This document shows positions 1-41,369 of a stretch of 41,369 nt of DNA, piece after piece. The notes under the pieces are model-generated. The model made no database searches. It had not been told where the DNA came from and saw only the letters and a list, made by a program, of their open reading frames with translations. Origin of the DNA: Prevotella sp. (GTDB lineage: Bacteria; Bacteroidota; Bacteroidia; Bacteroidales; Bacteroidaceae); the NCBI GenBank assembly GCA_017474845.1, contig JAFVGS010000069.1:1-41369 (forward strand), read 5' to 3'. Position 1 is the stretch's first letter. The number at the start of each line of letters is the position of its first letter. Both the position numbers and the translations under genes were made by a program.

Positions 1-7
1 CGACGCT

Positions 8-67
8 CCGCAGGGGGTGGAGGATGTCCCTCCGCTACGCTCCGGGGACATCCTCCACCCCCTGCGG
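8..67. repeat. 23-bp perfect inverted repeat with a 14-nt loop
   Basis: Bases 8-30 and 45-67 are perfect reverse complements, separated by 14 nt (TCCGCTACGCTCCG). No T-run follows on either strand, so it is not a plain intrinsic terminator. The GC-rich arms look like a dispersed palindromic element of the host. The open frame that crosses it is a by-product of the palindrome and is not called as a gene. Confidence 0.75.
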
Positions 68-262
68 GGACTCCTCCTCCCTTCCATTTTAGGGAGAGAA
101 ATTACCCCTATAGGATTGCACTTCTATCTTGAAAGTATATTCTTTGGCCGACAATACTACTTTGGCCGAGCAAAAAGAAAGGCAAAGAGGAGTCGTCGTA
201 AAATTAGATGCTGAATTAAAATCGCAAATCTTAGGGCTGCCATTTTATTATACTTGCATAGG

Positions 263-604
263 ATGGAAGCCCTAATTTCTAAAGATAAGATTAACGAAAA
301 TATGCGCCAGTCAACATTAGAACGAATGATAGTTAAGACGACTGCCTTAGAAGAGTTGGACAAGATTGGTCGGCGATATGCAAGAGGTGGTAACTATAAC
401 ATCTCGCTCCTGGCGTGGATGCGTGCAGAGGAACTGGGATGCAAGAAGTATCGAAAGAACATTACGGTGCAAATGTTCAAAGGTGACATTCATGATACTG
501 TGCGCCAACATGCTTTGAAAATGGTAAGGCAGTGGCTGGACGAAGGTGATGCTGAGGTGCAAGAGGCGTTACGACTAATAAAAGCCATCTATGGCGATGA
601 ATAA
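263..604 (+). CDS. hypothetical protein, 113 aa
   Basis: I do not recognise this protein. It is basic and helix-rich, with an acidic C-terminus (DEGDAEVQEALRLIKAIYGDE region), and has no membrane segment or signal peptide. The upstream sequence TATACTTG at 249..256 resembles the Bacteroidetes -7 box with one mismatch. The frame is open further upstream, but only from a TTG codon. ATG at 263 is chosen, and ATG at 302 is a reasonable alternative. It stands alone in the left host flank, with no functional link to its neighbours. Confidence 0.5.
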   Translation: MEALISKDKINENMRQSTLERMIVKTTALEELDKIGRRYARGGNYNISLLAWMRAEELGCKKYRKNITVQMFKGDIHDTVRQHALKMVRQWLDEGDAEVQEALRLIKAIYGDE

Positions 605-654
605 TAAGATAATCAAAGATGTTAGCTTCAAAAGTTTTTTTTCTTCACTAAGAA

Positions 655-685
655 TTTGTTATTTCAGTAAAAAGCACTATCTTTG
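655..685 (+). promoter_or_regulatory. Bacteroidetes-type promoter
   Basis: TTTG at 655..658 and TATCTTTG at 678..685 are separated by 19 bp, which fits the TTTG-N19/20-TAnnTTTG consensus. Transcription would start near 691, directly before a terminator-like hairpin. Confidence 0.6.
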
Positions 686-695
686 GACCGACAAA

Positions 696-742
696 TCCCG
701 CCCGCTTCCCATAAGAACAGCGTACCCAGCGGGACATTTTTT
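696..742 (+). terminator. terminator-like hairpin directly downstream of a promoter
   Basis: TCCCGC at 696..701 pairs with GCGGGA at 729..734. A small inner stem, CGCT/AGCG, is possible at 703..706 and 719..722. T6 follows at 737..742. Coming about 10 nt after the predicted start site, it would give an RNA of roughly 50 nt or act as an attenuator for the short frame at 753. Confidence 0.4.
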
Positions 743-752
743 GTATATAGAT

Positions 753-836
753 ATGAGATATACCAAACAAGCAATGACGCTGGCACAGCAGAAGTTGGAA
801 GAACTGGAAACAGCAAAGACATCAATAGATGAGTAG
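753..836 (+). CDS. possible 27-aa peptide
   Basis: A short frame begins at ATG 753, just after the T-run, and encodes a helical peptide (MRYTKQAMTLAQQKLEELE, then 8 more residues) ending in TAG. The amphipathic, charged composition looks more like protein than the AT-rich sequence around it. It may be a complete leader-controlled peptide or the stump of a longer lost gene. A longer in-frame version starting at 591 crosses the hairpin and is considered spurious. Confidence 0.3.
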   Translation: MRYTKQAMTLAQQKLEELETAKTSIDE

Positions 837-887
837 ATACAAATGCTGAATAAGAATTTTCAGTAGAGAGGGAAGTGATTGAAGAAA

Positions 888-1556
888 TTACCTCACGATA
901 TTTGCAGGTCGCCATTTCTCTGGCACTTCGTAACGCTTGGTGTCATCCGTCACCACATCTGGCATAATGGCATCGCGGAAACGGCGTTCATTCTTATACA
1001 TAAGAACAGGTTTACTGCTATGATGCGTAAGGTTATCTTTCAGGTCACAGCTAAAGTTTGATGGCGGGAAATAGACCTTAATTCGCTTCTCTGGATATTG
1101 CTTTTGAATGAACTCTAAGGGTGGAACAAGATCGCTGTCGGCACTGACGAGCACAATGGTATCAGTTGCATCAAGCACACAGTAGGCAATCATCCTCACG
1201 GAAATATTCACGTCGGTTTTCTTTTCTTCAGGACGCGAAATAGCATAATGACAATTGGGGCATTGGATTTGCTTGTCAAGATACTTGCCACGCACGACCT
1301 CGAAACGGTTGCCATTGATAAGCTTGTTTGCATTGAGAAAAGCACTCTGGCGACTGCTCTTTTCAGGGTTAAGCGGTGAGGCAGTAAAATAGATAACTTT
1401 CTCCACTTCCTGTCCTTCACCAAGAAAACCTTGGCAAAGTTTCACCATGTTAATCCAGTAATAGTCACCCCACTGCGGTTCGTTGCGCTTTGTGCGACGA
1501 AGACCATAGTAGAAGTTGAATCATCCGTCAATGTAGAATGTTACGCGTTGTGCCAT
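888..1556 (-). pseudogene. NYN-domain (LabA/DUF88-like) nuclease, broken by an in-frame TGA
   Basis: From ATG at 1556 the frame reads MAQRVTFYIDG, then TGA at 1523..1521, then FNFYYGLRRTKRNEPQWGD and on to 888. The NYN-family start is YIDGFNFYYG, whose Asp is a catalytic metal ligand. Removing one GAT from the local GATGAT restores the canonical text, so a 3-nt tandem duplication created the stop. Other NYN features persist: a CPNC zinc-type pair, and VLVSADSDLVP, which carries the second acidic cluster. The part after the stop could in principle start at the internal ATG at 1448, but that would lack the first catalytic strand. These proteins are PIN-like RNases. Here the gene is most likely inactive. 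Confidence 0.75.
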
Positions 1557-1576
1557 ATTGCTTATGTCTGTATAAT

Positions 1577-1599
1577 AAAAAAAGCCGTCCTCGGACGGC
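1577..1599 (-). terminator. intrinsic terminator in the leader of the NYN gene
   Basis: The arms GCCGTCC at 1584..1590 and GGACGGC at 1593..1599 form a tight 7-bp stem. Seven A residues at 1577..1583 give a T7 run on the minus strand. It lies between the minus-strand promoter at 1645..1676 and the NYN start at 1556, so it is a leader terminator (attenuator) or the end of a short RNA. Confidence 0.7.
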
Positions 1600-1604
1600 C
1601 ATGT

Positions 1605-1622
1605 CCATTCAAGAAAGAATGG
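1605..1622 (-). promoter_or_regulatory. leader hairpin preceding the attenuator-like terminator
   Basis: CCATTC at 1605..1610 and GAATGG at 1617..1622 can pair around a 6-nt loop. In the minus-strand transcript this hairpin forms before the terminator at 1577..1599. No competing antiterminator pairing was found, so a regulatory role is only suggested by position. Confidence 0.3.
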
Positions 1623-1644
1623 CGGAGCTTAATAAATTTTGTTG

Positions 1645-1676
1645 CAAAGGTAGTCTTTTTTTTCGATACTTGCAAA
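1645..1676 (-). promoter_or_regulatory. Bacteroidetes-type promoter of the NYN leader
   Basis: On the minus strand TTTG (plus CAAA at 1673..1676) and TACCTTTG (plus CAAAGGTA at 1645..1652) are separated by 20 bp, a consensus match. Transcription would begin near 1639 and meet the hairpin-T7 terminator about 40 nt later. Confidence 0.7.
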
Positions 1677-1779
1677 CATTTCGCATGAAAAGTTTGCAAG
1701 TACGAAGAAAAATATAAAATTAACACATTGATTCCTGACAGCCTTTAGATTTCAAATTACCTGGGTTGTTTTTAAGGCG

Positions 1780-1812
1780 CTGTCCGAATGCTGTCTATCA
1801 GCATTCGGACAG
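1780..1812. terminator. 14-bp perfect hairpin after the integrase remnant
   Basis: CTGTCCGAATGCTG at 1780..1793 and CAGCATTCGGACAG at 1799..1812 are perfect reverse complements with a 5-nt loop. It lies just past the 3' end of the integrase remnant. No long T-run follows on either strand, so terminator function is plausible but unproved. Confidence 0.45.
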
Positions 1813-1821
1813 TGTTGCTCT

Positions 1822-2080
1822 TTAGACTATTCCATTATCTCCCTTATTAGCTGATGACTGAATTTCCTGCTTGACTGTTGTCAAAAAATCCTCCGTGTAC
1901 TTCTTCTGGCGGTCAGAGATAATCTTACAACTGAACTGGCTTTGGCTACAATTGATTGTAACCCTGCCCATCACTGGCACGATGCCGTGGTACCCTCCCC
2001 GTGACACTCAGTCTCGTGGTCCCTCCCTTCTCCTTACCTCTGTTCACGTAGAACAATACTGAAAATGTGCTTCTACTCAT
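1822..2080 (-). pseudogene. tyrosine recombinase (integrase) remnant, N-terminal arm domain only
   Basis: From ATG at 2080 the frame reads MSRSTFSVLFYVNRGKEK, the characteristic start of Bacteroidetes tyrosine recombinases. The next family block, IVPVMGRVTINxxxSQFSCK, continues in a different frame from about 1995. Between the two blocks is an insertion of about 35 nt that looks like an imperfect tandem duplication of GGGAGGG(T)ACCACG. After FSCKI the frame runs into unrelated sequence and stops at 1822, so the core-binding and catalytic domains are absent. It is a decayed integrase of some earlier mobile element, outside the prophage ends, and is not the integration enzyme of this phage. Confidence 0.75.
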
Positions 2081-2237
2081 GTTTCCTACTCGTTTTTAAA
2101 TTCCAGCTGCAAAACTACTATCTTTTCCTGGTTCTATTGCTATGCAAAATATAGCAGTTCGCGGAATCAGAAACGGGTGGTGAGAGGTGCGCTATTATGC
2201 CCTATATTGCCTATCCGATTAACGAAGTTTAACCCGT

Positions 2238-2242
2238 CAATT
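2238..2242. repeat. candidate target-site duplication, left copy (CAATT)
   Basis: CAATT here matches CAATT at 39808..39812 just outside the opposite prophage end. Four bases (CAAT) are unambiguous. The fifth could belong either to the duplication or to the phage end. Mu itself makes a 5-bp duplication. Confidence 0.55.
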
Positions 2243-2250
2243 ATAATCCG

Positions 2251-2354
2251 CAAAACGATTTTTTCGCCGAGCCTAAAACGAAACGGTTGATATTTGCACC
2301 TCAAAAGGTAAAACGAAACGAGCAAAATCAGCCTCAAAAAATAAAACGAAACGG
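2251..2354 (+). promoter_or_regulatory. right-end transposase-binding sites (attR-side)
   Basis: Repeated motifs read inward: CAAAACGAT at 2251..2259, TAAAACGAAACGG at 2274..2286, TAAAACGAAACGA at 2309..2321, and TAAAACGAAACGG at 2342..2354. The last two share a longer unit with CCTCAAAA upstream. The site at 2274 and its neighbour CCGAGCC at 2267..2273 recur inverted at 39694..39715. The core resembles the CGAAA part of Mu's MuA site, and the closely spaced layout is like Mu's right end. Confidence 0.7.
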
Positions 2355-2393
2355 ACTTCACTTTGGCAAACACACAATTCAGAATAACACATG

Positions 2394-2430
2394 AAAGAGC
2401 CTCGAAAATCAAGCGACTTCGAGGCTCTTT
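2394..2430 (-). terminator. terminator of the methylase/TS-like operon
   Basis: AAAGAGCCTCG at 2394..2404 and CGAGGCTCTTT at 2420..2430 form an 11-bp stem just past the stop of the gene at 2451. T-rich sequence lies on both sides (CTCTTT on both strands), so it may work in either direction. It separates phage genes from the end sites. Confidence 0.7.
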
Positions 2431-2450
2431 CTGTTGTTTATAAATTCAGG

Positions 2451-3089
2451 TCAGACATTGAGGTCAAACTTTACGTTCTCATCTCCATTGAGTAAATCCT
2501 TTGTCCGCTCGATATTGTTCTCGTAGATATGAACGTTTCCGAGATTCAGCGTGATAGATTTGAGAGGCAAATCAATCTGTCGAGCCATCAAATAGAGATG
2601 GTAAATATCAGAAGGCAAACCCAAATTAGCGTCGCTGCTTCTTTGGTAAGCGGACACGACAAGTTCACCTTCATCAATCTGGAACTGAACCAAACTCAAA
2701 CAAGGAGCCTGGTTACTTTCCGCATTGGTCTCACCCAGGAACAGCACATAGTTCTTGCTGTTGCGCTTCTCGCGGTTTATCTTCGCAATGAGCGGTGGCA
2801 GCTTCTCGAAGTAGGTCGGGTAGCTGTTCACCAGAACAGAGCCGCAATAGTCCCACCAGTTGATGCCAACGTCACGGTATCGTTCCACGTTCCGCTCACC
2901 CTGCATAAACAACTGCAGCTCATTCTTCAGCTTCTTTCTCGCTATGCCGTGGCTCTCGAATATGTCGAGCAGGTCGGCAGGGGCCAGTGACAACTGCTCA
3001 TTGAGCAGGTAGCGTATGTTTCCTTTCTTGTTCGTCTGGGTCTTTCCTTTCTCCAGAACCTTGCCCAGTATCTGATAGTATTTGTTCAT
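2451..3089 (-). CDS. thymidylate-synthase-family protein, candidate dCMP (hydroxy)methyltransferase
   Basis: The 212-aa product aligns by eye along most of thymidylate synthase (usually about 264 aa). Matches are YYQILGKVLEKG at the start, ELQLFMQGERNV near 57-68 (ELLWFLQGDTNI in E. coli), GINWWD near 75-80, APCLSLVQF with candidate catalytic Cys130, YQRSSDANLGLPSDI at 148-162, and GNVHIYENNIE at 184-194 with His187 and Tyr189. Asp161 replaces the TS Asn177 that reads the uracil ring. In known dCMP hydroxymethylases, and in TS mutants, Asp there favours cytosine. The His after the catalytic Cys is Leu, and the Arg pair that binds phosphate from the other subunit is not evident, so activity is uncertain. 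It follows the adenine methylase by 25 bp on the same strand, at the prophage end where Mu carries com/mom. A role in DNA modification against restriction is inferred. Confidence 0.65.
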   Translation of the reverse strand: MNKYYQILGKVLEKGKTQTNKKGNIRYLLNEQLSLAPADLLDIFESHGIARKKLKNELQLFMQGERNVERYRDVGINWWDYCGSVLVNSYPTYFEKLPPLIAKINREKRNSKNYVLFLGETNAESNQAPCLSLVQFQIDEGELVVSAYQRSSDANLGLPSDIYHLYLMARQIDLPLKSITLNLGNVHIYENNIERTKDLLNGDENVKFDLNV

Positions 3090-3114
3090 CGTTCAAACGG
3101 TTTTAGAATGTCAT

Positions 3115-3945
3115 TCAAGCGGCTTTCGTATATAGCATGATGTCCGTGTAGGAGGCGCTATAGTTCATGTGGGCGTTGAACTCACGACGCTGGCAGTCCT
3201 TGAACGGGTTGCCAAGGTCCGGGTGCTTACCCATCCAGTCGCACAGTTCAACGATAGAGGATTTGTTCGAGGTAAAATAGATGAAGCGATGTCCAGCAAG
3301 AACCGTCAGCACATCAAGGTAGTCAGACAGCTTCCAGTACATCTTGTAGGTCTTGCTGTCCGTGCTCAGATAGGGAGGGTCAACCAGGAACACCACGCCT
3401 GGCACGTCCTTGTACTGCTCAAACACCTCCCTGTAGTCGCAGGAGGTAATGGTCAGCCCGTCGAGGTAGTCCAGGCACGGTTCATAGTCGGTCGTCCTTA
3501 TATTATTATATAGTGTCTCTTTCTCCAGATCCTCGAACTCGGTAGCGTACTTCATAGAGAACATGATCGAAGAGGACAGCGTGATATAGTCGATGTAGCC
3601 GTAGTCGTGGAGGTATTTGCGGACACAGGACAGCACGCGTTCCTTTGCTTCTCCCAATATAGGCTTGTGGCGTGGAACATCCACTATCTCCCTCAGTTCT
3701 GCCAGCAGCGCATTAGTAACCGGCAATGCCTCCAACCGCTGGCAATAGCCGTCAAAGTCATTATATACCACAGTGGAATGCGGTTTCTGGCACTTGGCTA
3801 TGTGTGATAATAAGCCGGAGCCGCCAAATAGGTCCACGAAGGTCGTGCCGTCAGGGAACTGCTGGAGCACCTTGATGTACTCCTTGGCAAACATCCGCTT
3901 CTGTCCCTGGAAAGGAAGCGGTGCTGATAGATATTGCTTTCTCAT
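3115..3945 (-). CDS. D12-class DNA adenine-N6 methyltransferase (Dam-like)
   Basis: This 276-aa protein shows the D12-class order. PFQGQKRMFA is near the N-terminus, motif I DLFGGSG (S-adenosylmethionine binding) is at 38-44, and the catalytic DPPY is at 189-192. It would methylate adenine N6 in phage or host DNA. The recognition sequence cannot be read from the protein. No restriction endonuclease is nearby, so it is an orphan methylase, probably for protection or regulation. It is the first gene of a two-gene unit with the TS-like gene and has its own promoter-like TAACTTTG at 3968..3975, so it may be expressed in the lysogen. Confidence 0.9.
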   Translation of the reverse strand: MRKQYLSAPLPFQGQKRMFAKEYIKVLQQFPDGTTFVDLFGGSGLLSHIAKCQKPHSTVVYNDFDGYCQRLEALPVTNALLAELREIVDVPRHKPILGEAKERVLSCVRKYLHDYGYIDYITLSSSIMFSMKYATEFEDLEKETLYNNIRTTDYEPCLDYLDGLTITSCDYREVFEQYKDVPGVVFLVDPPYLSTDSKTYKMYWKLSDYLDVLTVLAGHRFIYFTSNKSSIVELCDWMGKHPDLGNPFKDCQRREFNAHMNYSASYTDIMLYTKAA

Positions 3946-3967
3946 TGTCTCGCTAATTTTGTCACCG

Positions 3968-3975
3968 CAAAGTTA
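3968..3975 (-). promoter_or_regulatory. -7 box upstream of the methylase/TS-like operon
   Basis: TAACTTTG on the minus strand (plus CAAAGTTA) lies 22 bp before the methylase start. No good TTTG -33 element sits at the expected spacing, only TTTCG near 3992..3996, so the promoter is half-supported. Confidence 0.4.
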
Positions 3976-4012
3976 TGGTCATTCAGCGAGACGAAAGAGG
4001 ATTCACACAGAA

Positions 4013-4255
4013 TCACACTGCACCAATCGTGCAGTGCCTTCCAAACCGCTTGATCAGGTCATATACCTTGCGCTCGCACACATGGTAACGGTCGTGGAGC
4101 ACCGACACGATGTAAGTCATCTTGTCCCCAGCCTCATGCATGCGCCTGTAGTCCTCATAAAGTGCCAGATACTGGCAGTCTTCAAGCCTGAAACCAGCCG
4201 AATTTAGCCTGTCAATAGGCTCCTTACTCAATTTTATTATCTCGTAGTAAGTCAT
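4013..4255 (-). CDS. small HTH-like phage protein, 80 aa
   Basis: The ATG at 4255 (MTYYEIIKLSKE) is chosen over an upstream TTG that would add 11 residues and lie in the folded element next door. The C-terminal half, from about residue 30, reads LYEDYRRMHEAGDKMTYIVS, then SVLHDRYHVCERKVYDLIKR. This spacing resembles the small protein at 29324..29608, which has EERIMAIIRR in the equivalent place. Both look like compact helix-turn-helix DNA-binding proteins. It lies between the tail operon terminator and the methylase promoter, and control of the modification genes (as Com controls mom in Mu) is a guess from position only. Confidence 0.6.
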   Translation of the reverse strand: MTYYEIIKLSKEPIDRLNSAGFRLEDCQYLALYEDYRRMHEAGDKMTYIVSVLHDRYHVCERKVYDLIKRFGRHCTIGAV

Positions 4256-4283
4256 TTTCAAGATTTTTTTGTACCTTTGTACC

Positions 4284-4412
4284 GCCAATCATTTATTCGA
4301 CAAAAAAATACCCTTATGGAACGGCGAAGGGCATACAGCCCCCAGCTGCGTTCCGTAAGGGTACGTCGTTAATAAATGATTGGCGTCTATATTAACAGGC
4401 TGGGGGCTTTTT
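4284..4412 (+). ncRNA. folded element, possible plus-strand small RNA with nested stems
   Basis: Three complementarities are nested. GCCAATCATTTATT (4284..4297) pairs with 4371..4384 over 14 bp. TACCCTTATGGAACG (4309..4323) pairs with 4349..4363 over 15 bp with one G-U. AGCCCCCAGC in the inner loop (4337..4346) is complementary to GCTGGGGGCT at 4399..4408, which is followed by T-rich sequence. The last pairing would form a pseudoknot or a terminator. TACCTTTG at 4272..4279 would place the transcript start at about 4284, exactly at the first stem. No good -33 element is seen. The minus-strand reading of the middle stem is a good terminator and may be its only function. Confidence 0.4.
4302..4363 (-). 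terminator. terminator of the 18-kb leftward late (tail) operon
   Basis: On the minus strand the 15-bp stem formed by 4349..4363 and 4309..4323 is followed by a T7 run (plus A7 at 4302..4308). It lies about 80 bp beyond the last frame of the tail operon and before the next minus-strand gene. Confidence 0.7.
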
Positions 4413-4445
4413 CTATGCCCACCCCCAAGGGCTTTCCGTCAGAGT

Positions 4446-4664
4446 TTATTCATCCCGATAGTCATCCGGATTGAATGCGTCTTTCTTCCGCCATCCCGCA
4501 TCCAGCGTTTCTTGGATAAAGCGCATGGCCTTCGTGTAGAAGTCCGCCAGTTCCTCCAGTCTTTCAAACACCCGATACTTCGGCTGCTAGTCAGTACCGA
4601 ACTTGAACTTCACAGGCTGGGGTTCCCCGTCCAGAGTCCCAGCATCAGCTTCCGCCCATTCCAC
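4446..4664 (-). pseudogene. small tail-fibre-associated frame interrupted by TAG
   Basis: After the tail fibre the minus strand has a second frame overlapping its last 55 nt. From a possible GTG at 4664 it reads VEWAEADAGTLDGEPQPV, then KFKFGTD, then TAG at 4589..4587, then QPKYRVFERLEELADFYTKA and on to TAA at 4448..4446. Both parts have protein-like composition and the second is a plausible amphipathic helix. No ATG start is available and the family is not recognised. It may be a fibre-assembly accessory that acquired an amber codon, a read-through product, or two chance frames. TAG ends normal genes in this phage, so the code is not changed. Confidence 0.4.
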
Positions 4665-7600
4665 ACCTTGCGCAAGGGTTGAATGGTAATTCCTTGGCTC
4701 TTTGAAAGTGCATACTGAACAACCTTCTTGATATTGCTGAGAGTCAACGCAGAAGTGTCAGAGGTCGGATTGTCTAAGTCATCAACAGCCTGAGCTGAAT
4801 GGGTGCCGAAGATAATCCATGCCCCAGCCGCGAAAGCTGCATCAACCTGTGCCTTGTAGTAGTCAACGGTTCGGGTGCTGCTGCCGAAGTTCAGGAACAT
4901 ACGGCGAATATTGAACGGGTTTTTTATTTCGGCGTTGTAAGGGTCATTGTCTGTCGTGGCTGTCAGTGCGAACTCTACCCAATTTTTTATCACGCCAACA
5001 ACATCTGAGTTGGTGCCGCTGCTGCCGGGATATACTACGCAGGAATCATTGAAGATACCAGCATCACGGAATGCCTCTATACATTTCACAAGGCTCTGCT
5101 CGCAAAACGCAGCCCCCTGATAGGTATAGCCCTGAGAACCACCAGTGTACCAACCCTTGTGAATAGGATGTAACTGAAAATGAAATCCCTCACGTTGCCA
5201 TGCTTTTATGATGTCAGCCTTGTATTGTGGAATTACTTGTGTGTCATTAGTCGGATAGTTGCTGCCACTCCAGTTTCCATCACTTGTCGGGATGACGGCA
5301 AAGTCACACTTTCCTGAAAGTTCATCACAAATAATCTTGATTTTGGCAGGATAGTTTTCGGTAATCTCGCCGCTTTCCTCGGTAATCTTGAAATCATCAT
5401 CAACCCATGAAACAGCGTATTTATTAAACTTCTCAACAAACTCTTCGTCAACAGAAGACGATGTGCCACCACCACTTGAAGGATTTAGATTCTCAATATA
5501 TCCATCGGAGTGGAAGTTTATGCGAACATATTTTGCATTTTCAGGAATATTATCACCCCAACTCAATGTCACATCCGCTTTCGATTCACTCTCTCCCATA
5601 ATATAGCCGCCTGGGGCAGTAATGACGTTCTTTTCTTCATCAAAGAAAAGGCAATACGGAGCATCAGAACCAGGTCGGCAATAGCAATTTTTGAGCACAA
5701 TATCTTCTGTGGTGCCAAAAAAGACGCTGTTGGCTGATACAAAATAATCCAACGGTATAAGGTCTGTCATGCACCAGTGCATTATTTGAGCAGCACCCGC
5801 AGTGCCTACAGAACCATTAGTTCTTATGAATTTTCCAACAGCAGTCGCAAATGGGAAAGTGTTCCTCTCAAGGGAAGACATTTTAGATGTCAAGTTATTC
5901 ACTGATGTATTAAGTCGTCCTATGTTGCCTTCAGCAGACCGCAAACGAGTTGCATCTTTGGAAATTGGGAAATTGTCAATATCAGTCACATAGTCGCCAT
6001 TTAACAGATAGTCACTGACCTTTGATGGTGCAATGTATACAGAACCACCATCTTCTAATTGTGACCAATCAACAACACAGTAACTTTCATTCGATGTCCT
6101 GATAACTTCCACCTCACCTTTCTGTTTCTGACTGTTAAAACGAAGACGTTGTGTTCCCTCACCTTCATTGAAAAAATACAAGTTAACATACCATGTGCCA
6201 TTGACATTTCTCCTGATATTCTGAATACAGAATTTAGAGGCATCATCCTCACCAAGGTCAGCAGGACTGATATATAACTCTTTGATAATTCTGTCAATAT
6301 CTCCAATCAAGGAACCAGTAGCCGATGGTTGAAAAATGCTTCTGTAATATACCTTGTTAGTCTTATCAGCCACCCCGCCGCTCTTGACAAGGTTATCACT
6401 CCCAGCAGTCGGCACATCATCGGCAGCAGCAATGGTACTCTCCAGCGTGCCAACCCGCCCATCCAACAAAGTATCAGCTTCCTCACGCAAAGAGGCCTCA
6501 TCAGAAACGGCGTTCTCACGGGCTATGGCCTCGCCATCTATGCTCTCCTGTAACGACGCACTGGCCTTTTCCAAAGCCGTAACCCTTCCATCCAACAAAT
6601 TGTCTGCGGCAACACGAAGGGCGGTTTCTGCGGCAACGGCACTCGATATGGCAGAGTTCATCTGGGCAGTAGTCGAATATCCGCCAAGGTCAACAGTGGT
6701 GGAACCTATCTGCTCCCATGAATAACGGATAACGCCGTTCTGCGTGGTCGTTATGGTGATGAACTCATCCTTGACATTCGACGTGTCGGGATTGGTGGAG
6801 GGCACAAGATATATCTTGTGCCTTGTAGAGGAAGATGCCGTGGGAAGCTGTGCTACAACAGCATATTCAAACTGGTTGATGGCATCAATAAGGGCATTGA
6901 CCTGCTCCTTTGAGTAGGTCTCCGTCTTTAGGTAATAACCAAGAAGATCGGTGCGGATGCTGGCAATGGCATTTGTAAGAAGGCTGTTGTTGACGTAGTT
7001 CCAAGGAGTCCAATCGCCAACTTCTGTCGGCAGCGTTCCACCTGACAGTTTCGCACTTCGGTAGATAAGGAAAAGGTCGCTGTCCGAATGAGCACCAGTA
7101 ATTTGACCGCTATCATCTAAAACATAGTGCGTGGCCATTACCTGCGTCACCACATGCCCCATATTGTCTGATATGACAGACATCACGCCGACCTTCAGTT
7201 TGTGCGATGTTCCATCATACACGGTATAGTATGCAGGCACACCAGACTCCGACCCTGCGAAAGCAGGATTTGGTGTCAACTGGCCACCATTAAAAATGAT
7301 GTCGTCGATGTCGTCGATGGCTATCTCGTTAAAAACAGTTCCCGACACCGCCGCCTGTGTCATAACGGCATCCGTTCCAGAGCCGGGTCGTGAGACGATG
7401 CTTACTGCACCGACTTTCTCGCCAGTGGCAAACTGAGGGTTGACTTCCGACAATCCCTCATTAAATTCTTGCCGTAGTCCGTTAAGTGCATCAAAAACAC
7501 CTCCACTTGTGATAGGTTTCTCGCTGTCCTCAGTAGGTGTTTCGTCATATCCTCCTACAATACCCTTCGCCATGATGTCGGTGGCCTTGTTGCCACGCCA

Positions 7601-8119
7601 TGTCGAGCCATTGAAATACAACACGCCGATTTCTCCGTCGGAAAGCGTCAGTCCTCCATAGTTTGTGTAAGTACCTGGAGCAAAGGCAAGAAGGAATATC
7701 TTGCTTGTATTGCCGTTAAGGTTGATACTCGCAGCAGGGCTTGCTACTCCTGCAAACAGATAGCCCGCACCTTCCAAGGCCGTCACCCTTCCTGCCAACG
7801 CAGTCAAGGCAGTGCTGGTGGCGTACTGCGTAAGGTCGATGTCGCCGCCATCGTATGTTTCCTGCGTGGCATACCACGAGCCGTTGCTCACCATATAGAC
7901 GGCCATAGGGAACGCACGGCCAACGTAGGCGAAAGAACCCGCCACAGGGTTCGGGTGGGCAGACAAAAGGGCAGCCGATGTTTCGTACATCCCGCAAAAA
8001 CCCTCACGCATGTACAAAAGGTGCTCCAACTGCTCTTTCACCAGCGTGAAATTCTGGTTAACCAAAGCAATCGCCGCGCCGTAGGTCCCGTTGCTCGGTA
8101 CTGTGTTTAAATCTTTCAT
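4610..8119 (-). CDS. tail fibre / receptor-binding protein with C-terminal polysaccharide-deacetylase-like domain
   Basis: The 1169-aa product begins MKDLNTVPSNGTYGAAIALV, a baseplate-attachment type of start. It continues with alternating beta-rich segments and short coiled-coil repeats (TALAGRVTALE; DNLLDGRVTALEKA; EEADTLLDGRVGTLE). From about residue 905 the C-terminus reads SWVDDDF, later HFQLHPIHKGWY and IIFGTHSA. This resembles the NodB/polysaccharide-deacetylase fold, with paired Asp and His residues for a metal site. Such a domain would remove acetyl groups from surface glycans, in line with Bacteroidales capsules as phage receptors. The assignment rests on motifs only. It is the last full gene of the leftward late operon. 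Confidence 0.75.
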   Translation of the reverse strand: MKDLNTVPSNGTYGAAIALVNQNFTLVKEQLEHLLYMREGFCGMYETSAALLSAHPNPVAGSFAYVGRAFPMAVYMVSNGSWYATQETYDGGDIDLTQYATSTALTALAGRVTALEGAGYLFAGVASPAASINLNGNTSKIFLLAFAPGTYTNYGGLTLSDGEIGVLYFNGSTWRGNKATDIMAKGIVGGYDETPTEDSEKPITSGGVFDALNGLRQEFNEGLSEVNPQFATGEKVGAVSIVSRPGSGTDAVMTQAAVSGTVFNEIAIDDIDDIIFNGGQLTPNPAFAGSESGVPAYYTVYDGTSHKLKVGVMSVISDNMGHVVTQVMATHYVLDDSGQITGAHSDSDLFLIYRSAKLSGGTLPTEVGDWTPWNYVNNSLLTNAIASIRTDLLGYYLKTETYSKEQVNALIDAINQFEYAVVAQLPTASSSTRHKIYLVPSTNPDTSNVKDEFITITTTQNGVIRYSWEQIGSTTVDLGGYSTTAQMNSAISSAVAAETALRVAADNLLDGRVTALEKASASLQESIDGEAIARENAVSDEASLREEADTLLDGRVGTLESTIAAADDVPTAGSDNLVKSGGVADKTNKVYYRSIFQPSATGSLIGDIDRIIKELYISPADLGEDDASKFCIQNIRRNVNGTWYVNLYFFNEGEGTQRLRFNSQKQKGEVEVIRTSNESYCVVDWSQLEDGGSVYIAPSKVSDYLLNGDYVTDIDNFPISKDATRLRSAEGNIGRLNTSVNNLTSKMSSLERNTFPFATAVGKFIRTNGSVGTAGAAQIMHWCMTDLIPLDYFVSANSVFFGTTEDIVLKNCYCRPGSDAPYCLFFDEEKNVITAPGGYIMGESESKADVTLSWGDNIPENAKYVRINFHSDGYIENLNPSSGGGTSSSVDEEFVEKFNKYAVSWVDDDFKITEESGEITENYPAKIKIICDELSGKCDFAVIPTSDGNWSGSNYPTNDTQVIPQYKADIIKAWQREGFHFQLHPIHKGWYTGGSQGYTYQGAAFCEQSLVKCIEAFRDAGIFNDSCVVYPGSSGTNSDVVGVIKNWVEFALTATTDNDPYNAEIKNPFNIRRMFLNFGSSTRTVDYYKAQVDAAFAAGAWIIFGTHSAQAVDDLDNPTSDTSALTLSNIKKVVQYALSKSQGITIQPLRKVWNGRKLMLGLWTGNPSL

Positions 8120-8135
8120 AAACTTCTTCTCCTGA

Positions 8136-11100
8136 TTATTCTAAACTGTTGCTATTCATAGCCTCGTGACTTGTAGCTCGCGTATATTGCCAAAAAATTT
8201 CTTCAAAGCCATCACCAAAACTCCCGAACGTGCATGTCATGGAGACAATATCTCCAGGTTCCAATACAAACGAATTCGATGAGCCTCCAACGCTCATTTT
8301 GCAGTTGCCCGTAACAACAACATCCACGTTTGACATATTGTGTAATAATACCGTGTTTCCGACAAGGCTGCGCACTTCTTCTATCACTTGTTGACTATAA
8401 GTATTCACGCTCCCAAACAAAGAAGGGACATCGACTGTAAAACCATTTTCCAAACTACGGAACTCAACCCATGTCCCTGCCTTTTTAAAATCTAACACAC
8501 GGTCGCCGAAATACCCTAAAGAACCGATATACCCCGAGGCGTTCTGCTCTGTGATGATTGTTTTCTTCTTTCCTGCAAAACCACTGAAAATCCCTTCACT
8601 TGCGTATATCGTTCCGTTAAACACACCGCCAAGAGCGTATATATACCCACGAAGAATGATGTCATTCAAGATGGCACGCCCTCCGTGCGTGACAACGAAC
8701 TTCGCCATGTTGTTCAGCACCTCGGCATCCGTAGCCTGATAAGTCGGGTTGTTGGCATAGCGCATAATGGTATAGATAGCCTGCTCCATAGTGCCACCGC
8801 CCCACAGGAAGGGAGAACGTTCATCATTGTACGCACCGCTCATGCCACCCGTTTCCTCCGTCATCACCTTGTTGCGGTAATTGCCAACCTTGATAATCTG
8901 AGAGAGGATAAGTCCGCCGTTGATAGTCGTAGATGCCTCCAAAATGGCATTGCGAAGGTACTCATTAGCATAGTAGCTGGCCAATGCCCTGTCGTTGTCC
9001 TTGTGAGCGGAATGCCACTCGGAAGGCATATTGCCTGCCATAAGCTGCAACTCCATCACTTTCGCTCCATTGCCAACAAGCGAGAACGGCTCGTTAGACT
9101 GGCAGACAAACGGGTAATCGTAGCGTTCCAAATCACTCGACAACTCAAAGACATGGCTCACGCCACCGACATTCATTGTCACACTTCCGCTTTGGCCACG
9201 GAAGGAAAAGATGTACCACTCGCCAACCGTCATGCCACCGTCGATAGTTTGGGTAAGCGTTCCGATGACAGCAGCCATGCCACTTGCGGAGGACGCATCT
9301 TCCACGGCACTGCAACCATATTGTTCCCAGCAGTCAAATGGGTCGGAATAGATAACGGTATCTTCAGATACGGGAGTTGATGATGTGACAGCCTCTGACT
9401 CATAGTCGCCTGTAAATCCGCTGTTACGAAGAAGGTTTCCCTTCCTCACACCGAGGTCGTTCACCTCGCGGCCATCCTCCAGCGTCGAACCGACCTCCAG
9501 TTTCCCCTTAACGACAAACTTATTGGTAGATTTGTCATACTTTGCATACCCGCCACCTTCCTTATCTCCTGCATAGAAATCACCATATACCACAGAGCGG
9601 TAGGTATTCTTCACGGGGTCGTAAAAGTCACCGCGAACCAACTTGCCCGACAGCGTGTAGTCGTTGATGCCTTGGTACTGCTTGATGGCAGGGGCATCAC
9701 TGCCGTTCACGATGATTTCAGTATAGTTCTGACGGGAAATGTCCGACTGGTTACCAAGCTGGATAACCTGGTCGTGAGCCTTGGGAATGTCATTATTTAC
9801 ACCAGTCTGACAGCCTTTTGTGAAGTCAACACCCTTGTATGTTCCTGTAGCGGAGGCTGCGAGGTCAATATAATTATATTCGTTTCCTTCATACTCAAAA
9901 CTCTCTCCAGCCTCCAACACCTTGCGCCAATAGTATCGGTTGCTGACATTGGAATATACTCCTGGCTTGATATTAAACGTCTGACAACGGGCCTGGTCAT
10001 CAACATGCCAGTTGTTACTCACGGCATCATCACCGTCTTTCATCAGCCAGCAACAACGGTAGGCAACAGCACCTTCGTTGCTTTCTAAGACAATGCCGTT
10101 CACGTCCAACGGCAACACAAGCAATAATTTATTGGCGGCATCCGAGAAACCAAGGTCACCGGCGGAAAACGACTTCTTCTTTATCTCCAGCTCCGCAAAG
10201 ACTGACTTCATCCGAACAATCAGGTTGTCAAACTCGGCAGTGCTCACTCCATACGCGTCAAGGTACATGCCAAAACCCGCACCGCCCAATTCACCGCTCT
10301 CGAAATTCTTTGATGTGATGCCGGCAAACTTACCAACACCGTCGCCGTCTATAGCGTGGCCGGAGGAGCCAAAACCAATGCCCTCGTCGAAGATGATCTT
10401 CTTCTTCGCCCTGTCCGCACTGTTCTTGCTCAGGAACTCCTTGTGCGTCCGCCGTGCGCTGTAGATATTGTTGTCCGTCGGCTTTGTCTCGTCCCAGCTG
10501 CGTATGATGTCAGGGAGCACACTGCTCGACTCGCGGACATACATCTTCACGTCATGGATGCTGTCCTCTATTTTGGCCATTGTGCCTGTCGAGACGGCAT
10601 CGCTGATTTCCAGGTCTATTTGGTATGGGGCGCTCACCTTGCGGGTCAAACGGGTGATGCGGCTGCTCCTGTAGCCGAGTTTCGGAAAATACTTCTGGCT
10701 CTCCAGACGCACACGGCGACCCACATACAACTGCGCGCCGCTACGCTCTGCCCATTTCGGATTGATAGGGGCCTTATACACACTTTTGTCCAGCAAGTGC
10801 TCACGGTTGAAGACATCCACAGCAGACTGGTATTCCTTTTCTGCCAGGGCGTAATATTCGTCCGGCATCCTGATGTTCCACAAGATGTAGGTGTTGCCTG
10901 GTTCCGGCACCAACTGACCGCCGTGTACGTCGGGCAGCTGCATGTCGTCATCGTATGGCCATGTCGTGATAATCTCAAACTCCCCGGTACTGCTGTTGTA
11001 GTTCACCTCAAAGTCCCTGCCTTCCAACTCGCCGCTCTGGAACGACACATGCTTCACCAGTCCGGCTATCTCATAGTCGTTGGGATCAAAGGGCAGGCCG

Positions 11101-11975
11101 TTGTCCTTGAAATGCCATATTGTGAAGGGGGTGCCGTCTGTGTCTTTTACCTCTTCCCAGCGCACACTGCTGATTACGCCCACCCTTCTCGGGTAGATGC
11201 CGCTGAAGGCTTCCTGCTCATAGTGGTGAAACACACCGTATCTCTCCACCAGGTCGGGGATGTCCACATACTTTGCACCGCCGGGCAACTGCAGACGCGT
11301 CGAGCCATACTTGCTCCTGTCTATGTTCCGACTGCTGCCTATAGGGAACAGGCGAGTGTAGAACTTCACACCGTCCGCCTCATCCCTGTCAAGCGACAAC
11401 AGGCTTTCGCCATATCGCAGCAGTAGTTCTGATCCCTGCTCGCACCGGCACAGGTTCACGGTCTCGCCCTCTATCCACCATTCCGTGCCGGCTGCTTCCG
11501 CAACCAGACGCAAACCTTCATCGCAGTAGGTGCCGTCATAGTCGATGGTCAGGTTCTCCGTCTGCACCACATCGCCCACTTTCCAGTTCGTCGTGTGGTC
11601 CATACCGTCGTTCATGCTCTGCACTATCAGACGCACATGCTCGCTCGCAGGAGCGGTCAGCGTGAACACGGCCTCGTTCTCGACGTCGCTGTTCTGAAGC
11701 ACCAGCAGACGCTTGGTAAGGCTCTCGATGCCGTATAGCTTTACGTCGTATTCCCATTCGTGCTCATTCTTCTGCTTGGGCAGGTATTTCTCCTGGAGCC
11801 AGTAACGCTCACCGGCAAACTCGCACCAGTCGTTCACGTCCAGTTCCAGGAATGCGTAATGGGTGAACGACAGGCTCAGCACGTTGTCACTCTGCAGGGC
11901 TTTGTCCTGCTGGCTGCTGCTGCCTGCCTCCACCTGGCATTTAATCCTGTCATTGCTTCCGTATATCTCTATCAT
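8136..11975 (-). CDS. tail tip / Tal-like baseplate protein, 1279 aa
   Basis: The N-terminal about 400 residues (MIEIYGSNDRIKCQVEAGSS onward, with LELDVNDWCEFAGERYWLQE) resemble the hub of siphovirus tail-tip proteins, the prophage-endopeptidase-tail family. The middle and C-terminal parts are beta-rich and contain TLEDGREVNDLGVRKGNLLR and GGAGFGMYLDAYGVST, typical of Bacteroidetes baseplate proteins. No clear peptidase motif was found. It lies between the Dit-like protein and the fibre, the usual order in long-tailed phages, and probably forms the central tip that carries the fibres. Confidence 0.75.
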   Translation of the reverse strand: MIEIYGSNDRIKCQVEAGSSSQQDKALQSDNVLSLSFTHYAFLELDVNDWCEFAGERYWLQEKYLPKQKNEHEWEYDVKLYGIESLTKRLLVLQNSDVENEAVFTLTAPASEHVRLIVQSMNDGMDHTTNWKVGDVVQTENLTIDYDGTYCDEGLRLVAEAAGTEWWIEGETVNLCRCEQGSELLLRYGESLLSLDRDEADGVKFYTRLFPIGSSRNIDRSKYGSTRLQLPGGAKYVDIPDLVERYGVFHHYEQEAFSGIYPRRVGVISSVRWEEVKDTDGTPFTIWHFKDNGLPFDPNDYEIAGLVKHVSFQSGELEGRDFEVNYNSSTGEFEIITTWPYDDDMQLPDVHGGQLVPEPGNTYILWNIRMPDEYYALAEKEYQSAVDVFNREHLLDKSVYKAPINPKWAERSGAQLYVGRRVRLESQKYFPKLGYRSSRITRLTRKVSAPYQIDLEISDAVSTGTMAKIEDSIHDVKMYVRESSSVLPDIIRSWDETKPTDNNIYSARRTHKEFLSKNSADRAKKKIIFDEGIGFGSSGHAIDGDGVGKFAGITSKNFESGELGGAGFGMYLDAYGVSTAEFDNLIVRMKSVFAELEIKKKSFSAGDLGFSDAANKLLLVLPLDVNGIVLESNEGAVAYRCCWLMKDGDDAVSNNWHVDDQARCQTFNIKPGVYSNVSNRYYWRKVLEAGESFEYEGNEYNYIDLAASATGTYKGVDFTKGCQTGVNNDIPKAHDQVIQLGNQSDISRQNYTEIIVNGSDAPAIKQYQGINDYTLSGKLVRGDFYDPVKNTYRSVVYGDFYAGDKEGGGYAKYDKSTNKFVVKGKLEVGSTLEDGREVNDLGVRKGNLLRNSGFTGDYESEAVTSSTPVSEDTVIYSDPFDCWEQYGCSAVEDASSASGMAAVIGTLTQTIDGGMTVGEWYIFSFRGQSGSVTMNVGGVSHVFELSSDLERYDYPFVCQSNEPFSLVGNGAKVMELQLMAGNMPSEWHSAHKDNDRALASYYANEYLRNAILEASTTINGGLILSQIIKVGNYRNKVMTEETGGMSGAYNDERSPFLWGGGTMEQAIYTIMRYANNPTYQATDAEVLNNMAKFVVTHGGRAILNDIILRGYIYALGGVFNGTIYASEGIFSGFAGKKKTIITEQNASGYIGSLGYFGDRVLDFKKAGTWVEFRSLENGFTVDVPSLFGSVNTYSQQVIEEVRSLVGNTVLLHNMSNVDVVVTGNCKMSVGGSSNSFVLEPGDIVSMTCTFGSFGDGFEEIFWQYTRATSHEAMNSNSLE

Positions 11976-11998
11976 GTCCTAATGGCGTTTCAATGTCG

Positions 11999-12478
11999 TT
12001 AAAATGAAGATACTGGTTCCCTGAATTTTACTTTGAATGCGCCGCACTGCTCGCCGTCAACCCACACGTTGGATATAGCGGTGAAGCCGTTAGGCCATTC
12101 CACGGCATACATCCTCATGGTCAGACCCAGTGTAGGGAAACTGAATGTCAGCCAGCCGCCGATGCCGGTTTTCAGAAATTCGATGAAGTCTGTGTATCTG
12201 CTCACAAACTCTGACGGGCTGGAAGCCTGCAGTGCAAAATGAAGGGTAACGTCCCGACCCTCACTCTTCACGTCCAGCGTATCACCCATATCCTCACCGT
12301 CCTGCTCCCTGATGTTCACGGCAACATGACTCTTGGTCTTCGCTGGGGCAAAAAGTGCGTTCAGGTTCTCGTGACCGCCCTTGCGTTCCTCACGAAGGAA
12401 CACGCCGTAGATGTCCCACAGGTCGGTGTTGTTCACCAGCACCTGACCGCTCAGTATATGTTGTTCTGTCTTTGCCAT
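11999..12478 (-). CDS. distal tail protein (Dit-like), 159 aa
   Basis: The protein begins MAKTEQHILSGQVLVNNTDL and is beta-rich, with TFSFPTLGLTMRMYAVEWPN near the C-terminus. It has the size and place of a small distal-tail or adaptor protein between the tape measure and the tail tip. Membership of the Dit family is inferred mainly from order. It is separated from the tape measure by 5 bp, consistent with translational coupling in the late operon. Confidence 0.6.
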   Translation of the reverse strand: MAKTEQHILSGQVLVNNTDLWDIYGVFLREERKGGHENLNALFAPAKTKSHVAVNIREQDGEDMGDTLDVKSEGRDVTLHFALQASSPSEFVSRYTDFIEFLKTGIGGWLTFSFPTLGLTMRMYAVEWPNGFTAISNVWVDGEQCGAFKVKFREPVSSF

Positions 12479-12483
12479 AGTCT

Positions 12484-15400
12484 TTATCTCATTTTGATGC
12501 CGTCCCTGCGCATCGTCTTGATGTCATCGGCGATGCCGTCCAGTTTACGGCAGTAACTTGTGTTCTCTACCAGTTCACCCAGGCGGTCCATCAACCCGCC
12601 CCAGCGGTCGGCAATCTTGCCCAGCAGCTCATCCATGCTTGCCCAGTGGCGCTGACCGCTGGTGAACAGGCCCTCCAATTTCGTGCCTTGGTCCTGGGTC
12701 ATCGTCTCGAAGGCGCCGGCCTTGCCGCTCTGCGTTGTGCCGTCTGCGTCAGGATCGATGCCTGCAGCGTCGTATGCAGCGTCACGTTCCCTGTTCATGT
12801 CGTCGAAAATACTGCCGTACCATGTCCGCAGTTCGTCGGCCTCCCATTTCTCCAGACCGTCCTTCATGTACTCGGCAAACTTCTCATACCAGGACTGCAG
12901 ACGGTCGCTGTAACTCTCCGACATCAGCCAGTTCAGGATCGCGTCCTCAAACATGTCGTCAACACTCGCCAGCATCTCCTTGGTGCCGTTCTTCACATCT
13001 TTCACCAGACTGTTGAACGAACTACGCGCACTGTCAAACGACAGGCCGGTCATCTTCTCGCGGTAGGCGTTCTCTATCTCCTCCAGTTCCTTCCAGTAGG
13101 TGATATAGTCGTCCATGAACTGGGCGGCGTTCTCATGACCGTCATCTGCCAGATCCTTCAGGTGGCTGTACTCGCTGGACAGCTTCGTGGCAACATCGTA
13201 CATCTCCTTGCTCGACAATGCCCAGAAGTCACCGGCGCTCCGCACGCTCTTGCCAAGCAGATTGCTGATGGCGTCCCATTCTGCACCACTCATGCCCTCA
13301 TTGATTTTGTGATTCGACGAGTGGTGACCGCCGATGCCCAGAAAACCGTTGCTGTAGGCGGCACCCGAACGGCTCATCATCTCCTGGGTCTGGGCCTCCA
13401 CCTTCCTGATGTTCTCTTTCTGCTGGGCGTAGAGGGCGGCCACATCGCTCATCTTGGCATCACCAAGCTCATCGGCGAGGTTATCAATGGCTTGCTCCAG
13501 ATCCTTGTTGCTCTGTGTCAGACGCTCAATATCTTCAACCAGATTGGTGTCGCTGTCACCGAAACCGCCTATGCCCCATTCGCCCAAGGCGGTGCCGAGG
13601 GTACGCAGCGAGCCATACACGCCATTTGCCACACCCATGATGTTACCGCTTTTCAGACTTTCCCATGCGTCCGTGGCATACTGGCTGCTCTCGGCAAATG
13701 CGCTCCAGCCCTTGCCAAACTTGGTGTCTGCCAAGTCCATCTGCTCAAACAGCTCCTTGGCCGACTGCACGTTGTCATTGATGCCGTGAACTATCGCGTC
13801 AATGATGGCTACCGTACTGGCAAAACTGCCTCCGGCGGCTTCTGCGGCCATGCCAGCCTCTCCCTGAGCCTGCGACAGGACCTCGGTACTCTGGGTCACG
13901 TTACGCTCCTGCTTGCCTAACTTGGAAAACAGGTTCGTCAGTTTCGTCACATCCTTGCCCTGTCCTTGCAACTGCCCGATGAAAGCATCCTGACCCGTGG
14001 CGGTGATCTGGTTCTCGTTGGCCTCTATGCCCTCCTGCTTCAGCAGTTCCAGGATCTCCTTACGTGTCTTGGCCACATCTTTGAGGGCTTCGGCCTGGCG
14101 GTTTTCAGCCTGGTCCAGACGTTCCTGGGCTTCTTCGCTCTCACGCTCCAGACGCCGCATCTCCTCCAGTTCAGGAATGACGAGCCCGAAGGCACTCTGC
14201 CATTCCTTCGATTTCTTCTGGATCTGGCCGTTGATGGTGCTGATGCGCTCCGATATGATGGCGGCATTCTCTGCCGTGATGTCTTTTGCGTTGAGGGCTT
14301 CTTTCAACTGCTTCTTCAACTTCTTCAGGTGCTCTATCGACATTTTGTCAAGGCCGTTGAAGACAGCCTCCCAGTTGATGGATTTCTCCAGTTCGCTCAT
14401 GTCGAGTTCCGACAGTTTCTCCTCCAGTTCGCGCTCCAGAGTCAGACGCTCGCCGGCATTCTTCGACTTGCTGATCTTCAGGGCATATTCCTCCTGCAAC
14501 GCCAGTTTCTTCTGCTGGTAGTCGCCATACAGCAGCAGATATTCGTTGATGGCGGTCTGCTCTGCGCGTTGCTGCTCCTCCAGTTCCTTCTGGAGGCGGA
14601 GGCGCTCACCCTCGTTCTGCGCTTTCTTGATGCGCTCGACATAGTCCTCGGCAATGGCCTGCTTGCGCTGCTGATAGTTGCCGTACTCCTTCAGGAAATC
14701 ACGCATCGACTGGCGCTCCGCCTCATAGACAGCCTCAGTAGCGCGTATGCGCTGTTTCTCGTTGGCTTCATCGGCTTTCTGCCGTTCTTTGATTTCCTCC
14801 TCTGTATATGATGTGTCAACGGTTGACGGGTCGAAGACCTTCTCCTTGTTGGCAGGATTGGCCTCGAAAGCCTTACGCGCAGCCTCTATCTTATCCTGCT
14901 TCAGGTCTTCATAGGCTCGTCTAATCTCCGCTTTCCTTTTTTCGTAGTCAAGTTTTATCTGCCTGAGGACTTTCGCCGTGCCCTCCTCCATGATGTCAAT
15001 CTCATGCTGCTCTGTTTCGAATGTCAGGTCTTCTGTCTGACGCTGACGTTCCAGTTCTTGCTCTCGTTGCAACTCCAGATAACGTTGCTGCTCGCGTTTC
15101 TGGTTGACGATAGAGTTAGTACCGGAGCCTCCGCCACTGCGCCCGCCACCTGAGCGCCCACCACCCGAATGTCCGCCGCCTGTACGGCGTGAATTTCTGC
15201 TGACGGTCTCAGCGTGAAGTCCGCGCAACTTCGTAAGCTGTCCATTTAATTGACCCACCTCCTTGTTGGCAGCGTTCCATTCCTCTGATCCGGGGATGGC
15301 ATTGGTGCGCCTGTCCTGCGCGTCTTTCAGACGTTTCTGCAAATCGGCCTCAGACCCTTCGGTCAACTTGTCGGGTATCAGGGCGTTTATTTCTATCAGC

Positions 15401-17844
15401 AGTTGTTTCAGGTCTTCCAGTCTCTTTGTGTCGGTCTGAATGTCAACCTTCTTGGCGTTGGCTTCATCGATTTTTGCCTTGGTGGTCTCTATCTCATTCT
15501 CCACCTGCTGTACCTTCTGCACCAGCTGCTCGTAGTTCATATTGTCAATGGCATCATTGGTGGTGTCCTTGGTCTGCACCACCTGATTGGCGATACCCTG
15601 CAACTGTGCCTGTGTACGATCTAATTCCGAATAGGCTTCTGTAAAGCCTTTTGCAGAAGTTTCCACATAGTCATAGAGGTCATCGTGAAACGCCTCGATT
15701 TCTTCGTCCGTCGCACCTAATTGCCGGAGAATGCCTTCTATGGCAGTCACCTCATCCAGTACCGCCTTCTTTCCGTCCTCACTTGACTTGGCAAATGCTT
15801 CAGATATTTGCTGGGCATGTGCCATCACATCCGAAGAAATCATATTCCAAGTGGCGGTGGTCACCTGCTGGATATGTGTACTGGCTTCGTCAACGGCTTT
15901 ATACATCAATACCGTGACACCTTCTGGAGTCGTTTCCGGAACTTGCTTGATGACCTTGTGCGACGCATCCTCTGCAGCATCAATCAAATCATCCATCGCC
16001 TCCTTCTCTGCGTTCATCGCATCCTCATTGGCTTTGGCCGCTGCCTCTGCAAGGGTCTTTTCGGCTGCCTGTTGCCTGATGGCCGCTGTCAGTGCCTTGT
16101 ACTTTTCCTTCTGCTCCTCTAACGTGTCATTGACACCAATCTGCTCCACGTTGTACTCACGTGCCAAGGCATTGATACCCTCAAGTGCGGTCTTGTAGCT
16201 CTTAGTTCCTTTTTCCACATGTGTCAATACGGCATAGTAAGAGTCAAGTTGCGACTGTTCCTCCATGACCTTCTTCCGGAAACGGTCAACGGAATCTGCC
16301 GCCTCGTCTGTCTCAGAGGAGAACATCGAGAGCAAACCAATGATGGAAGTGATAGCCACCAGTGCAATGCCGAACGGGTTAGACATGAAGGCTGCCTTCA
16401 GACCGTGCATCGCCTTGGTGCATAAATTCGTGGCTGCCGCCCACAAGCCGGTAGCCTTGGTGTTGGCATTCTTCTGGATAGTGTCAACCTGAGTCTGGAA
16501 TGTGGACAGCCTGGTTGCAGCCGCTTCTTTCTGGCTTGCGGCGGCTGAGGCATTCTTACGTGCGGTCTGCAGTTCGGTCGCAGCAGCATTGGCATCACTT
16601 GCCGCTGTTGCAAGTTCTATTTCCGCACGTTCTATCGCTTCCCCGTCACCGACGCGAAGCACCGCCTCATATTGCTCTTCGGCTGCTTTCACCGCATCGT
16701 TTGCGGCATCGACACGAAGCGACGCAGCAGCAGCCTGGCTGGTGGCCTCGTTATAATTTGCTTCGGCTGCCGCCAACTTGGCGCGCAACTCATTTTCCAT
16801 CGCCATGACTTCGGCATCGATGGCTGCCGTGTTTCCTTCCTTCGCTAAAGTGTTCGCCTGGGTCGCTGCTGTCTCGGCATCAATGGCTCCAGTATCAAGC
16901 GAGGCCTTGTACTCATCAATGAGGTTCTGCAACTCACTCACGCGACTGGCCTCGATGGTCTCTTTCTGCTTGGCTATCACATTCTGCCAGGCTTCAACAG
17001 CCATCAGCGAGCCCTTGTATTCTCCGTATGCAGCCACCACGGTCAGGATGGCAGTGCCCAGCTTGTCGTAGTTCTTGATGGCTCCGGCGGTCAGGTCTAT
17101 CACATCGACCATCACGCCCTCGCCCTTTTCGCCCATCTCGTTCAGGGCATCTTCCCAGGCACCTTCCAGGTTGCTCATCGCTCCCTTCAAGCCCTTGCTC
17201 TGCTTCTCCAGCATTCCGTGGAACTTGCCACCCTCGGCGGTCGCAGTCTCGAAGGCATCGGCAACCATCTCGACGGTAATCTTGCCGGCACTCATCTCGT
17301 CCTTCAACTGACCGATGCTCTTGCCTGTTTTCTGCGCAATCACGGTCAGTGGGTTGAAGCCGGCATTAATCATCTGCAGCAAGTCCTGACCCGTCAGCTT
17401 GCCCGTGCTGCTCATCTGCGCAAAGGCAAGCGTCAGCGAGTTGAACTTCTGCGCATCACCCATCGAGATGTCACCTATCTGGCGCAATATGGGCATTACC
17501 TTCTCGGCCTCGATGTTGAAACCGAGCAGTGTCTGGGCTCCTTTCGCCAAGTCCTGCATCATCATCGGAGTGTTCACGGCAAAACTCCTGATGTCGCCGA
17601 AAAGCTCGCGACCCTTGGTCGTGCCGGCAAGGGTCTCAAACGAGATCTGCAAGGCTTCAACCTCGCCGCGGACATCCATGATTTTACGCACGAAGTCTGT
17701 CACCTTGTCGGCGGCAAACAGCCCCACCACGGTGTTCTGCAAGCCCTTCAGGGTGCCGTCAAGGCCTCTCGCTGTCGCCTGGACGTCAAGCATGCCCTCT
17801 TTCAGGTTGCCCTTCATCAAAAACTCTATCGATACAGGTTCCAT
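12484..17844 (-). CDS. tail tape measure protein, 1786 aa
   Basis: The N-terminal domain has the tape-measure signature region: GTTKGRELFGDIRSFAVNTP, MMMQDLAKGAQTLLGF, LTGQDLLQMINAGFNPL and AGKITVEMVADAF. Long Ala/Gln/Glu-rich coiled-coil stretches follow. A hydrophobic segment near residue 490 (PFGIALVAITSIIGLLSMFS) may insert in the membrane during DNA entry. A Gly/Ser/Arg-rich hinge (GGGHSGGGRSGGGRSGGG) lies near 890-910. By the rule of about 0.15 nm per residue, the tail would be roughly 270 nm long. This length, with the G/GT genes before it, argues for a siphovirus tail and not the contractile tail of Mu. Confidence 0.95.
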   Translation of the reverse strand: MEPVSIEFLMKGNLKEGMLDVQATARGLDGTLKGLQNTVVGLFAADKVTDFVRKIMDVRGEVEALQISFETLAGTTKGRELFGDIRSFAVNTPMMMQDLAKGAQTLLGFNIEAEKVMPILRQIGDISMGDAQKFNSLTLAFAQMSSTGKLTGQDLLQMINAGFNPLTVIAQKTGKSIGQLKDEMSAGKITVEMVADAFETATAEGGKFHGMLEKQSKGLKGAMSNLEGAWEDALNEMGEKGEGVMVDVIDLTAGAIKNYDKLGTAILTVVAAYGEYKGSLMAVEAWQNVIAKQKETIEASRVSELQNLIDEYKASLDTGAIDAETAATQANTLAKEGNTAAIDAEVMAMENELRAKLAAAEANYNEATSQAAAASLRVDAANDAVKAAEEQYEAVLRVGDGEAIERAEIELATAASDANAAATELQTARKNASAAASQKEAAATRLSTFQTQVDTIQKNANTKATGLWAAATNLCTKAMHGLKAAFMSNPFGIALVAITSIIGLLSMFSSETDEAADSVDRFRKKVMEEQSQLDSYYAVLTHVEKGTKSYKTALEGINALAREYNVEQIGVNDTLEEQKEKYKALTAAIRQQAAEKTLAEAAAKANEDAMNAEKEAMDDLIDAAEDASHKVIKQVPETTPEGVTVLMYKAVDEASTHIQQVTTATWNMISSDVMAHAQQISEAFAKSSEDGKKAVLDEVTAIEGILRQLGATDEEIEAFHDDLYDYVETSAKGFTEAYSELDRTQAQLQGIANQVVQTKDTTNDAIDNMNYEQLVQKVQQVENEIETTKAKIDEANAKKVDIQTDTKRLEDLKQLLIEINALIPDKLTEGSEADLQKRLKDAQDRRTNAIPGSEEWNAANKEVGQLNGQLTKLRGLHAETVSRNSRRTGGGHSGGGRSGGGRSGGGSGTNSIVNQKREQQRYLELQREQELERQRQTEDLTFETEQHEIDIMEEGTAKVLRQIKLDYEKRKAEIRRAYEDLKQDKIEAARKAFEANPANKEKVFDPSTVDTSYTEEEIKERQKADEANEKQRIRATEAVYEAERQSMRDFLKEYGNYQQRKQAIAEDYVERIKKAQNEGERLRLQKELEEQQRAEQTAINEYLLLYGDYQQKKLALQEEYALKISKSKNAGERLTLERELEEKLSELDMSELEKSINWEAVFNGLDKMSIEHLKKLKKQLKEALNAKDITAENAAIISERISTINGQIQKKSKEWQSAFGLVIPELEEMRRLERESEEAQERLDQAENRQAEALKDVAKTRKEILELLKQEGIEANENQITATGQDAFIGQLQGQGKDVTKLTNLFSKLGKQERNVTQSTEVLSQAQGEAGMAAEAAGGSFASTVAIIDAIVHGINDNVQSAKELFEQMDLADTKFGKGWSAFAESSQYATDAWESLKSGNIMGVANGVYGSLRTLGTALGEWGIGGFGDSDTNLVEDIERLTQSNKDLEQAIDNLADELGDAKMSDVAALYAQQKENIRKVEAQTQEMMSRSGAAYSNGFLGIGGHHSSNHKINEGMSGAEWDAISNLLGKSVRSAGDFWALSSKEMYDVATKLSSEYSHLKDLADDGHENAAQFMDDYITYWKELEEIENAYREKMTGLSFDSARSSFNSLVKDVKNGTKEMLASVDDMFEDAILNWLMSESYSDRLQSWYEKFAEYMKDGLEKWEADELRTWYGSIFDDMNRERDAAYDAAGIDPDADGTTQSGKAGAFETMTQDQGTKLEGLFTSGQRHWASMDELLGKIADRWGGLMDRLGELVENTSYCRKLDGIADDIKTMRRDGIKMR

Positions 17845-17858
17845 GACGTTTCTTTCTG

Positions 17859-18553
17859 TTATACTTGTAAGTTACTCTGGAAGAAGCCCAGCACATCGTC
17901 ACCGCCTTCTTCCCGCTCGCTCTCTTTTCTCTTCCTGACGTAGCGGGGAGCATCCGCAAGCATCATGATAAGTGTCTGGTAATTCACGCCGTCCAGAATA
18001 TATTCACGGCTCCAGCCGGTGGCATTCGCAATCTGCCAGACCAGACCGAAGGGGCTATGGCTTCCTTCATACTCGGTCGTTAACTCCCCTTCCTTTTTTG
18101 GCTCAGTCTCAGCTTCATCGGATTCGTCGTCTCCGCTGATCTGATAATAGGCATAAAATTTTCCGTGCCGAGCAACAGCACAAACTTCATCATGGCCACC
18201 TGCAGATACAGATTGTCCACCCAGTGGCGGAGCACCCATGCCACAAGCCACACTGGCTTCCACCATGCACCGCACATCGTCAAGGCAACCATCTTGGAGA
18301 TGGTCTTGCCGTGCTCGGCCACGAACCTCATCTGAGCGTCCTTGTCCATCGCCTCCATCTCGGCATACGTAACGCCCATGCTCAGGTACAGACGCGCAAT
18401 CTTGATCTGGACGCTCAGACGGGGACGCTGCATCGTCATGCGCAGATACACCGGCTTCTTCCTGAATGGCACGCGCAGGGGCTTAAAAGGCACGGAAACG
18501 CCGATGTCAAGCAGCGCCTCCGATGCCTCTAACTGAATCTTCTTCTCGTCCAT
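17859..18553 (-). CDS. tail assembly chaperone GT, made by -1 frameshifting
   Basis: This is the extended product. Translation starts at 18553 with the G frame, slips back one base at A AAT TTT (minus strand, 18161..18155) and continues in the T frame to 17859. The junction would read LLLGTENFYAYYQISGDDE. The T part has an acidic linker (DESDEAETEPKKEGE) followed by SHSPFGLVWQIANATGWSRE and YILDGVNYQTLIMMLADAPR. The open T frame extends upstream to 18275, but that upstream part reads like a shadow of G. G/GT pairs just before the tape measure are near universal in long-tailed phages, where GT recruits the tape measure to tail tube subunits. Confidence 0.75.
18080..18553 (-). CDS. tail assembly chaperone G, 157 aa
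   Basis: The unshifted product runs MDEKKIQLEASEALLDIGVS to the stop at 18080, 25 codons past the slippery heptamer. It has a mid-protein helical region (KIARLYLSMGVTYAEMEAMD) and a hydrophobic Trp-rich segment (GAWWKPVWLVAWVLRHWVDN). It lies between the tail tube and the tape measure, as expected for G. The family name rests on position, size and the frameshift arrangement. Confidence 0.7.
   Translation of the reverse strand: MDEKKIQLEASEALLDIGVSVPFKPLRVPFRKKPVYLRMTMQRPRLSVQIKIARLYLSMGVTYAEMEAMDKDAQMRFVAEHGKTISKMVALTMCGAWWKPVWLVAWVLRHWVDNLYLQVAMMKFVLLLGTENFMPIIRSAETTNPMKLRLSQKRKGS
18155..18161 (-). other. -1 ribosomal slippery heptamer (A AAT TTT)
   Basis: In the G frame the codons are GAA AAT TTT ATG. 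The heptamer A AAT TTT fits X XXY YYZ exactly, and slipping back one base enters the open T frame. A second, weaker slippery run of six A residues lies farther 3' near codon CAA AAA AGG but would give a less natural product. Confidence 0.7.
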
Positions 18554-18564
18554 GGCTCACTGAA

Positions 18565-19077
18565 TCAGTTACCATTGTTCTCCTGCGGAATGTCGAGAAT
18601 CTCGTATGGTGCGCTGCCGTCTGCCGGCTTCATCACCTTAAGCGTACAGGCAACCTTCGACACCTCGGTCAAGGTCAGCTTGCCGTCAAGGTTGGAAAGC
18701 AGCATGGCGTTCGGAATGCTGATGCGCTTGCCGCTCGGCGTGTCGATGGTGCAGGGACCGCTCAACTGCACAAGCTCGGTAGGAGCCTTCCAGCCGGTCG
18801 CAACACGGTTCTGACCCTCTCCGGTCGCAGTGACTTCACCGCCAAGCATGTCGGCGAGGTTGTCATAGTTCAGCTGAATCATGTTGAACTTCGGGGCGAT
18901 GGTGCCGTTCTTCTGGGCCAGCACCAGCACAGGCGCGTCGGGCACCTGCTCGGCCTCCACATCTACGCTCTCAGGAGCAGTGCCGCCCCACTCGAAGCTG
19001 TCCTTCTCGATGTAGCCCACTTCCTTGTTGTTGAAGGACATCTTATTAAGGCCGTACAAAAAATCTTTCTTGTTCAT
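18565..19077 (-). CDS. major tail tube protein, 170 aa
   Basis: The protein starts MNKKDFLYGLNKMSFNNKEV, followed by GYIEKDSFEWGG, and is rich in short beta strands (TIDTPSGKRISIPNAMLLSN; KLTLTEVSKVACTLKV). Size, lack of membrane segments and position just before the G/GT chaperones fit a tube subunit. Its ATG overlaps the stop of the lysis gene upstream by four bases (ATGA), so translation is probably coupled. Confidence 0.75.
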   Translation of the reverse strand: MNKKDFLYGLNKMSFNNKEVGYIEKDSFEWGGTAPESVDVEAEQVPDAPVLVLAQKNGTIAPKFNMIQLNYDNLADMLGGEVTATGEGQNRVATGWKAPTELVQLSGPCTIDTPSGKRISIPNAMLLSNLDGKLTLTEVSKVACTLKVMKPADGSAPYEILDIPQENNGN

Positions 19078-19670
19078 TGTCTCGTTACTTTTTTAATGAT
19101 TGAAATAATGTTCTTTATTCTCGCGATAAGGAAGCCACCCAACAGACCATATACAAACCATTTGAATGACATTCCAACTGGATTAGGAGGCTTCTCCTCC
19201 AGTTCCCGCAATTCCTGTCTGCTCTCAGCCAGGCGGATTTTGAGTCCGTTCAACTGTTCGCCGTAATCCTTGTGCAAGTTGCGAATAGTACGCTCATACC
19301 GCTCACACTGGAGCTGTAGACTGTCACAGGTAGCGTACACGTAGATGTATTCAGGTTCTGTGGCGGTGGCGGCACGACGGCCCACCTTCACGCTCGCCTG
19401 GCCGCTTCTGTCTGTATAGCTCGCGCCTACAGGCAGGAGGCGGAGGCTGTCGGTCGGGATCGTCAGTGTCACCGCCGACATCGGTACCGTCACCGGCTCC
19501 GTCCTTATCTCCACCACCTCGCTTACGCTGTCCAGGGCGAGGCGCACTGCGCTGTCCGTCCTGACGGTCTCGGCTACCTGCTCCTGGCTTGCCGTCACGC
19601 TCTTTCGGTGAGAAGCGCATCCGCCTAAGCACAGGGCAGTCAGCACTATACTTGCAACTGTTAGCATCAT
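19074..19670 (-). CDS. spanin-like lipoprotein with C-terminal membrane segment
   Basis: Starting at ATG 19670 or 19667 gives MMLTVASIVLTALCLGGCAS, a lipoprotein signal with a clear lipobox (LGGC). A periplasmic region follows with predicted coiled coil (RLAESRQELRELEE). Near the C-terminus is one hydrophobic segment (WFVYGLLGGFLIARIK) ending in basic residues. A lipid anchor at one end and a membrane helix at the other is the layout of a one-component u-spanin, which bridges and fuses the two membranes at lysis. The first 320 nt overlap the neighbouring gene in another frame. A longer frame from 19733 exists, but the lipobox favours 19670. Confidence 0.65.
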   Translation of the reverse strand: MMLTVASIVLTALCLGGCASHRKSVTASQEQVAETVRTDSAVRLALDSVSEVVEIRTEPVTVPMSAVTLTIPTDSLRLLPVGASYTDRSGQASVKVGRRAATATEPEYIYVYATCDSLQLQCERYERTIRNLHKDYGEQLNGLKIRLAESRQELRELEEKPPNPVGMSFKWFVYGLLGGFLIARIKNIISIIKKVTRQ

Positions 19671-19944
19671 CGATAGCCTTGCGAAGCCTGGCCATCTCGC
19701 GTTTGGTCGCGTTGAGGTCTTTCCTTGTCTCATTCAGTTCTAATTTTAGGGGTTCTACAATGTTCTGTATCAATATCCGGGTGGCCTGCTCAGTGTTCGT
19801 TATCTTCACCGTGTCGGCTTCGGCAAGAGCCTTCTCGGCCTCCGCACGCGCCTTCTTCAATGCACTGCGGATGGTCACGATGGAAATAATGGCACCTACA
19901 AGACTGCCACCGAGAACCACGTTGAGGATTTCACTGAGTTCCAT
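19351..19944 (-). CDS. membrane-anchored coiled-coil protein of the lysis cassette (i-spanin or holin-like)
   Basis: The N-terminus MELSEILNVVLGGSLVGAII forms a single membrane segment. A long charged coiled coil follows (ALKKARAEAEKALAEADTVK; LNETRKDLNATKREMARLRK) and ends near CKYSADCPVLRR at about residue 100. The remaining 90 residues are Arg/Gly/Pro/Asp-rich and low in complexity because they share DNA with the spanin-like lipoprotein in another frame. It follows the amidase by 9 bp. The layout resembles an inner-membrane spanin, but with a u-spanin-like gene alongside it could instead assist lysis timing. Confidence 0.6.
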   Translation of the reverse strand: MELSEILNVVLGGSLVGAIISIVTIRSALKKARAEAEKALAEADTVKITNTEQATRILIQNIVEPLKLELNETRKDLNATKREMARLRKAIDDANSCKYSADCPVLRRMRFSPKERDGKPGAGSRDRQDGQRSAPRPGQRKRGGGDKDGAGDGTDVGGDTDDPDRQPPPPACRRELYRQKRPGEREGGPSCRHRHRT

Positions 19945-19953
19945 TTGTATATT

Positions 19954-20574
19954 CTATCGATTGGTTCTAAAAAATTGTTTAATAGCGTCACAATGAAGAG
20001 TGGCGATAGTTTCTTTCCCCGCTTGCGAGGAAAGAAACTCCACATCGGATCGATTGTCCTGGAACAAATTCTCTGTTAATATGGCAGGACAAGCCGTATT
20101 GCGTAGCACATAGTAATTAGCCTGCCAGAAGTGAGCCGATGGGACGGAACGATTACCACGCAAGCCACGACTGATTGCGAGATCGCAAAACGTCTTAGCA
20201 AGTCGCTTGCTATCCGCTGAGCAGGAGTTGGCCACATAGACCGCAAAGCCTCGTGCATCGTGCCATTTGCCATCACTGCCGGCTGCGTTGACATGGATGC
20301 TCACGTAGATGCAGTTTTCCTTACCATATTTGGAGCAGAGGTTGTTCACTATCTTGCAGCGTGCCGAAAGCTCAGCGTTGCCTGGTCGAGGCACTTCATC
20401 CTGAGGCATATCAACATACACGGTGAATCCTTGACCTTCAAGACGTGGTTTAAGCATCGAAATGACATCACGGCTGAATTTGTATTCACGAAATTTACCG
20501 TCTGGAGAATGTTTTCCTGCGACGTTAGAACCGTGAGCCGTGCCAAGAATTACTATATATTGCTGCTTTGCCAT
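19954..20574 (-). CDS. N-acetylmuramoyl-L-alanine amidase (endolysin), amidase_3 family
   Basis: The 206-aa product has the zinc-amidase pattern: GTAHG with His14, Glu30 in KFREY, SIHVNAA with His94, and ILTEN with Glu168 as catalytic acid. It cuts the bond between muramic acid and the peptide stem. There is no signal peptide or membrane anchor, so release needs a holin or the neighbouring membrane proteins. The start ATG overlaps the capsid stop. An endolysin placed directly after the major capsid gene, with spanin-like genes behind it, makes a lysis cassette inside the structural operon. Confidence 0.9.
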   Translation of the reverse strand: MAKQQYIVILGTAHGSNVAGKHSPDGKFREYKFSRDVISMLKPRLEGQGFTVYVDMPQDEVPRPGNAELSARCKIVNNLCSKYGKENCIYVSIHVNAAGSDGKWHDARGFAVYVANSCSADSKRLAKTFCDLAISRGLRGNRSVPSAHFWQANYYVLRNTACPAILTENLFQDNRSDVEFLSSQAGKETIATLHCDAIKQFFRTNR

Positions 20575-21551
20575 TACTCACCTCCTCCTTGCTGTTCTTC
20601 TTCCTCCTCGGGCTGGACGAAGACGGGTTCCTCACGGCTGTCAAGCACGATGAACTCCTCACCGAAGGCGATGTTGGTGTCAGCCTTCATGAGCATCTTG
20701 AAGAAGTAGAGCTCGCTCATGTTGCTCACGGGGCCGATCTTGATGACATGCTCGTCGTCCTGGAGGTTCACAGCGGCGAAAAGGTTGGTCGTCATCGCGT
20801 CCGGACTGCACAGCGTGGCCACAATCAGATCGTCGGGCCAGGCAGCCAGCGTCTCGATCTTGATGTCCTTGTACATCTTGATGTTGCGGGTAGTCTCGTC
20901 ACGGTTCTTGTACTCACGGGCGGTCAGCTCGTCATCGTACTTGTTGAAGTCCGACGGGCTCATCAGGAAGCGGAGGTTCGGGTTCTCGAGCATCGCCACC
21001 GGAATCTGCGCACGGACGGCCTTCAGACGGTCAACCATCTTCGTGGCCTCGCTCGACACGATTACGATGTCGCTGTCCTTGGCAGCCTGGGTTAGGATGC
21101 CGTTGAACAGGTGGTCGTCGTCGTTGCCGTACTCGCCGTTGATGTAGTGGCCGCCGAGCTCGAACTGCACCTGCTTCGACAGGGCGTCAAGCAGAGCGTT
21201 CTGGGCGTTTGGGGGCAACTCGGCAAACACGAGGTCGCCCTTCGGCTGGAACGGACGCCAGATGTTCTCGAACACACGGGGGTTGAATACTGTGAACGCC
21301 ATGAAGTCCACGGGGTTCAGTTCCTGCTCCGAATAGGTGAAGTTGCCCTTAGAGTCTTCCACCTTCGGGTCTTCCTTATGCTTGCGGAGCATCTTGCCCG
21401 TGTGCAGGCGGGGGATTGAGATTTTCTTCGACACACCGGGAATCACGTGGATCAATCCCTTCTCCACAATCTCGTTGCTGGTCGTCGCCACGGTAAGGAG
21501 CCGCTCCAGCACCTCGCCGTTGTAGTTGGTGTTTTTAATGTTAATCGCCAT
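20574..21551 (-). CDS. major capsid protein, 325 aa
   Basis: The protein runs MAINIKNTNYNGEVLERLLT to an acidic Glu/Gln-rich tail (QPEEEEEQQGGGE). Features include PRLHTGKMLRKHKEDPKVED, FNPRVFENIWRPFQPKGDL, LRFLMSPSDFNKY and a C-terminal LYFFKMLMKADTNIAFGEEF, in line with an HK97-fold capsid protein. It directly follows the protease/scaffold gene, the classical order. Exact family membership was not checked. Confidence 0.85.
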   Translation of the reverse strand: MAINIKNTNYNGEVLERLLTVATTSNEIVEKGLIHVIPGVSKKISIPRLHTGKMLRKHKEDPKVEDSKGNFTYSEQELNPVDFMAFTVFNPRVFENIWRPFQPKGDLVFAELPPNAQNALLDALSKQVQFELGGHYINGEYGNDDDHLFNGILTQAAKDSDIVIVSSEATKMVDRLKAVRAQIPVAMLENPNLRFLMSPSDFNKYDDELTAREYKNRDETTRNIKMYKDIKIETLAAWPDDLIVATLCSPDAMTTNLFAAVNLQDDEHVIKIGPVSNMSELYFFKMLMKADTNIAFGEEFIVLDSREEPVFVQPEEEEEQQGGGE

Positions 21552-21562
21552 AGTTCTTCTTG

Positions 21563-22603
21563 TTATTTATGGTTATACTTGTCGCGGATCTCGCGCTGGC
21601 GCTTCTCCCAGGGACTCTCCTTGCCGGGGTCGCCGCCGCCAAGGTCATCCACCACACGCTTCTTCGGAGCCAGGGCTGCAAGGGCTTTCTTGCCGTCCTC
21701 GGGATGCTCCTTCAGCAAATTCTCATAGACCGGACGGGTCTCGGCGTTGATGCGACCGTCGCCTTCGGCTGCGTCAAGCAGCGTCTTGCGCTCTGCGGCG
21801 GCAACAGCCTCGGCTGCGTCCTCGTGCTTCTTCACCGTCGCCTTCAGCGAGGTGTTCTCGGTTTCCAGACCATCGGCTTTGGCAGCCCTGGCCTCCAGCT
21901 GGTCGATGCGTGCAAGCACGTCGGCCTCGGTCACACAGTTCTTGAACTGCGGGCGCTTCTTCAAATCTTCAATGTTCATGTTTAACTCATTTTGTGGCTC
22001 AGCGAGCCGGTTATTGAAAATAGTGTATATCTGCTCTGCCGTCGCATCTTCAGGAACGGGGTCGGCGTCGTAGATGCCGTCGATAAGACCGAGGCGCAGC
22101 GCTTCATCAGCGGTCAGCCAGTGGTCCTCGCCGTCGAAATACGCGCTCTTGATGGTCTCAGCACTCTGCCCCAGCTTGGCGGCATACATCTGGCAAAGGG
22201 TGTCCTCCAGACTCTCTATCTCGGCAAGCACGCTCTTCAACTCGTTCTTGTTGCCATAGCAGCCACCGCTCACGCTGTGGAGCATCAGGCGGGCATATTT
22301 GCTCATCTGTACGGGCTTGCCGCACAGGGCTATCACGCTCGCCATGCTCGCGGCGATACCATCAATGTATATGCGGATGTCCGCCTTGCTGTTGCGCAGG
22401 GCGTTGAAGATGGCTATGCCGGTATATACCTCACCGCCGTTGCTGTTGATGCGAACGTCGATGCTCTTATAGGCTGCTTCAGCAGCCAGTAGTTCTCGCG
22501 CTATCTGACCGCTGCTCACGGTGCCGTAGCTGTCGCCGATGTCACCGTACAGCAGGATGCAGCAGGTGTCGTCGCCGGGGATGATGTTGAAAAATTGCCT
22601 CAT
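21563..22603 (-). CDS. ClpP-like prohead protease fused to scaffold
   Basis: The ATG at 22603 (MRQFFNIIPGDDTCCILLYG) is chosen. The longer open frame starts only at a TTG inside the promoter. The N-terminal half is a ClpP/S49-type serine protease with RINSNGGEV near 51-59, GIAASMAS with catalytic Ser86 and MLHS with His109. The C-terminal third is a charged coiled-coil scaffold (DQLEARAAKADGLETENTSL; VKKHEDAAEAVAAAERKTLL). An internal ATG at 21979 (MNIEDLKKRPQF) could start the scaffold alone, as in nested protease/scaffold genes. The protease matures the prohead. Confidence 0.85.
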   Translation of the reverse strand: MRQFFNIIPGDDTCCILLYGDIGDSYGTVSSGQIARELLAAEAAYKSIDVRINSNGGEVYTGIAIFNALRNSKADIRIYIDGIAASMASVIALCGKPVQMSKYARLMLHSVSGGCYGNKNELKSVLAEIESLEDTLCQMYAAKLGQSAETIKSAYFDGEDHWLTADEALRLGLIDGIYDADPVPEDATAEQIYTIFNNRLAEPQNELNMNIEDLKKRPQFKNCVTEADVLARIDQLEARAAKADGLETENTSLKATVKKHEDAAEAVAAAERKTLLDAAEGDGRINAETRPVYENLLKEHPEDGKKALAALAPKKRVVDDLGGGDPGKESPWEKRQREIRDKYNHK

Positions 22604-22646
22604 ATCTGTTTCTGTCGCTCGTTTGTGGGTAATGGCACCCGATTTA

Positions 22647-22659
22647 CGGTGCAAAATTG
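22647..22659 (-). promoter_or_regulatory. leftward late promoter motif (CAATTTTGCACCG)
   Basis: Read on the minus strand, CAATTTTGCACCG lies 44 bp before the protease start. It matches the rightward motif CAACTTTGCACTG at 22776..22788 at 11 of 13 positions. Both begin CA in place of the usual TA of the -7 box, as expected if an activator is required. Confidence 0.5.
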
Positions 22660-22691
22660 CGGTTATTTTTCCACCCTCGCAAATCGGGATT

Positions 22692-22738
22692 TTATCATAA
22701 CAACTTTATAATGAAATGATAACGTCATAAAACGTCAT
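22692..22738. promoter_or_regulatory. candidate late activator site between the divergent late operons
   Basis: AACGTCAT occurs at 22721..22728 and 22731..22738, 10 bp apart, one helical turn. An inverted pair TTATCAT/ATGATAA lies at 22692..22698 and 22716..22722. A longer inverted pair CCCGATTT/AAATCGGG flanks the leftward promoter at 22638..22645 and 22681..22688. These symmetric motifs sit between both late promoters. Confidence 0.4.
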
Positions 22739-22775
22739 CATGCGGACACGTTTTTCAAAACCGAAAAATTATGGC

Positions 22776-22802
22776 CAACTTTGCACTGCAAAAGTAGTGC
22801 AA
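22776..22802 (+). promoter_or_regulatory. rightward late promoter motif with adjacent inverted repeat
   Basis: CAACTTTGCACTG at 22776..22788 is the partner of the leftward motif. TTGCACT at 22781..22787 and AGTGCAA at 22796..22802 form a 7-bp inverted repeat at the expected start of transcription, about 80 bp before the terminase small-subunit gene. Confidence 0.5.
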
Positions 22803-22882
22803 GCCATGAGCAGAAAACTCGTTTTATGCCATGACGCAGCCTACTTTCAACATCGTTAAAACAGTAGTAAATCAAGAGTTTT

Positions 22883-23329
22883 ATGGCTAAGGAACTGACA
22901 AATACACAGAAGAAGGAATGGGCGAAGACGCTCTACCTCAAAGAGAACCTCACGCAGCAGGAGATAGCCGACCGCGTGGGGGTGTCACGTGTCTCGGTCT
23001 CCAACTGGGTGCGTGCCGGCAAGTGGGAGGAACAGCGAGTGGGCATCACGCTCACAAGGGAGGAACAGATACGCAGCCTCTACAGGCAGGTGGCGGAAAT
23101 GAATAAGGCCATCGAGGGACGCCCCGAAGGGGAGCGTTTCGCCACCTCAGCCGAGGCGGATGTCATCGGAAAACTCTCCAAGTCCATCAAGCAGATGGAA
23201 ACGGAGGTGGGCATCGCGGACGTCATCAGTGTCATGACGCGATTTATCGAGTTCCTGCGTCCCGTTGACCTCGAAAAGGCAAAGGACGTGACAAGGCTCG
23301 CTGACGCATTCATTAAATCTATCTTGTAG
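22883..23329 (+). CDS. terminase small subunit (Mu gp27-like), 148 aa
   Basis: A helix-turn-helix lies near residues 20-45 (LTQQEIADRVGVSRVSVSNW), followed by a helical oligomerisation region (IRSLYRQVAEMNKAIEGR; IGKLSKSIKQMETEVGIADV). This is the layout of small terminase subunits that bind phage DNA and position the large subunit. It is the first gene of the rightward late operon, one base before the large subunit gene (TAG, then C, then ATG). Confidence 0.85.
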   Translation: MAKELTNTQKKEWAKTLYLKENLTQQEIADRVGVSRVSVSNWVRAGKWEEQRVGITLTREEQIRSLYRQVAEMNKAIEGRPEGERFATSAEADVIGKLSKSIKQMETEVGIADVISVMTRFIEFLRPVDLEKAKDVTRLADAFIKSIL

Positions 23330-23330
23330 C

Positions 23331-24863
23331 ATGAAGCAGATCGACAAAAACGCGCTCCTCGATTGGGAGCAGTACAAACAGGACATATACCGCTCTACAC
23401 CAGTGGACCAGAACATGAGCCACGGCGACAGGGAGAGGCACCGCATCTACCTCGAGGCACACCCCATCGAGTGGATCAAGTTCTTCTTCCCAGGGTATGC
23501 CAGGTATGAGTTCGCCGACTTCCAGAAAAAGGCCATACGGCGCATCATCGCACACGACGAGTGGTACGAGGTGCTCTCATGGAGTCGTGAGCTGGCGAAA
23601 TCTACCATCACGATGTTCATCGTCTCTTTCCTGGTTCTCACAGGGAAGAAACGGAATGTGCTGCTCACCTCCAACAGCAATGACAACGCTGTCCGGCTGC
23701 TCGCGCCATACAGGGCAAACCTGGAGGCTAACGGACGCATCGAGGCTTACTACGGCAAGCAGCAGACGCTGGGGGCTTGGACCGAGGATGAGTTCATCAC
23801 AAAGGCCGGGGTGGCATTCCGTGCCATCGGCGCAGGACAGTCACCGCGTGGCTCGCGCAACGAGGCCATACGTCCCGACGTGCTGCTCATCGACGACTTC
23901 GACACGGACGAGGACACCAAGAACCCCGACATCATACAGAAGCGGTGGGAATGGTGGGAACGGGCTCTTTACCCGACACGCTCTACTTCTGAGCCGACAC
24001 TGGTCATTTTTTGCGGGAACATCATTGCCAAGGACTGCTGCATCACCCGTGCCGGCGAGATGGCCGACCATTGGGACATCGTGAACATACGCGACAAGAA
24101 CGGAAAGAGCACATGGCCGGAGAAGAACACCGAGGAGGACATCGACCGCACCCTGTCGAAAATATCGACACTCAGTCAGCAGCACGAGTATTTCAACAAC
24201 CCGATTTCAGAGGGGGAGATTTTCAAGGAGGTTGTCTATGGCAAGGTGCCGCCGCTCTCGAAGTTCAAGTTCCTGGTCATATACGGCGACCCCGCGCCTG
24301 GCGAAAGCAAGGGAAAGAAGGGCAAGTCGTTCAAGGCGGTCATGCTCCTTGGAAAGCGCGACGGCAAACTCTATGTCATCAAGGCAAGGCTCGCACAGGC
24401 ACTCAACGCTGAGTTCATCGACTGGTATGTCCAGTTGCTTGAATATGTCGGCGGACGCTCCACCGTCTATTGCTGGATGGAGAACAACAAACTCCAGGAC
24501 CCGTTCTTCCAGCAGGTATTCAAGCCGCTCGTGCGCAAAGTACGCAAAGAGAAGAACATCACGCTCTACATCCAGGGCGACGAGGAGAAGAAAACGGATA
24601 AGGCAACCCGTATCGAGGCGAACCTGGAACCGATGAACCGCGAGGGCAACCTGATCCTCAACGAGGCGGAGCGCGACAACCCTCACATGCGCGAGCTCGA
24701 GGAGCAGTTCAAACTCTTCACACTCTCGCTCAAATACCCTGCCGACGGTCCCGATGCCGTCGAGGGGGGTAATAGGAAAATCGACCAGACGGCACAGAAA
24801 GCCGACAGGCCGATTACACAAAGCAGACGTTCAATCAGTAAGAAAAACAAGCATAGACTATGA
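23331..24863 (+). CDS. terminase large subunit (Mu gp28-like), 510 aa
   Basis: The ATPase half contains SWSRELAKST near residue 82, a deviant Walker A typical of large terminases. VLLIDDFD near 183 is Walker B with the catalytic acidic pair. The C-terminal nuclease half begins near VIYGDPAPGESKGKKGKSFK, whose Asp is a metal ligand, and contains VYCWMENNKLQDPF. It cuts and pumps DNA into proheads. For a transposable phage this is headful packaging starting inside the phage end into host DNA. The stop overlaps the next start by four bases. Confidence 0.93.
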   Translation: MKQIDKNALLDWEQYKQDIYRSTPVDQNMSHGDRERHRIYLEAHPIEWIKFFFPGYARYEFADFQKKAIRRIIAHDEWYEVLSWSRELAKSTITMFIVSFLVLTGKKRNVLLTSNSNDNAVRLLAPYRANLEANGRIEAYYGKQQTLGAWTEDEFITKAGVAFRAIGAGQSPRGSRNEAIRPDVLLIDDFDTDEDTKNPDIIQKRWEWWERALYPTRSTSEPTLVIFCGNIIAKDCCITRAGEMADHWDIVNIRDKNGKSTWPEKNTEEDIDRTLSKISTLSQQHEYFNNPISEGEIFKEVVYGKVPPLSKFKFLVIYGDPAPGESKGKKGKSFKAVMLLGKRDGKLYVIKARLAQALNAEFIDWYVQLLEYVGGRSTVYCWMENNKLQDPFFQQVFKPLVRKVRKEKNITLYIQGDEEKKTDKATRIEANLEPMNREGNLILNEAERDNPHMRELEEQFKLFTLSLKYPADGPDAVEGGNRKIDQTAQKADRPITQSRRSISKKNKHRL

Positions 24864-25285
24864 GCCAATTTGTAAACATTGAAGACTACGACGCAAGCGT
24901 CCACCGCGAAATACTGGACGCGCTCGTCCGTGACGACCAGTCGCTGGTCGAGATATGTGAGGACAGGGCCATCGCCGAAATGCGTTGCTACCTGTCAAAA
25001 CGGTATGACTGCGACGCCATTTTCTCTGCATCAGGGGAAGACAGGAACCAGCTCATACTCATGATGGTCATCGACATCGCCGTATATCATATCTTCTGCA
25101 TCCACAATCCGCAGAAGCTCTCACAAATACGGAAAGACCGCTACGAGCGCGCCGTGGAGTGGATGAGGGCCGTCGCAGACGAGGAAATATCCATCGAGGG
25201 AGTGCCGATGCTGCCGGAGGACGAGAGGGCAAGCAAGGCTTCGCTCATGTTCAAGAGTAACCGTAAACGTGTAAACAGACTATAA
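24860..25285 (+). CDS. gp36-like head-completion protein (DUF1320)
   Basis: The 141-aa protein has the DUF1320 pattern. It starts MSQFVNIEDYDASVHREILD, has a middle helix EMRCYLSKRYD, then RNQLILMMVIDIAVYHIF. The C-terminal part reads RYERAVEWMRAVADEEISIE. In Mu the homologue gp36 is a head-tail connector component. It lies between terminase and portal, coupled to the terminase gene by ATGA overlap. Confidence 0.8.
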   Translation: MSQFVNIEDYDASVHREILDALVRDDQSLVEICEDRAIAEMRCYLSKRYDCDAIFSASGEDRNQLILMMVIDIAVYHIFCIHNPQKLSQIRKDRYERAVEWMRAVADEEISIEGVPMLPEDERASKASLMFKSNRKRVNRL

Positions 25286-25288
25286 GCT

Positions 25289-26674
25289 ATGAGCAACAAA
25301 CGAAAGAATAAAGAAGGCAGGGGACGCATCACCGTCAGCGGAAACGTGCCCCGTCCGGGACAGAAGCAGCCGGCGGTCATCCTGCTCACCCAGCCTAAGC
25401 GGTTCGGCATCGACACCGCAGACTTCATGGCTGCCATTCGTGCCGCCGAAAACGTGGACTACTCCCAGCGGTCGAAACTCTATGACCTCTACAGCGACAT
25501 CATGCTCGACACGCACCTCTCATGCGTCATCGACAAACGGAAGAACGCCGTGCTCTGCTCGGACATCGAGTTCCGACGCAACGGCAAGCCGGACGATAGG
25601 GTGAACGAGCAGATACACTCGCCATGGTTCAACCGCTGCATCGCCGACCTGCTCGACGCGCGCTTCTGGGGATTCTCGCTGCTCCAGTTCTACAGGAAGG
25701 ACGGATGGGTGGACTACGACCTCATACCACGCAAGCATGTAGATCCGGTGCGACGACAGATACTCCGACAGCAGACGGACATCATCGGCACGCCCTGGGA
25801 AACATACCCCGACCTGCTCTTTGCCGGAGACGAGAAAGACCTGGGACTGCTGGCCAAGGCTGCACCCTGGGTCATATACAAGCGTAACACGACGGCGGAC
25901 TGGGCGCAGTTCTCCGAGGTGTTCGGCATGCCTATTCAGGAATACACCTATGAGACTGACGACGAGGACAGCCGAAAACGGGCCCTCGAAGACGCCAACT
26001 CGCTCGGTGCCCTGGCCACATTCATCCACGGCAAGGACACGGAACTGAAACTGGTGGAGGCTGGGAACAAGACAGGCAGCGCGGAGGTCTATGAGAGGTT
26101 GTGCGAGCGCTGCAACAACGAGATCTCAAAACTCATCCTCGGCAACACCCTGACCACCGAGTCTTCCAAGAACGGCACACAGGCACTCGGTACAGTACAC
26201 AAGAAGGTGGAGGATAAGGTGGCACAGGCTGACCGGCTCTACATTCTCGACATCCTCAACTATGACATGGCGGACATTTTCACGTCCATGGGAATTGACA
26301 CGAAGGGAGGTGAGTTCTGCTTCCCTGAGAAGAAGGATGTCGATATGAACACGAAGGTCAGCATCCTAACACAACTACGCACCAACTTCCACTTGCCCGT
26401 CGATGACGACTGGCTCTATGAGGAGTTCGGCATCGAGAAGCCCAAGGACTACGAGGCACAGAAGACAGCCCAGGAGCAGCAGCGCATCGACCGTGAGCAA
26501 CAGGCTCAGGCGGCACTCCAGGCGGCACAGCAGCCACACCATGACGAAGACGATGATGAGGACGACGACAAAAAGAAGTTGAACGAGCCTCCCACTAAAA
26601 AGGGCTTCAAAAACTGGTGGCGGCGTTTTTTCGCATGGGCCCCGTCGAGGCACGGGGCGGATTTAGACTGGTAG
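25289..26674 (+). CDS. portal protein (DUF935, Mu gp29-like), 461 aa
   Basis: A basic N-terminus is followed by the DUF935 core: LYDLYSDIMLDTHLSCVIDK, DARFWGFSLLQFYRKDGWVD, NTTADWAQFSEVFGMPIQEY and ILGNTLTTESSKNGTQALGT. The portal forms the ring through which DNA enters and leaves the capsid. The C-terminus is very acidic (HHDEDDDEDDDKKK) and then basic and Trp-rich, an unusual tail. Its last 40 nt overlap the MuF gene in another frame. Confidence 0.9.
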   Translation: MSNKRKNKEGRGRITVSGNVPRPGQKQPAVILLTQPKRFGIDTADFMAAIRAAENVDYSQRSKLYDLYSDIMLDTHLSCVIDKRKNAVLCSDIEFRRNGKPDDRVNEQIHSPWFNRCIADLLDARFWGFSLLQFYRKDGWVDYDLIPRKHVDPVRRQILRQQTDIIGTPWETYPDLLFAGDEKDLGLLAKAAPWVIYKRNTTADWAQFSEVFGMPIQEYTYETDDEDSRKRALEDANSLGALATFIHGKDTELKLVEAGNKTGSAEVYERLCERCNNEISKLILGNTLTTESSKNGTQALGTVHKKVEDKVAQADRLYILDILNYDMADIFTSMGIDTKGGEFCFPEKKDVDMNTKVSILTQLRTNFHLPVDDDWLYEEFGIEKPKDYEAQKTAQEQQRIDREQQAQAALQAAQQPHHDEDDDEDDDKKKLNEPPTKKGFKNWWRRFFAWAPSRHGADLDW

Positions 26675-28065
26675 TCAACCGTCTCTACTACGACGCTGCC
26701 GAACCTGCATCGTCGGGCTTCGCCTTCGACGAGGAAATACTGCTCCAGGCTCTGCGCAACATCTACGCCAAGAAAGGAAAAGAGCCCACCTATATCGAGG
26801 AGCATCTTTTCCGTGAGTTCTACAGGGGATTTGACCGTGCCGTGGCAGATGGGTTTGAGGGTGTCAATCCTGACGATGACTTCATCAGTGCTCTGCGACA
26901 CTCCAACGAGGTGTTCTCGGCGTTCAAGGTGCACCGTGCGCAGCGCGACATGACGGCAAGGCTCGTGGATTCTAACGGCAATCTAAAGCCTTTCGAACAG
27001 TGGTTGAAAGACGTGCAGCCAATCGCCAGCCACCAGTGCCGCTCATGGTTACAGACGGAATACTCCACGGCGGTCATCAGGGCGCATCAGGCTGCCGACT
27101 GGAAGCAGTTCGAGCGGGAGCGTGACGTGCTGCCTAACCTAAAATGGATGCCGTCAACGTCAGCCAATCCGGGAGCGGACCACCGTCCGTTCTGGGGAAC
27201 CATACGCCCCATCGACGACAAGTTCTGGAAGGAACACCGACCGGGAGACCGATGGAACTGCAAGTGTAGCCTCTCCAGTACCGACGAGCCGGCGACACCG
27301 CTGCCAGAGGATATTCCGACTTCATCACAGCCACAACCGGGACTGTCTGGCAATCCGGGACAGGATGCCGCCGTCTTCAGCGACGACCATCCGTATTTCC
27401 CAAGTAACTGCAGCCATTGTCCTTTCAATTCCGGATTAAAAGGTACCATGTCTGTACTTTTCACCAATGCCAAGAAAGACTGCTATCACTGTACCAGGAT
27501 TGACAGGGCGATAGGCAAGGCTAATGAAAGCATTGACGTGAAGGAACTGTTCGCCAAACTTCCAGAACTATCGGGTGCCGACTACATCGCACAGCTTCGC
27601 AAACTCACGGAACTCAAAATATACAAGAAAGTTAAAAAGGGCATCTTGTCTGCAATCGGTGAGGATAGTGCTGACTATGAGAACCTCCTTGCCGGGGCGA
27701 AAAAAGCAGTAAGACACGGATATAAAGTCTATATCCTACCAAATCCCAAGGGAGTCAGAAGTGCAGACTATATCTTCGAGCGAAAAGGCGTTTACAAGAT
27801 GTTTGACTTAAAGACCATTACAGGAACTGGCTCTATCGGCACTCGCCTGGAGGAGTCAATCGGTCAGACGAACAGGGTGTTCCTCAATCTGGCCACGACA
27901 TATCCAACCAACAGGATGGCCACCGAAATCAAGCAATACTTCGAGACTAACAACGAGGCATTGGAAGTGCTTGTGGCAGTTGGAAAGAAGATGGTGTCAG
28001 TGGATAGAGATTTTATTGCAAGCCGTAATTACTTCAAACTATTCAGAAAGATGGTAGAGCAATAA
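26635..28065 (+). CDS. MuF head morphogenesis protein with toxin-like C-terminal domain
   Basis: ATG at 26635 (MGPVEARGGFRLVVNRLYYD) is preferred over a GTG at 26617. The first about 240 residues are the Mu F domain, with CRSWLQTEYSTAVIRAHQAA, WMPSTSANPGADHRPFWGTI and HRPGDRWNCKCSLSS. MuF is a minor head protein. After a Pro-rich linker and a Cys cluster, the last about 200 residues form an added domain. The part KVYILPNPKGVRSADYIFER, KMFDLKTITGTGSIGTRLEE, SIGQTNRVFLNL resembles the CdiA-type tRNA nuclease core (PD-(D/E)xK-like D, E/D-x-K and Gln). MuF proteins with such polymorphic toxin ends are known in temperate phages. No immunity gene is visible next to it. Confidence 0.85.
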   Translation: MGPVEARGGFRLVVNRLYYDAAEPASSGFAFDEEILLQALRNIYAKKGKEPTYIEEHLFREFYRGFDRAVADGFEGVNPDDDFISALRHSNEVFSAFKVHRAQRDMTARLVDSNGNLKPFEQWLKDVQPIASHQCRSWLQTEYSTAVIRAHQAADWKQFERERDVLPNLKWMPSTSANPGADHRPFWGTIRPIDDKFWKEHRPGDRWNCKCSLSSTDEPATPLPEDIPTSSQPQPGLSGNPGQDAAVFSDDHPYFPSNCSHCPFNSGLKGTMSVLFTNAKKDCYHCTRIDRAIGKANESIDVKELFAKLPELSGADYIAQLRKLTELKIYKKVKKGILSAIGEDSADYENLLAGAKKAVRHGYKVYILPNPKGVRSADYIFERKGVYKMFDLKTITGTGSIGTRLEESIGQTNRVFLNLATTYPTNRMATEIKQYFETNNEALEVLVAVGKKMVSVDRDFIASRNYFKLFRKMVEQ

Positions 28066-28089
28066 AAAAAGCTGCCCAAAAGACAGCTT
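28063..28089 (-). terminator. terminator of a minus-strand small RNA
   Basis: On the minus strand AAGCTGTC (plus 28082..28089) pairs with GGCAGCTT (plus 28069..28076) over a 5-nt loop. T7 follows (plus A at 28064..28070). It overlaps the MuF stop codon. On the plus strand the hairpin has no T-run. Confidence 0.75.
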
Positions 28090-28149
28090 AATGGGGCGGC
28101 CCGATAAAGTTCCAACCCCCACGCATACTCAGCGGGTAGTCACTAAGGA
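28069..28149 (-). ncRNA. candidate minus-strand small RNA, about 80 nt
   Basis: A minus-strand promoter (TATCTTTG, plus 28155..28162) is followed, about 6 nt after the box, by a G/C-rich segment without an ORF and then by a hairpin-T7 terminator. The RNA would contain TGGGG and CCCCA segments able to pair around a central loop containing GGAACTTTATCGGG. It lies between the MuF-toxin gene and the next head gene but on the opposite strand, with its own signals, so it should be expressed independently of the late operon. Function is unknown; regulation of the toxin-bearing gene is one idea. Confidence 0.55.
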
Positions 28150-28154
28150 CGTTG

Positions 28155-28188
28155 CAAAGATACAACTTTATTTTTAATTACAAGCAAA
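28155..28188 (-). promoter_or_regulatory. promoter of the minus-strand small RNA
   Basis: TATCTTTG on the minus strand (plus CAAAGATA at 28155..28162). TTG (plus CAA 28181..28183) and TTTG (plus CAAA 28185..28188) lie 18 and 22 bp upstream, around the consensus spacing. The spacer is AT-rich. Confidence 0.6.
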
Positions 28189-28811
28189 TGGACGTAAAAA
28201 ATTTAGCTGACGAACTGAAAAACAAGGCTGGAGAGGTCGAAAACCTCATGCGACGCAAACTTCCGGTTATCGTCGGGCGCATGGCAAAAGACCACTACCA
28301 GGAGAACTTCCGCAAGGGTGGGTTCCAGAACAGGGGACTGCGCAAGTGGCCGGTCACACGTCGCCAGACTTCGGGCATCGCAGGGGCGGACGGACAGTAC
28401 GGACCTCTGCTCTCACGGCGCAACCACCTCTTCGGATCCATCAAATACGTTCCATCTGATTTCAGGGTACTGGTCTCCAACGACCTGCCATACGCTCCCA
28501 TACACAACTGGGGAGGAGAGACAAACCCGACCGTTACGGCGCGTATGAGACGTTTTGCGTGGGCCATGTATTACCATGCCCAAGGAACAAGCAAAAAGCC
28601 GACAGGGGGCAAAAGAAAGCCCAAAAACACGAAGTCTGCCCCAAAGGTGGAAACCCCGTCTGCACAATTCTGGAAAGGACTGGCTCTGACTAAAAAGAAA
28701 AGACTCCGTGTCCGCATTCCACAGCGACAGTTCATCGGAGAGAGCGAGGAACTGAACCAGCGCATCAGGGAACGCATCGAAAAAGAACTAAGTCAAACAT
28801 TAAACTTGTAG
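28188..28811 (+). CDS. virion morphogenesis protein (Mu gpG-like), 207 aa
   Basis: ATG at 28188 (MDVKNLADELKNKAGEVENL) is preferred because the 12 upstream residues of the open frame lie over the small-RNA promoter. The protein contains FRKGGFQNRGLRKWPVTRR, the typical start of the gpG/phage_tail_S family. NDLPYAPIHNWGG and a C-terminal RIPQRQFIGESEELNQRI also fit the family. In Mu gpG acts in head and tail joining. It is followed closely by a small gene. Confidence 0.85.
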   Translation: MDVKNLADELKNKAGEVENLMRRKLPVIVGRMAKDHYQENFRKGGFQNRGLRKWPVTRRQTSGIAGADGQYGPLLSRRNHLFGSIKYVPSDFRVLVSNDLPYAPIHNWGGETNPTVTARMRRFAWAMYYHAQGTSKKPTGGKRKPKNTKSAPKVETPSAQFWKGLALTKKKRLRVRIPQRQFIGESEELNQRIRERIEKELSQTLNL

Positions 28812-28815
28812 ATAT

Positions 28816-29256
28816 ATGGAAGAACTATTTATCAAGATCCTCCAACTCATTACGGAGGAAATGCCGGAACTCTCGCTCGTCGATGAGGACTACGGACAAC
28901 TGGAAACGGAGGAAGACACCTATCCCGTCACTTTCCCTTGTGTGCTGATCGGAAACGTCGAGGCCGACTGGAACGACATCGGCATGGGTACACAAAAGGG
29001 AGTGGTGAAGATGTCGGCAAGGCTGGCCATCGACTGCTACGATGACACGCACTACGGTTCAGGAACTGAGGACAAGGTGGCGGAGCGTCTGCAAATGGCA
29101 AACAAACTATACACCTCACTCCAGTGCTTCAGACCTCTCAGCGACATGGGGCCGATGTACAGAACCAAGACGAGGTTCTATGCTATGCCAGGGGGGATTA
29201 AGGTGTATGAATATATCTTTGAGTTTGAGGTGAACGACGACACTGCGTGCAAATGA
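28816..29256 (+). CDS. small head/tail completion-type protein, 146 aa
   Basis: The protein begins MEELFIKILQLITEEMPELS and is a compact alpha/beta protein with TYPVTFPCVLIGNVEADWND and a C-terminal MPGGIKVYEYIFEFEVND. The family is not named with certainty. Position after gpG and pattern resemble the small completion proteins (Mu gp37-type). It is the last gene of the rightward late operon. Its stop lies in the first copy of a short dispersed palindromic repeat. Confidence 0.6.
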   Translation: MEELFIKILQLITEEMPELSLVDEDYGQLETEEDTYPVTFPCVLIGNVEADWNDIGMGTQKGVVKMSARLAIDCYDDTHYGSGTEDKVAERLQMANKLYTSLQCFRPLSDMGPMYRTKTRFYAMPGGIKVYEYIFEFEVNDDTACK

Positions 29257-29301
29257 GCGCAAAGGCAAACTTGTTTGGCTTTGCCGAGTGCAGCCGCAGT
29301 T
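29249..29301. repeat. short dispersed palindromic element, copy 1
   Basis: GTGCAAATGAGCG, then a hairpin whose 11-nt arms have one mismatch (GCAAAGGCAAA / TTTGGCTTTGC, loop around CTTG), then CCGAGTGCAGCCG. The same outer blocks enclose a different hairpin at 34455..34504. The element contains the stop of the gene ending at 29256 and sits between converging operons. Confidence 0.65.
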
Positions 29302-29323
29302 CAACGAAGTTAATCGGATAACG

Positions 29324-29608
29324 TCAACTGTTAGCATCCTGCACTTCAAACAACTCCAACTGTTGAGGGGTGAGTCGGGGCTTCTTTACCTTCGGGACAG
29401 GCTTCACGTCGATGTCCTTCAGCTCATGGCAGTGACGGCGGATAATGGCCATGATGCGCTCCTCGCTGATAAAGAACTCATGCTCGGAGAGTATGCGCAA
29501 GGCATCATCGAAACGAAGACGCTGTTTCTCCGTCCAATAATAGTAGCGGCGGCAAAGTTGCTCGTCACGCTTCCTGATGAGTTCCTTATTTCTGCCACGT
29601 TTCGACAT
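29324..29608 (-). CDS. small HTH-like protein, candidate late regulator, 94 aa
   Basis: The sequence is very basic at the start (MSKRGRNKELIRKRDEQLCR), then RYYYWTEKQRLRFDDALRIL, then SEHEFFISEERIMAIIRRHC. The last part looks like a helix-turn-helix. Its organisation is similar to the 80-aa protein at 4013..4255. It is the most distal gene of the leftward early/middle region. That is where Mu carries its middle and late activators (Mor, C), so a late activator role is inferred. A minus-strand TACCTTTG box lies 17 bp upstream. Confidence 0.6.
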   Translation of the reverse strand: MSKRGRNKELIRKRDEQLCRRYYYWTEKQRLRFDDALRILSEHEFFISEERIMAIIRRHCHELKDIDVKPVPKVKKPRLTPQQLELFEVQDANS

Positions 29609-29625
29609 ATCCTCTTTTTAACCCA

Positions 29626-29633
29626 CAAAGGTA
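29626..29633 (-). promoter_or_regulatory. -7 box before the small HTH-like gene
   Basis: TACCTTTG on the minus strand (plus CAAAGGTA). TTCG (plus CGAA at 29654..29657) lies 20 bp upstream as a one-mismatch -33 element. This allows expression of the HTH-like gene apart from the genes upstream. Confidence 0.55.
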
Positions 29634-29728
29634 CAAAATTAAGGCCATAATAACGAAAAAAGTGCGGTAAACCTTTTGTTTATCGCACCTTTTGGAAATG
29701 GTATTAACGGATTTATGCCCGTTTTGTA

Positions 29729-30376
29729 CTACAGACGGCAGAAACTCGGCTCCAACCTGCGCCAAACGCCATCCTTGTCGCGTTTCGAGAAGTAGTAGTT
29801 CAATGCCGTGCGCTGCACCACGTTCGACTCACGGAACAGGTTCATGATCTCGGTGTACTCCTCGTCAAACTTGCCCTCCATCTCGTAGAGCTTGCTGATG
29901 CTCTTGTAGTCCAGGTTGCCCTGCTTGTTGCGTTCCAGCAGGGTCATGGCCAACTGGTACATCGGGTCCTCGCTGCCCTTGTCGCTGTTCAGGGCATAGC
30001 CACGCAGGTAGTCAATCAGACGCTCGGCGGCCATGTCGGCTCGCTCGTCAAACGTCTTCACCTTGTTTGAGCGAATCTCCAATTTCAGGTCACCGTCAAC
30101 GATGGTGTAACTGTTCTGCTCGTCGTAACGGGTCTGGCCGTACTCTGCCATCACCTTCTTGAAGCCCTCGCTCTCGCTGTCGATCCAACTCTTGAAGCCG
30201 GACACTTCGTTAACGATGGCCTCTACCTTCTGGAACACGTCGTGCATGAACTCGGCACGCAAGGCCTCGTATGCCTCACGACGGTCTTGACGGTTCTGCT
30301 TCTCTTCGTCCTGCAACTGTGCCAGCAGCTGCTTTCTCTCTTCGGGGCTCAGCCCCTGCAAATCAATCTTTGCCAT
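29729..30376 (-). CDS. DUF3164-like phage protein, 215 aa
   Basis: The product starts MAKIDLQGLSPEERKQLLAQ, with a charged coiled coil, then a beta-rich region (SYTIVDGDLKLEIRSNKVKT), then FDERADMAAERLIDYLRGYA. The FDER-centred region resembles DUF3164 proteins that are common in the early or middle region of Mu-like phages. Their biochemical role is unknown. It follows the GemA-like gene on the same strand. Confidence 0.55.
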   Translation of the reverse strand: MAKIDLQGLSPEERKQLLAQLQDEEKQNRQDRREAYEALRAEFMHDVFQKVEAIVNEVSGFKSWIDSESEGFKKVMAEYGQTRYDEQNSYTIVDGDLKLEIRSNKVKTFDERADMAAERLIDYLRGYALNSDKGSEDPMYQLAMTLLERNKQGNLDYKSISKLYEMEGKFDEEYTEIMNLFRESNVVQRTALNYYFSKRDKDGVWRRLEPSFCRL

Positions 30377-30400
30377 TTCTTTTGAAATTTAATGTTAAAC

Positions 30401-30814
30401 TTATTGTTGGTTATCTCGCTTGCGGATGATCGCGCGCATCTTTCGGGTCAGTGCCTCCAGTTCCTCACAGTCGAGGTCGCGGAATGGCTTACCGGCTATT
30501 CTCGGCTGCTCACAGAAAGCGTTGACCTTGTTCCAGTCGGTGGTGTCAACCCCATATAGTTGCAACTGGTGCAGGGCTGACGACCGGCGTCTCTTGCGCT
30601 CCTGGATATACACAGCCCTCGCATTGGGGGTCACTTTATGCTCCAGGGCGGCGCACATTGCATTGTACTCTGCCTCGCTCATTTCTCGGAGGCTTGTGGT
30701 GCGACCGTTGGTATAACTTGACACGAGGCTCTCCTTCATGTCCTCACGGTCACCGCCACAGGGCAGACGGTTGAACGAGGCGTAGAAGCGGTGGTAGTTA
30801 CTTATCTGTCCCAT
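30401..30814 (-). CDS. GemA/gp16-like phage protein, 137 aa
   Basis: The protein contains YHRFYASFNRLP, ESLVSSYTNGRTTSLREMSE and EYNAMCAALEHKV. Later come LYGVDTTDWNKVNAF and PFRDLDCEELEALTRKMRAI. The order of an N-terminal helical module and a C-terminal region ending in a Leu-rich helix resembles GemA/gp16 (DUF1018) proteins of Mu-like phages, implicated in host gene modulation. The match is by eye. It overlaps the upstream gene by 17 nt. Confidence 0.5.
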   Translation of the reverse strand: MGQISNYHRFYASFNRLPCGGDREDMKESLVSSYTNGRTTSLREMSEAEYNAMCAALEHKVTPNARAVYIQERKRRRSSALHQLQLYGVDTTDWNKVNAFCEQPRIAGKPFRDLDCEELEALTRKMRAIIRKRDNQQ

Positions 30815-31100
30815 TTCTGAAACCTGTTAGTCCATCACACTCCAGTATCTTCACACCGGCATAGAACTTCACGTCAGCCAGGCTCTTTATGCCATAGGCA
30901 TCGCGGTTCTTCAGGACATACTCCTTAACCGAAGCCTTTGTATTTTCCGCGATGCTCTTACGACGCTGTGGGGTCATGTCGGCACTGGCAAAGCCGTAAC
31001 TTCCTTTATAGAAGGTCTTGACGCTTGGGCTGGACTGCACCACCGTGGTCACAGTCACAACTCCCACGCAACAGGGGATGGTCTTCGGCTTTTTCTTCAT
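30798..31100 (-). CDS. small hypothetical phage protein, 100 aa
   Basis: ATG at 31100 is chosen because it overlaps the stop of the membrane-peptide gene as ATGA, and the longer frame duplicates that gene's DNA. The product reads MKKKPKTIPCCVGVVTVTTV, then SYGFASADMTPQRRKSIAEN, then VKFYAGVKILECDGLTGFRN. It has an N-terminal hydrophobic patch with a Cys pair. I do not recognise the family. Confidence 0.55.
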   Translation of the reverse strand: MKKKPKTIPCCVGVVTVTTVVQSSPSVKTFYKGSYGFASADMTPQRRKSIAENTKASVKEYVLKNRDAYGIKSLADVKFYAGVKILECDGLTGFRNGTDK

Positions 31101-31276
31101 TGACCCCATACCACTGAGCGAAAGTCGTTCCAGCCCTGAATGCAACCGGAAACAAATGCAACACCTGCCCAGCATAAACCGAGCGTTACACTCACACAAA
31201 GGGTCAGCAGACCCAACACCCAGTAAACCGGGTTCCACCATTTCGGTTGAATGGCTTTTTCTACGTTAATCTTCAT
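31097..31276 (-). CDS. small membrane protein, 59 aa
   Basis: From ATG at 31276 the frame reads MKINVEKAIQPKWWNPVYWV, followed by a hydrophobic helix (LGLLTLCVSVTLGLCWAGVA) and SGCIQGWNDFRSVVWGQ. Trp/Tyr-rich edges frame one or two membrane passes. Its stop overlaps the next ATG (ATGA), showing translational coupling. Its start is 8 nt after the stop of the HTH-like gene. Possible roles are superinfection exclusion, membrane effects or a holin, but none is shown. Confidence 0.65.
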   Translation of the reverse strand: MKINVEKAIQPKWWNPVYWVLGLLTLCVSVTLGLCWAGVAFVSGCIQGWNDFRSVVWGQ

Positions 31277-31283
31277 GATGTTA

Positions 31284-31868
31284 TCAAAAATTTAAGTTGG
31301 TAAATTGTATTCCAATTCTCTCAGCACGGGCTTCCATTTGTCGGCAGCGACGGGTCGTTTCTGTTATGACGGCCTCGTTTGAAGCCCTTGCAATCTCGTA
31401 GCCGCGCTTACGGAGGCTGCTGCGGAGGCTGACTTTTTCCTTCGGGCATTTCACTACACGAAGTTTTGTCCGTTGCTCAAAGCCCCAGTTGACGCGGACA
31501 CGCTCTTTCCTGAATGTTTCTTTCCGGCTCTCACCGATGCGGCGGCGCATTTCGGCAAAGGCTTCGGCACTCATGCGGTCCTTTTGGCTGGTGCCAGGCT
31601 TGAAACGGGTTGCCTTGCCATACTTCTGCAGGTTCGCGGCTCCACTATTGCCACCCATCAGACGGGTGGCACGTGCACCATGTTCGCTGGCGTTGCGCTG
31701 CATGGCAGTCACAAACTCTTTGGTTTTCCACAAGCCCAGTTCCCGTGCCATCCGCGTTATACACCGCAATGAGGTGCCAAGCGCATCAGCGAGTTCCTGG
31801 TTCTTTGTGTGGTCGAAGTTCTCACGGAACCACACCAGTTGTTCAGGGGTTAGGTCTTTTGCTGTCAT
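31284..31868 (-). CDS. HTH-containing phage DNA-binding protein, 194 aa
   Basis: The N-terminal 45 residues look like a helix-turn-helix: MTAKDLTPEQLVWFRENFDH, TKNQELADALGTSLRCITRM, ARELGLWKTKEF. The rest is highly basic (RKETFRKERVRVNWGFEQRT; LRSSLRKRGYEIARASNEAV), with no nuclease motif found. It fits a phage DNA-binding or HNH-relative recognition protein. Its start lies inside the end of the Zn-ribbon frame upstream. Confidence 0.6.
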   Translation of the reverse strand: MTAKDLTPEQLVWFRENFDHTKNQELADALGTSLRCITRMARELGLWKTKEFVTAMQRNASEHGARATRLMGGNSGAANLQKYGKATRFKPGTSQKDRMSAEAFAEMRRRIGESRKETFRKERVRVNWGFEQRTKLRVVKCPKEKVSLRSSLRKRGYEIARASNEAVITETTRRCRQMEARAERIGIQFTNLNF

Positions 31869-32013
31869 ATTGTTCTTTAATCATTTTGAAACGTGCAGGT
31901 AAAACGACATCCATATTTCAGTCGCTGCAGCACCGCCCCTTTTCCTTAACAGGCCGGGGATTGTTGCCCCAACCAACGATGGGTTTGCCACAAATACAAC
32001 AAAGTTCTTTCAT
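31843..32013 (-). pseudogene. Zn-ribbon peptide gene with in-frame TGA at a Cys position
   Basis: ATG at 32013 overlaps the upstream stop as ATGA. The frame reads MKELCCICGKPIVGWGNNPR, PVKEKGRCCSD, TGA (31920..31918), then NMDVVLPARFKMIKEQYDSK, RPNP, stop at 31843. Small proteins of this type are frequent in Bacteroidetes phages and, as I recall the family, usually carry a Cys pair as CCSDCN or CCDECN here. The TGA stands where that last Cys codon (TGC/TGT) is expected, a one-base change. The downstream part is still open and family-like. It is either a recent nonsense mutation leaving a 31-aa peptide, or a recoded TGA. Confidence 0.65.
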
Positions 32014-32333
32014 ACGCGCATGGTTCTGATGTCACTCTCATAGTACACCGTCAGGCCGCAGGTGCTGGCCACATCGTGCTCCAGTTTGCAGCCTTTCGAC
32101 TCCTCCCAGCCGTCCATCATGCAGATGGCGTCACAATCCAGTAGCATCTTCAGGTCGGCTTTCATGTGTTCACGCCAGTCGCCTGGCTGTGGCAGTCCGT
32201 TGTTAAACGGGTTCACGCTCTCAAAGCCGCATGCCTCACAAAAGGCGGCGGCAACCTCAAAGGAAGCCTTGCGCTCCTCCAGGTCATGGTGCGCTATCGC
32301 ACCGCTGATGTAGATTTTCTGTTTCTTGTTCAT
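32010..32333 (-). CDS. DUF4406 family protein (nucleoside deoxyribosyltransferase-like), 107 aa
   Basis: MNKKQKIYISGAIAHHDLEE, then FEVAAAFCEACGFESVNPFN, DWREHMKADLKMLLDCDAIC and MMDGWEESKGCKLEHDVAST match the DUF4406 pattern. YISGAI near the N-terminus and the DWxxSxGxxxE motif are those of the nucleoside 2-deoxyribosyltransferase superfamily. It may act on nucleotides or NAD-like compounds; no activity is established for DUF4406. It is coupled to the genes on both sides. Confidence 0.8.
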   Translation of the reverse strand: MNKKQKIYISGAIAHHDLEERKASFEVAAAFCEACGFESVNPFNNGLPQPGDWREHMKADLKMLLDCDAICMMDGWEESKGCKLEHDVASTCGLTVYYESDIRTMRV

Positions 32334-32344
32334 AGTCTCATATT

Positions 32345-32722
32345 TTACAAATAGACAAATTCACCAAAAAGGAGTAGCACAGGTTCGCCACAGCCCATGA
32401 CCCAGACTCCTCTTTCCGAATCTTGACCAGCTGGAGCTTCCACAACATCATGAACAGAACCGGGAACAAGATTGGCAAATGCAGGGCCGAATGCAGTCAT
32501 TCTGACAACCTTGATTTGTTTTCCCCGTGGGGCTTTCGGACAGCAATCAATCTTTTTCACGTACCTGTCATAGACTTGTATAGTGTCAAGCGAATAGCGC
32601 TTGCCTTCTATACCACAAAACTTACACCTCAAAAGGTCGTACTGCCCTTTTCGGTCTTCCTGGGTCACAAGGTTTTTCTTATCCCATCGGTGACCACCAT
32701 GTGTCAAACTAATTTCTTTCAT
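32345..32722 (-). CDS. zinc-ribbon-like hypothetical protein, 125 aa
   Basis: The product has LLRCKFCGIEGKRYSLDT with a CxxC pair and VKKIDCCPKAP with a second Cys pair about 30 residues later, suggesting a zinc-binding fold. HGGHRW near the start adds His residues. The C-terminal half, GSVHDVVEAPAGQDSERGVW, VMGCGEPVLLLFGEF, is beta-rich. The family is not recognised. It starts within four bases of the upstream gene's end, in the early operon. Confidence 0.55.
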   Translation of the reverse strand: MKEISLTHGGHRWDKKNLVTQEDRKGQYDLLRCKFCGIEGKRYSLDTIQVYDRYVKKIDCCPKAPRGKQIKVVRMTAFGPAFANLVPGSVHDVVEAPAGQDSERGVWVMGCGEPVLLLFGEFVYL

Positions 32723-32919
32723 ATTATCTCAAATTGAACATTAAAATGATATTCTTTCCGTAGGCGGCCAACTTGAACCTCCTTGTTTGGATCTTCGCCG
32801 TAAGGAATGAAGATGGTGCGCTCCTTGGTGTTCACCCTCACACCCTTCTTCCGCAGTCTGTAGAGTATGTTGGAACGGCGTTTCCACACACCCTTCTTCC
32901 AGTTCCTGGCCATAGTCAT
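32719..32919 (-). CDS. small basic protein, 66 aa
   Basis: ATG at 32919 overlaps the stop of the ATPase gene (ATGA), so it is chosen over the longer frame. A second ATG lies two codons later. The product MTMARNWKKGVWKRRSNILY, RLRKKGVRVNTKERTIFIPY is strongly basic and ends in QVGRLRKEYHFNVQFEII. It is probably a nucleic-acid-binding accessory of the early region. The family is not known. Confidence 0.6.
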   Translation of the reverse strand: MTMARNWKKGVWKRRSNILYRLRKKGVRVNTKERTIFIPYGEDPNKEVQVGRLRKEYHFNVQFEII

Positions 32920-33557
32920 TTCTGTTTTGCTTCGTTTCCTAATGTGTACTTGGCTGCACCCTCTTCCCAAATGGTAAAAGGCACACCTGGCTTATCCATG
33001 AACCGACTCTTGCAACTGGCACGGAAACCCTCAACCATGATTTTCACGTCGGCGTCATACTCAACAGCACGGGCCACGCGCCCTCCTGGATGCTGTCCTT
33101 CGGCATGGCTCACGAAAATGAGCAGCTTATTGCAGAAGCGTTCCTTCAGTTGCTGATACCCTCTGTAGGTCAGACCGCTATACTGCAGACTGTCAATAAT
33201 GACGATGCCCGGACTTTTACGTTTGCTCAGACGCTCTGTCAGTTGCTCAATTCGCTCGCGGTCCAGCACAAGAAAACGACGGCTTACCTCACGCATTCCA
33301 TGACGCAGCATTGACTTCTGGACGCTCAGACCGGTGCCTTCCTCCAGACTGTCATAAATCACCTTGTCAAACCGGCACAGATACTTTGCCAGTTGCATCA
33401 CAAAACTCGTCTTGCCGTTGCCGGGGCTTCCCCAGATGATCCATGTGCCAGTCTTAGCCGGTTTGCCCAATGAAGCCTCCCAGTCGCCCGTAAAGTCGAG
33501 CGACGGGATGTTCATGTTCAGGATGTCCGTTGGACTGTAGGCACGTTTTAACTTCAT
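32916..33557 (-). CDS. RecA/DnaB-like P-loop ATPase, 213 aa
   Basis: Walker A GSPGNGKTS lies near residues 43-51 and Walker B IVIIDS near 118-123. The order and the SLQYSG after Walker B fit a RecA/DnaB-fold ATPase. IFVSHAEGQHPGGRVARA resembles the sensor loop of this fold, and the C-terminus is truncated relative to DnaB helicases. It follows the MuB-like ATPase by an ATGA-type overlap. Two ATPases in tandem after the transposase is unlike Mu; a role in replication or target handling is inferred. Confidence 0.75.
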   Translation of the reverse strand: MKLKRAYSPTDILNMNIPSLDFTGDWEASLGKPAKTGTWIIWGSPGNGKTSFVMQLAKYLCRFDKVIYDSLEEGTGLSVQKSMLRHGMREVSRRFLVLDRERIEQLTERLSKRKSPGIVIIDSLQYSGLTYRGYQQLKERFCNKLLIFVSHAEGQHPGGRVARAVEYDADVKIMVEGFRASCKSRFMDKPGVPFTIWEEGAAKYTLGNEAKQK

Positions 33558-34432
33558 TGCATTTTCTTGATTTTTTCGATTTCCGTATATACTCTGCGCA
33601 GACCGCCGTCGCTGGCGTTCACAATCTGCATGATGTTGGTTCCTTCCGGAGCGTTCACCTTCGCTACGATGGCAGCCTGAGCCTTCAGGAACTTCTGGCG
33701 CTCTTTCTCGTCTTCGGGGGTCACACGGCTGAACGTGTCACCGAAGCGGCTGAGCATTTCAGCATAGCCCACCTTCAGACACTCCACATTGCGGTCTATC
33801 TTGGCCCGTAAGCCGTCGGCACCCATCATATACCAGCCACAGCAGCGCTCCGTGGCATTCCACAAGGCCTTCAGTTCCAAGAATGCCTCGTACTGCAGGT
33901 CGCCTGCCTCGTCAAGTATGACAAGGGGAGTGTCGATGGTGCGCAGATACTCCACAAGGTCTTCATAGATGTCGCTGTAACGACCGTAACTGCCCACGCC
34001 AAACTCCTTGGCTATCTTACGGACCAGTTTCAGTTTGGTCTTCACCTGCGAGCAGTCGATATATACGGCGTTCTTGTGGCTTTTGGCATAGGCCCGTGCG
34101 GTGAAACTCTTGCCGATGTTCGGAATGTCGCACAGTATCGCGCTCAGACCGCTTTCCTGACATACGGTCAACTGCTGGGTAATAAACACCCACGTCGGCG
34201 TTTCTGCGGCATTCCAGGCTTGTTCCTGGCGCAGGGTCACGCCCAGCCGACGTGCCATGCCCACCCAGTTGGCATCGCTCACCTGACGCTCCCAGGTGCC
34301 TTTTTTGATGCTGTTATATACTGACGCCGATATGCCAAGGCTCACGGCGTGTTTGTTGTCACTTGGATAGTTCTCACGGTCGGCCACAATGGCTGCCGCT
34401 ATCCGGCTTTTAATCTCGTCTGTTATCTTCAT
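33554..34432 (-). CDS. MuB-like transposition AAA+ ATPase, 292 aa
   Basis: The N-terminal about 70 residues include a helix-turn-helix (SASVYNSIKKGTWERQVSDA). The P-loop reads CDIPNIGKSFTA at about 101-112, a MuB/IstB-type Walker A. Walker B LVILDEA is near 170-176. The C-terminus has GDTFSRVTPEDEKERQKFLK, then NIMQIVNASDGGLRRVYTEI. MuB binds target DNA, activates the transposase and prevents self-insertion. It is directly downstream of the transposase, as in Mu, with a dispersed palindromic element in the 89-bp gap. Confidence 0.9.
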   Translation of the reverse strand: MKITDEIKSRIAAAIVADRENYPSDNKHAVSLGISASVYNSIKKGTWERQVSDANWVGMARRLGVTLRQEQAWNAAETPTWVFITQQLTVCQESGLSAILCDIPNIGKSFTARAYAKSHKNAVYIDCSQVKTKLKLVRKIAKEFGVGSYGRYSDIYEDLVEYLRTIDTPLVILDEAGDLQYEAFLELKALWNATERCCGWYMMGADGLRAKIDRNVECLKVGYAEMLSRFGDTFSRVTPEDEKERQKFLKAQAAIVAKVNAPEGTNIMQIVNASDGGLRRVYTEIEKIKKMQ

Positions 34433-34454
34433 TTGAATGCTGTTTTAATTATCG

Positions 34455-34504
34455 TGCAAATGAGCGTCATCGAGCTTGCTCGCTTGACCGAGTGCAGCCG
34501 ATAA
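34455..34504. repeat. short dispersed palindromic element, copy 2
   Basis: GTGCAAATGAGCG and CCGAGTGCAGCCG enclose an imperfect hairpin (CGAG-CTTG-CTCG centre). Copy 1 is at 29249..29301 with different arms but the same outer blocks and CTTG loop. It sits between the transposase and MuB-like genes. Confidence 0.65.
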
Positions 34505-34521
34505 TCAGCTCGCTAATGTTG

Positions 34522-36633
34522 TTATAAACTGCCCACGGCTTCGCGCTTGTAACGCGCCGTGTCCATATAGTCTGAATAGTCCTCGTCCGGCTGCTCCACA
34601 GGCTGCGATACCGCACGGGCTTCCACTTGCTCAATCTCCCTGGCATCTTCTTTCTTCATGACTACCACTGGGGAAATCTTTCCGTCCTTCATCATCTTGT
34701 CGAACTGGCTCACATACTTGGCCTGCTCTGTGTATGCGGCGCGGTCGGCGTCGGTCTGCTCCATGGTCGAAGTATTGTAGCGTTCCGCTTGCTGACAGGT
34801 GCAGATGTATTCGTCACCTTGCCAGATATACACCTCCTTAATAGTGCCGTCTGGTTCGGGAAGCCAATAGGCATCTACCTGCGTGTTGCCGGGCTTCAGC
34901 CTACGTATCACCTGAGGCTCGGGCAGCACATACTGGTTGTACATCACCGTGCAGTACATATTGCGACGGAGGGTTGTCGTGGTCTTCTCCCCTATATAGC
35001 GGTACAGATACCACTTCTCAAAAGGTTTCAGGTCGGGGTTCTGCATCATGCTGAGCACATCCCAGCGTGTCATGCCTTTGAAACGCTTCTGGTCAGGGTG
35101 CAACTCATGGTTGAATTCATCAATGTCGCGCATATTGCCTGCTACAATCTCGTCCCACGTGTACTCCCTGTGCTTCCACTTGTTGTTTGTCTCATCATAC
35201 ACCTTCTCCTCCTTCGGGCGGTTGGTCTCCAGCCTCGCATAGAAACGCCCGATGTTGGGGTGGTTGCGCTTTTCCACGCCATACCTAAACTGGCGGTTGT
35301 TGTGCTCCATGTGCTTCTCCTGGCTGTTGCCGGGGTTGCACCAGCGAACCATCGGGAACAACACTTGGGCCTTCATCCAGCTTTCCTTGAAGCGGTTCAC
35401 CAAATGATGCTCGACCTCAATCTCGCCAGGCATGTTCCAACCTTCACGAATAAGCAACTGGAACATATTGCGCACGCAATCCACATATAGGCTTGGTTCC
35501 TTCTTGCGAGCGTATGCATGACCGATGATGCACCCACTCAGCACGTCACAGATGAAGTAGCCATGCACACGCTGACTACCCTTCATCAGGAATGGCAGGT
35601 CACGGTCGTCCGCCGAAATCTTGCTCAGCGCGAAGAAAGGCGCATGGCGCAGATGGTGAGGACGGTATGTCTGGCTGAAAGTCCACTGCGTGTCATGATA
35701 CTTTGCGCGAAGAGCCTTGTGCTCCGGCGAATTCAGTATGTTCGAGATGGTGGCAGGACTAAGCACCAAGGGGTTGCCTTTCCTGTCCACGAAGTTCTTG
35801 GGGTCATACATTTCTCCAGTCACAGGATCCACCACCTCCACCTCTCCAGTCACAAACTGGTTGTACGCTTCGCCAACCACGGTATTGAACGGACGGGTGC
35901 CGTCAGGTTGACAGTCGAGGCTCAACACGAGACGCACAACCTCTATGGTCTTCTTCAAAGAGTTCTGGTTCTTGAACTTCTTGCTGATAAGCGACTCATA
36001 GCCCTCCCTCTGGTAAGCATTCACACGCTCACGGAAGCGGTGAGGACTCAGTGGCAGAGTGTGGCCGAACTCGGCCTGGTAGTAGCTGATGGCTCCAGCC
36101 ATCTCGCCCCAGTTGATAGTCTGGCCGTTCATGGCCTTGCGCATGATGTTCGTGTCTGCCATCACACTCACAACGGCCTTCAGCACCGAGGCGTTCACCG
36201 TGTACTCGTTTATCTTGTCAGGTGGCAGGACACTGCCGTCCTCAAAACGGAAACGGGTATAAAACGACCGGGCTTCTGCGTCGATGCGGTAATGTTGGCC
36301 GAACCAGTCCTTCAGAATGTTCTGCTCCATTTCTCCGTACTTAGCCTTGATGCGGTCCTTGAAACGTTGCGGAAGCGTGGCAATCTCAATCAGGGCATAA
36401 TTGCCCAGACCTTTGCCTGCTCTCACTACATTTATTTGGACTCGCCGTAACAAATTCTTATAGTTGGCGGCTGTCATGATGGGGGCAAGCGTCTCGGCTG
36501 GCAGCATCGACGGGGCGACACCGTTCAGACATCGACTGTGGCTGTAGTCCGCCTTACCATTGACGATAACAGGACGGTCATCGTAGGTCAGGTCGTTGTA
36601 CGAGATACACAATATCTTGCCGTAATACTCCAT
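34522..36633 (-). CDS. MuA-like DDE transposase, 703 aa
   Basis: The N-terminal part (MEYYGKILCISYNDLTYDDR) would contain the end-binding domains. The retroviral-integrase-like core holds candidate acidic residues in ISADDRDLPF (342-345) or YFICDVLSG (Asp363), GEIEVEHHLVN (404-408) and GNSQEKHMEHNNRQF (Glu439/443). This is followed by RNHPNIGRFYAR and a Mu transposase C-terminal beta barrel (MYNQYVLPEP; VYIWQGDEYICTCQ). The C-terminal 60 residues are charged and may contact MuB. It is slightly longer than Mu A (663 aa). It catalyses integration and replicative transposition, and the likely substrates are the inverted AAAACGAAACGG sites at both prophage ends. Confidence 0.93.
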   Translation of the reverse strand: MEYYGKILCISYNDLTYDDRPVIVNGKADYSHSRCLNGVAPSMLPAETLAPIMTAANYKNLLRRVQINVVRAGKGLGNYALIEIATLPQRFKDRIKAKYGEMEQNILKDWFGQHYRIDAEARSFYTRFRFEDGSVLPPDKINEYTVNASVLKAVVSVMADTNIMRKAMNGQTINWGEMAGAISYYQAEFGHTLPLSPHRFRERVNAYQREGYESLISKKFKNQNSLKKTIEVVRLVLSLDCQPDGTRPFNTVVGEAYNQFVTGEVEVVDPVTGEMYDPKNFVDRKGNPLVLSPATISNILNSPEHKALRAKYHDTQWTFSQTYRPHHLRHAPFFALSKISADDRDLPFLMKGSQRVHGYFICDVLSGCIIGHAYARKKEPSLYVDCVRNMFQLLIREGWNMPGEIEVEHHLVNRFKESWMKAQVLFPMVRWCNPGNSQEKHMEHNNRQFRYGVEKRNHPNIGRFYARLETNRPKEEKVYDETNNKWKHREYTWDEIVAGNMRDIDEFNHELHPDQKRFKGMTRWDVLSMMQNPDLKPFEKWYLYRYIGEKTTTTLRRNMYCTVMYNQYVLPEPQVIRRLKPGNTQVDAYWLPEPDGTIKEVYIWQGDEYICTCQQAERYNTSTMEQTDADRAAYTEQAKYVSQFDKMMKDGKISPVVVMKKEDAREIEQVEARAVSQPVEQPDEDYSDYMDTARYKREAVGSL

Positions 36634-36643
36634 AACTTACTCC

Positions 36644-37021
36644 TTACAGGCTCATGGCCATACATTGAACTTCATTCTGCAGGGCGATAAACTCTGGGAT
36701 GCTCTCACAGTTCTCACGGCGCTTGATCTTACCGTCAACATACACCAGGACACTTGTGTCGCGCTTGCTGGCCACCAGCTTCACGCGGTCGCCGAAGGTC
36801 TGAGTCATAGTCTTTTCTGCCTCCTCATGGGTGGTCTCTATGTCCTCAGGCTTCCAGTTGGGCACACCGCCCAATTCTTTCAACGCCACGAAGCGGATCT
36901 TCCGGGCCAACTTGCTGTCACTCTCAAACGTCAGGGCTTTCCACACCATCACGTTTGAACACTTGAACACTCGACGGAGGTAGGCCTTGGCCTTATCCTC
37001 CAAATAAATTTTCTTTGCCAT
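36644..37021 (-). CDS. early phage protein, 125 aa, unknown function
   Basis: The product MAKKIYLEDKAKAYLRRVFK, CSNVMVWKALTFESDSKLAR, IRFVALKELGGVPN is basic and helical in its first half. It then has an acidic stretch (EDIETTHEEAEKTMTQ) and a short beta region (DTSVLVYVDGKIKRRENC). It lies 10 bp before the transposase in the same direction, the position of Mu ner or other early DNA-binding genes. The N-terminal half may fold as a helix-turn-helix, but the family is not recognised. Confidence 0.65.
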   Translation of the reverse strand: MAKKIYLEDKAKAYLRRVFKCSNVMVWKALTFESDSKLARKIRFVALKELGGVPNWKPEDIETTHEEAEKTMTQTFGDRVKLVASKRDTSVLVYVDGKIKRRENCESIPEFIALQNEVQCMAMSL

Positions 37022-37067
37022 TGCTATTATAATTTGTTAATTGTTCGTTACTTCACGCAAAAATGCG

Positions 37068-37096
37068 TACCTTAGAAGCCTGTTAATATCATTACC
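37068..37096 (+). promoter_or_regulatory. promoter and operator copy for the rightward accessory gene
   Basis: CGTACCTTAG (-7-like TACCTTAG at 37068..37075) is followed by GTTAATATCATTACC at 37082..37096, two bases before the ATG at 37099. The same order occurs at the repressor: CGTACCTTTG, then GTTAATATCATTAAC. A -33 candidate TTG lies 24 bp upstream, longer than usual. Confidence 0.55.
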
Positions 37097-37098
37097 AC

Positions 37099-37410
37099 AT
37101 GAATAAGCGTGATTTTTACAACTGTACGACCATCTACATGGGTAAGTATGTAGAAGGCTCAAATAAGGGATTTGACTGCCAGTATGAAGTGGCTCTTGCC
37201 AAACATCTGGCAGAAGCTTTCGCATTATGGAGCGAGGTCGAATTCTTTGACGAGAAGAATGGGTATCTTATCCTAAAGATCTCATACGTCAACGACAACT
37301 TCTTCAAAGAGGAAAGCCTGGCCACAATCAAGTTCTTCATGCAGATGTACGATTTTAGTTATTGTAAATCCGTTGAGGAACGGAAGCCAATAGATGGCGA
37401 TAGCAAGTAG
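37099..37410 (+). CDS. accessory protein 103 aa, opposite to the early operon
   Basis: The product reads MNKRDFYNCTTIYMGKYVEG, SNKGFDCQYEVALAKHLAEA, FALWSEVEFFDEKNGYLILK, then IKFFMQMYDFSYCKSVEERK. It is a soluble alpha/beta protein with no signal or membrane segment, and the family is not recognised. It is transcribed against the early operon and has a promoter/operator module copied from the repressor region. It is therefore likely expressed in the lysogen, as cargo genes are. Its 3' end overlaps the opposite 65-aa frame by 56 nt. Roles such as superinfection immunity or fitness are guesses. Confidence 0.65.
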   Translation: MNKRDFYNCTTIYMGKYVEGSNKGFDCQYEVALAKHLAEAFALWSEVEFFDEKNGYLILKISYVNDNFFKEESLATIKFFMQMYDFSYCKSVEERKPIDGDSK

Positions 37411-37552
37411 GAATACTCGCAACCTCCACTTCTTCTGAAAATCCACGACCTGCGCATCTGGCCACTGCAAGTTTGCCACGCGCCTTTAACTTTCTGTACT
37501 TGTCGGCACCAATGATGCCGACAAGCACTTTTGCTTGAATTGTCTCGTTCAT
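37355..37552 (-). CDS. small early protein, 65 aa
   Basis: MNETIQAKVLVGIIGADKYR, KLKARGKLAVARCAGRGFSE, EVEVASIPTCYRHLLASVPQ, RIYNN reads as a plausible compact protein, basic in the middle. It begins 9 bp after the 137-aa early gene on the same strand, which supports a real gene. Its last 56 nt overlap the 3' end of the opposite gene, so one of the two might be shorter in reality. The family is not recognised. Confidence 0.5.
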   Translation of the reverse strand: MNETIQAKVLVGIIGADKYRKLKARGKLAVARCAGRGFSEEVEVASIPTCYRHLLASVPQRIYNN

Positions 37553-37561
37553 AATCGTTTA

Positions 37562-37975
37562 TTATAGGTTGTTAGTGATATATTCCAAGTCTTTCCTCGA
37601 AAAGACGTACTCATGGGCAGCCTTGCGCTTCACCACCTCCTTGTGGCCAACAAGCCACACGGCTTTCTTCTCCAGTTCCTCGCGTACTTTAGTCGGGCTG
37701 ATAGTGTCGCCTATCTCCAGCATGGCGTCAGCGGCATCGCTGATCATCTCCTGGCATTCGTTAACCATCAGTTTCTGCTCCTGCAGATCCTGGTCAAGAC
37801 TGTGCGCCTTCTCAAACAGGCACTGCACCAACTTCGACGAGCCAATCTTCAGCCACTCACGGCAGAACTCGTCTTTGTCCAACTCTCCGGCCATCATATA
37901 CACGGCGTTGGCTTCTACATACTCCTCGGTCGTAACCTTGCGACCGATACGGTCTTCAAATACTTTCTGTAACAT
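37562..37975 (-). CDS. first early-operon protein, 137 aa, unknown
   Basis: The protein MLQKVFEDRIGRKVTTEEYV, EANAVYMMAGELDKDEFCRE is acidic and largely helical, with a coiled-coil middle (CLFEKAHSLDQDLQEQKLMV). It ends in KRKAAHEYVFSRKDLEYITN. It is the first gene after the early promoter. No helix-turn-helix is obvious, so it is not clearly a Ner or Cro homologue. It may be an early takeover protein; the function is unknown. Confidence 0.65.
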   Translation of the reverse strand: MLQKVFEDRIGRKVTTEEYVEANAVYMMAGELDKDEFCREWLKIGSSKLVQCLFEKAHSLDQDLQEQKLMVNECQEMISDAADAMLEIGDTISPTKVREELEKKAVWLVGHKEVVKRKAAHEYVFSRKDLEYITNNL

Positions 37976-38047
37976 AGTCTCGATGTTTATTTATTAGCGT
38001 TTCTTGACTTTTAACTGTTATTTATCGTTAGTCTCGCCAAATTTTCG

Positions 38048-38077
38048 TACCTTTGGCGCGGAGTTAATATCATTAAC
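38048..38077 (+). promoter_or_regulatory. repressor promoter -7 box with operator-like inverted repeat
   Basis: TACCTTTG at 38048..38055 points to the repressor gene. GTTAATATCATTAAC at 38063..38077, a perfect 6-bp inverted repeat with a 3-bp centre, lies on the predicted start site. A copy of this arrangement controls the gene at 37099. A good -33 element is not seen. Confidence 0.6.
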
Positions 38078-38083
38078 ACGCTG

Positions 38084-38114
38084 CAAAGATAATAGGAAAT
38101 TTCCTAAATTCAAA
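38084..38114 (-). promoter_or_regulatory. early promoter with palindromic operator in its spacer
   Basis: On the minus strand TTTG (plus CAAA 38111..38114) and TATCTTTG (plus CAAAGATA 38084..38091) are 19 bp apart, a consensus promoter for the early operon. The spacer contains the perfect 14-bp palindrome TAGGAAATTTCCTA (38093..38106), the obvious repressor site. This promoter faces the repressor promoter, so the two could also interfere by transcription. Confidence 0.75.
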
Positions 38115-38165
38115 AACTTTTTGAGGATTTTTTCTCAATTAGGGCGATTTTTTTGGTTTTTGACT

Positions 38166-38810
38166 ATGATTTTAGACAGAATAAAGCAATTTATCGACTC
38201 GAAAGGCATTGCAGTCAGTGCCTTCGAAAAGAGCATAGGAATGTCCAATGCCTCATTTGGAAAGTCCTTAAGGAGTGGTGGAGCCATCGGCACGGATAAA
38301 TTAGAAAATATCCTAAGTGTATATCCAGAACTTTCGCCTATATGGCTGGTAACAGGGGAAGGAAATATGCTTCGTGAGAGCATACCACAAAAAGCAAAAT
38401 TCACAGACGACCCCAAAGAGGGTATTCCACTCATACCATTTAGTGCTATGGCTGGTGCCCTGACTGGAGAGCAGTCTGTTCTGGAGTATGAGTGTGAGCG
38501 TTATGTGGTACCGGCCTTCAATGGTGCCGACTTCCTGATGCCGGTAAAAGGCAATAGCATGATGCCGACATATATCTCTGGCGACATCGTGGCTTGCCAA
38601 CGTGTCCCTATGTCTGGCTTATTCTTCCAATGGAATAAGCCCTACGTCCTCGACACTACGCAAGGACCGCTCATCAAACGAATAAAACCTGGATCTGACA
38701 AGCAGCACGTCCTCATTGTCTCTGACAACACCGACTATGACCCCTTTGAACTGCCATACGAAGACATCCACGCGGTCGCACTCGTCATCGGTCTCATACG
38801 TCTCGAATAA
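38166..38810 (+). CDS. phage repressor, XRE helix-turn-helix plus S24/LexA-like peptidase, 214 aa
   Basis: ATG at 38166 (MILDRIKQFIDSKGIAVSAF) is the natural start. The upstream open frame crosses the promoters. The N-terminal helix-turn-helix (SAFEKSIGMSNASFGKSLRS) binds DNA. A Bacteroidetes-typical YPELSPIWLVTGEGNML follows. The C-terminal S24 domain has a cleavage-type MAG (96-97), Ser131 in KGNSMMPTY and Lys171 in LIKRIK. DNA damage could trigger self-cleavage and induction. It is divergent from the transposition operon, as the Mu c repressor is, and likely binds the palindromes at 38063..38106. Confidence 0.9.
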   Translation: MILDRIKQFIDSKGIAVSAFEKSIGMSNASFGKSLRSGGAIGTDKLENILSVYPELSPIWLVTGEGNMLRESIPQKAKFTDDPKEGIPLIPFSAMAGALTGEQSVLEYECERYVVPAFNGADFLMPVKGNSMMPTYISGDIVACQRVPMSGLFFQWNKPYVLDTTQGPLIKRIKPGSDKQHVLIVSDNTDYDPFELPYEDIHAVALVIGLIRLE

Positions 38811-39015
38811 GCCACACACGCACAATTCAAAGGGGAAAAACGGAGGTAAAACACGGCAAAACCCTTATAAATAGGGGATTTATGCGCTATATATAATAAT
38901 GTGTGAGGGCGCAAAATGGTGGCAGTTTCCCCACACTAAAACACGGAAAATCGACTTTAATTTACTGAAATAGTCCATTTCCCTCGCTCGTAGCAAAAAA
39001 AAAAAAAACGGAAAA
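38811..39015. other. noncoding stretch after the repressor
   Basis: No gene is supported here. It is AT-rich with an A14 run at 38995..39008, a CCCT/AGGG mini-inverted repeat (CCCTTATAAATAGGG) near 38862..38876, and repeated AACACGG words. It leads into the 11-bp direct repeats. Confidence 0.5.
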
Positions 39016-39122
39016 TGACACCCTAAATGACACCCTAACAATAGTATTTTTGACACCCTAAAAACATAAATACAAAGAAGAGTAAATGACACCCTAAACT
39101 GACACCCTAACTGACACCCTAA
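39016..39122 (+). repeat. six direct copies of TGACACCCTAA (iteron-like)
   Basis: Exact 11-bp copies start at 39016, 39028, 39051, 39087, 39100 and 39112. Start-to-start distances are 12, 23, 36, 13 and 12, mostly near multiples of a helical turn. They lie between the repressor and the left-end gene. The array may bind a regulator or a replication/transposition factor. It differs from the AAAACGAAACGG end sites. Confidence 0.85.
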
Positions 39123-39147
39123 CCACCCAAAAGACCTTTTTGGGCAC

Positions 39148-39176
39148 AAAAAAAAGGGGGAGCATTCAACTCCCCC
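39148..39176 (-). terminator. strong intrinsic terminator of the left-end gene
   Basis: On the minus strand GGGGGAG (plus 39170..39176) pairs with CTCCCCC (plus 39156..39162) over a 7-nt loop. T8 follows (plus A8 at 39148..39155). It lies 55 bp beyond the stop of the gene at 39231. Confidence 0.85.
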
Positions 39177-39230
39177 GAACAGCATTCAAATACAACACCG
39201 TCAGAAAGCCGTTCTAACGGCGTTTTTACG

Positions 39231-39467
39231 TCAATCTGCGCCGTCCTGGCGCCTTGAGCAACGGATAAGCGTAGATTGCTTTATAATGGCCTTTTTCGTG
39301 CATACTGTGCCGTTTCCTGACAGTCCGGCATGTAATAGATAGTTCTTTGTCGCACCGACTTCTTCGGGCTTCAGAACGGTATAAATAGCTGATATGCTCG
39401 CAAAATAGTAGTCTTTGCGCTCATATCGGCTTCTGCATAGTAAATGTACGTGTATCACCTTTGCCAT
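39231..39467 (-). CDS. left-end phage gene, 78 aa, unknown
   Basis: The product MAKVIHVHLLCRSRYERKDY, YFASISAIYTVLKPEEVGAT, KNYLLHAGLSGNGTVCTKKA, IIKQSTLIRCSRRQDGAD looks like a real compact basic protein. It has a TATATTTG -7 box upstream and a strong terminator downstream, so it forms its own transcription unit. It lies outside the repressor next to the transposition end, a usual place for cargo genes in transposable phages. I recall similar short proteins in Bacteroidetes elements but cannot name a function. Confidence 0.65.
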   Translation of the reverse strand: MAKVIHVHLLCRSRYERKDYYFASISAIYTVLKPEEVGATKNYLLHAGLSGNGTVCTKKAIIKQSTLIRCSRRQDGAD

Positions 39468-39486
39468 ATCAATCTCAATTTTGGTG

Positions 39487-39494
39487 CAAATATA
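39487..39494 (-). promoter_or_regulatory. -7 box of the left-end gene
   Basis: TATATTTG on the minus strand (plus CAAATATA), about 20 bp before the ATG at 39467. No clear -33 element is seen. Confidence 0.45.
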
Positions 39495-39693
39495 CCAAAT
39501 AATAATTATATGGAAGAATTTTGCTAATAGTATTTTTCAAAACGACATAAAAAAAGCAACCTACGCCGCTCCATCACAATCTACCTCCCCACTATGCCAT
39601 TTCGCACGATCCGCAAAGCCTGATGTAAAGAAAAACCCTCAAAACAGCCTCTTTCATGCTCCCCGACGTAAGCCAAATGTAAAGCGATGTAAA

Positions 39694-39807
39694 CCGTTTC
39701 GTTTTTCTGGCTCGGTTTCCCTCATTCTCTCTAACTCGTTGTAAACAAACGGCTTTCGGCTCATTGGTGGCTCTCCCTCATTCTACCACTTCGTTTTACG
39801 CCCCATA
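39694..39807 (-). promoter_or_regulatory. left-end transposase-binding sites (attL-side)
   Basis: Read inward on the minus strand, TAAAACGAAGTGG lies at 39798..39786 and AAAAACGAAACGG at 39706..39694, 92 bp apart. CCGAGCC (39715..39709) precedes the second site exactly as at 2267..2273. One outer site followed by a long gap resembles the L1 to L2 spacing of Mu. The terminus 5'-TATGGGGCG at 39807 matches the other end in position. No gene is supported from 39468 to the end. Confidence 0.7.
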
Positions 39808-39812
39808 CAATT
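39808..39812. repeat. candidate target-site duplication, right copy (CAATT)
   Basis: CAATT matches 2238..2242. Joining the flanks gives TAACCC-N19-GGGTTA (from 2230..2235 and 39825..39830), a symmetric host sequence that the prophage would have interrupted. Confidence 0.55.
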
Positions 39813-39979
39813 TTGATAACAGTTGGGTTACGGATAAGAAACCTAACTACTTCTTTACTCCTCCCAAATTTGCATTCAGCCTAAAACTGAACTTCCTCGA
39901 TTTTCCCCGTCTTGCCTTTTATTTACGGTCATTCTGCGTTAATCTTCGAAAATTCGTCTTTCGTTATATACTTTTTTCG

Positions 39980-40058
39980 TAACTTTGCATCATTATGACA
40001 GGTTGATATGCCATAACCGCACAAAGGCATGCCTTTTCGCCGCCGGCTCCCTGTCATA
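39980..40058 (+). promoter_or_regulatory. promoter and structured leader of the BspA-like gene
   Basis: TAACTTTG at 39980..39987 is a good -7 box. The predicted start coincides with TATGACAGG at 39994..40002, which pairs with CCTGTCATA at 40050..40058. Within it GGCATGCC and other GC-rich words can fold further. The leader before the ATG at 40122 is about 130 nt. The 39813..39979 stretch before it shows no gene. Confidence 0.5.
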
Positions 40059-40121
40059 CCATCCCTTCAAACGAGAACCTATTTTATATAAATAAAACAA
40101 CCAATAAAAACCCCGACCAAG

Positions 40122-41107
40122 ATGAAATCAATAGCCTTTAAACAGTTCGCAGCCCTGCTGTTCATGCTTATGGCCACCGCCAACGCCTTGGCCAACGATG
40201 AAGATTACGCTGTATTCACCAGCAACGACTACACCCTCACCTTCTACAGCGATAATCTAAAAAGCACGCGCCCGGGAACGGCGTATGACCTTACCCCCAG
40301 TGATTGGGGTTGGCCACAATGGCACGAAAACCATTATTATATTAAAAAAGTTGTCTTCAACCCCTCATTCTCACGCGCAAGGCCACAAAGCACTAAATAT
40401 TGGTTTTATGAATGAGGTTTTTAAAAACAATAGAAGGCCTTGCTTATTTAAACACATCCGAAGTGAAAAACATGAGTGATATGTTCTGGGGTTGCAGCGG
40501 TCTGGGAAGCCTTGACCTCAGCGGATTTGACACACGGAGTGTGACCGACATGTATTCAATGTTCCGTGGTTGCAGCGGTCTGGAAAGCCTTGACATCAGC
40601 GGATTTGACACACAGAATGTGAAAAACATGAGTGAGATGTTCTCTGGTTGCAGCGGTCTGGAAAGCCTTGACATCAGCGGATTTGACACACGGAATGTAA
40701 CCGACATGAGATGGATGTTCAGTGGTTGCAGCGGTCTGGAAAGCCTTGACATCAGCGGACTTGACACACGAAATGTAAAAAAAATGGACGGTATGTTCCA
40801 TAGTTGCAGTAGCCTGGAAAACCTTGATGTAAGCAGATTTGACATTCGGAACGTGACAAGCATGAGCTACATGTTCAAGGGTTGCAGTAGCCTGACAATC
40901 TTAGATTTGACTTGTTGGAGCAAAGGAGATATTTCTATAGATGGGTTCACAGACATGTTTAAAGATTGCAGTAATCTGACAACTATTTATTGTGGACGTT
41001 GGTTTGGATGTTACTTTTGGCCCCCGGTATCTATGTTTTCAGGATGTACCAACCTTGTCGGCGGCATGGGAACCACTTACGACGAGAGCCACATAACCCA
41101 ACTTTGA
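40122..41107 (+). pseudogene. BspA-like (DUF285) surface repeat protein, frameshifted and truncated
   Basis: The first part has a signal peptide (MKSIAFKQFAALLFMLMATA) and runs to TGA at 40413..40415. The second part starts at the overlapping ATG 40412 as MRFLKTIEGLAYLNTSEVKN. In intact relatives these are continuous (YWFYE joined to xxxLKTIEGL), so one base is probably missing. Five or more near-identical 78-bp units encode 26-residue LRR-like repeats (NMSEMFSGCSGLESLDISGF). The C-terminus stops at DESHITQL, where relatives continue for some tens of residues, and an IS start follows 118 bp later. Such proteins are secreted and bind host or bacterial surfaces. It may be a pseudogene or a frameshift-switched gene. 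Confidence 0.75.
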
Positions 41108-41224
41108 CGCTTTGAACTTTTTTCAAAAAAGTTGCGATTGATTTTCAGTCAGTTAGCAACGGAAATAGTCCAAAACCCCATTGTAGAACACAGCGGTTAA
41201 AAATATTATTCTTACCTTTGCGGC

Positions 41225-41369
41225 ATGTATTTCACGTCGCAGATGAGATACAACCCTGAGAGTGGTGAGTACGAGAAGTACTACCGGCTGAAGGAGTCCT
41301 ACCGCAATGCCAGCGGACGGGCGTGCACCCGCATCCTGCTGAACGTCGGTTTCATCCACGGGCTGAAGC
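41225..41369 (+). CDS. IS4/IS1634-type transposase, N-terminus only (runs off the window)
   Basis: From ATG at 41225 the frame MYFTSQMRYNPESGEYEKYY, RLKESYRNASGRACTRILLN, VGFIHGLK is open to the last base. The pattern of a short beta start followed by YRLKESYRNxxGRxxxRILLNVGF is typical of the N-terminus of IS1634-type transposases in Bacteroidetes. TACCTTTG at 41213..41220 lies just upstream, where an IS promoter would be. The catalytic domain and the far inverted repeat lie outside the window, so intactness is unknown. Confidence 0.7.
   Translation, partial: MYFTSQMRYNPESGEYEKYYRLKESYRNASGRACTRILLNVGFIHGLK

Follow-up and report, generated by a model that had tools for sequence, protein, structure and literature searches.

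What does a temperate transposable phage do with an enzyme of the thymidylate synthase (TS) family encoded at the very end of its genome, next to a DNA adenine methylase? The question arises from a 41,369-nucleotide stretch of Prevotella DNA (hereafter the window), a contig of a genome assembled in 93 contigs and estimated at 59% completeness. An identical TS is encoded by UBA2744, a Prevotellaceae bacterium (L093), and the host of the phage is presumably a member of Bacteroidales. Besides the features in Table 1, this Mu-type phage includes a CI-like repressor (38004-38810), terminase, portal and tail genes. A second copy of the phage in the same genome, considered as evidence of transposition, was set aside: contig C74 is the exact reverse complement of the window contig (16332 of 41331 bases compared), and its other matched genes lie at the same offset too, so that it looks like an assembly duplicate.

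Table 1. Features of the two phage ends in the window (positions are those of the window)
Feature	Position	Strand	Basis and remarks
Three GTTTCGTTTTA repeats	2274-2352	-	Perhaps right-end transposase sites (putative function)
Terminator-like hairpin AAAGAGCCTCGAA/TTCGAGGCTCTTT	2394..2430	-	Directly after the TS stop; read by eye
TS-family protein, 212 aa, Asp161	2451..3089	-	PF00303, alignments, invariant active site; proposed dCMP C5-(hydroxy)methylase
D12-class (Dam-like) DNA adenine methylase, 276 aa	3115..3945	-	DPPY motif; 25 bp upstream of the TS start
Small probable helix-turn-helix (HTH) protein, 80 aa	4013..4255	-	ATG at 4255; ORF listed as 4013-4288 from TTG
TAnnTTTG box	4272..4279	+	In front of the RNA
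Structured RNA: stems P1 and P2, loop-to-tail pseudoknot P3, then a T-run	4282..4413	+	Covariation; divergent from the HTH-methylase-TS operon
MuB-like protein	33554-34432	-	phrog_310 and phrog_296 (with MuA-like transposase); left end of Mu-type phage
MuA-like transposase	34522-36633	-	As for MuB-like protein
One near-copy of GTTTCGTTTTA, mirrored	39696..39706	+	Near left end

The TS and methylase genes come last on the tail-gene strand, at the other end from the transposase and B protein. The TS stop codon at 2451 is about 100-180 bp from the GTTTCGTTTTA repeats, a search for which gave four matches against 0.55 expected, a number reached in 1 of 100 shuffles. The hairpin between stop codon and repeats was absent from the list returned by a terminator scan, its loop exceeding the limit of that scan. 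In 11 relatives, DNA similarity to the window runs out at 2451-2515, which is the TS stop or a little short of it; because similarity ends here and the repeats lie beyond, the TS and methylase genes occupy the place of com and mom in Mu. The original prediction had placed the pair in the Mu mom position, and the right-end place in a transposable phage is borne out; a role in DNA modification, proposed here, would be a further likeness. The likeness is otherwise positional: the chemistry would be another, and no Com or Mom family was among the matches of the genes at 2451-4288. To this adds a weak Mor-type match given by an HTH relative in L317 and absent for the window's own copy.

Profile searches support the TS-family identity of the 2451-3089 product (PF00303 Thymidylat_synt, 75.5 bits, cut-off 24.3; phrog_160 TS, 2.2e-30). 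We mapped its residues by phmmer against TS structures in the PDB, by MAFFT with E. coli ThyA and T4 gp42, and by hhalign against ThyA-type and cytosine-type sets. All four alignments (phmmer, MAFFT and both hhalign comparisons) put Asp161 on E. coli Asn177, the uracil-reading site of TS, and on Asp179 of T4 dCMP hydroxymethylase. In MAFFT, Cys130, Arg150, Ser151, Asp153, His187 and Tyr189 correspond to E. coli positions 146, 166, 167, 169, 207 and 209. The protein thus reads, in E. coli numbering, Lys21, Glu58, Trp80, Cys83, Tyr94, Lys126, Asn127, Cys146, Leu147, Arg166, Ser167, Asp169, Asp177, His207 and Tyr209, which includes the entire PF00303 catalytic set (Cys146, Arg166, Ser167, Asp169, His207, Tyr209 and Glu58).

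These assignments extend to the family as a whole. We read a viral set (the best 80 of 223 IMG/VR loci plus the hankyphage; an alignment of 84 rows with the window and its two copies) and a genome set (the best 80 of 229 genome contigs plus L174), some contigs being common to both. Asp161 and the six residues Cys130, Arg150, Ser151, Asp153, His187 and Tyr189 are invariant in 81 of 81 viral-set and 81 of 81 genome-set loci. In all 162, Leu131 replaces His147, and the phosphate clamp Arg126/Arg127 is Lys112/Asn113. The C-terminal tail of TS is absent as well, the gene ending at 211-213 codons in 160 loci; the two that depart have a stop at codon 5 followed by a later ATG (L026) or 201 codons (L142). 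The claim that the active site is kept while Asp takes the place of the uracil-reading Asn was therefore right, and on these alignments stronger than stated. A comparison of 16 proteins couples the two substituted positions: all seven other Asp177 proteins, only some of which have a known function, carry a residue other than His at 147, and six of the eight with Asn177 keep His147, the exceptions being SPO1 gp29 and EnteroCCS1. A metagenome association study (PMC8670742) reports positions 177 and 147 to be the two strongest markers of the TS genes carried by phage contigs with modified cytosine, 177 being mostly Asp.

Despite its cytosine-type residues, the protein is closest by profile to ThyA: hhalign gave 99.0% (E 3.5e-18) against the ThyA-type set versus 96.0% (E 3.8e-9) against the cytosine-type set. 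With ThyA, represented by the host copy (G000 C89) and that of E. coli, it shares the family, the N-terminal half and the QRSxDxxLGLP motif; it differs in Asn177 to Asp, His147 to Leu, Arg126/127 to Lys/Asn, the missing tail, and a length 52 residues below that of E. coli ThyA. In a 36-row tree, several rows of which are long branches, the window TS family is united (100/100) and falls to the ThyA side of a starred branch (99/97), with a stem of 5.58 changes per column. T4 gp42 falls apart from it, although forcing the family together with the five cytosine-type rows cost 10.3 log units and a joint clade was not rejected (AU p=0.163). The switch to a cytosine-type site was likely independent of that in T4.

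Comparison with characterized cytosine-type enzymes gives a mixed picture. The T4 enzyme, as described in the accessible part of PMC6400193, has no TS C-terminal tail and uses Glu60, Trp82, Tyr96 and Cys148. By MAFFT the window TS family shares with it, and with Aes144 gp42, all four of these Glu, Trp, Tyr and Cys residues, Asp at 177, a non-His residue at 147 and the lack of a tail; in contrast, T4 Arg123/Arg124 are Lys/Asn here, and T4 Asp145, near the reactive carbon, is Gln127. The CMP hydroxymethylase MilA, according to the portion of PMC5175136 available, has Lys133 in place of Arg126 and Ala176 for Ser167, and its A176S substitution shifts it to dCMP. The window enzyme resembles MilA in its Lys at the Arg126 site and its cytosine-type character, whereas MilA has that Ala, a large extra C-terminal region and a role in secondary metabolism.

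In a phage collection, 21 records match the TS at 80-90% (Bacteroides phage p00, the jmh-series hankyphages, BX-TP, BKO1-TP and two unnamed), and the next-best match is at 27%. Among the matches listed from a class sample of 295 genomes, two carry the family, namely the window's genome and one of its genus; the next matches score at most 54 bits and are ThyA-like. Across 25 long TS-bearing records, TS identity is 80-96%, with the transposase at 58-64% of the window's in three, 41-43% in six, 29-40% over about 190 aa in 13, and not detected in three. Of 1500 pairs (122 loci), 87% are close to saturation at synonymous sites and 97.5% show less change in the TS protein than in the methylase protein; TS dN/dS is 0.046 (from the 67 of 1500 sampled pairs past the saturation filter). 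The TS is under strong purifying selection. Given its identity despite diverged transposases, the near-saturated synonymous sites and the low dN/dS, the sequence looks old and constrained, not recently spread.

The neighbouring methylase belongs to the D12 class (PF02086 MethyltransfD12, 31.6 bits, cut-off 22; phrog_56 DNA methyltransferase, 9e-32; PADLOC MTase_II, 171 bits), and its DPPY motif recurs in 124 of 124 near-full-length relatives read; it did not reach the TIGR00571 Dam threshold (25.3 bits, cut-off 114.85). A methylase of this type, in some loci partial, lies within 3 kb of the TS and on the same strand in 130 of 162 loci (67/81 viral set, 63/81 genome set), before the TS as in the window (28 viral-set, 37 genome-set loci) or after it (39 and 26). 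On a quick TS tree the order switched at least 4 times, or underwent 20 changes with "none" counted as a third state. No window-type methylase accompanies the TS in 14 of 81 viral-set and 18 of 81 genome-set loci, loci cut by contig ends included, and 17 of these 32 lie away from contig ends; one (L139) has another D12 methylase in the slot (PF02086, 78.5 bits). Conversely, when loci were collected by methylase, the TS adjoined in 29 of 37, and of the eight without it seven end within 168 bp past the methylase, leaving L252 as the sole one with room for a TS. Methylases without TS also occur in L275 and L278 (the latter matching in two frames) and in G320, G321 and G322, where G321 and G322 look like the same phage with the methylase in two frames; the G324 record ends 3 bp after the methylase. 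Among eight long records whose transposase resembles that of the window at 59% or more, six have the methylase and two the TS; a third TS match (26%) falls outside the window TS family. The predicted pairing of a TS with an adenine methylase thus holds as a frequent association but not as a fixed unit, each gene being found without the other and in both orders. Because pairing is common, either order occurs, the methylase is replaceable and each gene also stands alone, the right-end slot is modular, as expected of an anti-restriction island. A DNA methyltransferase has been named as a hankyphage counter-defence gene (PMC12629997).

A modified dCMP would have to reach the triphosphate level. 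In T4, hm-dCTP synthesis relies on a phage-encoded dCTPase and kinase (PMC6400193). The window phage is temperate and transposable, unlike T4, and no dCTPase, nucleotide (dNMP) kinase or glycosyltransferase (glucosyltransferase) was recognised among 43 window ORFs scanned, each against one or both libraries, in agreement with the original prediction, which saw no kinase or glycosyltransferase and had the path lean on the host. Several of these ORFs are without a known family. A candidate kinase at 32916-33557 matched Thymidylate_kin weakly (E 6e-5, below cut-off); with phrog_6891 (ATPase, 2e-76) and a GxPGNGKT loop, it is rather a RecA/DnaB-type ATPase. Its PDB matches, all weak, include both RadA and thymidylate kinase. 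Across the 25 TS-bearing phage records, no protein exceeded the Thymidylate_kin cut-off (three weak matches fell below it). The window phage also encodes a DUF4406/nucleoside 2-deoxyribosyltransferase-type protein (32010-32333), which we considered as an obligate TS partner and rejected, since it is present in 9 of the 25 records. A complete ThyA (425 bits) is encoded by the host genome itself, and a need for more thymidylate is therefore not the obvious explanation for the phage gene.

The reading we prefer, at somewhat less than an even chance, is that of a right-end DNA-modification island in which the TS-family protein is a dCMP C5-(hydroxy)methylase whose product passes through host kinases and partly into phage DNA, blunting restriction. 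The HTH-like protein, methylase and TS-family enzyme would form one apparent operon, with the RNA transcribed the other way. The enzyme would modify C5 of dCMP with methylene-tetrahydrofolate, and hydroxymethylation would be likelier than methylation because it is without the tail that seals the folate site in TS. Phosphorylation of the modified dCMP to the triphosphate would fall to host kinases, some of the modified nucleotide would enter phage DNA, and modified cytosine together with adenine methylation would blunt host restriction. Asp161 at the Asn177/Asp179 position, Leu131, the missing tail and the T4-like catalytic residues argue for this reading, as do the low dN/dS, a methylase adjoining in both orders, the other D12 methylase of L139 and the presence of a host ThyA. 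Against it stand the lack of any recognised phage kinase, dCTPase or glycosyltransferase, unlike T4, the Lys/Asn clamp, Gln at the T4-type Asp145, a profile nearer ThyA, the separate occurrence of TS and methylase, and a location at the end of the tail-gene strand, which is late for a nucleotide-level enzyme. A modified cytosine in the phage DNA, as first proposed, is on this sequence evidence plausible.

That late position, with no recognised kinase or dCTPase and a DUF4406-type protein in the same phage, would also suit an enzyme that modifies dCMP but whose product is kept out of DNA, altering the late nucleotide pool as a dCMP drain, signal or inhibitor; the frequent company of a DNA methylase points to DNA instead, DUF4406 occurs in few enough TS-bearing records (9/25) to weaken the link, and we regard this alternative as rather unlikely while giving it appreciable weight. 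A diverged thymidylate synthase acting on dUMP to give dTMP during infection would account for ThyA being the nearest profile and for the hankyphage records that annotate a thymidylate synthase, yet an invariant Asp161, the loss of His147 and tail, and a host already equipped with ThyA make it improbable. We judge equally improbable a non-catalytic relative kept for another reason, such as a binding role: the changed phosphate-clamp residues would fit, but the catalytic residues are invariant in the 162 loci read and dN/dS is 0.046.

Two further substrates can be weighed on the phosphate site. Lys112 stands where MilA has Lys133 (the Arg126 site), which would be in keeping with a cytosine-type enzyme for the ribonucleotide CMP; Ser151 is kept, however, where the available MilA description gives Ala176 and a move to dCMP upon A176S, and a MilA-like activity seems a slim prospect. 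Slimmer still is action on cytosine in polynucleotides (DNA or RNA) in place of free dCMP. The Arg126/Arg127 clamp that no member read retains, the DNA methylase company and the late, Mom-like position speak for it, but Arg150, Ser151 and Lys112 could still hold a 5'-phosphate, and SPO1 gp29 and Microbacterium phage proteins vary at 127 too. To our knowledge, no TS-fold enzyme acts on polynucleotides, which also counts against it.

Upstream of the methylase, the small HTH protein matches phrog_17790, of unknown function (1.5e-26). Its L317 relative matches PF08765 (Mor) at E=6.8e-4 and 20.1 bits, under the cut-off of 24.9, and the window copy gave no PF08765 match in profile searches. At a loose threshold, an HTH gene lies upstream of the TS in 73 of 81 viral-set and 64 of 81 genome-set loci.

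The firmest new object at the locus is the structured RNA, overlooked in the original prediction, which first appears as a long hairpin between the tail genes and the HTH gene in the window; in many relatives the arms differ in sequence and still pair at similar spacing. We examined 136 loci, each an HTH gene with 230 nt upstream, the window and near-copies included. In 131 of the 136, the strand opposite the HTH gene carries a TAnnTTTG box no more than 90 nt from the HTH start (14-16 nt away in 124), against 2.6% in mononucleotide shuffles; we take the box to be a Bacteroides -7 type promoter motif. This shuffle control covers the box; the raw counts for the rest are exact arms of at least 7 nt in 127 of the 131 box-bearing loci, and a G-run then T's past the 3' arm in 116 of those 127.

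Covariation establishes the structure. In a MAFFT alignment of 60 dissimilar members, whose rows were picked on the P1 arms and the G-run (the 3' side of P3) with P2 unused, 34 pairs form in 92.6% of cells versus 39-45% with the partner slid. Both partners have changed in 451 cells, compared with 152.9 (sd 12.7) in shuffles, with double changes at 10 of 13 pairs in P1, 12 of 12 in P2 and 6 of 9 in P3, counts that related rows inflate. P3 joins GCCCCCGGT with GCCGGGGGC and is paired in 98.1% of cells; RNAalifold places small local hairpins there instead, with which P3 may alternate. The fold z-score is -7.7. A model built on the 60 rows (R1) scores the window, itself one of those rows, at 114.2 bits on the plus strand and 25.6 on the minus strand, and the reverse strand at other loci reaches up to 37.5 bits. 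Many G-U pairs, the pseudoknot as third helix, the T-run and the strand difference (114 versus 26 bits) led us to reject an invertible DNA element at this site, and a leader or riboswitch of the HTH operon is not favoured, the better-scoring strand pointing away. Against 4227 Rfam models, window positions 1900-5000 gave no match at E up to 1, and eight RNA loci gave only RT-3, at another place.

The right end of hankyphage p00 (BK010646) has the TS, the methylase, the RNA (L084 7521-7654) and an HTH relative (tblastn) in the same place; it differs in the order, TS then methylase, and in carrying a DGR with RT-3 RNA. Hankyphage-type phages are described as globally ubiquitous and widespread in Bacteroides, and RNA-seq of a hankyphage is reported to show all genes expressed (PMC12135933). 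In a term search, the word thymidylate was absent from the main texts of PMC12135933, PMC6199706, PMC10367356 and PMC12629997, and no publication on this TS or this RNA was recognised by title or start of abstract among the matches listed, most subscription papers lying outside that search. Should the TS act on dCMP, modified cytosine would be a trait of a large set of temperate phages of the gut, reached by a route seemingly without T4's kinase and dCTPase; since inducible strains exist, modification of virion DNA is directly testable. The covarying RNA, for which Rfam has no family, is itself a checkable object and could reveal how DNA protection is timed or carried out in these phages.

A bolder and more doubtful proposal, which we advance tentatively, is that many Bacteroidales transposable phages share a new kind of island, in which a pseudoknotted small RNA, its structure kept as its sequence turns over, lies opposite an interchangeable operon of HTH protein, D12 methylase and a cytosine-type TS derived from ThyA independently of T4. 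The RNA would control or assist the modification genes or hinder restriction, and cytosine would be modified without a phage kinase. 

Model R1 finds the RNA in 4 of the 295 class genomes and in 34 of 301 genomes of the family, the window's own genome being in both, and the RNA's common company is usually DNA-modification genes at the phage right end, divergently placed. Within about 1.5 kb of 31 RNA loci read, there is an HTH gene in 25, a window-type methylase in 22 and a TS in 23. The RNA is also present where the methylase has no TS beside it (L275, L278) and at TS loci in which no HTH gene was detected (L139, L153, L160, L112, L115, L073, L079 and, weakly, L156), and R1 gave no match in other TS loci such as L026, L052, L076, L014, L021, L067 and L040. 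Two of the 31 have only another D12 methylase (L281, PF02086 69.7 bits; L282, 100.5 bits); in these, as in L139, about 30 nt separate the RNA from the start of that methylase, which is oriented away from the RNA. The remaining three have none of these genes: the RNA of L320 adjoins a Mu F-like phage gene, and those of L321 and L322 lie among chromosomal-looking genes.

Divergent from the modification operon lies a structured RNA for which, together with its relatives, Rfam has no family. The model of this RNA also matches three loci (L320, L321 and L322), with scores of 73-81 bits, where the HTH, methylase and TS genes are all absent within ~1.5 kb of the RNA. It adjoins a Mu F-like gene in L320 and has chromosomal-looking genes around it in L321 and L322; these three may be remnants or independent copies. 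A separate element, the Rfam RT-3 RNA, was found in five of the eight loci scanned (L084, the hankyphage p00 right end, and L042, L064, L007 and L053), and in L084 it is flanked by the DGR template repeat on one side and the reverse transcriptase on the other.

Features of the window and of related loci
Feature	Location	Strand	Remarks
Structured RNA	window 4282-4413	+	covariation, pseudoknot, promoter-like box, T-run
Relative of window RNA	L084 7521-7654	-	example of same RNA elsewhere
GPSGSGKT-loop protein	L035 8926-10032		after TS
GPSGSGKT-loop protein	L317 2095-3129		directly after HTH
NYN-domain protein	window 888-1448	-	PADLOC HEC-09, 123 bits
DUF4406, nucleoside 2-deoxyribosyltransferase-type protein	window 32010-32333	-

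The GPSGSGKT-loop protein, which in L317 comprises ABC ATPase and GNAT domains, either belongs to the flanking host DNA or is a further gene that the slot carries as cargo. Among the 25 phage records that bear TS, 9 have a member of the DUF4406 family. The NYN-domain protein is encoded beyond the phage end, in flanking sequence. Within the window's own assembly, contigs C14 and C74 are reverse complements, exact across the 16332 bases compared, and the phage contig seems to be present twice.
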